From contig JBBJNV010000003.1 of the NCBI GenBank assembly GCA_037721215.1, positions 1 to 55,645 of the forward strand: a stretch of 55,645 nt of DNA. Direction: 5' to 3'. The notes under the pieces are model-generated. The model made no database searches. It saw only the letters and a list, made by a program, of their open reading frames with translations, and had not been told where the DNA came from. Made by a program: the position numbers and the translations under genes. The DNA is from Gemmatimonadaceae bacterium (GTDB lineage Bacteria > Gemmatimonadota > Gemmatimonadetes > Gemmatimonadales > Gemmatimonadaceae). Positions 1 to 55,645 of the stretch are shown piece by piece; position 1 is the first letter of the stretch, and each line of letters opens with the position of its first letter.

Positions 1-55
<55 letters not shown>

Positions 56-234
56 CTGTGTGGGACAATACTTAGGCAGGCAAGGCGCAGCTGGTCGCGC
101 GACCTCGCTCGGGAGTATGTGCGGGAGTCAGCTGCGATAGGCCGCGCCTTTCGCCTCGTCCTAGATCAGAAGTGCATTGGTACCGTGCATCGTCGTAAAC
201 GCGGAGAGATCGGAGATCGCCACCGGCAGGCGCA

Positions 235-1041
235 TCAGGACTGCTGCCCGCCACCATCAATCCGAAGCCTCTGCACGTCCGCGCGCAAGCCAGCAATCTC
301 GATCCGCAATGCCTCGAGGGTTGCCTGTCCGGCGATCTCGGCATCGTCGCGTCCGGCGTCGGTGCCGATGAAGAACGAGGCAAGTGCGGCGGTGACGTAA
401 CCGAACACCGCAAACGCATAGAGGCCGAGGAGAAGGCAGAGGATCCGCCCGGCCCCTGTCCGAGGCCAGTAGTCGGTCCCCATCGTCGTCATGATGGTCC
501 CTGTCCACCATAGGGCGGTCGCGAAATCCGGGAGCGCCTGACCATCCGGAAGCTCCCGCTCGAAAGCGTACAGGCCCGCGGCACCGAGCAGTGTCACGAT
601 CAGCGTCAGCGTGACGATGTACCCGAGACCGCGTCGGCTCATGGTGCGCGCGAGTGCGTGCATGGTTCGGTTGAGGGAACCGATGACCCGGATAAGCCGG
701 AGGCCCCGGGCCGCCGGCGCGAATCGTACGACTCTGGCCACGCGCGCAATCCGGAGCACACGAAGCGCGGGAACCAGCAGTGAGAGCGCCGTAAGCCAGT
801 TCTGTCGCAGGTATTGCATCCTGTCTGGCGCGAGCCCGAACCGAAGCGCGAAGTCGAGAATGAACATAATCCAGATGGCCGTGGACAGCAGCGAGAGCAT
901 GGACGACAGGCCGCGGGTGAGCTCGAGCACCAGGAGGGCGAGCCAGAGCAGGCCGAGCAGCTGCATCGGCCGTTCGAGCCACGATTCGAGGCCTGCGAGC
1001 ACTTCCCATCGCTCCCTCCGATCCTCGGTATTCAGCGTCAT
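235..1041 (-). CDS. Voltage-gated-like ion channel (6TM, K+ channel family)
   Basis: A 268-residue inner-membrane cation channel. An S1-S4-like part holds a charged helix with arginines about every third residue (R94, R97, R100, R103, R106 and on to R118), as in S4 voltage sensors. It is followed by S5, a pore loop and S6. The pore helix starts WWTGTIMTT, but the filter reads TTMGTDYWP (about 185-193) instead of the potassium signature TVGYGD, so ion selectivity is uncertain. The C-terminus (about 235-260) is a short hydrophilic helix that may be a coiled coil. The start codon overlaps the stop of the DUF2254 gene by four bases (ATGA, 1038-1041), so the two are probably translationally coupled. 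Confidence 0.85.
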   Translation of the reverse strand: MTLNTEDRRERWEVLAGLESWLERPMQLLGLLWLALLVLELTRGLSSMLSLLSTAIWIMFILDFALRFGLAPDRMQYLRQNWLTALSLLVPALRVLRIARVARVVRFAPAARGLRLIRVIGSLNRTMHALARTMSRRGLGYIVTLTLIVTLLGAAGLYAFERELPDGQALPDFATALWWTGTIMTTMGTDYWPRTGAGRILCLLLGLYAFAVFGYVTAALASFFIGTDAGRDDAEIAGQATLEALRIEIAGLRADVQRLRIDGGGQQS

Positions 1042-2495
1042 GTGATCTCCCCGGATCGCTTCGTGCCGGTCGGCGCGACCCCGGTCAGCGCCGAGCTGTT
1101 TCGGGAGCGCTGATTGTCCACGCCGTGCGGCGTCCGAGCGTCCGCGAGGAGCAGTGCCTGATGCGCCGCCGCGATACGGGTGGCGAGCGAGGTTTTGTCT
1201 TCCTCCGACTGAACACTCTGGCGAATCGCCGTGTTGAGATGCTCGAGGTGCCGCGCGAGATGACGCCGGCGAGCCGGCGCGCTCGCATGGAGTGCGGTGA
1301 TGGCGATGGCGTCGATGAGGCCTCCGAGGACCGTGACATTACCGCCCGCGTTCCGTCGCACATCATCGAGGGCGAGTCCCAGCAGATCGGCGAATGTGGG
1401 GTCGCTCGTGATAACCGCGTGGGCCGCCCCGATCGGCGCGAGGCTCGTCGACGCCGCTGCAGGAGCGACCTGCCGGCGAGCGAGCCGGACGAGGAGAGCG
1501 GAGAGATGATCGACGCAAGTGACCGCCGTCGTGGTGTCGTTGATGCCGGGAGAGAGTGCCCTGAGCGCAATGTCGACGATCTGGAGGATTCCGAATGCCG
1601 GGTCCTGTTCGACGGTGCGATAATTGTCGATCCTGAAGAAATCATTGATCAGCTCGGTCAGACACTCATGGCTGTCGCCGTCCTCCGGATCTCTGTTCCC
1701 GGCAGGCACACGGGCCACGGTAACGAGCGGGTGGTTCTCGATGGCGAAGGTACCGACGGACCGCTCCACGCGGATGATCATCGCGCGCGACAGCGCGCAT
1801 GTGGCGAGGCCGTCGACGTCGACACTCTGGACGTACCCTGTTCTCAACGCGGGAACGGGACGCCAGTCGTCGTTCGCGATCCGCACGCCGGCACCGCCGG
1901 GAACGGGATCGTCCTCGCCGTGCGCGAGCTCGACGGGGAACACGGTGTCGATCGCCATCTCGGTCGTGCGGCGCACGCGTGCGAGGATCGTCGACGCCTG
2001 GAGTCCGCTCGCCGTGTGGTGAATGAAGAAGACAAGGACCCCGACGCCGACGAGCGCCAGCAGGAATCCGCCGAGCACGGCGATCGGTGGCACGAATGCG
2101 CCCTCGTCGCCGCCCCGGATGGTCCTCAGGACGACGAGGCAATACGCGAAGATGCCGACGAATGTACCAAGGACGACCTGACTGCTTCGATCTCCCATGA
2201 ACGTGCGGAGAACGCGCGGGGTGTACTGCGAAGACGCCTGGGCGAGGGCGGCGATCGTGAGGGAAAACGCGACGCCGGCGACCGTGATGATAGATCCCGC
2301 AATGGTCGAGAGCATGCCCCGAGCGCCGTCTGCGCCCGCGCCGAAGAGCCGCGGCATCCGAGCCACCGTCGCGACATCGACATGCACGGAAAGCTCGATG
2401 AGGACGACCGCGAGGGCGACCGATCCGGCGACCATCGCACTCGGTATGAACCAGAGACTGCCCAGGAGAGTCAACCACAGCTGACGCGCTTTCAT
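1038..2495 (-). CDS. DUF2254 family membrane protein
   Basis: A 485-residue predicted inner-membrane protein of the DUF2254 family, function unknown. The N-terminal half has about four hydrophobic segments (near residues 10-35, 60-90, 110-130 and 140-160), followed by a long soluble C-terminal part. I start it at the ATG giving MKARQLW because the hydrophobic family N-terminus begins there; the frame stays open for 79 more codons upstream, but those residues are unlike a protein. It forms an operon with the downstream channel (ATGA overlap) and is divergent from nhaA across a 254-base gap, suggesting a shared role in ion or membrane-potential balance. That role is inferred from neighbours only. 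Confidence 0.8.
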   Translation of the reverse strand: MKARQLWLTLLGSLWFIPSAMVAGSVALAVVLIELSVHVDVATVARMPRLFGAGADGARGMLSTIAGSIITVAGVAFSLTIAALAQASSQYTPRVLRTFMGDRSSQVVLGTFVGIFAYCLVVLRTIRGGDEGAFVPPIAVLGGFLLALVGVGVLVFFIHHTASGLQASTILARVRRTTEMAIDTVFPVELAHGEDDPVPGGAGVRIANDDWRPVPALRTGYVQSVDVDGLATCALSRAMIIRVERSVGTFAIENHPLVTVARVPAGNRDPEDGDSHECLTELINDFFRIDNYRTVEQDPAFGILQIVDIALRALSPGINDTTTAVTCVDHLSALLVRLARRQVAPAAASTSLAPIGAAHAVITSDPTFADLLGLALDDVRRNAGGNVTVLGGLIDAIAITALHASAPARRRHLARHLEHLNTAIRQSVQSEEDKTSLATRIAAAHQALLLADARTPHGVDNQRSRNSSALTGVAPTGTKRSGEIT

Positions 2496-2749
2496 GTGAG
2501 GCGGTCGCGAACGTGCATTGTCAAGTGTATCTCTGTCGAGGGGAGTTCCCTCAACGGGCAGTTCGTGTGCCTGGCAGTGACGGCGTGAGCCGACTCGACC
2601 ATTCCCGGATGGCGGACAGGCTCCCGGTATGCGACAATGCAGGGAACCCGCTGGCGGCACGCGAATGGTGCAGCCCGAGCCCACAGACAAGCGCACCCGT
2701 CCGGACCTCGCATGGCCCATCCGACGGATCATCGCGGAACCCCGATCTC

Positions 2750-4109
2750 ATGAGCACCTCGACTGCATCTTCCGCGGCACCTCCACTGGCCGAGCGAGTG
2801 TTGCGGCCCTTCCAGCAGTTCGCCAAAACGGAATCGTCAGGGGGCATCGTCCTCATGGTGTGTACGGCGCTGGCGCTCGCATGGGCCAACTCGCCGTGGT
2901 CCGAGAGCTATTTCCACCTGTGGGAGCAACCGCTCACGATCGGCACGAAGGGGTTCGGGCTCACCGAGACCCTACATCGCTGGATCAATGACGGCCTCAT
3001 GGCGGTGTTCTTCTTCCTCGTCGGGCTCGAGATCAAGCGCGAGATGCTCGTTGGCGAACTGGCGACGGTGCGGAAGGCGGCACTGCCGATTGCCGGTGCG
3101 ATCGGCGGAATGATCGTGCCGGCTGCCCTTTATATGGTGTTCAATCGGGGCGGTCCCGGCGCATCCGGGTGGGCAATTCCGATGGCGACGGACATAGCGT
3201 TTGCGCTCGGGGTGCTCGCGCTGCTCGGCTCACGGGTGCCCGCCTCGCTCAAGGTCTTCCTCGCCGCACTGGCTATCGCCGACGACATCGGAGCCGTGCT
3301 CGTCATCGCCTTCTTCTATACGAGCGATCTCTCGCTGACCAGCCTGGGGGTTGCCGCGGGTGTGCTGGCGCTTCTCTTTGCGTGCGGCTCGGCCGGCGTT
3401 CGCCGGCCCGGAGTGTACGCGGTTCTCGGCGTCATATTGTGGATCGCGATGCTTAAGTCGGGCATCCACGCGACTGTCGCTGGCGTGCTCCTCGCGATGA
3501 CCATCCCGGCGCGGACGCGCATCGACGAGGACGAGTTCGTGCGTAGCGCACGGGCGAGTCTCCGTGATTTCGAGCAGGCGTGCGGTCCGGGGACGACGGT
3601 ACTGTCGAATCACGACCAGCAGGAGGCGATCCATGCACTGGAGACCGCGTGCGAGGAGGTACAGGCGCCACTGCTGAAGGTGGAGCACAAGCTGCACAGT
3701 CTCGTCGCGTACGGAATCATGCCGCTGTTCGCGTTCGCCAACGCGGGAATACGTGTCGGTGCCGAGCTGGTGGCCGCTCTCTCTCTCTCTCCCGGTTCTT
3801 TTCGGGGTGCTCGTGGGACTTGTCGTTGGCAAGCCGCTCGGTATCACGCTGCTCTCCTGGGCCTCGGTGCGTGCGGGGCTCGCCGAAGCGCCAGCAGCGG
3901 CGAGTTGGCGAGCGCTGCACGGGGTGAGCTGGCTCGGCGGCATCGGCTTCACAATGTCGCTGTTCATCGCCACGCTCGCGTTCGGGAGGGGGCCGCTCCT
4001 CGAGTCAGCGAAGGTGGGTATCCTGGGCGCTTCGGTGATAGCCGGCGTCGCGGGATGGGTGTTGCTTCGTGGCGGCGCGCGTCAGGATCAGGAAAGTGTG
4101 GCCATGTAG
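2750..4109 (+). CDS. nhaA: Na+/H+ antiporter NhaA, frameshifted at a CT repeat
   Basis: NhaA exchanges sodium for protons across the inner membrane. From the ATG at 2750 (MSTSTAS), the family N-terminus, the paired aspartates of ALAIADDIGAV (about 178-179, equivalent to E. coli Asp163/Asp164) and the GIHATVAGV helix all read in one frame as far as 3776. After a (CT)7 tract at 3777-3790 the family C-terminus (GKPLGI, GIGFTMSLFIATLAFG) reads in the frame one base further on and stops at 4109. In the first frame the protein would instead run to 4228 with an unrelated tail and lose its last transmembrane helices. One more CT unit, or two fewer, restores a full protein. The gene is otherwise undecayed, so this is either repeat slippage or a sequence error. 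Confidence 0.9.
3777..3790 (+). repeat. (CT)7 dinucleotide tract inside nhaA
   Basis: Seven uninterrupted CT units lie at the exact point where nhaA changes frame. Upstream codons start at positions congruent with 3776 and downstream family-like codons at positions congruent with 3777. With eight units the reading would be Ala-Leu-Ser-Leu-Ser-Leu-Pro-Val, joining the two halves without loss. Confidence 0.9.
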
Positions 4110-4554
4110 ACTGCGTCTGCCGCGAGTGCGGAGGAGCCGCAAATGGAACCCGATGCCTGAGGAAGAGGAGCAAGCAGGTCGAGGACAGGGAGGAAGTAAG
4201 AAGGCAAGGAGCGCTGTCCTCCCACTAGTAACCGCTCAGTGAGATTGCTGCGTTTGAAACAAGATGCGGATCACATCGGATGTGTTTACTCGGCCCGATG
4301 GACATGGACTATCTGTCTCGAAGCAACTTGCCCACTCCGGGCGAGAAAGTTGCAACGCTCCTGCTGGCGCCCATTCCGAATCAAGATCAAACATGCGATC
4401 GCGTGATATTCCAATCCTGAGACATTCCAGACTGCTGTCCACCGAGCGTTTATGTCCCTGACGGGTTCGGGGTTTTTCTCCGGGATGTTCGTGATACTGA
4501 CACACCCGTCGCTGGCGGTTTCCCTGGCTGCATCGCACGTGACAATTTCCTGTG
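4110..4554 (+). other. Intergenic gap, no supported gene
   Basis: About 445 bases between nhaA and the histidine kinase. Short open frames on both strands have unconvincing composition. The only structure seen is an 8-base inverted repeat, GAGGACAG (4181-4188) with CTGTCCTC (4214-4221), separated by 25 bases. It might form a weak terminator hairpin after nhaA but has no T-run. Confidence 0.5.
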
Positions 4555-6708
4555 ATGCCTCGATTACCTGACGGGTGTCTTCGGGACCTCGAGTCGCTGC
4601 TCAAGCTCGTCGGGCAGCAGGCGCCCGGCGTACCCTCAATTCTGCTGGCAGAGGGTGAACGGTTATGGCATGGTGTCGCTTCAGCGCTTCCTGATGATTT
4701 GCTGGGCGCGATCGACGGTCTTATGGTGGCTGAAGGGGCGGGGTCGTGTGGAACTGCTGCACATCGCCGTGAACCCGTCATCACTGCCGACATCGCCACT
4801 GATCCTCTCTGGACTGACCTCCGTGAGCTTGCTCGCGCACACAGGCTGGCGGCATGCTGGTCGATGCCGATCTTGGGGACGAAGACTCAGGTGCTTGGAA
4901 CATTCGCAACGTACCTTGACCAGCCGCGGCGCCCGAGCGACGACGAGATGCAGCGGATCGAGATCGCCGCGAATCTTGCGGGCGCTATCATCGAGCGATC
5001 GCTTGCCACCCAGGCATTGGACCTCGAGCAGACGCGATTGTCCGACATCTTCCGGCAGGCGCCTGCATTCATGGCTGTACTTCGCGGGCCGGATTTGGTG
5101 TTCGAGCTGGCGAATACTGCCTTTTACCAGCTCGTGGGCGATCGTGAGGTGATCGGCAAGTCGCTCAGGGAGGCGTTTCCGGAGTTGCGCGGGCAGGGAT
5201 TCGAAGAGCTGCTTGTTGAAGTACTCGAGACGGGCGTTCCATTCGTCGGTCGTGAAGTGCCGGCAATGCTCGTCCGCTCACCCGGCGCGTCCCCCGAAGA
5301 GCGGTTCGTCGATTTTGTCTACGTGCCCATTGTCGATGCCGACGGATCCCGTTCGGGGGTCGTGACCCACGGCACAGACGTAACCGACCATGTGTTGGCC
5401 CGCCGCGATGTGGAACGAGTTCTCGCAGAGAGTGAAAAGATTCGCGGAGAACTTGCGACTGCAAACAACCAGCTCGAGGAACAGCAGGTCGAGCTTGAAC
5501 TCGCCAACCAGCAGCTCCAGGACAACGCGGCGGAGCTCGAGTCCCAGACAGAGGAGTTACAGGCAACCGCCGCACAGCTCGAGGAACGCACCGAAGAGGC
5601 TGACCGCGCTCGCGTGGCTGTTACGGCACGCGAGCATGAAATTCGGACGCTGGCCGATGCCATACCGACTCTCGCATGGACTGCACGGCCGGACGGTTTT
5701 ATCGACTGGTATAACGCGAGATGGTACGAGTATACGGGAACGACGCCCGACCAGATGGCGGGGTGGGGATGGCAGTCCGTGCATGATCCCGACTTACTGC
5801 CAGGGGTGCTGGAGCAATGGCGTAAAGCCATCGATAGTGGGGCATCCACGGAAATGACGTTCCCGCTGCGTGGCAACGACGGACAATTCCGTCGTTTTCT
5901 GACGCGTATCACGCCGTTAAAAGACGGGGATGGGCGGGTGATGCGCTGGTTCGGGACGAACACCGATGTCGAAGCAGAGCGTACGGCAAGGGAGGCGGCC
6001 GAGCGGGCCAATCAGGCAAAGACCGATTTCCTGGCGACGATGAGTCATGAGCTGCGCACGCCGCTGAACGCGATTGGCGGGTATGCGGAACTGCTCGATC
6101 TTGGCATCCATGGCCCCGTGACCGGACCGCAGAGAGAGGCGATCAGCCGGATTCAGCGCAGTCAGCGCCACCTTCTCGGTCTGATCAACGATGTCCTCAA
6201 CTTCGCGAAGCTTGCGGCGGGACACATCGAGTATCACATCACCGATGTTCCGGTGCAGGACGCATTCGATGCCATCGAACCACTGGTTGCACCGCAGCTC
6301 AGCGCGAAATCACTGCGGTTTATAAGGGGTTCGTGCGCGAGCGGTGAAGCAGCTTCGATGACGGTCCGCGCCGATTCGGACAAGTTGCAGCAAATCCTCG
6401 TCAACCTTCTTTCCAACGCGATCAAATTCACGCTTCCCGGCGGCTCGGTGAGACTTTACTGTGGACACGAAGGTGACACGGTTCTGATCTCTGTCCAGGA
6501 CACCGGCATTGGCATCCCCAGTGATCGCGTCGACCAGGTTTTCGCTCCCTTCGTGCAGGTCGACCGTCGTCTGAATGCGCCGCACGAGGGCACGGGGCTG
6601 GGGCTGTCGATCAGCCGTGATCTGGCACGGGGGATGGCCGGGGATCTGACGGTGAAGAGCGAAGTGGATGTCGGCAGCACATTTACGCTGGCATTGCCAC
6701 GTGCCTGA
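4555..6708 (+). CDS. GAF/PAS sensor histidine kinase
   Basis: A soluble, probably cytoplasmic sensor kinase of 717 residues. In order: a GAF domain (about 10-160, with GSCGTAAHRREPV and CWSMPILG), a first PAS (about 175-290), a glutamine/glutamate-rich coiled coil (about 295-365), a second PAS (about 368-480, with WYEYTGTTPDQMAG), a HisKA domain with the phospho-accepting histidine in TMSHELRTPLNA (about 498), and a HATPase domain with N-box NLLSNAIKF, G1 DTGIGIP, F-box and G2 GTGLGLS. No receiver domain and no membrane segment. No partner response regulator lies nearby, so it is an orphan kinase. A GTG directly before the ATG could also serve as start; a stop lies four codons upstream of it, and no clear ribosome binding site is visible. 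Confidence 0.92.
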   Translation: MPRLPDGCLRDLESLLKLVGQQAPGVPSILLAEGERLWHGVASALPDDLLGAIDGLMVAEGAGSCGTAAHRREPVITADIATDPLWTDLRELARAHRLAACWSMPILGTKTQVLGTFATYLDQPRRPSDDEMQRIEIAANLAGAIIERSLATQALDLEQTRLSDIFRQAPAFMAVLRGPDLVFELANTAFYQLVGDREVIGKSLREAFPELRGQGFEELLVEVLETGVPFVGREVPAMLVRSPGASPEERFVDFVYVPIVDADGSRSGVVTHGTDVTDHVLARRDVERVLAESEKIRGELATANNQLEEQQVELELANQQLQDNAAELESQTEELQATAAQLEERTEEADRARVAVTAREHEIRTLADAIPTLAWTARPDGFIDWYNARWYEYTGTTPDQMAGWGWQSVHDPDLLPGVLEQWRKAIDSGASTEMTFPLRGNDGQFRRFLTRITPLKDGDGRVMRWFGTNTDVEAERTAREAAERANQAKTDFLATMSHELRTPLNAIGGYAELLDLGIHGPVTGPQREAISRIQRSQRHLLGLINDVLNFAKLAAGHIEYHITDVPVQDAFDAIEPLVAPQLSAKSLRFIRGSCASGEAASMTVRADSDKLQQILVNLLSNAIKFTLPGGSVRLYCGHEGDTVLISVQDTGIGIPSDRVDQVFAPFVQVDRRLNAPHEGTGLGLSISRDLARGMAGDLTVKSEVDVGSTFTLALPRA

Positions 6709-6719
6709 CAGACGGATGC

Positions 6720-8195
6720 CTACTGTCGATATTTCGCGGCCAGCGCTTCGAGCTCCTTGTCAATCTCGCTACGCGAAATCCACCGACCCTTCACCATCAC
6801 ACCGGCGCGGTCAGCCAGGTTTTTCACGTTCACAAGCGGGTTGGAGTTGAGCAGTACGAGATCCGCTCTGCTACCCGGGGTGACGGTGCCGAAGTTTCCA
6901 TCCAGCTTCAGGTCCTGTGCGACGTAGCGTCCAACGTTCCTCGATCCTGACTCGAGCACCTGCGCCGGGGTAAGGCCGGACTCGATCGCTACCTGTAGTT
7001 CTCGATGAAGTGCGAAGCCGGGAACGTTGAACATCTGTGGTGAGTCGGTTCCCATGAGAAGCAGCGCACCCTCGTCAGCGAGGGCTTTGAGCATTTTCCG
7101 GCGCAGACGAATGTGAAGCGCGGCATCAGCCGGGGCGACGCCGTTCCGCTCGTTTGCGATTCCACGTTGATTCTTCTGACTGATCCAGCTCGCTACCCAC
7201 TGTTTCGGAGCGTATTTCATCTCCTCGCGCCGGGCCCATTCCTCGGAGGAGCCAGGGGCCCAGAAACTCTCCCACAGGAACATCGTCGGCACGTTCCACG
7301 TACCGCTCTGCCTCGTTTGCCGCGCGAGCTGTCGGATTCGTTCATCTGTCACCGAGCGCCAGACCGCAGGCAGATTCACTGTACTGCCCGGGGTCATCAT
7401 CAGCCGCTTCATGTCGTCGGACGCGGCGGCTTCGATATAACCATCCAGGTGGTCGATTGTGGATTGCTTCGTATTGAGGATGTGTTCGACTCCAATCTGC
7501 GCGGAAACGTGGCCACCCCAGGTAATGCCGACTTGCCGGGCGACAGTCACTATAGAATCGTAAGCCTGACGGTTGAGGCCCGGATGAATTTTGAGTAAAT
7601 CATACCCGGCGAGCTTGTGAGCGCGGACAAGTCTGGCGGCGACTGCGCCTGTGGGCGCACTCTGGCCGTTTAGAGAGGGTGCGGCGACGAACATCGTCGG
7701 ACCAAGGACTTCACCGCGAGCCATTCTGTCGCGAAGAACGAGCTGGTTCGGCGCGCCGAGCATTGCGCGGATTGTGGTGATGCCATTGGCGACGTAAAGG
7801 AACATGATGTCGCGGTTGAGGCTCTCAGCGTTCGCGGACTGCGGGCCCTGCACATGGGCGTGCATCTCGGCGAGCCCCGGCATCAGAAATTTCCCGCGTC
7901 CATCGATGTGGAGCGCGTCTTTCGGGATGGCGGCGCGGCGTGACGATCCGACGGAAATGATACGTCCGTCGCGTACGATCACCGTCTGATCGGGAACCGC
8001 GCCCGGTCGATTCATGGGAAGTACCGTCACATTCAAAAATGCGATCGCCCGGGACGCGATAGCGGCCGGTCGCGAGGAACTTTCTGCCGGCGGGCGCCCA
8101 TCGGCATCACGCAACGCGGGCGCCAGGAGTGCCACCACCGCTGTCAAAGCGGTCAGCGAGAATATCCGGAACCGCGTCAACTGTCTATTGGTCAT
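6720..8195 (-). CDS. Exported amidohydrolase family protein
   Basis: A 491-residue metal-dependent hydrolase of the amidohydrolase superfamily, close to the imidazolonepropionase-like / Xaa-dipeptidase branch. Residues 1-30 look like a signal peptide (RIFSLTALTAVVALLAPAL), so it should act in the periplasm or outside. The beta-sandwich opens the mature protein; metal-site motifs follow: MHAHV, LLKIHPG (candidate carbamylated lysine), GHVSAQIG, IDHLDG and LLMGTDSPQ. The C-terminus has the usual GSRADLVLLNSNPL. Substrate unknown; dipeptides with a C-terminal Arg or Lys, or cyclic amides, are typical of relatives. It converges on the kinase gene with an 11-base gap and is divergent from pfkA. 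Confidence 0.88.
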   Translation of the reverse strand: MTNRQLTRFRIFSLTALTAVVALLAPALRDADGRPPAESSSRPAAIASRAIAFLNVTVLPMNRPGAVPDQTVIVRDGRIISVGSSRRAAIPKDALHIDGRGKFLMPGLAEMHAHVQGPQSANAESLNRDIMFLYVANGITTIRAMLGAPNQLVLRDRMARGEVLGPTMFVAAPSLNGQSAPTGAVAARLVRAHKLAGYDLLKIHPGLNRQAYDSIVTVARQVGITWGGHVSAQIGVEHILNTKQSTIDHLDGYIEAAASDDMKRLMMTPGSTVNLPAVWRSVTDERIRQLARQTRQSGTWNVPTMFLWESFWAPGSSEEWARREEMKYAPKQWVASWISQKNQRGIANERNGVAPADAALHIRLRRKMLKALADEGALLLMGTDSPQMFNVPGFALHRELQVAIESGLTPAQVLESGSRNVGRYVAQDLKLDGNFGTVTPGSRADLVLLNSNPLVNVKNLADRAGVMVKGRWISRSEIDKELEALAAKYRQ

Positions 8196-8316
8196 GCGGA
8201 AAATCTATCTGAGGAACGCGGTGGATGAATCAGGTTGTCCCGGCAGCTTGTCAGCGTGAATCAGTCAGAAGTCCATAACGCTCTGCGACTTATCCCGGCC
8301 GCAGTAGATTGCGATA

Positions 8317-9396
8317 ATGCGAATCGGCCTTCTCACCGGCGGTGGAGATGCACCCGGTCTCAACGCGGTCATTCGTGCCGCTGTGTTATCGGCCGACTAT
8401 CGGGGCTGGGACGTCGTAGGCATCAGACATGGCTTTACCGGGCTCCTGGGCGCATGCGATCTGATGCCGCTGACGCGTGCGAAGGTGAGCGGAATCGCTC
8501 ACCTGGGTGGGACGATTCTGAGGACGACAAACCGGGGGAATCCTCTCTGCTTTCCAGTGCGCAATGCAGATGGAAGCACGACCGAGACGGATTGCTCGCT
8601 GGAAGTAATGGAGAACGCGCGCCAGCATGGCATCGATGCAATCATCGCCATCGGCGGAGATGGAACACTCGCGATCGCGCTGGCATTGGTCGATCAGGGA
8701 TTGAAGGTCGTCGGGGTACCGAAGACGATCGACAATGATGTCAGCGGTACGATAACGACCTTCGGGTTCGATACGGCGGTGAATACGGCAATCGACGCGC
8801 TCGACAAGCTGCACACTACGGCAGAAAGCCACGATCGGGTGATAGTGATGGAAGTCATGGGGCGGGACGCTGGCTTCATTGCGCTTCATGCTGGTGTTGC
8901 TGCGACCGCGGACGTGATTCTGATTCCCGAGATTCCGTACGATATCGACAGAGTTTGCGAGAAGATCATGGCGCGGGACAGCGCCGGCCAGAATTTTTCC
9001 ATTGTCGTAGCGGCTGAGGGTGCGCTCCCGAAACACTCTGGCCATGAAACGGCGGAGGGCTCTGGCGCTTCAAGGACGATCCGGGCCGGAAGCGTTGCCG
9101 AGCGCCTTGTAGGGGAGATTTATGCGGGGACGGGGAAGGAATGCCGGTCGCTGGTGTTGGGCCATCTCCAGCGGGGCGGAATGCCAACCGGATACGACCG
9201 TCTCCTGGCTGCACGATTCGGCGCAGCGACGGTTACAGCTATAGAGAACGAGGCCTGGGGTCAGATGGTAGCACTCCAATCGCCGCACATCGTGACCGTT
9301 CCGATCCGCGAGGTAATCAGGGATCAGAAGCGGGTCGATCTCACTCACGACGTGGTGTTGGCCGCAAGGAGCACCGGGATAAGCCTTGGCGATTAG
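8317..9396 (+). CDS. pfkA: 6-phosphofructokinase (group III type)
   Basis: Converts fructose 6-phosphate to fructose 1,6-bisphosphate in glycolysis. The 359-residue protein begins MRIGLLTGGGDAPGLNAVI, the phosphoryl-donor site, and carries IGGDGTLA (GGDG at 113-116), PKTIDND (Lys at about 136), MGRDAGFIALHAG and GHLQRGG. The glycine after GGD points to ATP, while the lysine of PKTIDND is typical of pyrophosphate-using or mixed-substrate enzymes, where E. coli PfkA has glycine. It therefore belongs to the mixed group; the donor is probably ATP but is not certain from sequence alone. Start at ATG 8317; no strong ribosome binding site. Confidence 0.95.
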   Translation: MRIGLLTGGGDAPGLNAVIRAAVLSADYRGWDVVGIRHGFTGLLGACDLMPLTRAKVSGIAHLGGTILRTTNRGNPLCFPVRNADGSTTETDCSLEVMENARQHGIDAIIAIGGDGTLAIALALVDQGLKVVGVPKTIDNDVSGTITTFGFDTAVNTAIDALDKLHTTAESHDRVIVMEVMGRDAGFIALHAGVAATADVILIPEIPYDIDRVCEKIMARDSAGQNFSIVVAAEGALPKHSGHETAEGSGASRTIRAGSVAERLVGEIYAGTGKECRSLVLGHLQRGGMPTGYDRLLAARFGAATVTAIENEAWGQMVALQSPHIVTVPIREVIRDQKRVDLTHDVVLAARSTGISLGD

Positions 9397-9523
9397 GCTG
9401 GTGAATGATTTTGTCTGTTTTCTGACGTCGGCAACGGAGGAGACGGCAAGGGTTCGCTTCATGCAATGAATCCGGCAGCAGCGATTCGTTGCGACTGAGG
9501 GAACTACACGCAATCCACACTTG

Positions 9524-9530
9524 AAGGAGG
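9524..9530 (+). promoter_or_regulatory. Strong Shine-Dalgarno (AAGGAGG) fixing the PRC-barrel start
   Basis: A full AAGGAGG lies eight bases before the ATG at 9539. It decides between that ATG and a TTG at 9521, which would place the Shine-Dalgarno inside the coding region. Such a strong site is unusual in this window and suggests high expression. Confidence 0.8.
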
Positions 9531-9538
9531 ATCAACGG

Positions 9539-10180
9539 ATGGACAGAGATATTTCTTCTACCGGCGACCGGTTCGGTCGGCTGGTTCGGCTCGAGGAAAT
9601 CAAGGACTTCGATATCGCGAAAGGCAGCCGGGATATTCGCGGCTGGAACGTCAAGACTCCAGACGGACGAAATATCGGAAAAGTTGACGAGCTGATTGTG
9701 GATGCCGAGGCGAAGCGTGTCCGTTATATGGATGTGAAGATCGACCGTAAAGCACTGGGGGTCGACGACGATCGGCATATACTTGTGCCGATTGGTGCGG
9801 CGGAACTGAGCGAAACCGGTAATGACGTACTGCTTGACCGGTTGCCTGCTCGAGGACTGGCCAACGCCCCGGCCTATTCGCGGGCTCCGATCACGTCGGA
9901 GTATGAAGCATCAGTTCGCGACTATTACAACGCTGCAGGCACCGATAGCGGCGCCAGTTATCAGGGCGACGAGATGTACGATGACAAGCGGCTTCGACAC
10001 GATCACGCGCGCGAAGCCTCCGGCGATCTGGGCTCGATAACGCCGAAGTTCGGCGACAATGAGGTCACCCTGCCACTGACGGACGACCAGGAAGTCATCA
10101 TTCGGCGGCCGGGTTCCGACCAGGAGATGGTGATCAGGAAGAGCACGGCGCCAGACAGCGGAACTACAAAAGACCGCTAG
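9539..10180 (+). CDS. PRC-barrel domain protein
   Basis: A 213-residue soluble protein with one PRC-barrel (about residues 35-95: GWNVKTPDGRNIGKVDELIV ... HILVPIGAAEL) and a hydrophilic C-terminal tail that resembles a short piece of the stress-related DUF2382 region (about 170-205). Proteins with this plan are common in soil bacteria and often linked to general stress or surface adaptation, but the molecular function is not known. The start is fixed by a strong Shine-Dalgarno. It converges on ada with a 22-base gap. Confidence 0.85.
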   Translation: MDRDISSTGDRFGRLVRLEEIKDFDIAKGSRDIRGWNVKTPDGRNIGKVDELIVDAEAKRVRYMDVKIDRKALGVDDDRHILVPIGAAELSETGNDVLLDRLPARGLANAPAYSRAPITSEYEASVRDYYNAAGTDSGASYQGDEMYDDKRLRHDHAREASGDLGSITPKFGDNEVTLPLTDDQEVIIRRPGSDQEMVIRKSTAPDSGTTKDR

Positions 10181-10202
10181 CCACCCAGAACCTGCTGCCG
10201 GA

Positions 10203-11279
10203 TCAGGTTTCCAGGACTGGTTCGGCTTCCAGGTGTTTTTTCTCCAGATCGAGAAGAAATTTCTTTCTCCACAGCCCTCCGCCGTAGCCGCAGAGTTCGC
10301 CGTTCTGGCGGACGACGCGATGACATGGAATGATGATAGCGAGGCGGTTGTCGCCATTCGCCTTGCCGACGGCCCGTTGCGCTCCCGGCCTTCCCATCGC
10401 CCGGGCCTGCTGCTCGTAGCTGATGGTTTCCCCGTAAGGAATCAGCAGCAATTGCTTCCACGCGGCGACCTGAAACTCGGTCCCTGGCAGCACGAGTGGA
10501 ACGTCAAAGGTCTTGATACCGCCGGTAAAATAAATATCTAACTCTTTCTGCAATCGCTCGGTGTGACGATTAGCCCCCGGCACGATCGGCTGTCCGAACC
10601 ATTTCCTGAGACGCGTGATCTGCGTTTCGATCATCCTGCGGTCGGCGAATTCGAGCAGGCAGACCCCTTCCTCCGTTGCGCCGGCCAGCACGGGCCCGAG
10701 GGGCGTCAGGAAACGCGATACGACGATCGGGCGAATATCATTGCCTTGGTTGGGAGGGGCGTCGAACGCGCGCGTAAATGCGTCATGGAAACCGCTCGCC
10801 GACTCAAAGCCGTGTGTGTATCCGACACCCTCCCATTTTTCTCCCTGCCGTATCTGGCCGAGTGCAACTCCGAGGCGCCGTGCCCGCTGGTATGCCTGGA
10901 AAGTGAGGCCGTGGTGCTGGAGGAACCAGCGCCTGACGCGAGCCGGATCGAACTCCGCCGCACTCAGATCGGCGTCTCGCCACCGACGTGCCGGATCAGC
11001 ATCAACGCGGACGAGGAGATCCTTTAGCCAGGAAGGTGCGGCGCCAGCGGGATCCAGAGGACGGCACCGCATGCAGGGCCGGTAGCCCGCCACGACAGCC
11101 TCTCGAACCGTGGCATAGTATTCGACGTTCTCTCTCAGGGGCTTCTTCGCGGAACAGGTGGGCCGACAGAATATTCCTGTCGTTCTGATGGCCGCGAAGA
11201 ATACACCGTCGAAAGTGCTGTCGCGTTCGGCCAGCGCACGATACATCTTGTTAGCTGAAGGCAGTGAGGTGTTTGTCAT
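10203..11279 (-). CDS. ada: Ada: methylated-DNA repair protein and transcriptional activator
   Basis: Direct reversal of alkylation damage plus regulation of the adaptive response. The 358-residue protein has the three-part Ada plan: the N-terminal zinc/methylphosphotriester domain (FDGVFFAAIRTTGIFCRPTC, then RPCMRCRP, giving the four zinc cysteines), a central AraC-type helix-turn-helix (about 90-170, RVRRWFLQHHGLTFQAYQR), and a C-terminal O6-methylguanine methyltransferase with the acceptor cysteine in IIPCHRVV. Length matches E. coli Ada. I chose the ATG at 11279 (MTNTSLPSANKMYRAL); the frame is open further upstream but those residues are not family-like. Confidence 0.95.
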   Translation of the reverse strand: MTNTSLPSANKMYRALAERDSTFDGVFFAAIRTTGIFCRPTCSAKKPLRENVEYYATVREAVVAGYRPCMRCRPLDPAGAAPSWLKDLLVRVDADPARRWRDADLSAAEFDPARVRRWFLQHHGLTFQAYQRARRLGVALGQIRQGEKWEGVGYTHGFESASGFHDAFTRAFDAPPNQGNDIRPIVVSRFLTPLGPVLAGATEEGVCLLEFADRRMIETQITRLRKWFGQPIVPGANRHTERLQKELDIYFTGGIKTFDVPLVLPGTEFQVAAWKQLLLIPYGETISYEQQARAMGRPGAQRAVGKANGDNRLAIIIPCHRVVRQNGELCGYGGGLWRKKFLLDLEKKHLEAEPVLET

Positions 11280-11379
11280 GAACGGCAATCTAGAATCGTT
11301 GGCCGACAGCTTCCACCGAAAACTGGACAGGTAATTCCAACTGTATGGCGACGTTGCAGCAATGAACCCGGGAGCTACG

Positions 11380-11571
11380 ATGGACGACGAACTAAAGAAG
11401 AGATGGGAGAGTCTTGAAGCGGAGCTCAGAGCAGCCATGGCCAAGCTCGCCGAAGCGATTGAAAAGGCCAGAGACGAGATGCCTGCGGCCGCCAAGGCGA
11501 TAAATGACGAGTACCTGCGCGTGCAGGAAAAGCTCGACAGGGCTGTCGACAAAATGAAAATGCGAAAGTAG
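11380..11571 (+). CDS. Small helical (coiled-coil) protein
   Basis: A 63-residue, highly charged protein with no cysteine and no membrane segment. Heptad-like spacing of Leu/Ala (LEAELRAAMAKLAEAIEKAR) suggests a single amphipathic helix or antiparallel coiled coil. A GGGAG motif six bases before the ATG supports this start. Only two bases separate its stop from the next gene, so the two are probably co-transcribed. I do not recognise a family; function unknown. Confidence 0.65.
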   Translation: MDDELKKRWESLEAELRAAMAKLAEAIEKARDEMPAAAKAINDEYLRVQEKLDRAVDKMKMRK

Positions 11572-11573
11572 AA

Positions 11574-12443
11574 ATGCGATGGGCGTTGGCGGCAGCCGGG
11601 TGGCTGGTGAGCGGTACTTTCGCATTGCAGGCCAGTGCGCAGTGCCGGCCGCCGAAGGACAGCAATGAAGCGCGGCTTCTTGCGTTTTACTCGGTACCCA
11701 TTTCCTTCTCGCCGGCGGGAGCGCCGGAGCACCTGGCTCCGTGGACGATCCGCATCGGGGGTGAGGCCGGACCAGTCCCTGATCCCGACGCCGAGATTCT
11801 ACAGACTGGCGCCTGCTTCAGTCAGAAGAGCGAGAACACGGGGCTATCGCCGGTATTCGGGCGACCCCGGCTGACAGTCGGGTTGCCCGCGAGTTTTGCC
11901 CTCGAAGTCAGCTATCTGCCGCCGATCAGGATCAACGCTGCGGAGCCGAATCTCGTAAGCGGAGCGCTATCCTGGATTCACCGTATACGCATGCAAACGA
12001 CGAGCGACGGAACAGACGTCATGCTGAGGCTGCACGGAACTACCGGACGGGTGAGAGGCCCAATCACATGTCCAGCAGCCGGGTTGCAGACCATCAATCC
12101 AACTCAACCATGTTTTGGAACCACACAGTCAGTCGACACGTTTGAGCCAACGATGATGGGCGCAGAGGGTGTCGTGGGCACCGCTGCATACGATGGAAGG
12201 CTCGGCTTGTATGTTGGCGGGGGCGCCAATTTTCTGCGCCCCAGGTTCCGCGTGGGTTTCACCGATGGGCTTGGCAGCGTCGATAATACCGAGATTGAAA
12301 CTGACCTCACACGGGCTGTCGTGTTCGCCGGTTTGACCGCGCAGGTATCTCGCACGCTCGATCTGTCGGCCCAGGTTTATTCGGTGCCCAAGGACGCGAC
12401 GACACTTCGGGTTGGCGCCGGTTACAGGATCAGTCTCAGGTAG
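11574..12443 (+). CDS. Exported hypothetical protein, possible outer-membrane barrel
   Basis: A 289-residue protein of no recognised family. Residues 1-22 are a signal peptide with an Ala-Ser-Ala cleavage site (TFALQASAQC). The mature part has alternating hydrophobic/polar strands, glycine-rich turns and ends in a strand-like GAGYRISLR, which fits a beta-barrel or periplasmic beta protein. Four cysteines (near residues 23, 79, 164 and 174) could form disulfides. The second gene of a likely two-gene unit with the coiled-coil protein before it. Confidence 0.7.
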   Translation: MRWALAAAGWLVSGTFALQASAQCRPPKDSNEARLLAFYSVPISFSPAGAPEHLAPWTIRIGGEAGPVPDPDAEILQTGACFSQKSENTGLSPVFGRPRLTVGLPASFALEVSYLPPIRINAAEPNLVSGALSWIHRIRMQTTSDGTDVMLRLHGTTGRVRGPITCPAAGLQTINPTQPCFGTTQSVDTFEPTMMGAEGVVGTAAYDGRLGLYVGGGANFLRPRFRVGFTDGLGSVDNTEIETDLTRAVVFAGLTAQVSRTLDLSAQVYSVPKDATTLRVGAGYRISLR

Positions 12444-12505
12444 GTACCGCGTTACGGCACGATTTCTGTAAGTGCATCTCTCTGATCCTCAACTGAGAGA
12501 AGCCG

Positions 12506-12709
12506 ATGAAGCCGACCCACGTAAACAAGAATGACGCAATCGTCACCGACCAAAAGCTCCGTCATAACGACGATGGCATTTATGCGCAGGAGAAGCAGGA
12601 ATTCCAGGGCTCCGAGAAAAAGAAGCAGCGCGAGGCAGAATCGGTAGCCGAAGAAAGTTCCATCGAGGAAGCGCCGTCTGCGGACAACAGCAAGCGCGAC
12701 GAAAAATAA
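12506..12709 (+). CDS. Small charged, probably disordered protein
   Basis: A 67-residue protein made almost wholly of Lys, Glu, Asp, Gln, Asn and Ser (QEFQGSEKKKQREAESVAEE), with no hydrophobic core, so it is predicted to be disordered. A GAGAGAAG stretch lies just before the ATG at about the right distance for ribosome binding. No family recognised. A similar charged small gene lies at 29726-29938. It could be a stress or desiccation protein; that is speculation. Confidence 0.5.
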   Translation: MKPTHVNKNDAIVTDQKLRHNDDGIYAQEKQEFQGSEKKKQREAESVAEESSIEEAPSADNSKRDEK

Positions 12710-12818
12710 TCGGCAGCGAGGGAACATCGATTCCCAGATATGCTACAACTGGGTGGATCCATTACCGGATCGCACTGACGAATCGACTCAATCAACAGGA
12801 ATTAACGAGGTGCATACT

Positions 12819-13508
12819 ATGAAGTTCTTAATGAATGGCCGACGGACTCTCGTCGCGACTCTGGCGCTCGGCTCAATCGGTCTTTCCGCCTGCGCCAGTC
12901 TGAATAACAAGGAACGGGGCGCTGTCATTGGCGCCGGCACCGGTGCCGCTGTTGGCGGCGTGATCGGCAACAACACCGGAGGTTCCACAGCCAGGGGCGC
13001 AATCATTGGCGCGGTACTGGGAGGTGTGGCCGGTGCGGTCATCGGCAACCAGATGGATCAGCAGGCGAAGGAGATCGACCAGTCTGTCACCGGAGCCGAG
13101 GTAGAGCGCGTAGGTGAGGGAATCGAAGTGACGTTCAACTCCGGGCTGCTGTTCGACTTCGACTCCGATGTTATCCGACCGGCTGCGGCGGAGAACCTTC
13201 GCGAGCTGGCGAGAAACCTGACCAAGTACGGCAATTCGAGCCTGCTCATCGTGGGTCACACCGATAGCCAGGGTGATGATTCGTACAATCAGAGCCTGTC
13301 GTACCGCCGTGCGAATGCAGCGTCCGCGTACCTTCAGGCGCAGGGTGTGCCGCGCTCCAGGATCAATACCAACGGACGAGGCGAGCTTGAGCCGGAAGCT
13401 TCGAATGCCAGCGAGTCAGGGCGACAGAGAAACCGTCGTGTGGAAGTGGCGATATATGCAAGCGAGGCGTACCGCGAGCAGGTAAGACGGGATTCAGCCC
13501 GCAACTAG
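12819..13508 (+). CDS. OmpA-family lipoprotein with glycine-zipper domain
   Basis: A 229-residue outer-membrane-anchored, peptidoglycan-binding protein. The lipobox LSAC places the lipidated cysteine near residue 23. A glycine-zipper segment follows (about 30-75: GAVIGAGTGAAVGGVIG, then a second similar stretch), and then an OmpA domain (about 105-215) with FDFDSDVI, LLIVGHTDSQGDD, NQSLSYRRANAASAYL and RQRNRRVEV, the last containing the diaminopimelate-binding arginine. Same plan as E. coli YiaD. ATG 12819 is preceded by ACGAGG eight bases upstream. Transcription probably ends at the hairpin at 13534. Confidence 0.93.
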   Translation: MKFLMNGRRTLVATLALGSIGLSACASLNNKERGAVIGAGTGAAVGGVIGNNTGGSTARGAIIGAVLGGVAGAVIGNQMDQQAKEIDQSVTGAEVERVGEGIEVTFNSGLLFDFDSDVIRPAAAENLRELARNLTKYGNSSLLIVGHTDSQGDDSYNQSLSYRRANAASAYLQAQGVPRSRINTNGRGELEPEASNASESGRQRNRRVEVAIYASEAYREQVRRDSARN

Positions 13509-13533
13509 TCTGCTGTAGCTGTTACAATCCATC

Positions 13534-13569
13534 ACAGTTCCCCGTCAGGTCTGCCTGACGGGGAACTGT
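13534..13569 (+). terminator. Perfect 16-bp hairpin after the OmpA gene
   Basis: ACAGTTCCCCGTCAGG (13534-13549), loop TCTG, then its exact complement (13554-13569), 25 bases past the stop codon of the OmpA gene. Only a short TTTGTT follows, so it is either a rho-independent terminator with a weak U-tract or an RNA-stabilising 3' hairpin. Confidence 0.8.
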
Positions 13570-13713
13570 TTGTTATGGCGGGTGTGTCTGTGGATCATTC
13601 GTGGTGCAACGATCGTTGAGATGTATATCGACGATCGAATCCTGGTGGACCGAGGCGCAGGACTCGCAATCAGCGATATGTTTCGCGGCATGTCTCTGGC
13701 ATTCTGATTAATC

Positions 13714-16700
13714 GTGGCAATCTCGATACCCCCAAAACCCCCGTCAAACAGGCTCCTGCACCTGTTCCGCCGCAAGCGCCCTGGGTCCGACAGATCGCTG
13801 GTAGGTCCGATCCAGGGGGAGATGTTCGGTGCAGACCGTCTGGCGAAGCATTCGCGGAATATCGCCCGCAAGCACAGGCTACTTCCTCCACGCAAACAAC
13901 GCGGGCACGGTCCGCTACTCGAGAGACTGGATGACACACGGCGAGTACTGAGCCGGGTGCACGACCGCCTGAGTGATGCGGCAGAGCGTGGTGTCGACAT
14001 AAGCCCGGCGGGCGAATGGCTGCTCGACAACGCGTACATCGTGCAGGAGCATGTTCGGGAGATACGCACGAATCTTCCAGGCGGCTACTACCAGGAGCTT
14101 CCGAAGCTGGCCAACGGCACTCTGGCCGACTACCCGCGGGTGTATGATGTCGCAATCGAGCTGATTGCGCACACCGAGGGTCATTTGTCGCTCGAGAACA
14201 TCACTCTCTTCGTGCAAGAGTACCAGAAGGTGACTGCCCTGAAGATGGGCGAATTGTGGGCGATCCCGACGATGCTTCGGCTCGGACTCGTCGAGAACAT
14301 CCGCCGGATGTCCCTCCGCGTGTCCGCCCGGCTGGACGAAGTCGAGCTTGCGGACCGATGGGCGAAACGGCTGATGCTCGCCAATGACGAATCACCTGCC
14401 GCCCTTACCCGTGAACTGGATTCGTTTATCGATGAGCATCCGGCGTTCACGCCGATTTTCGTGACTCGCTTTCTGCATCAGATTCGCGGTTACCAGGTCA
14501 ATTTCACCCCTCTTATCTGGCTGGAGCAGTGGATCGCCGAGGACGGTCCGAGCGCCGAGGTGGCAGTTACGAGGTCGAACCGGATGACTGCCATGACGCA
14601 GGTGACGGTGGCCAACTGCATTACGAGCCTACGCACTATCGCGCGTCTTGACTGGAAGGATTTTGTAGAGTCGCAGAGCGTGACTGAAAAGATTCTCCGG
14701 AAGGACGTGACGGGTTGTTATCCCACAATGCTGTTCGGAACGCGCGATCACTACCGGCATGTGGTCGAACACATTGCAAAGCAGACGAAAAAAGAAGAGG
14801 AAGAAGTAGCACGCGCCGCTCTCGCGCTTTCGATTTCGTCAGAGAACAAAGGCGACGTTCGGCGTTCTCATATCGGCTACTATCTGATCGACGAGGGACG
14901 GTTCGATCTGGAGCGCGAAACCGGATATACGCCGCCTCTGAAAGAATCGATATACCGCTGGACTCAGCGTCACCCGACGTTTCTTTATTTCGGCGGCATT
15001 GCGACGGCAACGCTGATGCTGATATCGCTCGTGTTCTCGGTGATAGAACCGGAGACGATAGGGTTGAGGATTGCGGTGTTCCTTCTCGCGCTCGTACCCG
15101 CAAACGAGATCGGTATCGGGATTGTCAACCAGCTCGTCACGCTGCTGCTGCCGCCGCACATTCTGCCCAAAATGGAGTTCCGCGAGGACGGGATTCCCGA
15201 CGCCAACCGGACTGCGGTCGTGGTTCCCACGCTATTCGGAAGCGTCAAGGCGGTCACAGAGGCACTGGAGCATATCGAAGTTCAGTATCTCGCCAACCGC
15301 GACCCGAATCTGTTTTTCGCCATCCTCAGTGATTTAACGGACTCGCCAACAGAGACGCGGGAATCCGACGCTGAAATTCTGCAGTCGGCGACGAGCGGAA
15401 TTGCCGAACTCAATGAGAAATACAGTCGCGACGAGAGCGATGTGTTCTATCTGTTCCATCGCCGCCGTCTCTGGAACGAGCAACAGGGCGTGTGGATGGG
15501 GTGGGAACGGAAGCGCGGCAAGCTCGGACAGTTCAACCGTTATCTGCGAGGGCATGCGGAAGATGCGTTCGCAACAGTCACGGGAGATCCGACAATGCTG
15601 CGAAGCGTGAAGTTCGTCATCACGCTCGACTCGGATACGGTATTGCCCCGGGACGCTGCACAGATGCTGGTGGGAGCAATAGCTCATCCCCTGAACACCC
15701 CGGAGTATGATCCGCAGCTGGGTCGCATTGTGCGCGGCTATGGGATTTTCCAGCCCCGGGTCGGCGTGTCGCTCACGAGCGCGCATGCATCACACTTCGC
15801 GGCGATCCATTCGGGACATCCCGGCGTGGATCCTTATACAACCGCAGTGTCGGACGTGTACCAGGATCTGTTCTCCGAGGGAAGCTTTACCGGAAAAGGT
15901 ATTTATGACGTGGATGCGTTCGAACAGGCGACGCACGGACGGTTCCCCGAGAACACGCTGCTAAGTCACGATCTGATCGAAGGCGCGTACTCGAGAGCGG
16001 CGCTCGCTACCGACATCGAGGTATATGATGACTACCCGGCGCGGTACCTGACATACACGCGCCGCAAGCACCGGTGGATCAGAGGCGACTGGCAGCTGCT
16101 TGGCTGGCTGACGGGCACCGTACCGGGGCCGGAGGGACCCACGAAAAACCGCCTGTCGGCGATCTCGCGCTGGAAGATCTTCGATAATCTCCGGCGAAGT
16201 GTCGTTGAGCTCTCACTGCTGGTTTTGCTTTTTGCCGGCTGGTTCGTGCTGCCTGGCCCGGCAATACGGTGGACGATGCTGGTGCTCGGCGCGATTCTGT
16301 TTCCCTGGGTTTTCTCCCTGTTCCTGGCGCTGTTGCGGCCGCCCACGGATCAGTCGTGGGCGGCGTATTACACGGCTGTTGGCCGGGACGCCAGCGTCAG
16401 CGCGCAGCAGTTCGTCCTCGCCGCAACATTTCTGCCACATCAGGCGGTAGTCAGTGCAGACGCAATTGTCCGCACCCTTATTCGCCTTGGCATTACAAAG
16501 AAAAAGTTTCTTGAATGGCAGACCGCGTCGCAGGTCGAGCGGTCGATGGCAAGCGGATCGCGGATAGAAGTATGGCGGAGAATGTCTCCAGTCACGGCGC
16601 TTGCACTGATCATTGGCATAGCTGTCGTAACGGTATCCGGTACATCGTTCGATGCCGGCTCACGTGACAGCGTTATTCTGCTGGCAGCGACGGTGCCGCT

Positions 16701-19700
16701 TCTGCTGCTGTGGTTCATTTCGCCCGCTGTCGCCCACTCGCTGAGTGCACCAGCAACTCCGAGCGAGCTCCGACTATCGGGCACGGAGCGGCAATCTGCG
16801 CTTCGCTACGCGAAGCTGCATTGGCAGTACTTCGAACAGTTCGTGACTGAAGAAACGCAGTGGCTCGCGCCCGACAATTTTCAGGAAGAACCGGAGCCGA
16901 TAGTTGCAGCCCGGACGTCGCCGACGAATATCGGTCTCCAGATGATGTCCATCGTTTCAGCTCACGACCTGGGATTGATTCAGCTGGACGACATGATCGA
17001 ACGTCTGGAGAAAGTGTTTCGCTCGCTCGAACGAATGCGACGGCATCGGGGTCATTTCTTCAATTGGTACGATCTTCGTGACCTGCATGTTCTGGAGCCG
17101 GCCTATATCTCGACAGTCGACAGCGGGAACCTCGCTGGACATCTGATCGCCCTGAAACAGGCTTGCCTGCAGAAAGGCAGGGCGGCCGAGTGTACGAAAG
17201 CTGATGTTGCGCGGCTGCAGGCAATTGCAGAACGCGCGCGGGCGTACGCATTGGAAATGGATTTCAAGTTTCTCTTCGATGACAAGCGGAAGCTTTTCTC
17301 GATAGGCTATCGACAAGCCGCAAATGCTTTCGACAACTCGTATTACGACCTGCTCGCATCAGAGTCGCGGCTGGCATCGTTTATGGCGATCGCCAAGGAC
17401 GACGTTCCTGTCGACCACTGGTTCAGGCTGGGACGCACGCTGACCACGGTGGCAGGCACCAGGACGCTCATCTCCTGGAGCGGAAGCATGTTCGAGTATC
17501 TGATGCCGGCCCTGGTGATGCGCACCTTTCCCTCGACTCTTCTGAGCCAGACGCATCATGGCGCAGTAAAACGGCATATCGCATATGGTGCGGAGCGGGG
17601 CGTGCCGTGGGGAATTTCGGAATCTGCATACAACATCCGGGACAGGGCATCCACGTATCAATATCGCGCCTTCGGTGTTCCGGATATTGCGCTCAAACGC
17701 GGATTGAGCCGGGACCTCGTGATCGCGCCCTACGCCACCGCGCTTGCGTTGCTCGTCGAGCCTCATCAGGCGATGCGGAACATGGCGATGCTCGAGGCGG
17801 AAGGCGCACTCGGTCCATACGGATTCCGCGACGCGATTGACTACACGAGGCCGCTGCCCGGTTCGCGCAAGGCTGTCGTAGGTGCGTATATGGCGCATCA
17901 TGTGGGCATGAGCATGGTGGCGTTCACCAATGCCCTGTGTCGCAATGTGTGGCAGCAGCGGTTTCACTCAGACCCAATAGTGAGGTCAGCGGAGCTCATA
18001 CTCCAGGAGAGGATCCCGAGGCGGCTCGTCGTGCAGGACGTGCAGCAGCAGGACGACACAGTGAACGTCCCGAGCGAGACGGAGAAGCCGGCTGTTCGCG
18101 AGCTCGACACTGCAAACACGCCTCAGCCCCGAATCGCGATTCTGGGCAACGTGCCGTATACGACGATCGTAACCAATTCCGGAAGTGGCGTAAGCAGGTA
18201 CGGCAATATCGCCGTCAACCGCTGGCGCAACGACGGCACGCGGGACGATTTCGGTCAATGGTGTTACGTGAAGGACATGACCACCGGCAATGTGTGGTCG
18301 GCAGGACATCAGCCGGTCTGCGCAACCGCGCAGTGGTACCGGGTGTTTTTCGCAAGTGATCGTGTGACGTTTCATCGCCGCGACGGAGATATCGAAACCC
18401 AGATGGAGATCGCGGTAGCATCGGGTGACGCGGCGGAAGTTCGCAGAATAACGGTCTTCAACCGCTCCAGCATACCGCACGAAATCGAACTCACTAGCTA
18501 TTTCGAGGTCGTAATCGCTCCACCAGATTCAGATCGCGCGCATCCGGCATTCGGAAATCTGTTCGTGCAGACGGAATGGCTCGGTGCAAGTTCCGCGATT
18601 CTGGCGATGCGAAGACCGCGTTCGGCGGTGGACAAAGCAGCATGGTGCGGGCATGTGCTGGCAGTCGGTGCGGGGAGCGCGGGCAGCGTGAGCTGTGAGA
18701 CCGATCGTGCTCAGTTCATCGGCCGGGGACGTTCTGCGCGCGATCCGATCGCTCTCGACGTAAACGGCGATCTCTCCGGAACAGTGGGCGCCGTGCTCGA
18801 TCCGGTGCTTGCCCTGAGGACACGCCTGACGATTCCCGCAGGCCGGTCAGCGGAAGCTACGTTCACCACGTTCATGGCGGAGGATCGCGAGCAGGCGGTG
18901 CAACTCGCCGACCTTTATCACGATACGTACAGTGCGCGCCGTGCACTCGATCTCTCGTGGGCGCAGGCACAGGCAGAATTGCGTGAACTCGGAATATCGC
19001 CCGCGGACGCAGCGCTTTATCAGGAACTGGCAGGCCATCTGCTGTTCACTCATCCCGGCTTCAAGGGTCTTGCGGAAAAATGTGAGGACAACACCCTCGG
19101 ACAGCAGGAATTATGGGCACTCGGGATTTCAGGCGACTGGCCAATATTGCTTGCGACCCTGGAGTCGGCCGACGGCTTGCCGAGCGTTCGCCAGTTGCTG
19201 CGGGTGCATCATTACTGGCGTCTCAAGGGATTGATGTGCGACCTCGTCATTCTCAACGAGCATCCGCCGACATATCTGCAGGAACTCAGTGACGCTCTGC
19301 TGATGACGGTGATGGCATCGAGCGAATCGGGACTACTGGACCGGCCGGGCGGCGTTTTTCTCCGAAGGGCAGATGTGCTGAAGCCAGAGGATATTCAGCT
19401 GCTGAACGCGGTCGCTCGCATCCAGGTGGATTGTGACGGTCTGGGACTTGGCAATTTTCTGGAGTTTCCGAATGTCGAGGACAAATACGAGAAGGACGAG
19501 GGAAGATCGGCTGACGGTGTCGATTCATCGGTAGCATCCCTCAATGGCGACAACGCGCATTCATTACCGCAGACAGATGCATCCGGACTTCAGCACTTCA
19601 ACGGCCTCGGCGGTTTCAACGATAATCACGAATACGAAATCCGGTTGAATGGAGAGGAGCTCCCGCCGGCACCGTGGGTCAATGTGATCGGCAACCCGGC

Positions 19701-22011
19701 CGGCGGCTTCGTCGTCAGTGAGACTGGCGCCGGCGTGACATGGGCCGAGAACAGCTACTTCTTCAGACTGACACCTTGGCAGAACGATCCGGTGAGCGAC
19801 CCGTCGGGCGAGTGTATCTACCTGAGGGATGACGACACCGGGTTCATCTGGACCGCAACGCCCGAGCCGGTGAGGACGCGTGCGTCCTACACCGTAAAGC
19901 ATGGGGCTGGATACTCGGTTTTCAGCCAGGAGCAGAACGGCGTGGAGACATCGCTGCGGATGGGGATGCCCGAAGCTGATCCGGTGAAAATTCAGGTTCT
20001 TACTCTGCGAAATTCCGGATCGACGAAAAAAAGCCTGACGATCACCAGCTACGTGGAGTGGGTTCTGGGCGTGGATCGGGAGAAGACCCGGGAGCACATT
20101 CGCACCGGCATGGACAGGGCGACTGAGACGATGTTCGCGCGCAATTACTTCGATGCGCAGTTCGCTGGGCGCGTCGTGTTCTCGGCGATAAGTGAACCAC
20201 TGTCGGGCTTCACTGCCGCCCGCAGAGAGTTCATCGGCCGCAATCGCTCGCTTGGCGATCCTGCTGGACTGAGGAGCGGTGATCTCAGTGGTGATGTCGG
20301 CGATACCGTCGATCCATGCGCGGTACTTCAGACCACGATCGACCTTCAGCCCGGCGAGACGCGACAGGTTACCGTACTGCTCGGCGCAGGGAGCGGGAGC
20401 GAAGATGCGCTTGCCCTCGTGTCGAGGTACAGGTCGCCGGAAGCGGCAAATGCCGCGCTTGATCACGCGGCACGCGTCTGGCGCGCGCGGCTCGGTACGA
20501 TATCGATCAGGACCCCTGAGCCCACTTTCGACCTGATAGTGAATCAGTGGGCTCTTTATCAGGGATTATCATGCAGGATGTGGGCGAGGTCTGCGCTATA
20601 TCAATCAAGTGGCGCTTTCGGATTCCGCGACCAGTTGCAGGATGTGATGGCGTTTGCGTACACCGAGCCACAGCTTGCCCGGGGCCACATCATTCGCTGC
20701 GCGTCGAGGCAATTCGAGGAAGGGGACGTTCAGCACTGGTGGCACCCGCACAGTGGGCGCGGTGTTCGGACGAGATTTTCCGACGATCTCATCTGGCTGC
20801 CGTACGTCGTGAATCATTACCTGAGCCTGTCCGGTGATCGGACAGTGCTTGACGAAGACGTGCCATACCTCACGATGCGACAGCTCAATGCCGACGAGCA
20901 CGAGCTTTACGATCTGCCGCAGATGTCGGAGATGGTCGAGCCCGTTTATGACCACTGCGTGCGGGCACTTAGGAAAGCTTCCACGGCTGGCGCGCATGGA
21001 CTGCCGCTAATAGGCAGCGGCGACTGGAATGATGGAATGAATCGCGTGGGTATCGAAGGGAAAGGCGAGAGTGTGTGGCTTGCCTGGTTCCTGATAGTAA
21101 CGCTCAGGAAATTTGCTGAGCACGCGACAACCCGTGGCGACCACGCAGTGAACGAGGAGTTTACACGGAAAGCAGACGAGTACCAGAAAGCGGCTGAGAG
21201 CGCTGGATGGGATGGTGCGTGGTACCGTCGAGCGTACTACGACGACGGTACGCCGATGGGGTCGAACACGAGTGACGATTGCAAGATCGACTCAATTGCC
21301 CAGACATGGAGCATTATCTCGCGCGCCGGCGATCCGGAACACTGCCGCGCGGCGATGCGGTCGCTCAATGAGCATCTGGTGCGGGAGGATGCGCGGCTTA
21401 TCATGCTCCTCACGCCTGCGTTCGATAAGTCAAAGCACGATCCCGGCTACATACAGGGATATCTGCCAGGTGTACGCGAAAATGGCGCGCAATACACCCA
21501 TGCGGCGCTCTGGGCGGTACTGGCAACGGCGCTGCAGGGGGATGGCGACCGGGCGATGGAGTTGTACCAGATGATCAACCCGGTAACGCATGCGCTGACG
21601 CCGGAGGGTGTCGCGAATTACAAGGTAGAGCCTTACGTGGTTGCGGCCGATGTGTACACTGCGGAGGGGCATCTGGGGCGTGGGGGCTGGACCTGGTATA
21701 CCGGGTCAGCGAGCTGGCTTTACCGGGTTGGCCTGGAAGCGATACTCGGTTTCACCAAGCGGGGCGAAACCCTGGAAATGGATCCCTGTATTCCTTCCAC
21801 CTGGAAGGAGTTCGCGCTCGAGTATCGCCATGCCGACAGCACTTACGCCATCACCGTGAAAAATCCGTCTGGCGTCCAGCGAGGCGTGATCTCAACGACG
21901 ATCGACGGAGAAATTGTCACCGGTCCGATCCCGCTCGCTGCTGGGGGCCGGCGTCACGAGGTCATTGTGACGCTGGGGACTCCTCCATCTCAACCTCGGG
22001 AAGCGGCGTAA
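13714..22011 (+). CDS. ndvB: Cyclic beta-1,2-glucan synthase (NdvB/ChvB type)
   Basis: A 2765-residue multidomain inner-membrane enzyme that primes, elongates and cyclises beta-1,2-glucan from UDP-glucose. N-terminal cytoplasmic region 1-415; membrane segments at about 419-443, 450-475, 830-880 and 955-1010; GT84 glycosyltransferase around 500-830 with [15 protein letters not shown] and [15 protein letters not shown]; a glycoamylase-like domain (about 1060-1390, [12 protein letters not shown]); then two GH94-type beta-sandwich repeats (about 1480-1760 and 1985-2270) and a GH94 (alpha/alpha)6 barrel (about 2280-2710) with [13 protein letters not shown] near 2434, the phosphorylase-like domain that trims chain length. 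Length is normal for the family. GTG start at 13714; no clear ribosome binding site. Its last 50 bases overlap the convergent FAD/Rieske gene. The product would be a periplasmic osmoprotective glucan. Confidence 0.95.
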
Positions 22012-23527
22012 TCGCGGGGCCATTCACGACTTGGCCATAGGGATCGAAACGTGAGCCATGACACGGACAGTCCCACGTCCGTTCTGCCGTATTCCAGTCC
22101 ACAATACAGTACAGATGGGTACAAACCGCCGACCGTTCATGGATGTCGCCCTTGTCGTCCCGAAATACCGCAATCTTTTTGCGGCCACGTTTTACCACCG
22201 CGCCGGTTCCCGGAGCAATGTCGTCGTACGATTCCACGTCTCCCGGAGTCATCCAATCCCTGTACTGTCCGGCAACGTTGAGATTTTCCCTGAGGAATTC
22301 GGCTGTGGCGCGCAGGGTCACCCGTGACGGGTCGTAGAGCTTGGACCACGGGTTCTTGCGTCCCATGATCAAGTCCGTCAGCAGAATGCCGGCGATCGTC
22401 CCGTGGGTGATGCCGTTTCCCGAGTCGCCAGTGGCGATATAGATGTGTTCGTCGGTGCCGGGATTCTTTCCAATGAATCCCATATAATCCACCGGCTGCA
22501 TACACTGTCCTGACCACCGGAATTCGACACTTTTTATCATCGGGAAGCGCTCGCGAGCCCAGTCCTCGAGGCACTTGAAGCGCTCTTCGGCGTCGTCTTC
22601 CTGGCCGGTCTTGTGGTCTTCGCCACCAACAATGAGGATTTCGTCAGCGCTTCGCGGATCGAGCGCGGCATCCACCTTGTGGAGCCGGATGTAGTGATAT
22701 GGGTCGGGCGTATCCCAGTACAATCCATGGGGAACGGAACCGCGTGGGACGTGCGCGCCAATGACAAAAGTTCTGTAGGCAGACTGCTTGGTGTGGAGAA
22801 TGACCCAGTCGTTGACCGGAGTATTGGTAGCGACGACGATGTTGTCGGCGATTATCACGTGACCGTCGCTGGTGGTGACCCTCGCCGGTTCACCGTCCTC
22901 GATTTTCTCGGCGTGGGTGAAGTTGAAAATCTGCCCGCCATCCCGGACGATGGCGCGGGCAAGCCCGTTGAGATACTTGAGTGGATGGAACTGTGCCTGG
23001 CGGGGAAAGCGTAAAGCCGGACCGGTATCCCAGAAATCGAGAGGCGCCCGTTCGAGGAGCTCGACCGTTGCAAGCCCGGCGCAATGAGCGGCCTCGAGCT
23101 CACGCTCCAGAATTTTTTTCTTCTCATCGCGACCGAGGAAGAGATATCCGTCGAGTCGCTCGAAATCGCAGTCGATGTCTTCGAGTGAAGCAATCGATTC
23201 AATACGGTCGATGGCGGCGGTATGACTCTCGGCTGCGATACGCGCACCGGCCTCGCCGTGGAGCTTCTCAATCTCGTAATAACGGTCGTCGAGTGCGGCA
23301 GTTATGTGGGCGGTAGTACGTCCGGTCTCGCCACCGCCAATCTGACCGTCATCGATGACGATAACGGCACGGCCGGCGCGGGCAAGCAGATATGCCGTCG
23401 TCATGCCGGAAATGCCGGCGCCGACGATGCAGACGTTGGTGCGCATGTCGGCGGCGACACGAGGATACTCCTGAACGTCTGTCGTATCCATCCAGACAGA
23501 TGTTGTATGACCGGAATCGCTTCGCAT
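21962..23527 (-). CDS. FAD-dependent oxidoreductase with C-terminal Rieske domain
   Basis: A 521-residue redox enzyme: a DAO-type FAD fold with the dinucleotide motif [20 protein letters not shown] near residue 33, and a C-terminal Rieske [2Fe-2S] domain with ligands in CTHLYC and CPCHGSRFD, then GQVVNGPA. This fusion is widespread in bacteria; the physiological substrate is unknown, and glycine-oxidase-like or sarcosine-oxidase-like chemistry has been suggested for relatives. Start at ATG 23527 (MRSDSGHT); a later ATG (MDTTDVQEY) is also possible. The stop lies inside the 3' end of the glucan synthase gene, a 50-base convergent overlap. Confidence 0.92.
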
Positions 23528-23756
23528 TAATGGTGAGATCAGGGGTTGGAGGCCGGTGCCGGTAGTGGGGCACAGCGTGTGCCAATGATAGTCTGCCGGG
23601 GATACTGCCAACCGCGAACGGCCAACGGCTACCGGATAAAACGATCAAACAGGGGGAACGAAATCGGGTGACGGATAACAGGCAACAGGCATCCCGTGTA
23701 TGTTGTGAGTCAGACGCTTCGCCCCGCATCCGGGCGATACCCGAACGGATAAAATA

Positions 23757-25325
23757 ATGGACTCGAAAGTACTGGACGCAGCGCGCGCCGCGTTTCCGAA
23801 GGCGGAAAACGCAGTGACCCTTGGCGCGGTCGTGCACAACGGCGAATGCCATCCGGAACCGCTGGTAACAGTGCCGATATCGATGATGAACCGGCACGGG
23901 TTGATCGCGGGGGCAACGGGCACCGGCAAGACCAGAACCCTTCAGCTTCTCGCCGAGCAACTGTCTCAGGCTGGAGTTCCAGTGTTCATCTCGGATATAA
24001 AAGGCGACGTCTCGGGAATGGCGTCGCCTGGCGAGGCCAATGACCGGATCAACGGCCGGGCCAGGGAGACGGGTTACGACTGGAAGCCATCCGATTTTCG
24101 GGTGGAATTTCTGAGCCTGACCGGCACCAAGGGCGCGCAGCTGCGTGCCACAGTATCGTCATTCGGACCGCTGCTGTTGTCCAAGGTTCTCCAGCTCAAC
24201 GCGACACAGTCGAGTGTGATGGCGCTGGTGTTCAAGTATTGCGACGACAAGGGACTGCTGTTGCTCGATTTTTCGGACCTGCGCGCGGTTCTTCAGTATC
24301 TCACTGAGGAAGGTGCTGATGAGCTCAAGTCATACGGGGCGATGTCCAAGGCGACCGTTGGTGTGCTGCTCCGGGAGATGGTGGAGCTCGAACAGCAGGG
24401 AGCGCGGGCGTTTTTTGGCCAGCCGGAATTCGACATCAATGACCTCATGCAGGTCGGGCGTGACGGGCGCGGGCTGATCAGCGTACTGGAGCTCCAGGAT
24501 GTACAGGACAAGCCGGATCTGTTCAGCACATTCATGCTGTGGATGCTGGCGACGCTCTACAATGAGCTTCCGGAAGTGGGCGACATCGACAAACCGAAGC
24601 TCGTCTTTTTCTTCGACGAGGCACACCTGCTGTTCAAGGGTGCAAGCAAGGGCCTGCTGGACCAGATTCAGCAGGTTGTGCGTCTCATCAGGTCAAAGGG
24701 TGTCGGTGTTTTCTTCGTGACTCAAAGTCCGAAAGACATACCAGAGGATGTGCTCGCCCAGCTGGGGCACAGGGTGCAGCATGCCTTGCGGGCATTCACC
24801 CCGGACGACGACAAAGCGTTGCGTGCAGCGGCGAGGACTTTTCCAAAGACCCCGTTTTATGATGTAGAGGAAACGCTGACGACCCTTGGCATCGGCGAGG
24901 CGCTGGTGACGGTGCTGACCCCCCGCGGCGTGCCAACGCCGCCATTTGCGACTCGCCTCGTTCCGCCTCAGTCGCTGATGTCGCCAATGGACGAGGCGGA
25001 TTTCATAGATCAAATCGCGAGTTCGAGTCAGGTCCGCGAGTACGCGCAAGCGGTTGACAGGGAAAGTGCGCGCGAGATGCTGGCGGAGCGCGCGGTGCCG
25101 TCCGTGCCGGCGCGATACAGCGACGGGACGGTCCTGGACATGCCGGCATATGTGCCGCCAAGTGCCCCACCTCCAGTCTCCCGGAAGGCGGTCAAAGAGC
25201 CGCCATCGAGGATGGAGCAGATCATGAAGTCGCCGGTTGCACGGACGGTGGCCGGGGCGATTACGCGGGGGTTGATGGGGGCACTGCTGGGGACGCCGAG
25301 GCGGAGAAGTCCACGGCGGTGGTAG
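23757..25325 (+). CDS. HerA/YjgR-like ATPase (DUF853)
   Basis: A 522-residue P-loop ATPase of the DUF853 / YjgR family, related to the HerA and FtsK helicase-translocases. Walker A is GATGTGKT (52-59) and Walker B LVFFFDEAH (about 281-289), with a sensor-like VGVFFVTQSPKDIPEDVL. The tail from about 430 is proline-rich and ends in a basic patch (PRRRSPRRW). No NurA nuclease or HerA N-terminal barrel is present, so a DNA end-resection role cannot be inferred. The biological role of the family is not established. It stands alone, converging on kynB. Confidence 0.9.
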   Translation: MDSKVLDAARAAFPKAENAVTLGAVVHNGECHPEPLVTVPISMMNRHGLIAGATGTGKTRTLQLLAEQLSQAGVPVFISDIKGDVSGMASPGEANDRINGRARETGYDWKPSDFRVEFLSLTGTKGAQLRATVSSFGPLLLSKVLQLNATQSSVMALVFKYCDDKGLLLLDFSDLRAVLQYLTEEGADELKSYGAMSKATVGVLLREMVELEQQGARAFFGQPEFDINDLMQVGRDGRGLISVLELQDVQDKPDLFSTFMLWMLATLYNELPEVGDIDKPKLVFFFDEAHLLFKGASKGLLDQIQQVVRLIRSKGVGVFFVTQSPKDIPEDVLAQLGHRVQHALRAFTPDDDKALRAAARTFPKTPFYDVEETLTTLGIGEALVTVLTPRGVPTPPFATRLVPPQSLMSPMDEADFIDQIASSSQVREYAQAVDRESAREMLAERAVPSVPARYSDGTVLDMPAYVPPSAPPPVSRKAVKEPPSRMEQIMKSPVARTVAGAITRGLMGALLGTPRRRSPRRW

Positions 25326-25332
25326 AATCCTG

Positions 25333-25375
25333 TAAACGTGTTTAGTAATGTAGTGTTACTAAATCGCTTCGTTTA
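25333..25375. terminator. AT-rich inverted repeat between convergent genes
   Basis: Inner stem TTTAGTAA (25341-25348) with TTACTAAA (25356-25363), loop of 7; an outer pair TAAACG (25333-25338) with CGTTTA (25370-25375) extends it. It fills the gap between the convergent HerA-like and kynB genes, so it may end transcription from both sides. It lacks the usual GC-rich stem, so the terminator call is tentative. Confidence 0.5.
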
Positions 25376-25392
25376 TAGATGCCCCACTGCCG

Positions 25393-26019
25393 CTACAACT
25401 CCCGCAGTATCGCCCTCACCGGCGCCGCGTCGAGCGACATCACCTTCAACGGAAACGCCATCAGCTCGTAAACCCCGGGTGGTGTTCGCCGCAGATCCAG
25501 GTTCTCAAGAAGACAGGCATTGTCGGAGAACAACATCTTGTGAACAGGAAGCGACTTGCTCTCCCGCGCATCGACTGATGGAGCATCGACGCCGAGCAGC
25601 CGCAACCCGCGTCCGAGAAGCGCACGTGCACACGATTCGGAGATTGCCGGCCAATCTTCCGGAAACGACCCGGCTGCAATGGTATTCCCCGTTCTGAGGA
25701 GCAGCCGCTCGATTCCTGCAGCCCCGATCAACGGTCCGATCTCGTCAAATGAAAGCTCACCAGTCCTGTCAGTCACGTCGATGACGATGACCGGCCCATA
25801 GAACGCCTCGAGCGGCAGCTCGTGTGAACCCGGCCATCCGTCCCGCACATGCAGCGGTGCATCGGCATGGGTTCCAACATGCGGGCTCGAGGTTATGCTC
25901 GACACGTTGACGCTCGACCCATTGGCGATCGTTCCCGCCCAGCCACATGAATAGGGAGTATCACCGGGCCACTCCGGCATGCCCTGCGAGAGTGGAATGC
26001 TGATGTCGCGGAGGCGCAC
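25393..26019 (-). CDS. kynB: Kynurenine formamidase KynB
   Basis: Hydrolyses N-formyl-L-kynurenine to kynurenine and formate, the second step of tryptophan catabolism. The 208-residue protein has the cyclase-family zinc motif PHVGTHADAPLH (His47, His51, Asp53, His57) and the KynB C-terminus with GVDAPSVD, LLENLDL, PPGVYELMAFPLK and DAAPVRAIL. Length equals the family norm. The start is GTG at 26019, sharing its G with the TAG stop of transketolase (TAGTG), so translation is probably coupled. No kynA or kynU is in the window; cyclase-family members with other substrates cannot be excluded. Confidence 0.88.
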   Translation of the reverse strand: MRLRDISIPLSQGMPEWPGDTPYSCGWAGTIANGSSVNVSSITSSPHVGTHADAPLHVRDGWPGSHELPLEAFYGPVIVIDVTDRTGELSFDEIGPLIGAAGIERLLLRTGNTIAAGSFPEDWPAISESCARALLGRGLRLLGVDAPSVDARESKSLPVHKMLFSDNACLLENLDLRRTPPGVYELMAFPLKVMSLDAAPVRAILREL

Positions 26020-28046
26020 TAGACGAGGGACTCGGCGGCTTCCACAATCTTGCTCACACTGATGCCGAGCTTCTCGTACAGCTCTTTGTAGGGTGCGGAA
26101 GAACCAAACCGGTCGATGCCAATCACGATGCCGTTGGACCCGACCCACCGGTACCATGACATTGGATGAGCGGCTTCAACCGCGACCCTAGGTACCGCCA
26201 CTGGCAATACACTATCGCGATAGTCGTGCGACTGCGAGGCAAATAACGCGTCGCTAGGCATGCTGACTACCCGCGAGCGAATGCCCTTTGCCGCCAACTC
26301 ATCGTGCGCCTCCATGATCAGAGCAACCTCGGATCCGCTCGACATCAGCACGACCTGCGGTGCCCCACCTGGGGCGTCAGCAAGCACATACGCCCCCCGA
26401 GCCAACCCGCCAGCCGACGCGAACTTTTCGCGGTCGATGAACCCGAGTTTCTGCCGTGTCAGCACAAGCGCAACCGGACCATGGTGCTTGAGTGCCGCCC
26501 TCCACGCTTCGGCCGTTTCAGTTGCATCTGCCGGCCGAATAACTGTGAAACCGGGAATCGCGCGGAGGGTGCTCAGATGCTCGATGGGCTGATGCGTCGG
26601 ACCGTCCTCGCCAAGCCCGATCGAATCGTGAGTGAACACGTAGATGACGTGCTGCTTCATGAACGCGGCGAGCCGCAAGGTTGGACGCATGTAATCCGAG
26701 AAGATCAGGAACGTCGCACCGTAAGGGATTATTCCACCGTGTACCGCCATCCCGTTCATCACCGAGCCCATGCCGTGCTCACGAATCCCGAAGTGGAAAT
26801 TGCGCCCGGCATAGTCATCAGCGCTGATGTGCGCGCCTTCCTTCACAATGGTGTTTGTGGAAGATGCGAGGTCGGCCGAACCGCCGATCAACTCCGGGAT
26901 CCTCGGCGCGATTGCGTTGAGAACGATGCCTGACGCGGCGCGGCTGGCAACGTTCCCGTTATCCGCGGTGAAATCAGGAATCAGATCTTCCCAACCGTCG
27001 AGAAGTTCACCGCGCATCCTGCGTTCCAGCTCGGCAGCGTCCGATGCATTCGCTGACTTATAGGCGTCATACCTCTTCTGCCACTCCGCTTCGAGCTTGC
27101 TGCCGCGTACCGACATTGTCCGCCAGTGCTGCAACGCTTCGGGTGGAACGTAGAACGGTTCCATCGAGGAGACACCGAGCGCTGCTTTTGCAAGCCCGAT
27201 CTCCTCCGCACCCAGGGGCGACCCGTGCGCTTCGGCGGTGTCGATCTTGTTGGGACTGCCGTATCCAATGTGTGACCGAACGACGATCAGCGACGGTTTA
27301 TCGCGGACCTTCTTCGCCGCATCGATCGCGGCATCGATTGCATCGAGATCATTTGCATCCTCGACGCGCTGCACATGCCAGTGATACGCCTCGAATCGTT
27401 TCGCGGTATCGTCGCTGAAAGTGAGTCCGGTATCACCTTCGATCGTGATGTGGTTGTCGTCGTAGAATCCGATGAGCTTGCCGAGTCTGAGGTGGCCGGC
27501 GTAAGACGACACTTCATGCGACACACCCTCCATGATGTCACCATCGCTGGCGATGAAATACGTGTTGTGGTCGATGATATCCAAACCGTCGCGGTTGAAC
27601 GTCGCCGCCATGTGAGCTTCGGCGATAGCCATGCCGACGGAATTACCGATTCCCTGTCCAAGTGGCCCGGTGGTCGTCTCGACGCCGGGAGTGTAGTCGT
27701 ACTCCGGGTGGCCAGGCGTCTTGCTCTCCCACTGCCGGAACTGCTTGAGGTCGTCGAGCGTGAGGTCGTATCCAGTGAGATAGAGCACGCTATACAGAAG
27801 CATCGATGCGTGACCGGCCGAGAGAACGAAGCGGTCGCGGTTCAACCATTGAGGATTGGCTGGGTTGTAACGCAGGTGTCTCGTCCACAAAACGTACGCG
27901 AGCGGAGCAAGCGCCATCGGTGTGCCGGGATGTCCGGAATCTGCCTTTTGCACTGCGTCCATCGAGAGGACGCGGATGGCATTGATGCAGAGGTCATCGA
28001 TTGACGACGAGTTAATGGGTGGAGCAACTGGCGATGAGGCAGGCAT
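26019..28046 (-). CDS. tkt: Transketolase
   Basis: Thiamine-diphosphate enzyme moving two-carbon units between sugar phosphates in the pentose phosphate pathway. 675 residues from the ATG at 28046; a GTG ten codons upstream (28076) is an alternative. Motifs: [20 protein letters not shown] near the N-terminus, GPLGQG, the ThDP/metal motif beginning [20 protein letters not shown], and in the pyrimidine domain [14 protein letters not shown] and [15 protein letters not shown] with substrate-binding histidines. Full length. First gene of the coupled pair with kynB. Confidence 0.97.
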
Positions 28047-28115
28047 CTGGGTCTCGAATAATCGCGGTGATGACACGGCCGTCAGGTCTGGAACTTAGCC
28101 GATCGGGATAACTAT

Positions 28116-29078
28116 TCAGGCGTTGGGGCCGGGGAGTTCCAGTGGCAACCGGATATTCGGCAGCAGCGCTTCGATCTCGAAGCGCCGGGGCTCAAGCCAT
28201 TCGGGGAGCTTCAGTGCCTGGCCCAGTGTTTCAATAGACTCGTCGACAGTAAAGCCCGGCGAATTTGTGGCAATCTCGAAGAGTACGCCGCCGGGCTCGC
28301 GAAAATATATGGATTTGAAATAATCGCGGTCCAGCTGTGGGGTAACGTTGTGACCGCGCGCAACAAGGTCTTCTCTCACTGCCAGCTGCTCGTCGTCACC
28401 GGGGGCACGGAACGCGACATGATGAACGGTTCCCGCACCCATAACTCCGGGCCAGAGACCGGGCACACAGCGCAGGTCAACAATCGAGCCCGGTCCCGGA
28501 TCGGCGGCGGCGTACCGGAAAATGCTTGCCTGCTCTCGGACAGGACGAAACCCGAGGCACTCGGTGAGCAGTTTGCCGGTGAGCTCGTAGCTCTCCTGCC
28601 ATAGCGTTAGCGAATAGACACCGCGTAGCGAATGGGCGGCAGGAACACCAGAGCCCGACCAACCCGCTCGCGTTTCCGCGGATGGATGTGCGACAAGCTC
28701 CCCAAGCAATCCGTCAGGATCCTTGAATCCAATGATCCTCTCGTCATCGAACCGCGATTTCGGCTGGTCGAACTCGACATTGTACCTGATGAATCGTTCG
28801 ATCCAGAACCCGACCGAGCCCGGAAGGATGGCGAATGACGTGACCGCGATCTGCCCTGCCCCCTGACGCCCCCTTCGACTGCCAGGCCAGGGGAAAAAGG
28901 TAAGTATGCTTCCGGGCGTGCCATCGGTATCGCCGAAGTAGAAATGGTATGTAGTAGGATCGTCAAAATTCACAGTGCGTTTCACGAGGCGCATGCCGAG
29001 GACGCCAGCGTAGAAGTCGAGATTGCGCTGTGGATCGCTGGCGATAGCGGTTACGTGGTGGATGCCAGCGGTAACCAT
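28116..29078 (-). CDS. Ring-cleaving dioxygenase, glyoxalase fold (MhqO-like)
   Basis: A 320-residue protein with two tandem vicinal-oxygen-chelate modules: GIHHVTAIASDPQRNLDFY at the start and HSLRGVYSLTLW / AGTVHHVAFRAPGD in the second half. Metal ligands would be the histidines of GIHHVT and TVHHVAF and the glutamate of GVLFEIAT. Relatives such as Bacillus MhqO cleave hydroquinones. It follows the nitroreductase gene with a two-base gap, matching the nitroreductase-dioxygenase pairing of mhqNO-type quinone-stress operons. ATG 29078 was chosen; a TTG at 29084 would overlap the nitroreductase stop. No MarR-type regulator is adjacent. Confidence 0.88.
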   Translation of the reverse strand: MVTAGIHHVTAIASDPQRNLDFYAGVLGMRLVKRTVNFDDPTTYHFYFGDTDGTPGSILTFFPWPGSRRGRQGAGQIAVTSFAILPGSVGFWIERFIRYNVEFDQPKSRFDDERIIGFKDPDGLLGELVAHPSAETRAGWSGSGVPAAHSLRGVYSLTLWQESYELTGKLLTECLGFRPVREQASIFRYAAADPGPGSIVDLRCVPGLWPGVMGAGTVHHVAFRAPGDDEQLAVREDLVARGHNVTPQLDRDYFKSIYFREPGGVLFEIATNSPGFTVDESIETLGQALKLPEWLEPRRFEIEALLPNIRLPLELPGPNA

Positions 29079-29080
29079 AC

Positions 29081-29695
29081 TCAAGGCACGATGTCGGGCA
29101 GGGGGCCGTGGAAAGCGAACTCCGAAACATGCTTCCGCGAGCTTGGCGTCTCACGTTTCCTGTTGTACTCGTCAAGGTCTGCCACGTCACCATACATGCC
29201 AATCGCGATCGCGGCCATTATTTCGTATTTATCGGCGGGAGCATTGAGAACAACATGCGCCTGCTCGACGTTGAAGCCGGCCATTGCGTGTGCGTAGAGA
29301 CCAAGTATGCGCGCCTGGAGGGCGAGCGATAGCCAGGATGACCCTGCATCGAACTGGGCATGCCGGTTTGGCTTGCCTGATTTCGCCAGATTCAGCCGGG
29401 TCATCACGAAGGCAATCATCGGAGCGTGCCGAACCCAGATCCGGTTGAACTTATCGAGGAGGGGGAGGAACCGCGCCAGCTGGTCCGGCGTCGTGGCATA
29501 GACGTATGTCCACGGTTGCTCGTTGTTCGCCGACGGGGCCCACCGCGCTGCTTCGAGAAGTGTGAGAATGGTTACTTCCGTCAGCGGCTCGGACGAGAAT
29601 GCGCGGGGGGACCAGCGGTCAAGGAACATAGCGTCGACGGGCGCGTCGGGTACGCGACCGTTGGTAATCTGGGACCTGTTTGAAGGCTCTGACAT
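29081..29695 (-). CDS. Nitroreductase family protein
   Basis: An FMN-dependent NAD(P)H oxidoreductase of 204 residues, acting on nitro compounds or quinones. Family features: RWSPRAFSSEPL (FMN phosphate contact), LLEAARWAPSANNEQPW, the middle segment HAQFDAGSSWLSLALQARILGLYAHAMAG written here as motif parts DAGSSWLSLALQA and GLYAHAMAGF, and the C-terminal IAIGMYGD. It is the upstream partner of the ring-cleaving dioxygenase, with a two-base gap; together they would reduce and open quinone-like toxins. Confidence 0.92.
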   Translation of the reverse strand: MSEPSNRSQITNGRVPDAPVDAMFLDRWSPRAFSSEPLTEVTILTLLEAARWAPSANNEQPWTYVYATTPDQLARFLPLLDKFNRIWVRHAPMIAFVMTRLNLAKSGKPNRHAQFDAGSSWLSLALQARILGLYAHAMAGFNVEQAHVVLNAPADKYEIMAAIAIGMYGDVADLDEYNRKRETPSSRKHVSEFAFHGPLPDIVP

Positions 29696-29725
29696 TTTCA
29701 GGGAAAGCCGATCGTCAGGGCGTTG

Positions 29726-29938
29726 CTACTCGTCCATTTCCCCATCGGCGGGATTGGCGCGTTTGTCGGAGCTAACCCGCGGCGCTCCCCCTTCGCCCCC
29801 ATAGCTGCCCTCATGCTCAGCAGATCGCTCTTTCTCGCTTCCCTCGGGATTCGGCGTTCCGGAATTCATCTTGCCCGACTTTTTCGTTCGGTCATCCGTA
29901 TCGGCAGCCATCTGTTCCTTGTCAGTCCGGTGTGTCAT
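29726..29938 (-). CDS. Small charged, probably disordered protein
   Basis: A 70-residue hydrophilic protein rich in Asp, Glu, Lys, Arg, Ser and Gly (EGSEKERSAEHEGSYGGEGG), with no hydrophobic segment or cysteine. A GAGG eight bases before the ATG supports translation. It lies 30 bases upstream of the nitroreductase gene on the same strand and is divergent from the diguanylate cyclase. No family recognised; the composition resembles small general-stress or desiccation proteins, which is an inference. Confidence 0.55.
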   Translation of the reverse strand: MTHRTDKEQMAADTDDRTKKSGKMNSGTPNPEGSEKERSAEHEGSYGGEGGAPRVSSDKRANPADGEMDE

Positions 29939-29983
29939 ACATTACGCCTCGATTCTGGGGATACCGTCATCAGGGCAATGCAC

Positions 29984-30916
29984 ATGCCGCAGGGAAAGAA
30001 GCATTTGTCCGAGAAAAGCGGATCATCCGCCAGCCACTCGCGCTTCCGAAGCCTGAGCGACCCGGAGACGCTGGCAAAAATCGCGCAGAATCTGGAAGAA
30101 GGGATCTACATAACGACGGAGTCAGGGGAGATACTCGACGCGAACCCCGCTTTTCTTCGCATCTTCGGGGTCGAGACTCTCGACGAACTGAAAAACTACC
30201 GTGTAAGCGACTTCATGGACGCCGAGGTGAGAAAACGTGAAGTCGCGTTACTCGAGCGCGAAGGATCGTTGCGCGACCGCGAGCTTCAAATACGCCGCCG
30301 TGACGGAGCGGTGCGGACCGTACTCGACACGTGGTATTTGATTACCGACCCCGATACGGGAGACACCGTCTTCCACGGAATTCTGGTGGATATTACCGGT
30401 CGGAAAAATCTGGAGAGGAAGCTCGTCGAGCAGAGCATCCGCGATCCGCTCACGGGCTGCTACAATCGACGGCACCTTGCCACGATCTACTCCAGAGAAT
30501 ACCGCCCTGAAGCCACCTGGGGATGCATCTATGTGGATGTCGATCATTTCAAGCAGTACAACGACACTCACGGTCATGCCGCCGGTGATAACGTGCTGAT
30601 GAAGATGAGCCGGTTTCTGATGCGGCATGTTCGCGCCGAGGAAGCAGTGGTGAGAATGGGTGGTGATGAGTTCCTCGTCGTGCTTGCGGATACGAGTCGC
30701 GACGAAGCCCATATGGTCGCCAGGCGAATCGAATCCGCCGGGCTCAAGGACGCGCCCGTGTCATTCAGCCTTGGCTGGGCAGCGCGTGAGGGTGGCGAAA
30801 AATTCGAAGAGACGGTTAACCGTGCCGACCGCGAGCTGATCGACGTGCGAGTGATAAAGCGTCCGGGGCGCTACACTCGCCGGACGCCGTCGGAGGGAGA
30901 CAGCAGCTCTGATTGA
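29984..30916 (+). CDS. PAS-GGDEF diguanylate cyclase
   Basis: Makes cyclic di-GMP from two GTP. 310 residues: a PAS domain (about 25-140, NLEEGIYITTESGEILDANP ... VDITGRKNLE) and a GGDEF domain (about 150-295) with RDPLTGCYNRRH, YVDVDHFKQYND, THGHAAGDNVL and an intact RMGGDEF active site. The inhibitory-site position reads RAEE instead of RxxD, so product inhibition may be weak. No membrane segment, so probably a cytoplasmic sensor. ATG 29984 has AGGG eight bases upstream; ATG 29978 is two codons earlier. Confidence 0.92.
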   Translation: MPQGKKHLSEKSGSSASHSRFRSLSDPETLAKIAQNLEEGIYITTESGEILDANPAFLRIFGVETLDELKNYRVSDFMDAEVRKREVALLEREGSLRDRELQIRRRDGAVRTVLDTWYLITDPDTGDTVFHGILVDITGRKNLERKLVEQSIRDPLTGCYNRRHLATIYSREYRPEATWGCIYVDVDHFKQYNDTHGHAAGDNVLMKMSRFLMRHVRAEEAVVRMGGDEFLVVLADTSRDEAHMVARRIESAGLKDAPVSFSLGWAAREGGEKFEETVNRADRELIDVRVIKRPGRYTRRTPSEGDSSSD

Positions 30917-31002
30917 TGCCAGCGACTGATTGATTCGCTGACGGGGTGTGCAACGGCGGAAGCCAGGTGCGTCTTACGGATATCCAATAACCCGAGACCG
31001 CC

Positions 31003-33315
31003 ATGCGCGCTCTGCTTTCCCTGTTCGTGCTGACATTGTTTTCGTCTGGTCTTCCCGCACAGGGCCTGGTGCTGTCCCGCCCCTGCGCTATGCGCCCATG
31101 TCTGCAGGGCCAGCCGTGTGCGCCATGCCGGCCTCAAGGTCCGTCAGTAACGCGACAGTCGAGCGACGTGCGCGCGGAGCTTGTCGATCGTGTTCTCCGA
31201 TTCGAGATCACGGAGACTTTCGTCAATCGCGGTTCGGGGCTCGGGGAAGCCGATTACATCTTTCCGCTGCCAGGAGGCGCAGCGTTCCAGGACCTCAAGC
31301 TTTCAATCAACGGCGAGCTTGTGTCGGGCGAGCTGATGGATGCCGGCCGGGCGCGTCAGATTTACGAACAGATCGTGAGACAGCAACGCGATCCCGCGTT
31401 GGTCGAGTGGATGGGGTACGGCATGCTGCGCGCACGGATTTTCCCTATCGCGCCGGGCGAAGTAAAAAAAGTCGTGGTGCGTTTTCAGATGGTGGCGGAA
31501 CGAGAAGGCGATGCGCTTCGCGTCGACTATTTCCGGGGAAATGCAATTCCCGGTGTCGCGGTCAGAGGGGATGCGACGGGCGGACGCGGGATGGGTGGCG
31601 GCGATGATATGCGCCGCGGCGACAGCAGAGAGATATCGGGCTCACGAGGATCCTTCGTCCTTGTCTATCCGACAGACCCTGCGTACGGGACGGCATACTC
31701 GCCGACACATTCGATCGCGACGGATCGACGCGGCAGCAGGCGTGAGGTAAGAGTCAACGGCGATGCAAGCGAGATTACTCTTCTCGTTCCGGTTCGCCGG
31801 TCGTCCGAGCCCGCTATCTCGGTTCTGACGCATGCATCGTCGCGAGAGAACGGGTTTGCTCTCATAACATTGTCTCCGCCGTCCATATCACCACGCGTCA
31901 CTGCGCGTGACGTGACACTCGTGCTCGACGCGTCAGGGTCGATGTCGGGAGTGAAAATCAGGCAGGCGCGGGCTGCAGGCAGGCAGGTGCTGGCCACGCT
32001 GAGTACGAACGACCGATTCAGGCTGATCGACTTTTCCACCGACGTACGGAGCTTTCGGGATGATTTCGTGAGAGCGACACCGGACAACATCGCCGCAGCA
32101 ACGCGGTATCTCGAAACCGTTGACGCGTCGGGGTCGACAAACATCTCAGGAGCACTCGACGCCGCACTGGAGGGCGCCGCCGCCCCTGGCAGGCTGAACC
32201 TCGTGTTGTTCGTGACTGATGGTGAGCCAACTGTTGGCGAACGACGCCCTGACGCGATTGCTTCACGCGTTGCCCTGCAGAGGGGCAACCGGAGAATCTT
32301 TTCGTTTGGAGTGGGAGCTGATCTCAACGCAGCACTTGTCGAGCGGCTCGCGGTCGAGGGCCGTGGTACCGCGCATTTCGTAAGACCGGAGGAGGATGTG
32401 GAACGAGTGATGTCGGTTGTCGTAAGCCGGCTCACCAACCCGGTTGTGACGGACTTGCGCGTATCGGCAGAGGGGGTGCGGCTGCTCAAGCGGCATCCGA
32501 CGGCCACGGCTGATATCTTCGCCGGACAGGATTACGTGATGCTGGCGCGGTATGACGGCAGCGGTGTTTCGAGGATCAGATTCGATGGGCAGTCGGCCGA
32601 TGGTCCGGTGTCGTGGAGTACCCGCGTTTCGTTCCCATCGACCGCGAGACAGAATGCGTTTGTCGCCAGGTTGTGGGCTACGCAGCGGGTCGGCTACCTG
32701 AGTGCGGAGAAGCGAAAAAGCGGCGCATCACGAGAGGTCGACGACGAAATCCGCGAGCTCGGTGAGAAGTATGCGATTCCGACAGAGTTCTCCTCCTACC
32801 TGGTGCTGGAGCCAGGCATGACGGGCGCACTCGATCAAACCATTCGGAGGGGCCGTGCAGGGGGTGCCGCTGTCGCAGTCGGTGTCACCGGCTCTCGCCG
32901 CGATGCGAATGCCGCGATTACACCTTCCCCTGCGGCGCCCGCGGCGAACGTGCAATCGTTCGAAGCGGCAAGGGCATCGGCAATGCAGAGGTCCGCCACG
33001 ACACTGGGCATTACCAATGAGGCAGACTTCAGCGGAAAGGCCGTCGGTACCAGACGAGCAGGTACAAGGTCGTTTACGATGCGCGACGGAATCTGGACAG
33101 ACACCCGAAAAAAAGACTCGATGCGTGTCGTGAAGGTGCGCCCATACTCTGCTTCCTACTTCAAACTAATCGAGCTGATCCCGGAACTCGCTGAATCATT
33201 CGCTCTCGGCGACCGGGTAATCGTAGCGGGCCGAGCCGTCGCGGTGGAAGTCGCAGTCAGCGCAGCTGAAAGGCTCAGCGACTTGGAACTCAGGCTGGTT
33301 CAGGCGCACTGGTGA
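31003..33315 (+). CDS. Exported VIT and von Willebrand factor A domain protein
   Basis: A 770-residue secreted or periplasmic protein. Signal peptide 1-20 (ALLSLFVLTLFSSGLPAQG); a cysteine-rich stretch CAMRPCLQGQPCAPC just after it; a VIT domain (about 50-175, FVNRGSGLGEADYIFPLPGGA in part: EADYIFPLPGG); a vWA domain with a complete MIDAS start VLDASGSMSG (Asp at about 309) and FVTDGEPTVG; and a C-terminal domain (about 685-770) found after such vWA modules (VVKVRPYSASYFKLI). A linker near 665 carries TNEADFSGK, which recurs in the anti-sigma factor downstream. Only four bases separate it from the sigma gene, so it is the first gene of a three-gene operon and may be a sensed ligand or effector of that system. 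Confidence 0.9.
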   Translation: MRALLSLFVLTLFSSGLPAQGLVLSRPCAMRPCLQGQPCAPCRPQGPSVTRQSSDVRAELVDRVLRFEITETFVNRGSGLGEADYIFPLPGGAAFQDLKLSINGELVSGELMDAGRARQIYEQIVRQQRDPALVEWMGYGMLRARIFPIAPGEVKKVVVRFQMVAEREGDALRVDYFRGNAIPGVAVRGDATGGRGMGGGDDMRRGDSREISGSRGSFVLVYPTDPAYGTAYSPTHSIATDRRGSRREVRVNGDASEITLLVPVRRSSEPAISVLTHASSRENGFALITLSPPSISPRVTARDVTLVLDASGSMSGVKIRQARAAGRQVLATLSTNDRFRLIDFSTDVRSFRDDFVRATPDNIAAATRYLETVDASGSTNISGALDAALEGAAAPGRLNLVLFVTDGEPTVGERRPDAIASRVALQRGNRRIFSFGVGADLNAALVERLAVEGRGTAHFVRPEEDVERVMSVVVSRLTNPVVTDLRVSAEGVRLLKRHPTATADIFAGQDYVMLARYDGSGVSRIRFDGQSADGPVSWSTRVSFPSTARQNAFVARLWATQRVGYLSAEKRKSGASREVDDEIRELGEKYAIPTEFSSYLVLEPGMTGALDQTIRRGRAGGAAVAVGVTGSRRDANAAITPSPAAPAANVQSFEAARASAMQRSATTLGITNEADFSGKAVGTRRAGTRSFTMRDGIWTDTRKKDSMRVVKVRPYSASYFKLIELIPELAESFALGDRVIVAGRAVAVEVAVSAAERLSDLELRLVQAHW

Positions 33316-33319
33316 TCAC

Positions 33320-33835
33320 TTGACCGACGTCGAACGCCTGTTCCGCACCTATAACACCGCTCTTGTGCGTTATCTCACACGGCGGCTGGGTGACAGGGAC
33401 TGGGCCGAGGAGGTCGCGCAGGAAACTTTCGTGCGCGCACTCCGCCAGGAAACGATTACCAACGAACGCGCCTGGCTGTTTCAGGTGGCGACGAATCTGG
33501 TGCGGGACGAAGCACGCAAGGATGCCCGACGCAGGCGGCATTTGGCGATACTGACTGAACAGGAACGCGACACAGTCGTAGAACCTGAGACCTCGCTCGA
33601 GCGGGCGCAGGAATCAGCTCTTGCCCGAAAGGCCATCGATGCTCTTGCCGAACGTGACAGACTGGCCCTGTTGATGCGCGAAGAGGGACTCGACTATCCC
33701 GAAATCGCCGAAGCACTCAGCCTCTCGCTGGGTTCGGTGGGAACTACGTTGTCGCGCGCGCGCCGGCGCCTGGTCGAAAGCTATGAATCGCTTCAGAAAG
33801 AGCGCGAACTGAGGGAGAAGAATGCAGCATCCTGA
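33320..33835 (+). CDS. ECF-type RNA polymerase sigma factor
   Basis: A 171-residue sigma-70-family factor with only regions 2 and 4. Region 2: LGDRDWAEEVAQETFVRAL and AWLFQVATNLVRDEARK; region 4: LAERDRLALLMREEGLDYPEIAEAL followed by GSVGTTLSRARRRL, the DNA-recognition helix. Translation appears to start at TTG 33320, four bases after the VIT-VWA stop. Its 3' end overlaps the anti-sigma start by 14 bases, the usual coupling of sigma and anti-sigma. Confidence 0.92.
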   Translation: MTDVERLFRTYNTALVRYLTRRLGDRDWAEEVAQETFVRALRQETITNERAWLFQVATNLVRDEARKDARRRRHLAILTEQERDTVVEPETSLERAQESALARKAIDALAERDRLALLMREEGLDYPEIAEALSLSLGSVGTTLSRARRRLVESYESLQKERELREKNAAS

Positions 33836-34913
33836 CGAAGGAACGATTCACGCCTGGCTCGACGGGGCGTTGACGGTTGAAGAAGCAGCTACTTTCGAAG
33901 CGCATTCAGCTCAGTGTGAGCAATGTTCGGCGGCGATAGCTGAAGCGCGGGGTCTGGTGGCGGCGTCGTCGCGAATACTGTTGTCACTCGACGACGTGCC
34001 AGGAGGCGTGATCCCGGTGTCCTCTCCAACAGCCCGAGTCTGGTACGCGCGCAATGACCTGCGTGTCGCTGCAGCAATGATGCTGATGGCGGGCGCAACT
34101 CTGTTTATGACAAGGAGAGATGTGTCGTCGAAGATCATGCAGCCGAAAGCACAGGCTGCATTGGAGTCAACAGCTGATCTGAGCTCGGCACCAGCGCTGG
34201 ATTCGGCAGCCGTTGCGCAACCGGGGACAGCATTGGATGCTCCTGCACCGGCAGCAATCTCGACTCCCCGGCTCGAAGCGAGTACAGGTCGAGACCCAAC
34301 TCTTCGGACCAAGGCCGTTCAGCGTGGAACACCGAACGTGGTCGTCGCTTCACCTCCGCAGGAGTCCGCGCGGACCCGTAGCGCGGCACTGCCCGAGGCA
34401 GCCTCGATGGCGCGGGACACAAAAGCCATGGCATATGGGGCAGCGCCAATCACACGCGACAAGAGAGCCGTGACAAATGAGGCTGATTTTTCGGGAGCGA
34501 CGACGGCGACTGCCAGCACCGCGATGAGGGACGCCAGTCTTGATGGCTCGTTGAAGACAGTAAGGGCGGATACCGCCCAGAACACACGAACCATTGTGTA
34601 CAGAACACCGGCCGGCGCTGACATTACCCTGACAGAGACTGACCAAACCGATCTCAGCCGACAGTCTGTACTGAAAGGCAGGGCGGCAGGTGGCAGGGTG
34701 AACGCACCACCAGCACGGTTCGACGTGCCGCCAGCAGCGCCAATTGCACCCGCCCCGGCTCCTGAGCGGCGCTTAAGGAGTGTCCCCCTGACCAACACGA
34801 TTTCATGGATGGACCCTGTCACCGGCACACATTACAAGCTCACCGCTGATCTTCCGCGGGAGCAACTCGAAGGATGGAAAACCCGAATTATCGAGCAGAG
34901 ACGCTCGAGATGA
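33822..34913 (+). CDS. Membrane anti-sigma factor with zinc-finger domain
   Basis: A 363-residue single-pass protein. The N-terminal anti-sigma zinc finger has the ligands in HSAQCEQC (H-x3-C-x2-C) with an upstream histidine, and is expected to hold the ECF sigma factor inactive. A membrane segment follows at about 84-100 (LRVAAAMMLMAGATLFMT). The rest is a long Ala/Pro/Thr-rich periplasmic stretch with TNEADFSG near 217, the same motif as in the VIT-VWA protein. It ends with a small domain, MDPVTGTHYKLTADLP, seen in similar anti-sigma proteins. ATG 33822 lies within the sigma gene. Confidence 0.88.
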   Translation: MQHPDEGTIHAWLDGALTVEEAATFEAHSAQCEQCSAAIAEARGLVAASSRILLSLDDVPGGVIPVSSPTARVWYARNDLRVAAAMMLMAGATLFMTRRDVSSKIMQPKAQAALESTADLSSAPALDSAAVAQPGTALDAPAPAAISTPRLEASTGRDPTLRTKAVQRGTPNVVVASPPQESARTRSAALPEAASMARDTKAMAYGAAPITRDKRAVTNEADFSGATTATASTAMRDASLDGSLKTVRADTAQNTRTIVYRTPAGADITLTETDQTDLSRQSVLKGRAAGGRVNAPPARFDVPPAAPIAPAPAPERRLRSVPLTNTISWMDPVTGTHYKLTADLPREQLEGWKTRIIEQRRSR

Positions 34914-34990
34914 GCTCATGAACGATGCAGCACGGCACTGCCGCGCGTTCCAGGCGGCGGTAGAGCCGGAATCAGTGAACAGCGCGAGAA

Positions 34991-37582
34991 CTACCGTTCG
35001 GGGTCGAGGATCTTTCGTATCTCGTTCCGGGCGTCGGAAATGTGAAGGCGGGTGGTTCTGTCCGTCGTTCGGGCGAGCGCGGATTGCAGCGCGTTCTCGA
35101 GCTCCATGAGCTCTCCCCGCATCAACGCGCGGACATCACTATTGGGCCCAACCGATCCCCGGGTCTGCGCTCTTCGCGACGGCGGTCCATCAGGCGTGAT
35201 GATCACTGCCGGTGATGGATTTATTTTGCCATCCGTCTGCATGAGGTACGCCCGCTGGATCGACCGCCGAAAGGCATCGATCCTGACTTTTTCATCACCG
35301 AGCTCTCCCCAGATACCACGACGCACGTCGGCGAGCATTTCGCCAAGGGGATAGAAGTCGCCGCCGGCGGGGGAGAGGGCCGCATATTCGGCGAGACGAT
35401 TGAGGCGCTCGTTGTCGAGCAATGCAGTGAGAACTCGCGACTGCGCAGACCCTATTCTCCGAAGCGTACCTTCCGGCTCGATGCGTCTGAGTATCTCCGT
35501 GTCGACAAAATAGGCCGGAGTCTGAAATGCGTTCTCACCGATGAATCTGACGGCCTCCTTCTGCCGTGCGCGGGACAGCGGCGTGAAACGGGGTCCGGGT
35601 TGTCCGCCGTATTTTTCCTGAGAATTGGACCCACCAACGACACTTACCACGTGCTCCATCTCGTTGCTCCACTGATCGAGCAGCCGTTCATACAGTTGAG
35701 CCAACTCGGAGTTGTCCTCTCCTTTGCGCAACGTCGCCGACATGAGGATCGGCATTACGCGCCTGATGTTTCGCAGTCCGTAACCGGTGGACTTGACCGG
35801 ATCTGCGTCGCCGACGGCTTCGATTGCATCGCCGGGGTCAGCGTCGCGATCGCCCGACGTCGAGAAGCGCAGCCATGGTGTCGTCGTTTGTTCCTCGGCC
35901 CAGCCGTCGAGCGTTGGCTTCTCGCTGTCCGGAGTGGTCACGCCCCTGATCTGTGAGTAGCCCCACCTGGTGGCAAAAAGATCGTACGGACCGATGCGTG
36001 GAATGAGATCACCGATGGCAATCCGATCCTCTGGTTGTGCTACGTAATTGAAGCGTGAGTAGTCCATCAGCGTCGGCGTGTGCCCCATGCGTCGCACGAA
36101 CGATGCGCTACGTACACTGTCGGCGGGGTAGGTGGAGCTGGCCTTCATGTTGTGTTGAAAGCCAAGCGTGTGACCGACTTCGTGAGCGACGATGTACTGC
36201 ACCAGACGGCCCATCAATTCATCCGGGAACGGCAGCTTCCGAGCGCGGGGATCGAGCGGCGATACCTGCGTGAAATACCAGCTTCGCGCGAGGTTCATGA
36301 CGTTGTGAAAAATCCGTGCTGAACCATTCAGGATCTCGCCTGTCCGCGGATCGTGTACGTGCGGACCTTGTGCATTCTCCGTTGTGGAAGGCAGCCATCG
36401 AATTACCGTGTGCCGGACATCGTCTGGAGACCAGTCCGGATCTTCGATTGGAGTCGGAGCTTCGCGGGCGATGATCGCGCGGCGGAAGCCGGCGGCCTCG
36501 AAAGCCGGCTGCCAGTCCTCGATACCTTTTTTGATCCATGGAATCCACTGTTTCGGGGTGGCCGGATCGACGTAATACACAATCGGCCGCACCGGATGCG
36601 ACATTGCTGAATCGGGAAACCGTTTTTCCAGCCGCCATCGCGTTATGTACGATCGCTCGACGGAACGATGCTCGTCCCTTCCAAAATCGGTCTGTCGGAC
36701 GGAGAAGAATCCAACGCGTTTATCCGCCAATCTGGGCAGCATTGGGCGTTCGGGGAGACGGATCATGCTCCAGTGCGCGACAACGCTCGTGGCGGGGATT
36801 GGACCGAGGCCGCGCTGTGAATCGGGGGGATTGTCGGGTGTCGCGGTCTGGGTGGCTTCCACTTCGATGTTGTTCGGAAAGGCCGCGACCTTTTCGATGA
36901 ACGAGCGCTTTTCGTCGAGTGAACCGCGCGCGCCGACAAATTCCGGAATGCTGGTTGTGTAGAGGCGCGTGACATCGATTACCGCTGAGCTGTCAGGGCC
37001 GTATGCCTCGATCTGAAAAATGGCGACGACGGGCGGGTAACTGGCCTGTCGAACGGCACGATAAACGGGCAATGTCGAGTCGGCGGTGATCTCGAAAGTC
37101 ACGCTTCTGAGAAGTATCCGATGGCCCTGCTTTTCCCATCTCAGAACACGCTCGGTAAATCCGTCGCCTCCATAACTGTAGCCGCCGCCCGTCCGCGCAA
37201 AACGGCCGACGAGCAGCATGTCCTTGTTCAGCTCACGAGGCGGAATGGCGAAGTAAAGAGTGTCACCCAACCGGTGGGTGTTGAAAAGCCCGGTGCGCGA
37301 TACGGCTGCGGGTGTGATGACCGTAGAGTATGGCTTGAGACCAGCGGCTGCGTTTGCCTTGTCGAGACTATCCGCTCGAAGCTGGGCGGGACTTCTTCGC
37401 ACCGCAGGAGCAGGCGCCTGCCGGGGGCGCAGAAAACACCCCTGCACAGTGACCATGAGAGCGCAGGCGACGAAAAAGAATCGGAACGCCGTCAGTGGAT
37501 GAGTCCGTGTACTATGCAGTTTTGTGAGTGTCGCCAGGGGCGGCGACAGCCATTCCCATCGAGTGGTACCCCTTGTCGACAT
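34991..37582 (-). CDS. Zinc-dependent metalloprotease (DUF5117/DUF4953 type), lipoprotein
   Basis: A large exported zinc protease. The catalytic motif [12 protein letters not shown] (HExxHxxGxxH) lies in its middle, followed by a Met-turn-like [10 protein letters not shown]; the flanking regions match the DUF5117/DUF4953 family. A hydrophobic stretch ending MVTVQGC looks like a lipoprotein signal. The start is unclear: ATG 37582 gives 863 residues, a 48-residue leader and a 71-base overlap with fabI, while ATG 37456 leaves too little signal. A CTG between them (LHSTRTHPL) would fit a normal leader. No ribosome binding site decides. It is co-directional with and downstream of fabI. Confidence 0.85.
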
Positions 37583-38426
37583 AAATGGTCGTACCGGTGA
37601 TACCGCTGGCAAGGGGGCTCGAGAGAAACGCGGCAGTCGAGCCCACTTCTTCGGCGGTAACTGCGTCCGGGAGCGGGGAATTGGCCGCGCAATATTCCAC
37701 CATTTTGTCGATGATTCCGATCGCACTCGCAGCGCGTGATGCGAAAGGTCCGGCCGAGATGGTATTGACGCGCAGGCCGTACTTTCGGCCGGCTTCGAAG
37801 GCAAGAGTCCGGGTGTCGCTTTCAAGTGCGGCCTTTGCCGACGACATGCCGCCGCCGTACCCGGGAATGACGCGCTCGCTCGCAATGTAGGTGAGTGAAA
37901 GGACTGAGCCGCCGGTTCGCATCAGCGGACCGAGCCGGCTCACCATTGCGACGAGAGAATAGGCGCTCACTCCTACGGCGGTGAGGTAGCCCGTCCGACT
38001 GGTCTCCAGCAGAGGCTTCTTTACCTCGGGTCCGTTGGCAAGGGAATGAACGACGATATCCAGCGAGCGATCGCCAAAATCAGATCGAATGCGATTGGTC
38101 AGACCTTCGATGGAGAAGTCACCAGTGTCGCGGTACCGCTTGTTGGCGCGGACATCTTCAGGCGCGTCGGCCAGCGAGTCGAACGCGGCGTCGAGCGGAT
38201 AAATCTTCTCGAACTGCAACATGCTGCCATCGGACATGCTGCGCGACTCGTCCATTTTGCCGCGCTCGAGCAAGTTGGTGAAAATGTTCAACGCGGGGGG
38301 CCACGTGGCAACGGCCACAGTGGCGCCCGCTTCGGCAAGAGCTTTCGCGATGGCGAAACCAAAGCCGCCGTCGTCGGCTACTCCCGCGATAAGTGCCCGG
38401 CGGCCGGAAAGGTCGATATTCAGCAT
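37512..38426 (-). CDS. fabI: Enoyl-ACP reductase FabI, plant/chlamydial type
   Basis: Final reduction of each fatty-acid elongation cycle, NADH-dependent. 304 residues, longer than the roughly 260 of E. coli FabI because of an N-terminal-half insertion (about 40-95) containing [23 protein letters not shown] and [10 protein letters not shown], which is also found in plant plastid and Chlamydia enzymes. Other motifs: [39 protein letters not shown] with the catalytic Tyr in YxxxxxxK, and [18 protein letters not shown] 38426 (MLNIDLSG) chosen over one six codons earlier. It is divergent from the PAP2 gene. Confidence 0.95.
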
Positions 38427-38486
38427 TGTCTGGATATGTCCCAATCGGGTTTGCGCGGCAAGGGGGATTCAGCGAAGATCAACACG

Positions 38487-39287
38487 ATGTTTCGGATCAC
38501 CTTCCTGTGTTTGATGATCAGCGTCCCACTTGGGGCGCAGACGGCCGACACGCTCGATGCGAACACGCCGCTGTTCACGGGCCGTGATGCATTCGTGCTG
38601 GGCGCGTTCGCGCTCGGCGCAGCAGCGGCGGCCCCGGTCGACAAGTATATCGCCCGTCAGCTGCAGGAGCCCACGCGGCAGTCAAGCGCATTATTGCGAA
38701 CCGCTGCGACCGGCTTCCGAATTTTCGGCCATCCGGGCGCGCTCGTTGCCAGCGCAGGCATTTATGCGATCGGCCGTATTGACGGCCAACGACGCGTTGT
38801 CGATCTGGGCCTTCACAGTGTCGAAGCCATCGTTCTCGCGAGCGCAGTGACCGGTGCGATCAAGACAGTTGCCGGGCGGGCGAGGCCCAAAGTGGACGTT
38901 CAGAACTCGACAGATTTCGGGCTGTTCCGCGGTCTTGGCAATGACGACTACAGATCGTTTCCGTCCGGTCATACCACAATCGCGTTCGCGTTCGCTTCGA
39001 TTGTCTCGAGCGAAACGCTTCGATGGCGATCTGGCTCCCGGTGGGTGGTAGGGCCAATCATGTATGGAGGCGCGACGCTGGCGGGAGTGTCGAGGATGTA
39101 TAACAACGAGCACTGGGCGAGTGACGTCATTGCCGGCGCGGCGATCGGGACACTTACCGGGATCAAGGTGTTCCGGTACCAGCATTCACATCCGGGGAAT
39201 AGGCTCGACAAGACCTTTCTCAGGGCAGGGATCGAGCTGCCGGATACCGGCGGATGGCTGCCCCATCTCTCGGTCATCAACAGGTAA
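38487..39287 (+). CDS. PAP2-superfamily phosphatase, exported or membrane-linked
   Basis: A 266-residue acid phosphatase-fold protein with a signal peptide (1-18, LCLMISVPLGAQ). The three PAP2 signature motifs are intact: KTVAGRARP, SFPSGHT and SRMYNNEHWASD, containing the two catalytic histidines. Likely substrates are lipid phosphates such as undecaprenyl pyrophosphate or phosphatidate in the periplasm; the sequence cannot tell. It is the first of three tightly spaced genes (PAP2, 2H, GT9), suggesting an envelope-polymer operon. Confidence 0.9.
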   Translation: MFRITFLCLMISVPLGAQTADTLDANTPLFTGRDAFVLGAFALGAAAAAPVDKYIARQLQEPTRQSSALLRTAATGFRIFGHPGALVASAGIYAIGRIDGQRRVVDLGLHSVEAIVLASAVTGAIKTVAGRARPKVDVQNSTDFGLFRGLGNDDYRSFPSGHTTIAFAFASIVSSETLRWRSGSRWVVGPIMYGGATLAGVSRMYNNEHWASDVIAGAAIGTLTGIKVFRYQHSHPGNRLDKTFLRAGIELPDTGGWLPHLSVINR

Positions 39288-39290
39288 CTG

Positions 39291-39833
39291 GTGCAGGTTA
39301 ACGGAATTTTCGTGCTGGCGGAGATAGGCGGCCGGGCGGGCGACAGGATCCGTGAGATCAATGTGAAATACGACCCGAAGCTGGCCAGGTACAAGCCACC
39401 GCACGTAACTATCGCTGGTTCGTCAGGAGTGGGACCCATTCCGGCTTCCGTCGCAGACGTAGACTTGAAGGACAAGCTGAGCGCTGTCACGTCGAGCACT
39501 GCCCCTCTCACGTTGCGGTTCGGACCGCCAATCCGGTTCATGCAGACCGAGATCGTGGTGTTGCCGCTCGACCCGCACGGTGCGCTGAGAATATTCCACG
39601 ACCGGATTGCGACGTGCGGTCTGAAGTTTGAGCGGGCGCGATTCACCTTCAGCCCCCATTGTACACTCAGCCTGTATCCGACGCTGACGCCGGAAAGTGC
39701 CAGGGAACTGCTGGCGTTGAGGGTGCACGAACCAGTGACGATCGATCGAATCACCGTTTATCAGACCCTCGATCCCCAGCCGTCGAAGAAGCTTCTTGAA
39801 CTGGTGCTGACCGGTGAGCCTGACGGCTATTGA
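39291..39833 (+). CDS. 2H phosphoesterase (2'-5' RNA ligase-like)
   Basis: A 180-residue member of the 2H phosphoesterase superfamily, with both HxT-type motifs: PPHVTIAG (about 37-44) and SPHCTLSL (about 122-129). Relatives act on 2',3'-cyclic phosphates or 2'-5' linkages in RNA; the real substrate here is unknown. GTG start three bases past the PAP2 stop; its last 20 bases overlap the start of the glycosyltransferase gene. Confidence 0.88.
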   Translation: MQVNGIFVLAEIGGRAGDRIREINVKYDPKLARYKPPHVTIAGSSGVGPIPASVADVDLKDKLSAVTSSTAPLTLRFGPPIRFMQTEIVVLPLDPHGALRIFHDRIATCGLKFERARFTFSPHCTLSLYPTLTPESARELLALRVHEPVTIDRITVYQTLDPQPSKKLLELVLTGEPDGY

Positions 39834-40920
39834 GAAGGCCTGGCGCGCGTCGTGGATGCGCGCCATAGGGCGGGCACTGCCCGGACCGCTTGTCGTTCCA
39901 CCGGAATGGGATGGAAGTGAGTACCGTACGCTTTTCGTCAGGTATGAGCGGATCGGCGACATGATCATGGCCACCGGCATCATCCGTGTGCTGGCAGGTG
40001 CGCTGGCGAAAGGGAAAGTGGATGTTCTGGCGAATCCATCGACCGCTCCTATATTGTATGGGAACCCATACGTTGACAGGGTATTCACACTCGATCGGCG
40101 ATCGTGGAAAAGCTACGCAGCGGTTGGCCGTGAGCTGCGCGCGGCGAAATACGATGTCGTCGTCGATGGCCGAATCAACAATCCCCCGGTTTTCACGTCG
40201 ACACCCTTGCTGATGCTCGCGGCGCGGGCGCGCTTTCGGGTAGGTGTCGGTGGCGGCAACAACGATCTCATCTACAATGTGCGGGTTCGCGCATACGACA
40301 GGGCCACGTCCTACATCGAGGGATCCAAAGCACTGGCCGTACCTTTTGGCGTAGATGCCAACGCGGTGGATTGGCGGCCGGAGATTTTTCTGGCGGGCGA
40401 GGAAGTCTCGGTCGCGGAACAGGCGTGGCGGGGAGAGGCTGCAGGGCTGGAAGGACAACCCCGAAAGCGATTGCTCGTCAACCTGTCCGCGTCGGAGCCA
40501 AAGCGACGGTGGCAGGACGAGAAGTTCATCCAAGTGTTGAGCCGCATCCGGGCGGTGTCCGTCAGGATGGCGATTGGAGTCATTGGACTCCCTTCGGAGT
40601 GGCAAAGTGTCGACCGTGTGGCGAGTGCAGTTGGCGGTCTGGCGATGCCCACTCCCGGACTACGCGATGCGCTGGCGTTGGTAGGCACATCGGATATGGT
40701 GTTTACTCCAGACACGAGCATCTCACATGCGGCGTCGGCATTCAACAAACCGGCTGTAGTACTCCTCAAACGCGATCACCACCCGTATGCCCCCTACGAC
40801 ATTCCCGGCGAAATCGTTTTCTGGGACGGGAATGAAATTCATTCACTGCCGTCCAACATCGTAGCCGGAGCGGTCGAGCGGATGGTCGGGAGCTATGGCA
40901 TGAACGAGGCGCGAGGCTGA
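39814..40920 (+). CDS. Glycosyltransferase family 9 (heptosyltransferase-like)
   Basis: A 368-residue ADP-heptose:LPS heptosyltransferase-type enzyme, a GT-B fold acting on the inner face of the inner membrane. The N-terminal part has TLFVRYERIGDMIMATGIIR, the acceptor-domain signature; the C-terminal part has LLVNLSASEPKRRW and VFTPDTSISHAASAFNKPAVVL, the donor-binding region. GTG start inside the preceding 2H gene (20-base overlap). It suggests an LPS-like core or related glycoconjugate. Confidence 0.9.
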   Translation: MSLTAIEKAWRASWMRAIGRALPGPLVVPPEWDGSEYRTLFVRYERIGDMIMATGIIRVLAGALAKGKVDVLANPSTAPILYGNPYVDRVFTLDRRSWKSYAAVGRELRAAKYDVVVDGRINNPPVFTSTPLLMLAARARFRVGVGGGNNDLIYNVRVRAYDRATSYIEGSKALAVPFGVDANAVDWRPEIFLAGEEVSVAEQAWRGEAAGLEGQPRKRLLVNLSASEPKRRWQDEKFIQVLSRIRAVSVRMAIGVIGLPSEWQSVDRVASAVGGLAMPTPGLRDALALVGTSDMVFTPDTSISHAASAFNKPAVVLLKRDHHPYAPYDIPGEIVFWDGNEIHSLPSNIVAGAVERMVGSYGMNEARG

Positions 40921-40960
40921 TCCTTCGCTGGTCGCGGGGGACGCCTCTGCGCCGAACTCC

Positions 40961-41998
40961 CTACACCAGGCTGTGTTCCAGGTAAGGCAATACGGTCTCA
41001 GCGAATCGCTCCATCTCCTCCAGTTGCGGGCTGAACTGCAGCAGCAACATTCCAACTCCCGCGTCCTCCAGCTTACGAATCGTATCGGCAACCTGCTCCG
41101 GCGTTCCGACCAGGCCAGCTCGCAGGCCACGGTTCGAGACCGAGTAGTCTTCGAGGCTTATCTGCTGCTCGAGGCGGGTGTGTGCTATCCAATCCTGATA
41201 ATTGCCATAACCTGCCGAACCGGGCTGGACGTTGGTGATTCGTTCGAGCTCGCGCTGCGCCTCTGCTTCAGTGTTTCGCACAATCGCGTAGGCCGCCATG
41301 CCGTAAAGCATCGGGTCGAGTCCCGCCGCCTCCCGCCGCGCCTGGATGTCACGCACCTTGGGTGCGACCCGCTCAACCGGATCGCCGTGGGTGACGTATG
41401 CATCGCATGCGCGCGTGATGAGCTTCTTGGCGGCTTCAGATTCGCCGCCCGCGTAGATCGGCGGACGCGGTTTCCGGACCGGCTTGGGCTCGAGGACCGT
41501 TTCATCTACCTTGTAGTATCGCCCGTCGAAGCTGAATCGCGGCTGCGTCCACGCGCCGTTGACTACCTCGAGCCACTCCGCGGTGCGGGCGTACCTGTCG
41601 TCGTGCTCCTCGAAATGAATGCCATACCGTCTGGCTTCATCTGCCCACCATGATGAGACAACATTCAGCGCCAGGCGTCCGTTGGAAATGCGATCAATGT
41701 TAGCAGCCTGTTTGGCGAGAATCGCGGGATCGTGAAAGGTCGGTCGCACGGCGACCATCAGCTCCAGTCGCTCGGTCACGGCGGCGAGCGCTGCAGCAGT
41801 GGTCCAGGCGTCGAGCGATGGCGCATCGATACCCTTGATGTCATTGAGGAACAACTCGGCGATGAGAGTGATGTCGAATCCGATCTGCTCGCTCCGTTGC
41901 GCGATGCGTTTCACTTCAGCCCAGGTGGCTTCCATTCCCTCGTCGGGAACGTTCCGCAGCCATCCTCCAAACACGGGGAGCCAGTAGCCATATCTCAT
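40961..41998 (-). CDS. LLM-class flavin-dependent monooxygenase (sulfonate/sulfone type)
   Basis: A 345-residue FMNH2-dependent TIM-barrel monooxygenase. Features: GYWLPVFGGWLRN, LELMVAVRPTFHDPAILAKQ, IDRISNGRLALNVVSSWW, HDDRYARTAEWL and the phosphate-binding YAGGESEAAKK. The pattern is close to the alkanesulfonate (SsuD) and dimethylsulfone (SfnG) monooxygenases, which free sulfur when sulfate or cysteine is scarce; the actual substrate is not established. The start overlaps the ATP-grasp stop by four bases (ATGA), so the two work together and share the upstream leader. Confidence 0.88.
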   Translation of the reverse strand: MRYGYWLPVFGGWLRNVPDEGMEATWAEVKRIAQRSEQIGFDITLIAELFLNDIKGIDAPSLDAWTTAAALAAVTERLELMVAVRPTFHDPAILAKQAANIDRISNGRLALNVVSSWWADEARRYGIHFEEHDDRYARTAEWLEVVNGAWTQPRFSFDGRYYKVDETVLEPKPVRKPRPPIYAGGESEAAKKLITRACDAYVTHGDPVERVAPKVRDIQARREAAGLDPMLYGMAAYAIVRNTEAEAQRELERITNVQPGSAGYGNYQDWIAHTRLEQQISLEDYSVSNRGLRAGLVGTPEQVADTIRKLEDAGVGMLLLQFSPQLEEMERFAETVLPYLEHSLV

Positions 41999-43014
41999 CG
42001 GTCGGCTCCGGCGGTCGCGAATGTCTCTGCTGTCTTCCGATTCGGTGCGTCGAGGCCCGCACGAGCAATGAGGTAATCAGCGAGCCGCTGGAATGGATCA
42101 AATCCAATGACATTCGGCCCATCGGCGACGAAGTTGGAGAGAGCGTTGATGTCGTAGAAATAATGCTGGCCGTCGCGGTCGTCGATCATGTATTCGATTC
42201 CTCCGACGTCAAGGCCAGCTCGCTTCGCGATTCGCTCCACCGAGTCGATGATGTGACGCGGGGGCGTGAATGCCTCGACTCTCATCCCGTTCTTCGGGGC
42301 ATCGAGCGCGCAGGCCGACCGGGTGAGCGTCTGACCGGTGGTTGTCTGGCAGGCATCGGCGGGGCAAAGGTTGAACGGGTCATCCCCGGGGTAGACGTTG
42401 ATGGCGTAGAGGAATTTTCCACCCAGCACCTCTACCCGCGTGATATGCCCTCCGGTGTATGGCACCGATTCCTGAACCAGAGCAGTGTGGTCAATGCCGA
42501 AGTCGAGCAACCCCGCGACCGCCGCCGCCGCCAGCTCGTCGGGTGAATTAAAGCGCGTGATTCCCGCTCCGCTCCCGCCGATATTCGCCTTTACCAGCAC
42601 CGGGTACCGCATGCCGGCTGCCGCTTCCACGGCGACTTCAGCATTGTTGATTATTCGCGTGCGCGGATAGGGGAGGCCCAGCTCCTCGAGAATTTCGATC
42701 TGGAGCGCTTTCGAAGTCTCCATGGTGTGAACGGCGGAACCGTTGACGACGCTGACACCGCATCGTTCGAGATGACGGAGCCAGTTAAGCGTGTAGAATG
42801 TCGACTGGGTTCCGTGTCGCAGATACGCTGACGGACTTACGCGGTTGAACACCAGCGAATAGGGTACGTCGCGCTCACGAGGGTCGTAGGTGTGAGCATT
42901 TGCGTCGAGCTTCACGTACGAAACATTCCGCACATCGAGCTCGGCAAAGAGCGGACGGAACCATTCGGGGTGTTCGTAGAATATTGCGATCGGTTGGCTG
43001 GATTGCCTTGTCAT
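41995..43014 (-). CDS. RimK-type ATP-grasp ligase
   Basis: A 339-residue ATP-grasp enzyme that should join a carboxylate to an amine or thiol using ATP. The central and C-terminal parts contain the nucleotide and magnesium motifs: YPVLVKANIGGSGAGITRF (glycine-rich loop), LVQESVPYTGGHITRVEVLGG in part (RVEVLGGKFLYAI), and GGIEYMIDD...YDINALSNF with the metal-binding Glu/Asp/Asn. The substrate is unknown. It is coupled to the downstream flavin monooxygenase. A terminator hairpin ends only 27 bases before the start codon, so expression must depend on read-through. Confidence 0.85.
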   Translation of the reverse strand: MTRQSSQPIAIFYEHPEWFRPLFAELDVRNVSYVKLDANAHTYDPRERDVPYSLVFNRVSPSAYLRHGTQSTFYTLNWLRHLERCGVSVVNGSAVHTMETSKALQIEILEELGLPYPRTRIINNAEVAVEAAAGMRYPVLVKANIGGSGAGITRFNSPDELAAAAVAGLLDFGIDHTALVQESVPYTGGHITRVEVLGGKFLYAINVYPGDDPFNLCPADACQTTTGQTLTRSACALDAPKNGMRVEAFTPPRHIIDSVERIAKRAGLDVGGIEYMIDDRDGQHYFYDINALSNFVADGPNVIGFDPFQRLADYLIARAGLDAPNRKTAETFATAGADR

Positions 43015-43041
43015 CTGTCCATGAGTGGTGAATGGGGAAAC

Positions 43042-43071
43042 AAAAAAGCCGCGCTCCCTGGGAGTCGCGGC
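43042..43071 (-). terminator. Rho-independent terminator just upstream of the ATP-grasp gene
   Basis: On the minus strand: GCCGCG-A-CTCC, loop CAG, GGAG-CGCGGC, then six T. Ten base pairs with one bulged A. It lies 210 bases after the SDR stop and 27 bases before the ATP-grasp ATG, on the same strand as both. Confidence 0.88.
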
Positions 43072-43280
43072 CGTAGTGGCGTTGAAGAGCTTTCGCTCTG
43101 CTGAATCTACTTCATGCTCTTACATGCACTCAGTGTCGTCCAGCGCTCCCGAAATGGAGGATGGTTGATAACGACACATACACATGAATGCCTGATTGCA
43201 GAACATGCGAGCCGACACTGCGAATTGCGGGCCACGAGGCTGAGTTCAGCGAGCTCAAAGGTTCCGCCGCGATGGCGGCG
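43072..43280 (-). promoter_or_regulatory. Candidate cysteine attenuator leader
   Basis: Transcript order: a leader reading frame (43185-43120) with Cys at codons 2 and 4; within it GGGAGCGC (43150-43143), an exact copy of part of the terminator's 3' arm, able to pair with the terminator's 5' arm (5 bp + 3 bp across the same bulge); AAGAGC right after the leader stop, which can compete for GCTCTT; the GAAA-tetraloop hairpin AGAGC-GAAA-GCTCT (about 43100-43087); then the terminator. A ribosome stalled at the early Cys codons would leave GGGAGCGC free to act as antiterminator. The elements are seen; the mechanism is inferred. Confidence 0.5.
43120..43185 (-). CDS. Possible leader peptide, 21 residues, Met-Cys-Met-Cys start
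   Basis: A short frame starting MCMCRYQPSS and ending DDTECM, with AGG five to six bases before the ATG. Three of its 21 residues are cysteine, two of them at codons 2 and 4. Its position upstream of a terminator and of a sulfonate-type monooxygenase operon is what makes it credible as a regulatory leader; on composition alone it could be chance. Confidence 0.4.
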   Translation of the reverse strand: MCMCRYQPSSISGALDDTECM

Positions 43281-44081
43281 TTACCCGCAGAGCACGCTTC
43301 CTCCATTGACGTTGAGAATCTCGCCGGTGATATGCCGCGCGAGAGTCGAACACAGGAATACTATCGGCCCGGCCACGTCTTCGGCCGATGCAATCCGGCG
43401 CAGGGGAATGGAAGCGGAGACCCGGTCGACCCCGGCTTCAGCAAGGGCGGTTCGTACCATTTCGGTGTCTACCCAGCCGGGGGCTACGGAATTGACGGTA
43501 ATGCCACGGGGACCAAGCTCCACTGCCAGCGACTTGGTGATGGATATCACAGCACCTTTACTGGCGGCGTAGTCTGCGTGACAGGCTTCACCGCGTTGTC
43601 CGGCGGTACTCGAGACGAGCACAATGCGTCCGTTGTCGGTGATTGTGCGGCAGACCGCCTGCGTGGTGTAGAAAACAGAGTCGAGGTTTTCGCGAACAGT
43701 GCGATGCCATTGTTCCGCTGACATTTCCGCGAGCGAAACATCCTCGGGCGGCCAGATACCGGCGTTGGCAACGAAGATGTCGAGTCCGCCAAGCCGGTTT
43801 ACGGCTGTATCGACGAGCGATTGCGCGCCAGCCGCGGTAGAGATATCTGCCGCAAATGCGAACGCACGTGACCCGGCGGCCAGAGCCTGAGCGACCACCG
43901 CATCCGCATCCGCGGCGCGATTGCGATAACCGACGACGACGTCAGCACCCGCCTCGGCCAGCATTCTCACCGTGGCGGCGCCGATTCCCCGCGAGCCACC
44001 GGTAACCAGCGCCCGCCTGCCGCGGAGATTCAGGAGGGAAGGGATTGAAGGGGTGTTCTGCATGCTCAATTCAAGCCCCAT
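43281..44081 (-). CDS. Short-chain dehydrogenase/reductase (FabG-like)
   Basis: A 266-residue NAD(P)-dependent oxidoreductase with the classical SDR fold. Cofactor motif TGGSRGIG near residue 24, NAG in FVANAGIW, catalytic Ser in VLVSSTAGQRG, and the YxxxK pair in DYAASKGAV; also VNSVAPGWVDTEM and the C-terminal ITGEILNVNGGSVLCG. Close to 3-oxoacyl-ACP reductases, but without neighbouring fatty-acid genes its substrate is unassigned. Starts at ATG 44081 or six codons later at 44063 (MQNTPS). Confidence 0.9.
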   Translation of the reverse strand: MGLELSMQNTPSIPSLLNLRGRRALVTGGSRGIGAATVRMLAEAGADVVVGYRNRAADADAVVAQALAAGSRAFAFAADISTAAGAQSLVDTAVNRLGGLDIFVANAGIWPPEDVSLAEMSAEQWHRTVRENLDSVFYTTQAVCRTITDNGRIVLVSSTAGQRGEACHADYAASKGAVISITKSLAVELGPRGITVNSVAPGWVDTEMVRTALAEAGVDRVSASIPLRRIASAEDVAGPIVFLCSTLARHITGEILNVNGGSVLCG

Positions 44082-44172
44082 CGGGATAGAATCTCAACTG
44101 GCATGCCGATGAGTGCGGCAACGGTTGGGCCGTGCGCGGTGATCTGTGTGAAGTCCTCGATACTGTTCTATA

Positions 44173-46866
44173 TTGAGCCGCCCCTTCACTCCGGTAATTC
44201 GACGCTTGACGACGTTTCGTGACCAGCTGCAGGCTTCGCTCGGCTCCGCCTACACCGTTCAGCGCGAGCTGGGTGGCGGCGGAATGAGTCGCGTATTCCT
44301 GGCGCGTGACGAAGCGCTCGGCCGCGACATCGTTGTTAAAGTGCTGTCGCCGGAGCTCTCGGCGGGATTGTCTGCGGACCGGTTTACCCGCGAAATCAAG
44401 CTGGCGGCTGCGCTGCAGCACCCGCACGTACTGCCGGTGCTAAGCGCAGGGATAATGAATGGGCTCCCATATTATACGATGCCGTTCGTACGCGGGGAGT
44501 CGCTGCGGGCGAGCATGGGCCCCGGCAAGCTCTCCCGCGACGACGCGCTCGCGGTGATCACGGATGTAGCGAAGGCTCTCAGGTACGCGCACGGGGAAGG
44601 CGTAATCCACCGCGATATCAAGCCAGAAAACGTGTTGATGTCGAGCGGAAGCGCGGTCGTCGTCGACTTCGGAATCGCAAAGGCAATTTCCGCCTCGAAA
44701 ACAGAAGCTCCGGGCGGAACCCTGACCACAGTCGGGACATCGATAGGAACTCCAGCGTACATGTCTCCGGAACAGGCCGCGGCTGATCCAGACGTCGATC
44801 AAAGGTCCGACATCTACTCGTGGGGCGTGCTGGCGTACGAGCTGCTCGCCGGCAAGCATCCGTTCAAGGGGAGGAAAACTCCTCAGCAGCTCCTTGCGGC
44901 CCATCTCGCGGAGACCCCGGCGCAACTCGGCAGCGCAAGCCCGGATGTCCCAGTTCCGATTAGCGCACTGATAATGCGGTGTCTCGAGAAAAACCCCGAC
45001 TCGCGGCCCCAGTCGGCAGGCGAGCTGGTCACGCAACTGGGTGCAGCAACGAGTGGCAACGGCGGTGTGGCCGCTGCGATTCCGGTAGCGAAGAGCAAGC
45101 TATGGCGGATTCCCGCGATCGTCGCTCTCGCGGTGGTCATCGGCGGCGTCGCGTTCGGCGTGTGGAGTGCACGCGGAACGCCCCGCCCCGCGGGGCTGGT
45201 AACTCTGGCGGTGCTCCCATTCGAGAATCAGGGGCCGGCCGAGCAGGAATATTTCGTCGATGGGCTCAGCGACGCGGTGAATGGCAAGCTCGCCGGGCTT
45301 GCCGGGGTCAGTGTAATCGATCGAAGGAGCACGCAGCAGTACAAGAAGACCACCAAACCCGTGAAGCAGATCGGAGCGGAGCTGGGCGTTCAGTACGTGC
45401 TTGGAGGTGTCGTGCGCTGGGCACGAAACTCTGCCGGCGGGTGGCGGGCACAGGTGATGCCGACACTTGTCAACGCCAGCGACGCGACCACGAAGTGGGC
45501 GGGTGATCCGCTAGTTGTCTCGTCCGACGATCCGTTCTCGGCGCAGACCGAGATTGCGTCGAAAGTAGCCAACGCGCTCCAGCTCGCGTTGGGCGCCGAC
45601 GATCGGCGCGAGCTTGCGGAGCGGCCGACTCAGAGTACCGAGGCCTACGACGCTTATTTGCGTGGTAAATCGATATTGGACGCGCTCGACAGATCGGCGG
45701 AATCGGTGAGGAGTATTGATCAGTCGATCTCCGAGCTTCAGCGGGCGGTGGCTCTCGATCCAGATTTTGCTCAGGCATGGGCGGTACTCGTCTTCGCAAG
45801 CCATCGCCGTGCCGTGGCCGTGCCCGGCGACACTTTATCGCTGAATCGAACCCTGCGGGCGGCCAGGCGCGCCGAGTCGCTCGATCCTCGCGATCCGATG
45901 GTTGTGAGCGTTCGCTCGGGCATGGCGTACTACAGCGGCGACCGGCCACGTGCGCGAATGATCATCAGCGACGCGATCAAATCAGGAATTGTCAGTCCCG
46001 AGCTTTTCATTGCGTATGCGTGGGATCTGTGGGATGTAAATCAGCGAGACAGTGGCCGCGCCGTGATGGCGAGCGCATTGAAGCTCAATCCCCGCTTTCC
46101 ACCCGTTGTTGCTGCTGCTGCTGACATGGCTACTCTGGATCGGGACTGGGTCCGGGTAGCTCAACATGCGCGTACGCTCATCTCGATCGATCCAACTGAT
46201 GAGCGCGGCTGGCGACTCCTTGCCAGTGTTGGCCGGAGCACCGGCGATTCCCTCGCGATCCGGCGAGCGATCGACGAGGCGTTCCGGTACATCCCGGCCC
46301 CGAGCAATATGCTCCTGACTTTCATGGTATATGCCGGCGGAGACATGGGCCTTCGATTCGCGGGCATGACCCCGGACCAACTGAGGATTGAAGCTCTCTC
46401 AGACAGCATCTCCACGTATTACGACAACAAGGCCGATCTGTTCGTCGGGCGTGGAGAACACGAGCGGGCGCGAGTCTACTACGACTCGATAATCGGAAAA
46501 ATGGAAGGCAGGAGCTTGTCGGGGCCGGGCGAGTCGTATCTCAGGATTTATCTCGCGTACGCGTATTCGGCCACAGGCCGCCACGCCGATGCAGCGCGGG
46601 AGCTGGCACGTGTGAAGGCCGTGGCGATCGCAGCCGGTGAGGTGAACGAGAAAGGAGTGCCCGAGATCGATCGTCGCATTGTCGCTGGCATTCTTGCCAA
46701 CGCGGGGCAGTCTGAAGCTGCCGTGCGCGAGCTGAGAGTACTATTGAATGAAAGTGGCTGGACTCGCCGCGGTCTGGCGGCGGTGTCCAAGCTTCGCGCG
46801 CTTCGAGGTACACCGTCGTTCGAAGCGTTCCTCAGAGAAAAGGAACAAGTCACGCGGGCTCGGTAG
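44173..46866 (+). CDS. Ser/Thr protein kinase with C-terminal TPR-like region
   Basis: An 897-residue membrane protein. Cytoplasmic Hanks-type kinase domain (about 25-285): GGGGMSRVFLA glycine loop, catalytic Lys56 in IVVKVL, HRDIKPEN with Asp148, DFGIAKAI, GTPAYMSPEQAA and SDIYSWGVL. A single membrane helix (about 312-332) follows. Outside lies a region starting TLAVLPFENQG...YFVDGLSDAV, seen in adenylate cyclase/kinase-TPR proteins, then helical tandem repeats (about 510-890). All catalytic residues are present. TTG start at 44173. It stands alone between divergent SDR and convergent DUF4342 genes. Confidence 0.93.
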   Translation: MSRPFTPVIRRLTTFRDQLQASLGSAYTVQRELGGGGMSRVFLARDEALGRDIVVKVLSPELSAGLSADRFTREIKLAAALQHPHVLPVLSAGIMNGLPYYTMPFVRGESLRASMGPGKLSRDDALAVITDVAKALRYAHGEGVIHRDIKPENVLMSSGSAVVVDFGIAKAISASKTEAPGGTLTTVGTSIGTPAYMSPEQAAADPDVDQRSDIYSWGVLAYELLAGKHPFKGRKTPQQLLAAHLAETPAQLGSASPDVPVPISALIMRCLEKNPDSRPQSAGELVTQLGAATSGNGGVAAAIPVAKSKLWRIPAIVALAVVIGGVAFGVWSARGTPRPAGLVTLAVLPFENQGPAEQEYFVDGLSDAVNGKLAGLAGVSVIDRRSTQQYKKTTKPVKQIGAELGVQYVLGGVVRWARNSAGGWRAQVMPTLVNASDATTKWAGDPLVVSSDDPFSAQTEIASKVANALQLALGADDRRELAERPTQSTEAYDAYLRGKSILDALDRSAESVRSIDQSISELQRAVALDPDFAQAWAVLVFASHRRAVAVPGDTLSLNRTLRAARRAESLDPRDPMVVSVRSGMAYYSGDRPRARMIISDAIKSGIVSPELFIAYAWDLWDVNQRDSGRAVMASALKLNPRFPPVVAAAADMATLDRDWVRVAQHARTLISIDPTDERGWRLLASVGRSTGDSLAIRRAIDEAFRYIPAPSNMLLTFMVYAGGDMGLRFAGMTPDQLRIEALSDSISTYYDNKADLFVGRGEHERARVYYDSIIGKMEGRSLSGPGESYLRIYLAYAYSATGRHADAARELARVKAVAIAAGEVNEKGVPEIDRRIVAGILANAGQSEAAVRELRVLLNESGWTRRGLAAVSKLRALRGTPSFEAFLREKEQVTRAR

Positions 46867-46888
46867 GAACCGAGACCGCGCACTCACA

Positions 46889-47170
46889 TCACGCGTCTCT
46901 CTCGACGACGATTGTGTAGTTCGAAGCCAGCGCGGCGATCGCGCCCACCGCCGCGAACACTGGAAGAAAGACCGCCGCGCCGATCCCCATGGTTAGGGGA
47001 ATCTCGAGAAGGCTGCGGCCCTCGTCGCTCTTGATGATGATTTTTCGGACGTTCCCCTCGTGAATCAGCTTCTTGACGCTTGCGAGAAGATGTTTGCCGG
47101 TGACTTTATGCTCTTCGGTGCGTGGACCGGTGCCGCCTGGTGATGTCATCGATTTTCCTGGTTCAGTCAT
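46889..47170 (-). CDS. DUF4342 family protein
   Basis: A 93-residue small membrane-associated protein. It matches DUF4342: VKKLIHEGNVRKIIIKSDEG followed by LLEIPLTMGIGAAVFLPVFA and a final short strand TIVVERD, with one hydrophobic helix (about 62-82). Function unknown. ATG 47170 is preceded by AGG; the frame is open further upstream but the residues there are not family-like. Divergent from ettA. Confidence 0.85.
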   Translation of the reverse strand: MTEPGKSMTSPGGTGPRTEEHKVTGKHLLASVKKLIHEGNVRKIIIKSDEGRSLLEIPLTMGIGAAVFLPVFAAVGAIAALASNYTIVVERDA

Positions 47171-47340
47171 TTTGCCTGTAGTGTCATGACGAGATGTAGT
47201 GGTACCGGGATTCAGTGAACCATAACTTATTGCGATTCCAGCTTGGCGAGCTGCACCGCAGGCGTTGAGCCTGTCGTTGTATCTTTGGAGAGCCGTACTC
47301 GCCTGTCGCGGCACAACCATACGTTCTTCAAGAGATTACC

Positions 47341-49017
47341 GTGGCACCGCAATTCATCTACGTAATGAAGGATCTTCGCAAAGTCGTTCCGCCATCGCGG
47401 GAGATTCTGCGCGGGATCTGGCTGTCTTTTTATCCGGGTGCGAAGATTGGCGTGCTGGGTGGCAACGGGGCCGGCAAATCCACGCTATTGAAGATCATGG
47501 CGGGAGTGGACCAGGATTTTCAGGGAGAGGCATGGCCTCACGCGGGCACCCGGATCGGGTTTCTGTCGCAGGTGCCCGAGCTCGATGCGACCAAAAACGT
47601 CCAGGAGAATGTCGAAGACGCGGTCAGACCGCAGCGCGATCTGCTCAGGAAATTCGAGGAGATCTCGATGAAATTCGCGGATCCGATGAGTGACGCCGAA
47701 ATGGAGAAGCTCCTCGACCAGCAGGGCAAGGTGCAGGAGAAGATCGACGCCGCGAATCTGTGGGAGCTCGACCGCAAGATCGAGATTGCGATGGACGCGC
47801 TGCGGCTGCCGCCTGCGGATGCCGAGATCGAGAATCTCTCAGGCGGAGAGAAGCGGCGTGTAGCTCTCTGTCGAACACTCCTGGAAGAGCCGGACATGTT
47901 GTTGCTCGACGAGCCCACCAATCACCTCGACGCTGAGAGTGTCGCCTGGCTCGAGCGGTATCTGGCCGAGTTTCCGGGGACGGTGGTGGCAGTGACTCAC
48001 GACCGGTATTTCCTCGACAACGTCGCGGGCTGGATTCTGGAGCTCGACCGGGGCGCGGGCATTCCATATGAAGGGAATTACACATCGTGGCTCGAGCAAA
48101 AACGTGCCCGGCTCGCGACCGAGGAGAAGCAGGCGAGTGCAAAGCAGCGGACACTCCAGAACGAGCTTGAATGGGTGCGCATGGCACCTCGCGCCCGGCA
48201 GGCAAAGAACAAGGCGCGGTTGCAGCACTACGAGGATCTGGCGAGCGAGAAACAGGAAGAGAAGATTGCGCAAAACGAGATTGTGATACCGCCGGCACCG
48301 CGGCTTGGGAACGACGTGGTGATCGCCGACAAGGTGGCCAAGGCATATGGCGACAAGGTGTTGTTCGACAACCTGTCGTTCGCGTTGCCGCGCGGCGGAA
48401 TCGTTGGCGTGATCGGCCCCAACGGCGCCGGGAAGACTACGCTCTTCAGAATGATTGTAGGTGAAGAGACGCCAGATAGCGGGTCACTGAAAGTTGGCGA
48501 CACTGTTCAGCTTGCGTACGTGGATCAGGGCCGCGAGCTCGACGGCAGCAAGACCGTTTACGCAGAGGTGAGCGGCGGGTCGGATGTGATTCAGGTGGGC
48601 AAGCGCGAGGTCAACGCGCGCGGGTATCTATCGAGCTTCAACTTCAAGGGCGCTGATCAGCAGAAAAAAGTTGCGAATCTTTCGGGCGGTGAGAGGAACC
48701 GGTTGCATCTCGCCAAGCTGTTGAAGAGCGGCGGCAACCTGCTGCTGCTCGATGAACCGACCAACGATCTGGACGTCGATACGCTTCGCGCTCTCGAAGA
48801 TGCGCTGCTCGATTTCTCAGGGTGTGCGGTGGTAATCTCGCACGACCGGTGGTTTCTGGACCGGATCGCAACGCATATCCTCGCGTTCGAAGGGGAGAGC
48901 GAGGTCGTGTGGTTCGAGGGGAATTACCAGGCCTACAAGGAAGATCTGAAGCGACGGAAGGGGATCGATGCTGACCAGCCCCATCGGATCAAGTACAGGG
49001 CGCTGGTGCACAAATAG
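47341..49017 (+). CDS. ettA: Energy-dependent translational throttle protein EttA
   Basis: A soluble ABC-F ATPase of 558 residues that binds the ribosomal E site and gates entry into the elongation cycle according to ATP/ADP ratio. Two ABC domains: Walker [10 protein letters not shown] (about 40-48) and GPNGAGKTT (about 360); signatures [12 protein letters not shown] and [13 protein letters not shown]; Walker [12 protein letters not shown] and [11 protein letters not shown]. The arm and the inter-domain linker ([17 protein letters not shown]) are present. GTG start at 47341. Confidence 0.96.
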
Positions 49018-49036
49018 ATCGCGGACGACCCAGCCG

Positions 49037-49052
49037 GCGCGCTACAGCGCGC
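49037..49052. terminator. GC hairpin after ettA
   Basis: GCGCGC-TACA-GCGCGC, 20 bases past the ettA stop. No T-run follows on either strand, so it is only a possible terminator. Confidence 0.35.
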
Positions 49053-49088
49053 GGATGACCCGATCGTAGGAAACGCTGGGGACTTTCG

Positions 49089-49265
49089 TCAGACCGCGAT
49101 TTCCACCAGCTCCGCCGTGCCCCGGCCCGCCGTGTCATCGTCGACCGGTTCGAGATAGGGCTCGATCGCTTCGCGGATATTGGCGAGCGCGTCCTCCCGC
49201 GTCTCACCCTCACTGATGCAGCCGGGCAGGCTTGGGACACTCACGGTGTAGCCACCGTCGTCGCT
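49089..49265 (-). pseudogene. HicB-type antitoxin remnant, N-terminus missing
   Basis: Reading on the minus strand after an in-frame TAA (49268-49266): SDDGGYTVSVPSLPGCIS, then EGETREDALANIREAIEPYL and a short tail ending AELVEIAV. This is the HicB partial-RNase-H fold, but the first strand (MxYxVVLExE in intact members) is lost. A GTG at 49244 could still start a 51-residue product. No hicA toxin gene flanks it, and the sequence upstream is non-coding, so it looks like an orphaned, truncated antitoxin-like gene. Solitary HicB-like proteins do exist, so residual function is possible. Confidence 0.7.
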
Positions 49266-49268
49266 TTA

Positions 49269-49835
49269 GCGCCGCGCCACACGCGCAGCGAGTCGAAACG
49301 CGAGCGTTCGTGTGCACGATCACATCGCATACCGCTGCACTCTCGCATTGCGGCCGTATTATTTGCCTTTTAACGACACTAACTTCTCGCGCACGAAGAT
49401 CAGTTGATCGATGTCAGGAGACCACCACATCCACTCGCTACAAGCCGCGAGCGTTACTGCGGCAGCCTCGATTACCGCACGACGCAGAGTCGCGCCGCAT
49501 ACTACCGTTTCCCGAGGATGGGAAACCCTGGGGGAAGTTGAGTAGGCTGAACTCGACATTGGTCAGGGAGCAACCACTTCAACCCGCAGCGCGTACTCAG
49601 GCCTTCCATGAATCGAAGTGTCGCGCTTTGCTTTCTCCTCTCAAGACTCTTAGGACGGCTTCTGCCCACCAGCGGAGGATTATGACTACCGAATCTGACC
49701 AATCCTCTTCGGGATAGGGCACCCCGCTGACTGTCACATGTAACCGACCCGCAACCTGCCCACGCGATTTAGTAGCACAATTGTGCGACTAGCAGCTTTG
49801 CCGCATCGATACGAACGTCTGTACTTTTTCGAAAG
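49269..49835. other. 567-base gene-poor stretch
   Basis: No gene I can support. Base composition is slightly more AT-rich than around it. A 66-codon minus-strand frame (49359-49559, ending FVREKLVSLKGK) has a plausible end but no family and no ribosome binding site. A small hairpin GTTTCCC-GAGGAT-GGGAAAC lies at 49507-49526. The stretch, next to the HicB remnant, reads like the scar of lost accessory genes. Confidence 0.5.
49771..49790. promoter_or_regulatory. 20-base near-perfect palindrome, operator-like
   Basis: AGTAGCACAATTGTGCGACT: nine of ten half-site positions are complementary, with a perfect 12-base core GCACAATTGTGC. It has no loop, which favours a dimeric protein-binding site over an RNA hairpin. 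No promoter or regulator gene is obvious next to it; it lies just beyond the 3' end of the lipoprotein gene. Confidence 0.4.
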
Positions 49836-50336
49836 TCAGGTGCGGCGGAAAGTGTACATTCTGCCACCGAATCGAAGCGTAAGCATCACACCGGACGGCG
49901 AATCGGGCGGCGATTCAATGGGAACGGTGAACTCTCCGAATCCTTTGTTAGACGTGAACTCGACGCGCCTACCTCTTGCTGTCCACTCGCCGAAGTCCTC
50001 CACTAATCGTCGGTCATCGATAAAGAGGAGCCGGTTTGGATCACAGCGCAGCCGAAGCAAAACGCGCACCGAATAGAGCGGATCGTGTGAGTCTGGCCCG
50101 CCGGAGAAAAGTACCATTTCACCCTGGTAAATCTCACGCGGACAATTCCCTCCTTCGATTGCAAGCGGGAGAGCAGTGCCATCGACTGACTCGAGGTCGT
50201 AGGTACCTTGGGCAATGGAAAGATCGGGGGCCGTCGAAAATAGCGAACAGCCAGCGAGCAGGCACGCCATCCATAGAGAAAGTCGTATGGCTGGAGCCCG
50301 CGCTGACCGAGAAGGCGGCGGGAGAGGAGGTTTCAC
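49836..50336 (-). CDS. Small hypothetical lipoprotein
   Basis: A 166-residue protein with a lipoprotein signal: basic, Pro-rich N-terminus, hydrophobic LSLWMACLLAGC, lipidated Cys near residue 30. The mature part is beta-rich and resembles small lipocalin/META-like folds (GTYDLESVDGTALPL ... FTVPIESP ... LTLRFGGRMYTFRR), but I cannot assign a family. GTG start at 50336, three bases after the stop of the phosphatidyltransferase gene, so it is probably the third gene of that operon. Confidence 0.75.
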   Translation of the reverse strand: MKPPLPPPSRSARAPAIRLSLWMACLLAGCSLFSTAPDLSIAQGTYDLESVDGTALPLAIEGGNCPREIYQGEMVLFSGGPDSHDPLYSVRVLLRLRCDPNRLLFIDDRRLVEDFGEWTARGRRVEFTSNKGFGEFTVPIESPPDSPSGVMLTLRFGGRMYTFRRT

Positions 50337-50339
50337 GTT

Positions 50340-51080
50340 CTAGCGCTCGCCTAACTGGTTTGAGATACTCGCAGTTCTATAGATAGCAGTTCCCATCGCA
50401 CCCGCAGCAATCACGGCAACCGTCCAACCCAGCAGCGTCCCGGGCGCCCACCCCATCCACCCAGCGACCGGGGCATCGGCAAGCGCGGCCAACGCCAGTA
50501 ACACCAGCCGCTCCGCCCGCTGCATCACCCCTCCGCGGCACAACACCCCCAACGCCTCACCCCGCGCCCGGGTATAACTCACGAGCAGCGACGCTCCGAG
50601 TGCGAGCGCGACGGCAGCCGTCGCCCACCTCTGGCCATCATAGAAAATCGCTAGCCCGGCAAAGGCGAAAGTCTCAGCGAACCTGTCGAGCGTCGAGTCC
50701 AGAAACGCCCCACGCTCATTCGCGATCCCGCGCGCCCGGGCTATCCGTCCGTCGAAAATGTCCGAGGCTCCCCCCAGAAGCACCATCCAGCCGCCGAGTG
50801 CCAGCTCACCGAACACAAAGGCAAAGCCCGCCGCCGCACCGAAGACGACACCCAGATAATTGAAGACATCCGGTGAAACCCTTGTCCTTACAAAGAATCG
50901 CTCGACGGGGCCAATCACCCACATCAGCCAGTCGCGCACCCAGAAACCCAGAATCATCGTCGTTGGACGGCGCGCCACGTCGACGTCCATCGAGCGGCCG
51001 CGCCCGACTACCGCGAAGACGGGCATCGTCAACAACAGTGCGGCCACCAGCAGCAGGGCAATCCGCTCGGTTGCCCTCAC
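50340..51080 (-). CDS. CDP-alcohol phosphatidyltransferase
   Basis: A 246-residue integral membrane enzyme that joins a CDP-activated lipid to an alcohol acceptor. The family signature is complete, DG-x2-AR-x8-G-x3-D-x3-D, seen as DGRIARARGIANERGAFLD plus STLD (Asp at about 110 to 132), with about six hydrophobic helices around it. The later motif RGGVMQRAERLVLL resembles phosphatidylinositol-phosphate synthase relatives, but the acceptor is undecided. I chose GTG 51080 because it overlaps the preceding stop as GTGA and begins at the first helix; the frame runs upstream to 51155. Coupled to a candidate CDP-DAG synthase, which would supply its substrate. Confidence 0.88.
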   Translation of the reverse strand: MRATERIALLLVAALLLTMPVFAVVGRGRSMDVDVARRPTTMILGFWVRDWLMWVIGPVERFFVRTRVSPDVFNYLGVVFGAAAGFAFVFGELALGGWMVLLGGASDIFDGRIARARGIANERGAFLDSTLDRFAETFAFAGLAIFYDGQRWATAAVALALGASLLVSYTRARGEALGVLCRGGVMQRAERLVLLALAALADAPVAGWMGWAPGTLLGWTVAVIAAGAMGTAIYRTASISNQLGER

Positions 51081-52126
51081 TTTCTCATTCGGCGTTGCTG
51101 CGGGCGGGTGCGTAGGAAAAGGATCGCTTTGGGCCACAGGAAAATGAACGGCCACCGACGCTCACGCTCGGTCAACTCGACGGCCACCCCGCTCCTCCGG
51201 GCAATCTTCTGAACGACGTAGTCGAGCCAGCCATCGTAGAGGGCGATGTGCTTGGCCCATCTTACCGTCCCCCGCGCCTTCGAAATGCGGAAATACCGCT
51301 GCCGCCGCCGCCGCTCGGCGAGCGGCGGGAAAATCACCTGCCGATAGCCGTCCTTGCCGCGTTCGAGGATCCCGTGACGCGTCAAGCCATCGAGCAGCGC
51401 CGAATACACAGGCAGAAGCGCAACTCGCTGGGCATCGAGCAGCTGCGTCACCCGATCATCACCCTCCGGCCTTACCTCCGCGGAAAACGATGTCTCGAGC
51501 AGTACCCGGCAGTACGTCTCTGCATCGAATGACTGAGGCAGAAACGGCTGGCCCCACTGATAAGTCCGGATACGCATCTCGACCAGCGCCGAACTCACGT
51601 CCTCCCGGCTTTGATCGTCCCTCGCCCAGAGGAGCTGGACATTCTGGAACAGGCGTCCCTGAGTGAAATGGTCGGCGGTCTCCATCCGCGCGGCCAGCCG
51701 CAAGCCGCGCAAAGTCAGTACCGCGCACTTGCTGCGCCCATCCCGCCCATCGGGTGCTCTGATGGCGTGGATGTTGGGCGGCAGTACATGCGCGAGCACT
51801 TCGGCAGTTCGCGGGCCGACCGAAGTGTCAATCGCACTTGTCAGGGACAGATACGCATCGTGATAGCGCTCGACGATCACGAAGAAATCATGCGCGCTGT
51901 CGGCGCGCGCGTCCGAGCGTTGCGCGTGCGAGCCATAATGGATGACAGCCAGTGCGCCAGGCCCGAAGGCATCGGCAATGGCGTTCCCCAGTGTGCGGGC
52001 GGTAGGCGTGGGTTCCGCATCGAGTCCACCGGCAAGGGCGGTGCGGAGCTCCCTGTCGGCGAGCACCTGATCCAGAAAGTCCACGAATAACGGCTCGGTT
52101 GTAGTCGGGTGGCCGCGCCAGCACAA
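51077..52126 (-). CDS. Tam41-like nucleotidyltransferase, candidate CDP-DAG synthase
   Basis: A 349-residue protein with a nucleotidyltransferase core: IHYGSHAQ (64-66 YGS) and HDFFVIV (Asp80). The acidic motif is DF-x-x-V rather than the classical DxD, as in mitochondrial Tam41, the soluble-type CDP-diacylglycerol synthase. The C-terminal half also follows Tam41 in outline: a GRLFQNVQLLW segment, an ALVEMRIRTYQW helix, then SFSAEVRPE and a winged-helix-like region, and finally a basic, hydrophobic tail (RRWPFIFLWPKAILF) that could sit on membrane. The next gene uses CDP-activated lipid, supporting the call. Start TTG 52126 is uncertain; GTG 52084 is an alternative. Another nucleotidyltransferase role remains possible. 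Confidence 0.6.
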   Translation of the reverse strand: MCWRGHPTTTEPLFVDFLDQVLADRELRTALAGGLDAEPTPTARTLGNAIADAFGPGALAVIHYGSHAQRSDARADSAHDFFVIVERYHDAYLSLTSAIDTSVGPRTAEVLAHVLPPNIHAIRAPDGRDGRSKCAVLTLRGLRLAARMETADHFTQGRLFQNVQLLWARDDQSREDVSSALVEMRIRTYQWGQPFLPQSFDAETYCRVLLETSFSAEVRPEGDDRVTQLLDAQRVALLPVYSALLDGLTRHGILERGKDGYRQVIFPPLAERRRRQRYFRISKARGTVRWAKHIALYDGWLDYVVQKIARRSGVAVELTERERRWPFIFLWPKAILFLRTRPQQRRMRK

Positions 52127-52166
52127 TCAGCCAGCGGGGCGAGAAAGCCTCGGCTTTAAACGATCG

Positions 52167-52196
52167 AGCCCCTCTCATTGGATGGGAGAGGGGGCT
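52167..52196. other. Hairpin in the divergent promoter region
   Basis: AGCCCCTCTC (52167-52176), loop of nine, then GAGAGGGGGCT (52186-52196) with one bulged G. It lies between the divergent Tam41-like and AGPS genes, so on either strand it would be in or before a 5' leader, where it could affect early transcription or mRNA stability. No terminal T-run. Confidence 0.45.
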
Positions 52197-52298
52197 TCCC
52201 TATCATAACACGCCGGATATCAACATCAAATAGTGGCGATTGCCTGCAGGTTGATCTTTCTGGCCATATGCCTCGAACCCAAATAGCTTACGAGTTGA

Positions 52299-54143
52299 AT
52301 GCCGAAGCCACAGTTCCGTAACAGATCAAATCGCACGGCGCTGTCGTCCAGCGAGGGCAGAATCTATCCGCCCCCCGTCGTCGAAAACCCCGGGGACGCG
52401 ATCAGCGCCACCGAATGGGGCTTCGTCGACACATCCTTTGCCGTCGACCAGTCCGGGGCGATAACGGTCAAAGGAGACCGATACCCAGGCCTGAGCGGAC
52501 AGACTCTCCCTGATCTGCTGCCCTGGTTCCGCTCGGTCGTAGGCATCGATTTCTCAGTGCTCGACCCGGCCGCCAGCAGTTATCCGCCCTATGTTCCCGA
52601 GTCCAGACCGGCCCCGGCGTTTCTGGAGCGGATCGAGTCCTTCCTCCCTGCAGCTCAGGTCACCACCGAGCCGGTGATCCGCCTGCGCCACGGCCACGGC
52701 CACACCGTCTCGGAGATCAACGCGGTCCGGACCACCGGCTTCGACAGGGTGCCCGACTACGTAGTCTACCCGGCCGATGAGGCTCAGGTAGCCGCGCTGG
52801 TGGAAGCGGCATCGGAAACGGACGTGGTACTCATTCCGTACGGTGGAGGAACGAACGTCACGGAGGCGTTGCGCTGCCTCCCTCATGAGGAGCGACCCAT
52901 CATTTCAGTGGACATGGGCCGCATGAACCGTATTGAATGGATCGATCCCGTTAATCGGATGGCGAAGATTCAGGCGGGTGCACCAGGCCGGCTGATTCAG
53001 GCCCAGCTGGCCGGGTACGGCTATTCGATGGGCCACGAGCCCGACAGCGTAGAGTTTTCCACGCTCGGCGGATGGATCGCGACGAACGCCAGCGGGATGA
53101 AGAAAAACCAGTACGGAAACATCGAAGACATCGTTCTCGATGTGACTGTCATCTCGGCGGCCGGAAAGCTCGAGCGCTCGCACGTCGTCCCCCGCGAGAG
53201 CATCGGCATCGATCCCAAGTTGTGGATCATAGGCAGCGAAGGAACACTGGGAATCGTGACCTCCGCGGTGGTAAAGCTGTTCCCGCTGCCCGAGGAACAG
53301 CGCTACGGATCGGTGATCTTCAAGACATTCGAAGATGGCATTGCATTCATGTATGACGTGGCCCAGGAAGACCGGCGTCCCGCGAGTGTTCGCTTGGTAG
53401 ACAACCTCCAGTTCCAGTTCGGGCAGGTACTCAAAGCGCCCTCGCGTGGCGCGAAGCGCCTCAAGAGCAAAGCGGAAAAATGGATGGTTACCGGCCCGCT
53501 CGGGTTCGATCCGCAGAAAATGGTTGCGGTCACGCTGGTCTTCGAAGGCACCCGCGAACAGGTGGAACGCCAGGAAAAGCGGATCTACCAGCTCGCGAAA
53601 CGCCAACAGGGCTTCAAGGGCGGAGCGGAAAACGGCAGGCGTGGATATCTCCTCACTTTCGGTATCGCCTACATCCGCGATTTCGTTCTGCGTCATCACA
53701 TTCTGGGCGAATCGTTCGAGACCTCCGTTCCGTGGAGCCAGGCGCAGGAGCTGATCGACCGGGTAAAACGGCGGATATATGCCGCGCACGAAAAGCGCAG
53801 GCTTCCCGGCCATCCGTTCGTGTCATGCCGGGTTACGCAGGTCTATGACACGGGATGCTGTATCTATTTCTACATGGCCTTTTATTCGAAAGGCGTGTCG
53901 GATGCGGTTGGCGCGTATCATGAAATCGAGGCTGAGGCGCGCGAGGAGATCATCGACGCTGGTGGGTCCATCTCGCACCACCACGGCGTCGGCAAGCTTC
54001 GGCTTCCTTTCGTGCGCGACATCATGTCGCCGGCCATGATGGAATGGCGGGATCAGATGAAGGCGACTCTCGATCCTCGTGGTATTTTCGCCGCCCAGTC
54101 GCCGCTCGAAGTGCATGAACCAGTATCCCTGGTGGCCTCATGA
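52299..54143 (+). CDS. Alkyldihydroxyacetonephosphate synthase (AGPS), eukaryote-like
   Basis: FAD enzyme that exchanges the acyl chain of acyl-DHAP for a fatty alcohol, creating the ether bond of ether lipids. 614 residues. Very close in motif content to animal peroxisomal AGPS: RYPGLSG; PDYVVYPADEAQV; FAD-binding PYGGGTNV; MGHEPDSVEFSTLGGW (GHEPDS 245-250); ASGMKKNQYGNIED; GSEGTLGIVT; NGRRGYLLTFGIAYIRD (Arg448); LGESFETSVPW; CRVTQVYDTGCCIYFY; and the active-site HHHGVGKLR (His560-562). No peroxisomal targeting leader. ATG 52299 has a weak GAG upstream. Its stop overlaps the next start (ATGA), so it is coupled to the fatty acyl-CoA reductase gene. Confidence 0.93.
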   Translation: MPKPQFRNRSNRTALSSSEGRIYPPPVVENPGDAISATEWGFVDTSFAVDQSGAITVKGDRYPGLSGQTLPDLLPWFRSVVGIDFSVLDPAASSYPPYVPESRPAPAFLERIESFLPAAQVTTEPVIRLRHGHGHTVSEINAVRTTGFDRVPDYVVYPADEAQVAALVEAASETDVVLIPYGGGTNVTEALRCLPHEERPIISVDMGRMNRIEWIDPVNRMAKIQAGAPGRLIQAQLAGYGYSMGHEPDSVEFSTLGGWIATNASGMKKNQYGNIEDIVLDVTVISAAGKLERSHVVPRESIGIDPKLWIIGSEGTLGIVTSAVVKLFPLPEEQRYGSVIFKTFEDGIAFMYDVAQEDRRPASVRLVDNLQFQFGQVLKAPSRGAKRLKSKAEKWMVTGPLGFDPQKMVAVTLVFEGTREQVERQEKRIYQLAKRQQGFKGGAENGRRGYLLTFGIAYIRDFVLRHHILGESFETSVPWSQAQELIDRVKRRIYAAHEKRRLPGHPFVSCRVTQVYDTGCCIYFYMAFYSKGVSDAVGAYHEIEAEAREEIIDAGGSISHHHGVGKLRLPFVRDIMSPAMMEWRDQMKATLDPRGIFAAQSPLEVHEPVSLVAS

Positions 54144-55645
54144 CCGCGGCCCCGGCCGGAGCCCGCGTGATGCTGACCGGAGTTACCGGATTCGTCGGCA
54201 AGGTGGTGCTCGAGGAACTCCTGCGGCGGCGTGAGGAGCTGGGCATCGAGCGTGTCTATCTGCTGATCCGTTCTCGCAGAAGAAAATCTCCGGCCGACCG
54301 ATTCGACCAGAATGTGGCTACTTCGCCCTGCTTCGCGCTGCTGGAACCCGGGTGGCGCGATTTCTGTCAGCCAGTTGCCGGGAACGTGACGGATAAAGGA
54401 CTGGGGTTCTCTGCGCCAGACGCTCAACTGCTTCGTGATAACCTGACGCACATAATTCACTGTGCGGCGTCGGTAAAATTCGATCTCCCGGTTGCGGAAG
54501 CGACATTAATCAACATCACGGGCGCGCTGGGAGTGCTGGAGTTCGCGCAGAGCTGTCCCGGACTCAAACGACTGGTCGATGTATCCACTGCCTACGTCAC
54601 ACCACACCCGGGCGACGGCGTTCCGATCGAGGAAAAACTCGTCGAGCTGCCGTTCGATGCTGAGGAGGTCTATGACACTATCCGGGCCGGCAACGCGGAC
54701 GAAAAGGCGCTCATGGCGCAGACGAGGCACGCGAACACCTACACCCTGACGAAGTGCATTGCCGAGGTGCTCCTCGTAAAGCGCCGGGGCGACACGCCGC
54801 TCACGCTCCTCAGGCCGAGTATCGTGTCGGCGTGCAGGCGGTATCCGTTTCCGGGGTGGATCGACAGTCGGGCTGCCTATGCGGCATTCATTTCGCTGCT
54901 TGGCGCAGGCCATTTGCGGGTCGTGCGCATCGATCCAAACGCGGTACCGGATGTGGTGCCTTGTGACGACGTGGCTGCCCGTATCATCTCCTGCGCTTTC
55001 GAGCCGTCACTTCAGACGCCGATCGTCGTGCGACATGCGGTGGCCGGACTTGCGAACAGCGGGTTGCTGTCCAAGCTGGCGTACGCCCACGAGCTGCATT
55101 TCAAGAATCATCCGCACGCGAAGGAAGCCAAGTGGGCCTATGTCGGAGATTCCATGGCATCGTTTCGTTTTCATGAACTGATGCATCACCATGTTCCGAT
55201 GGGAGCGGCGAAGGTAGCCACACGGTTGACCCGGCGCCGAAAGGCGATCAGTCAGGTGGACAAGCTGGCCGACGTACTAGGCTATCTGGATGGCGCTTTT
55301 TATTACTTCGCGCACAACACTTTCGATTTTCGAACCGCGTTTCCGCCGCTCGAAGGGTTCGATCTCGATGAGTACCTCGAGACAATATCGCACGGCGTCT
55401 CGGAGCATCTGCTGAAGCGCAATCCCCGGAATGCGCCGCTTCGCATGCATGGTATGGACATGGGATGGGCAATGCGCCAGCCCGAAGGCAACTCGACGGT
55501 GCGGGCATTTGCGTACTTCATGCGCAAGACACTCCGTGCGGCCGGTGCGCAGATCACGTTCAACGAAGCCGAGATCAGGGCGGCGTTGCGCGATGTTAAG
55601 GATGGCGATCTGGTTGTGCTGGCGCCCAGCCACCGGAGCTACATG
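54140..55645 (+). CDS. Fatty acyl-CoA reductase fused to DHAP/G3P acyltransferase (3' end outside window)
   Basis: 502 residues visible, no stop before the window edge. Residues 1-430 follow the eukaryotic-type alcohol-forming fatty acyl-CoA reductase: NAD(P) motif LTGVTGFVGKVVLEELL, HIIHCAASVKFD, VDVSTAYVTP, the catalytic YTLTK (Tyr201, Lys205), RPSIVS, then the C-terminal domain ending DLDEYLETISHGVSEHLL. After a linker, residues 445-502 match the N-terminal side of GNPAT/PlsB acyltransferases and reach block I, VVLAPSHRSYM, containing the catalytic His. The protein would make both the fatty alcohol and the acyl-DHAP used by AGPS next door. Start ATG 54140 overlaps the AGPS stop. Confidence 0.85.
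   Translation, partial: MTAAPAGARVMLTGVTGFVGKVVLEELLRRREELGIERVYLLIRSRRRKSPADRFDQNVATSPCFALLEPGWRDFCQPVAGNVTDKGLGFSAPDAQLLRDNLTHIIHCAASVKFDLPVAEATLINITGALGVLEFAQSCPGLKRLVDVSTAYVTPHPGDGVPIEEKLVELPFDAEEVYDTIRAGNADEKALMAQTRHANTYTLTKCIAEVLLVKRRGDTPLTLLRPSIVSACRRYPFPGWIDSRAAYAAFISLLGAGHLRVVRIDPNAVPDVVPCDDVAARIISCAFEPSLQTPIVVRHAVAGLANSGLLSKLAYAHELHFKNHPHAKEAKWAYVGDSMASFRFHELMHHHVPMGAAKVATRLTRRRKAISQVDKLADVLGYLDGAFYYFAHNTFDFRTAFPPLEGFDLDEYLETISHGVSEHLLKRNPRNAPLRMHGMDMGWAMRQPEGNSTVRAFAYFMRKTLRAAGAQITFNEAEIRAALRDVKDGDLVVLAPSHRSYM

Follow-up and report, generated by a model that had tools for sequence, protein, structure and literature searches.

A three-gene operon in a Gemmatimonadaceae genome, of a type known from Myxococcus xanthus and predicted to build alkyl-ether lipid precursors by the DHAP route

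In M. xanthus, consecutive genes code for alkylglycerone-phosphate synthase (AGPS; MXAN_1676), a fatty acyl-CoA reductase (FAR) joined to a GNPAT-like acyltransferase (MXAN_1675) and a protein of the NAD epimerase family (MXAN_1674) (PMC9131029). Disruption of the AGPS gene causes a minor loss of ether lipids, as ElbD dominates, and the use of eukaryotic DHAP chemistry for bacterial ether lipids is an open question in myxobacteria (PMC9131029). ElbD has ACS and ACP domains and is encoded in an operon separate from AGPS (PMC9131029). In Dictyostelium, knockout of FARAT, a peroxisomal protein of 1279 aa in which FAR and DHAP-acyltransferase are fused N- to C-terminally and act with AGPS, keeps 13% of monoalkyl-diacylglycerol, a neutral ether lipid, which shows a FAR-acyltransferase fusion to be functional in making ether lipids (PMC7375469). 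Animals carry out the same three activities with separate FAR1, GNPAT and AGPS proteins in the peroxisome, and clostridia make ether lipids through the PlsA/R plasmalogen reductase route.

We analysed a stretch of 55,645 bases (the window; C3:1-55645) at the start of a 182,727-base Gemmatimonadaceae contig. The window ends within the second gene of the operon described here, and this truncated gene was read on in the whole contig. The features are as follows.

52299..54143, + strand: AGPS, alkylglycerone-phosphate (alkyl-DHAP) synthase, FAD-dependent, 614 aa (Pfam, PDB match, active-site residues)
54140..54143, + strand: stop of AGPS overlapping the start of FAR-GNPAT in ATGA, translational coupling (sequence)
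54140..55645, on to contig base 56782, + strand: FAR-GNPAT fusion, 880 aa, first 502 aa inside the window (Pfam, AlphaFold model, structure matches)
56787-57818 of the contig, + strand: ketoreductase-like SDR, directly 3' of the fusion (ORF in the whole contig)
51077..52126, - strand: divergent neighbour, 349 aa, no Pfam match; upstream boundary of the operon, outside it

The first-pass annotation had set this locus apart from myxobacteria, having compared it with elbD alone, the second route of M. xanthus. This distinction does not hold, since an operon of identical make-up and gene order exists in M. xanthus, with AGPS, FAR-GNPAT and SDR consecutive on one strand; our search also recovered it (L077). 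MXAN_1676, MXAN_1675 and MXAN_1674 are 52, 40 and 41% identical to their counterparts, and the fusion can be aligned end to end. M. xanthus differs in belonging to another phylum and in having a CarF with nine histidines. The fusion shares with ElbD a FAR domain and, as predicted, the ether-lipid product but has no ACS or ACP domain. No FAR-containing ElbD was found in this genome, where the single match was the FAR-GNPAT fusion, so that the operon may be its sole ether-lipid route. The fused layout resembles that of Dictyostelium FARAT, although Dictyostelium AGPS belongs to another subfamily; compared with animals, the three activities reside in two proteins and no peroxisome is involved. 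The DUF2229 domain, which we take as a marker of the anaerobic PlsA route, was not found in this genome.

The AGPS assignment rests on several concordant observations. The Pfam domains of the protein are FAD_binding_4 and FAD-oxidase_C, and a phmmer search of the PDB matched it to guinea-pig AGPS at E 6e-148 and to Dictyostelium AGPS at 8e-77. Identity to the guinea-pig enzyme is 44% over 565 columns, and all eight residues checked (equivalents of H300, D303, R419, R515, Y578 and H615-H617) are kept. Among the aligned PDB entries are two mutants of the animal enzyme, 4bc7 (R419H) and 4bca (Y578F), marking R419 and Y578 as residues probed by mutation. The animal landmarks GHEPDS, RGYLLT and HHHGVGKLR, which the first-pass annotation had pointed out, are all present in 52299-54143. 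The best reading of its putative reaction is the conversion of acyl-DHAP and fatty alcohol to alkyl-DHAP.

The fusion ORF starts at 54140, within ...CTCATGACC..., and its 4-base ATGA overlap with AGPS, also noted at first pass, is confirmed at 54140-54143; the same 4-base overlap occurs in many relatives. The earlier claim that the gene carries a FAR and the start of a GNPAT-type acyltransferase was borne out by following the frame past 55645. Rather than stopping shortly afterwards, the ORF stays open to 56782 and encodes a complete acyltransferase, including blocks II-IV. Pfam places NAD_binding_4 (FAR) at residues 12-280 (E 2e-55) and Acyltransferase at residues 487-612 (E 5e-18), the FAR domain occupying codons 1-430 and the acyltransferase beginning at about codon 455. 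In the N-terminal half, the motifs TGVTGFVGK (TGxTGFxGK) and Y201-TLT-K205 (YTLTK) are kept; together with the predicted FAR fold, they give this half the Rossmann TGxxGFxGK and YxxxK signature of an alcohol-forming FAR. The FAR half could, however, halt at the aldehyde. In the PF01553 domain, blocks I-IV (HxxxxD, R, FxEGxRSR, P) are all present, and H498xxxxD503, R550, the E578G-R581SR block and P609 lie among the invariant or near-invariant columns across 26 relatives.

A confident AlphaFold model of the fusion (mean pLDDT 87.5, pTM 0.82) has two domains. Residues 6-426 match 7eoz, the fatty acyl reductase DPW of rice (Z 37, 401 aligned, 3.4 A). Structure searches with the whole fusion were dominated by the Rossmann domain, and human GPAT1 (8e4y) appeared in the Foldseek list only, as the third match. 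The nearest NCBIfam models to the acyltransferase are those of PlsB, far below cut-off. On sequence grounds, the acyltransferase half is of the GNPAT/GPAT type, with DHAP as the predicted and glycerol-3-phosphate as a possible acceptor.

The SDR probably begins at a GTG at 56787, four bases past the fusion stop codon (56780-56782); an alternative in-frame ATG lies farther upstream, inside the fusion gene. Ketone and aldehyde reductases are among its nearest relatives of solved structure, which fits a reduction of alkyl-DHAP, and the SDR is probably the alkyl-DHAP reductase of the operon. PexRAP of the animal pathway is a classical SDR, unlike the operon SDR.

A fourth gene (254 aa; contig 57815-58579, or 5816-6580 in L005) begins in an ATGA overlap with the SDR stop and encodes a TGDILLF motif and a weak likeness to cysteine peptidases (3kw0, E 0.03); having no relative in other operons, it was dropped as a pathway member. 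The 349-aa divergent neighbour has one relative (44%) among 18 congeners and no relative at the further loci with the operon. A CDP-alcohol phosphatidyltransferase gene (50340-51155) lies on the opposite strand, two genes upstream of AGPS; its product resembles phosphatidylinositol-phosphate synthases, below the NCBIfam cut-offs. An all-against-all comparison of flanking frames, looking for genes besides CarF that recur near the operon, gave two weak three-member groups only.

Relatives were collected by scanning contigs with an alignment of fusion proteins, followed by tblastn of the flanks; a single fusion sequence as query had matched nothing. At about 30 loci AGPS has FAR or FAR-GNPAT as its neighbour, and the labels of these loci cover seven or more phyla: Gemmatimonadota, Myxococcota/Deltaproteobacteria, Sericytochromatia, Actinomycetota (Acidimicrobiia), Nitrospirota, Bacteroidota, Pseudomonadota and Planctomycetota. 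Since the labels mostly come from metagenome bins, no single one is safe; the AGPS tree places a 'Comamonas' record with Myxococcaceae, and this record probably carries a wrong label. Where the sequence reaches far enough, the SDR follows at most loci. The architecture varies, with FAR, acyltransferase and SDR in one 1170-aa chain downstream of AGPS in a Nitrospira bin (L085, 5971-9483) and FAR as a protein of its own, about 450 aa long, at two other loci (L092 and L094). The closest relative of the operon is found in a Longimicrobiaceae bin, with 79, 75 and 68% identity for the three proteins. In Gemmatimonadota the operon is rare: operon-type AGPS was detected in 4 of 298 genomes, and the FAR-GNPAT fusion is absent from all 18 congeners.

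The gene content and order, the overlaps, the full reading frames, the motifs, the predicted folds and the conservation are direct observations. Because the coupled genes encode AGPS, FAR and an acyltransferase of GNPAT/GPAT type, all with intact catalytic motifs, DHAP-route alkyl-ether synthesis is the best reading; we put the probability that the three-gene operon makes an sn-1 alkyl-ether precursor by this route at roughly 85%. DHAP would be acylated by the acyltransferase half of the fusion, while the FAR half would reduce acyl-CoA to fatty alcohol. AGPS would then exchange the acyl chain for the fatty alcohol, yielding 1-O-alkyl-DHAP, whose ketone the SDR probably reduces to 1-O-alkyl-glycerol-3-phosphate, which could enter ordinary phospholipid synthesis, PlsY and PS decarboxylase both being encoded in the genome. 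Finally, an unlinked CarF-family desaturase may turn plasmanyl-PE into plasmalogen. In this scheme we infer which substrates are used, the reduction by the SDR, the desaturation and lipid production itself.

The last step extends the DHAP-route reading rather than competing with it: with oxygen, the operon and the organism's own CarF-family protein would yield a true vinyl-ether plasmalogen. The CarF-family protein is encoded on another contig (C22), unlinked to the operon, and matches PF10520 at E 6e-55. It keeps all eight histidines and the equivalents of D100 and F118, and in a tree it falls on the CarF side (100/100), apart from the divergent PF10520 proteins of g35. Within the genus sample, CarF and the operon are both restricted to this genome, and across the phylum AGPS and PF10520 co-occur above expectation (2 of 4 against 13 of 298, p about 0.01), the genomes not being independent. 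However, Arg stands in place of the ninth histidine, the one specific to PEDS1 (H113 in M. xanthus, H131 in the mouse). According to the study from which we took the residue roles, Ala at this position inactivates CarF and leaves 7% of activity in mouse PEDS1 (PMC8960569). Moreover, Arg is usual at this position in plant homologues, and two family members (G238 and G264) have the Arg type without an AGPS match. The NCBIfam CarF model scores the protein at 192 bits (E 1e-56), below its cut-off of 500. A sequence search found no solved structure for CarF. On balance, plasmalogen formation by this pair of loci is possible but somewhat doubtful. Given the Arg at the ninth histidine, alkyl ethers are likely in this organism and plasmalogens uncertain.

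A PF10520 protein occurs in 7 of the 26 genomes with a fusion-type protein, so that, incomplete bins allowed for, most carriers would make alkyl ethers only. An exception may be GEM1, another Gemmatimonadaceae genome (G155, locus L057), in which 9168-15021 holds a four-gene cluster of CarF-type desaturase, AGPS, FAR-GNPAT and SDR. This desaturase has all nine histidines and its gene shares an ATGA overlap with the AGPS start; the cluster appears to be a full operon for aerobic plasmalogen synthesis. A 2022 review confined true CarF to myxobacteria and Leptospira. We give a little under even odds to the composite proposal that Gemmatimonadota have a plasmalogen pathway that is complete in itself and depends on oxygen (one four-gene operon in the case of GEM1), that the SDR is its dedicated alkyl-DHAP reductase, and that the DHAP-route module is widespread in bacteria and not a myxobacterial curiosity.

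A different function for the operon is improbable: the fusion would supply fatty alcohol for wax esters and acylate glycerol-3-phosphate for phospholipids, with AGPS acting as an oxidase like D-2-hydroxyacid dehydrogenase. The kinship of the acyltransferase to PlsB/GPAT1 and the place of AGPS within the VAO/FAD-oxidase_C family are consistent with this. Yet all AGPS-specific active-site residues are kept, and dehydrogenases in the PDB matched at E 1e-25 or weaker, far behind the AGPS match. PlsY is present in the genome, so that the fusion is not required as a housekeeping acyltransferase; WS/DGAT was not found in the genome, though its control also matched nowhere. Tight linkage to AGPS in so many loci likewise argues against this alternative. 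Slightly less probable still is a binning artefact that placed another organism's operon on this contig: the 18 congeners lack the operon and its closest relative (68-79%) sits in another family, but the operon GC of 0.60 equals that of the sampled rest of the contig and of the CarF contig, its third-position GC is near that of the contig's ORFs, and a flanking SGNH gene has relatives of 61-78% in congeners. With composition matching and a flanking gene of congeneric kin, transfer between Gemmatimonadota lineages appears more likely than contamination.

Since the operon, with its likely role, has been published in M. xanthus and the fusion in Dictyostelium, this genome adds a carrier to a known pathway and does not reveal a new one. 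AGPS homologues were found across many phyla in a 2025 Black Sea survey (PMC11868695). Our literature search found no description of the operon or of CarF-type proteins in Gemmatimonadota, of the CarF-linked form or of the triple fusion, and nothing relevant on ether lipids or plasmalogens in this phylum. The compact, recurrent module has a candidate dedicated reductase, joined in GEM1 by a linked desaturase, and constitutes a small gene set for heterologous testing.

The AGPS tree also bears on the source of the animal and amoebal enzymes. Guinea-pig AGPS groups with the operon-type bacterial AGPS, and Dictyostelium AGPS with a second, AGPS-like Gemmatimonadota clade; a constraint uniting both eukaryotic enzymes was rejected (p-AU 0.0004). 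As the tree holds just two eukaryotes and has long branches, it gives a lead on, but no proof of, separate origins of animal and amoebal AGPS. The second, Dictyostelium-like subfamily comprises L060, L043 and L044 (Gemmatimonadota genomes G147, G145 and G290), with identities of about 30% to the AGPS of the window, and in G147 its gene adjoins that of a separate 550-aa FAR-like protein.
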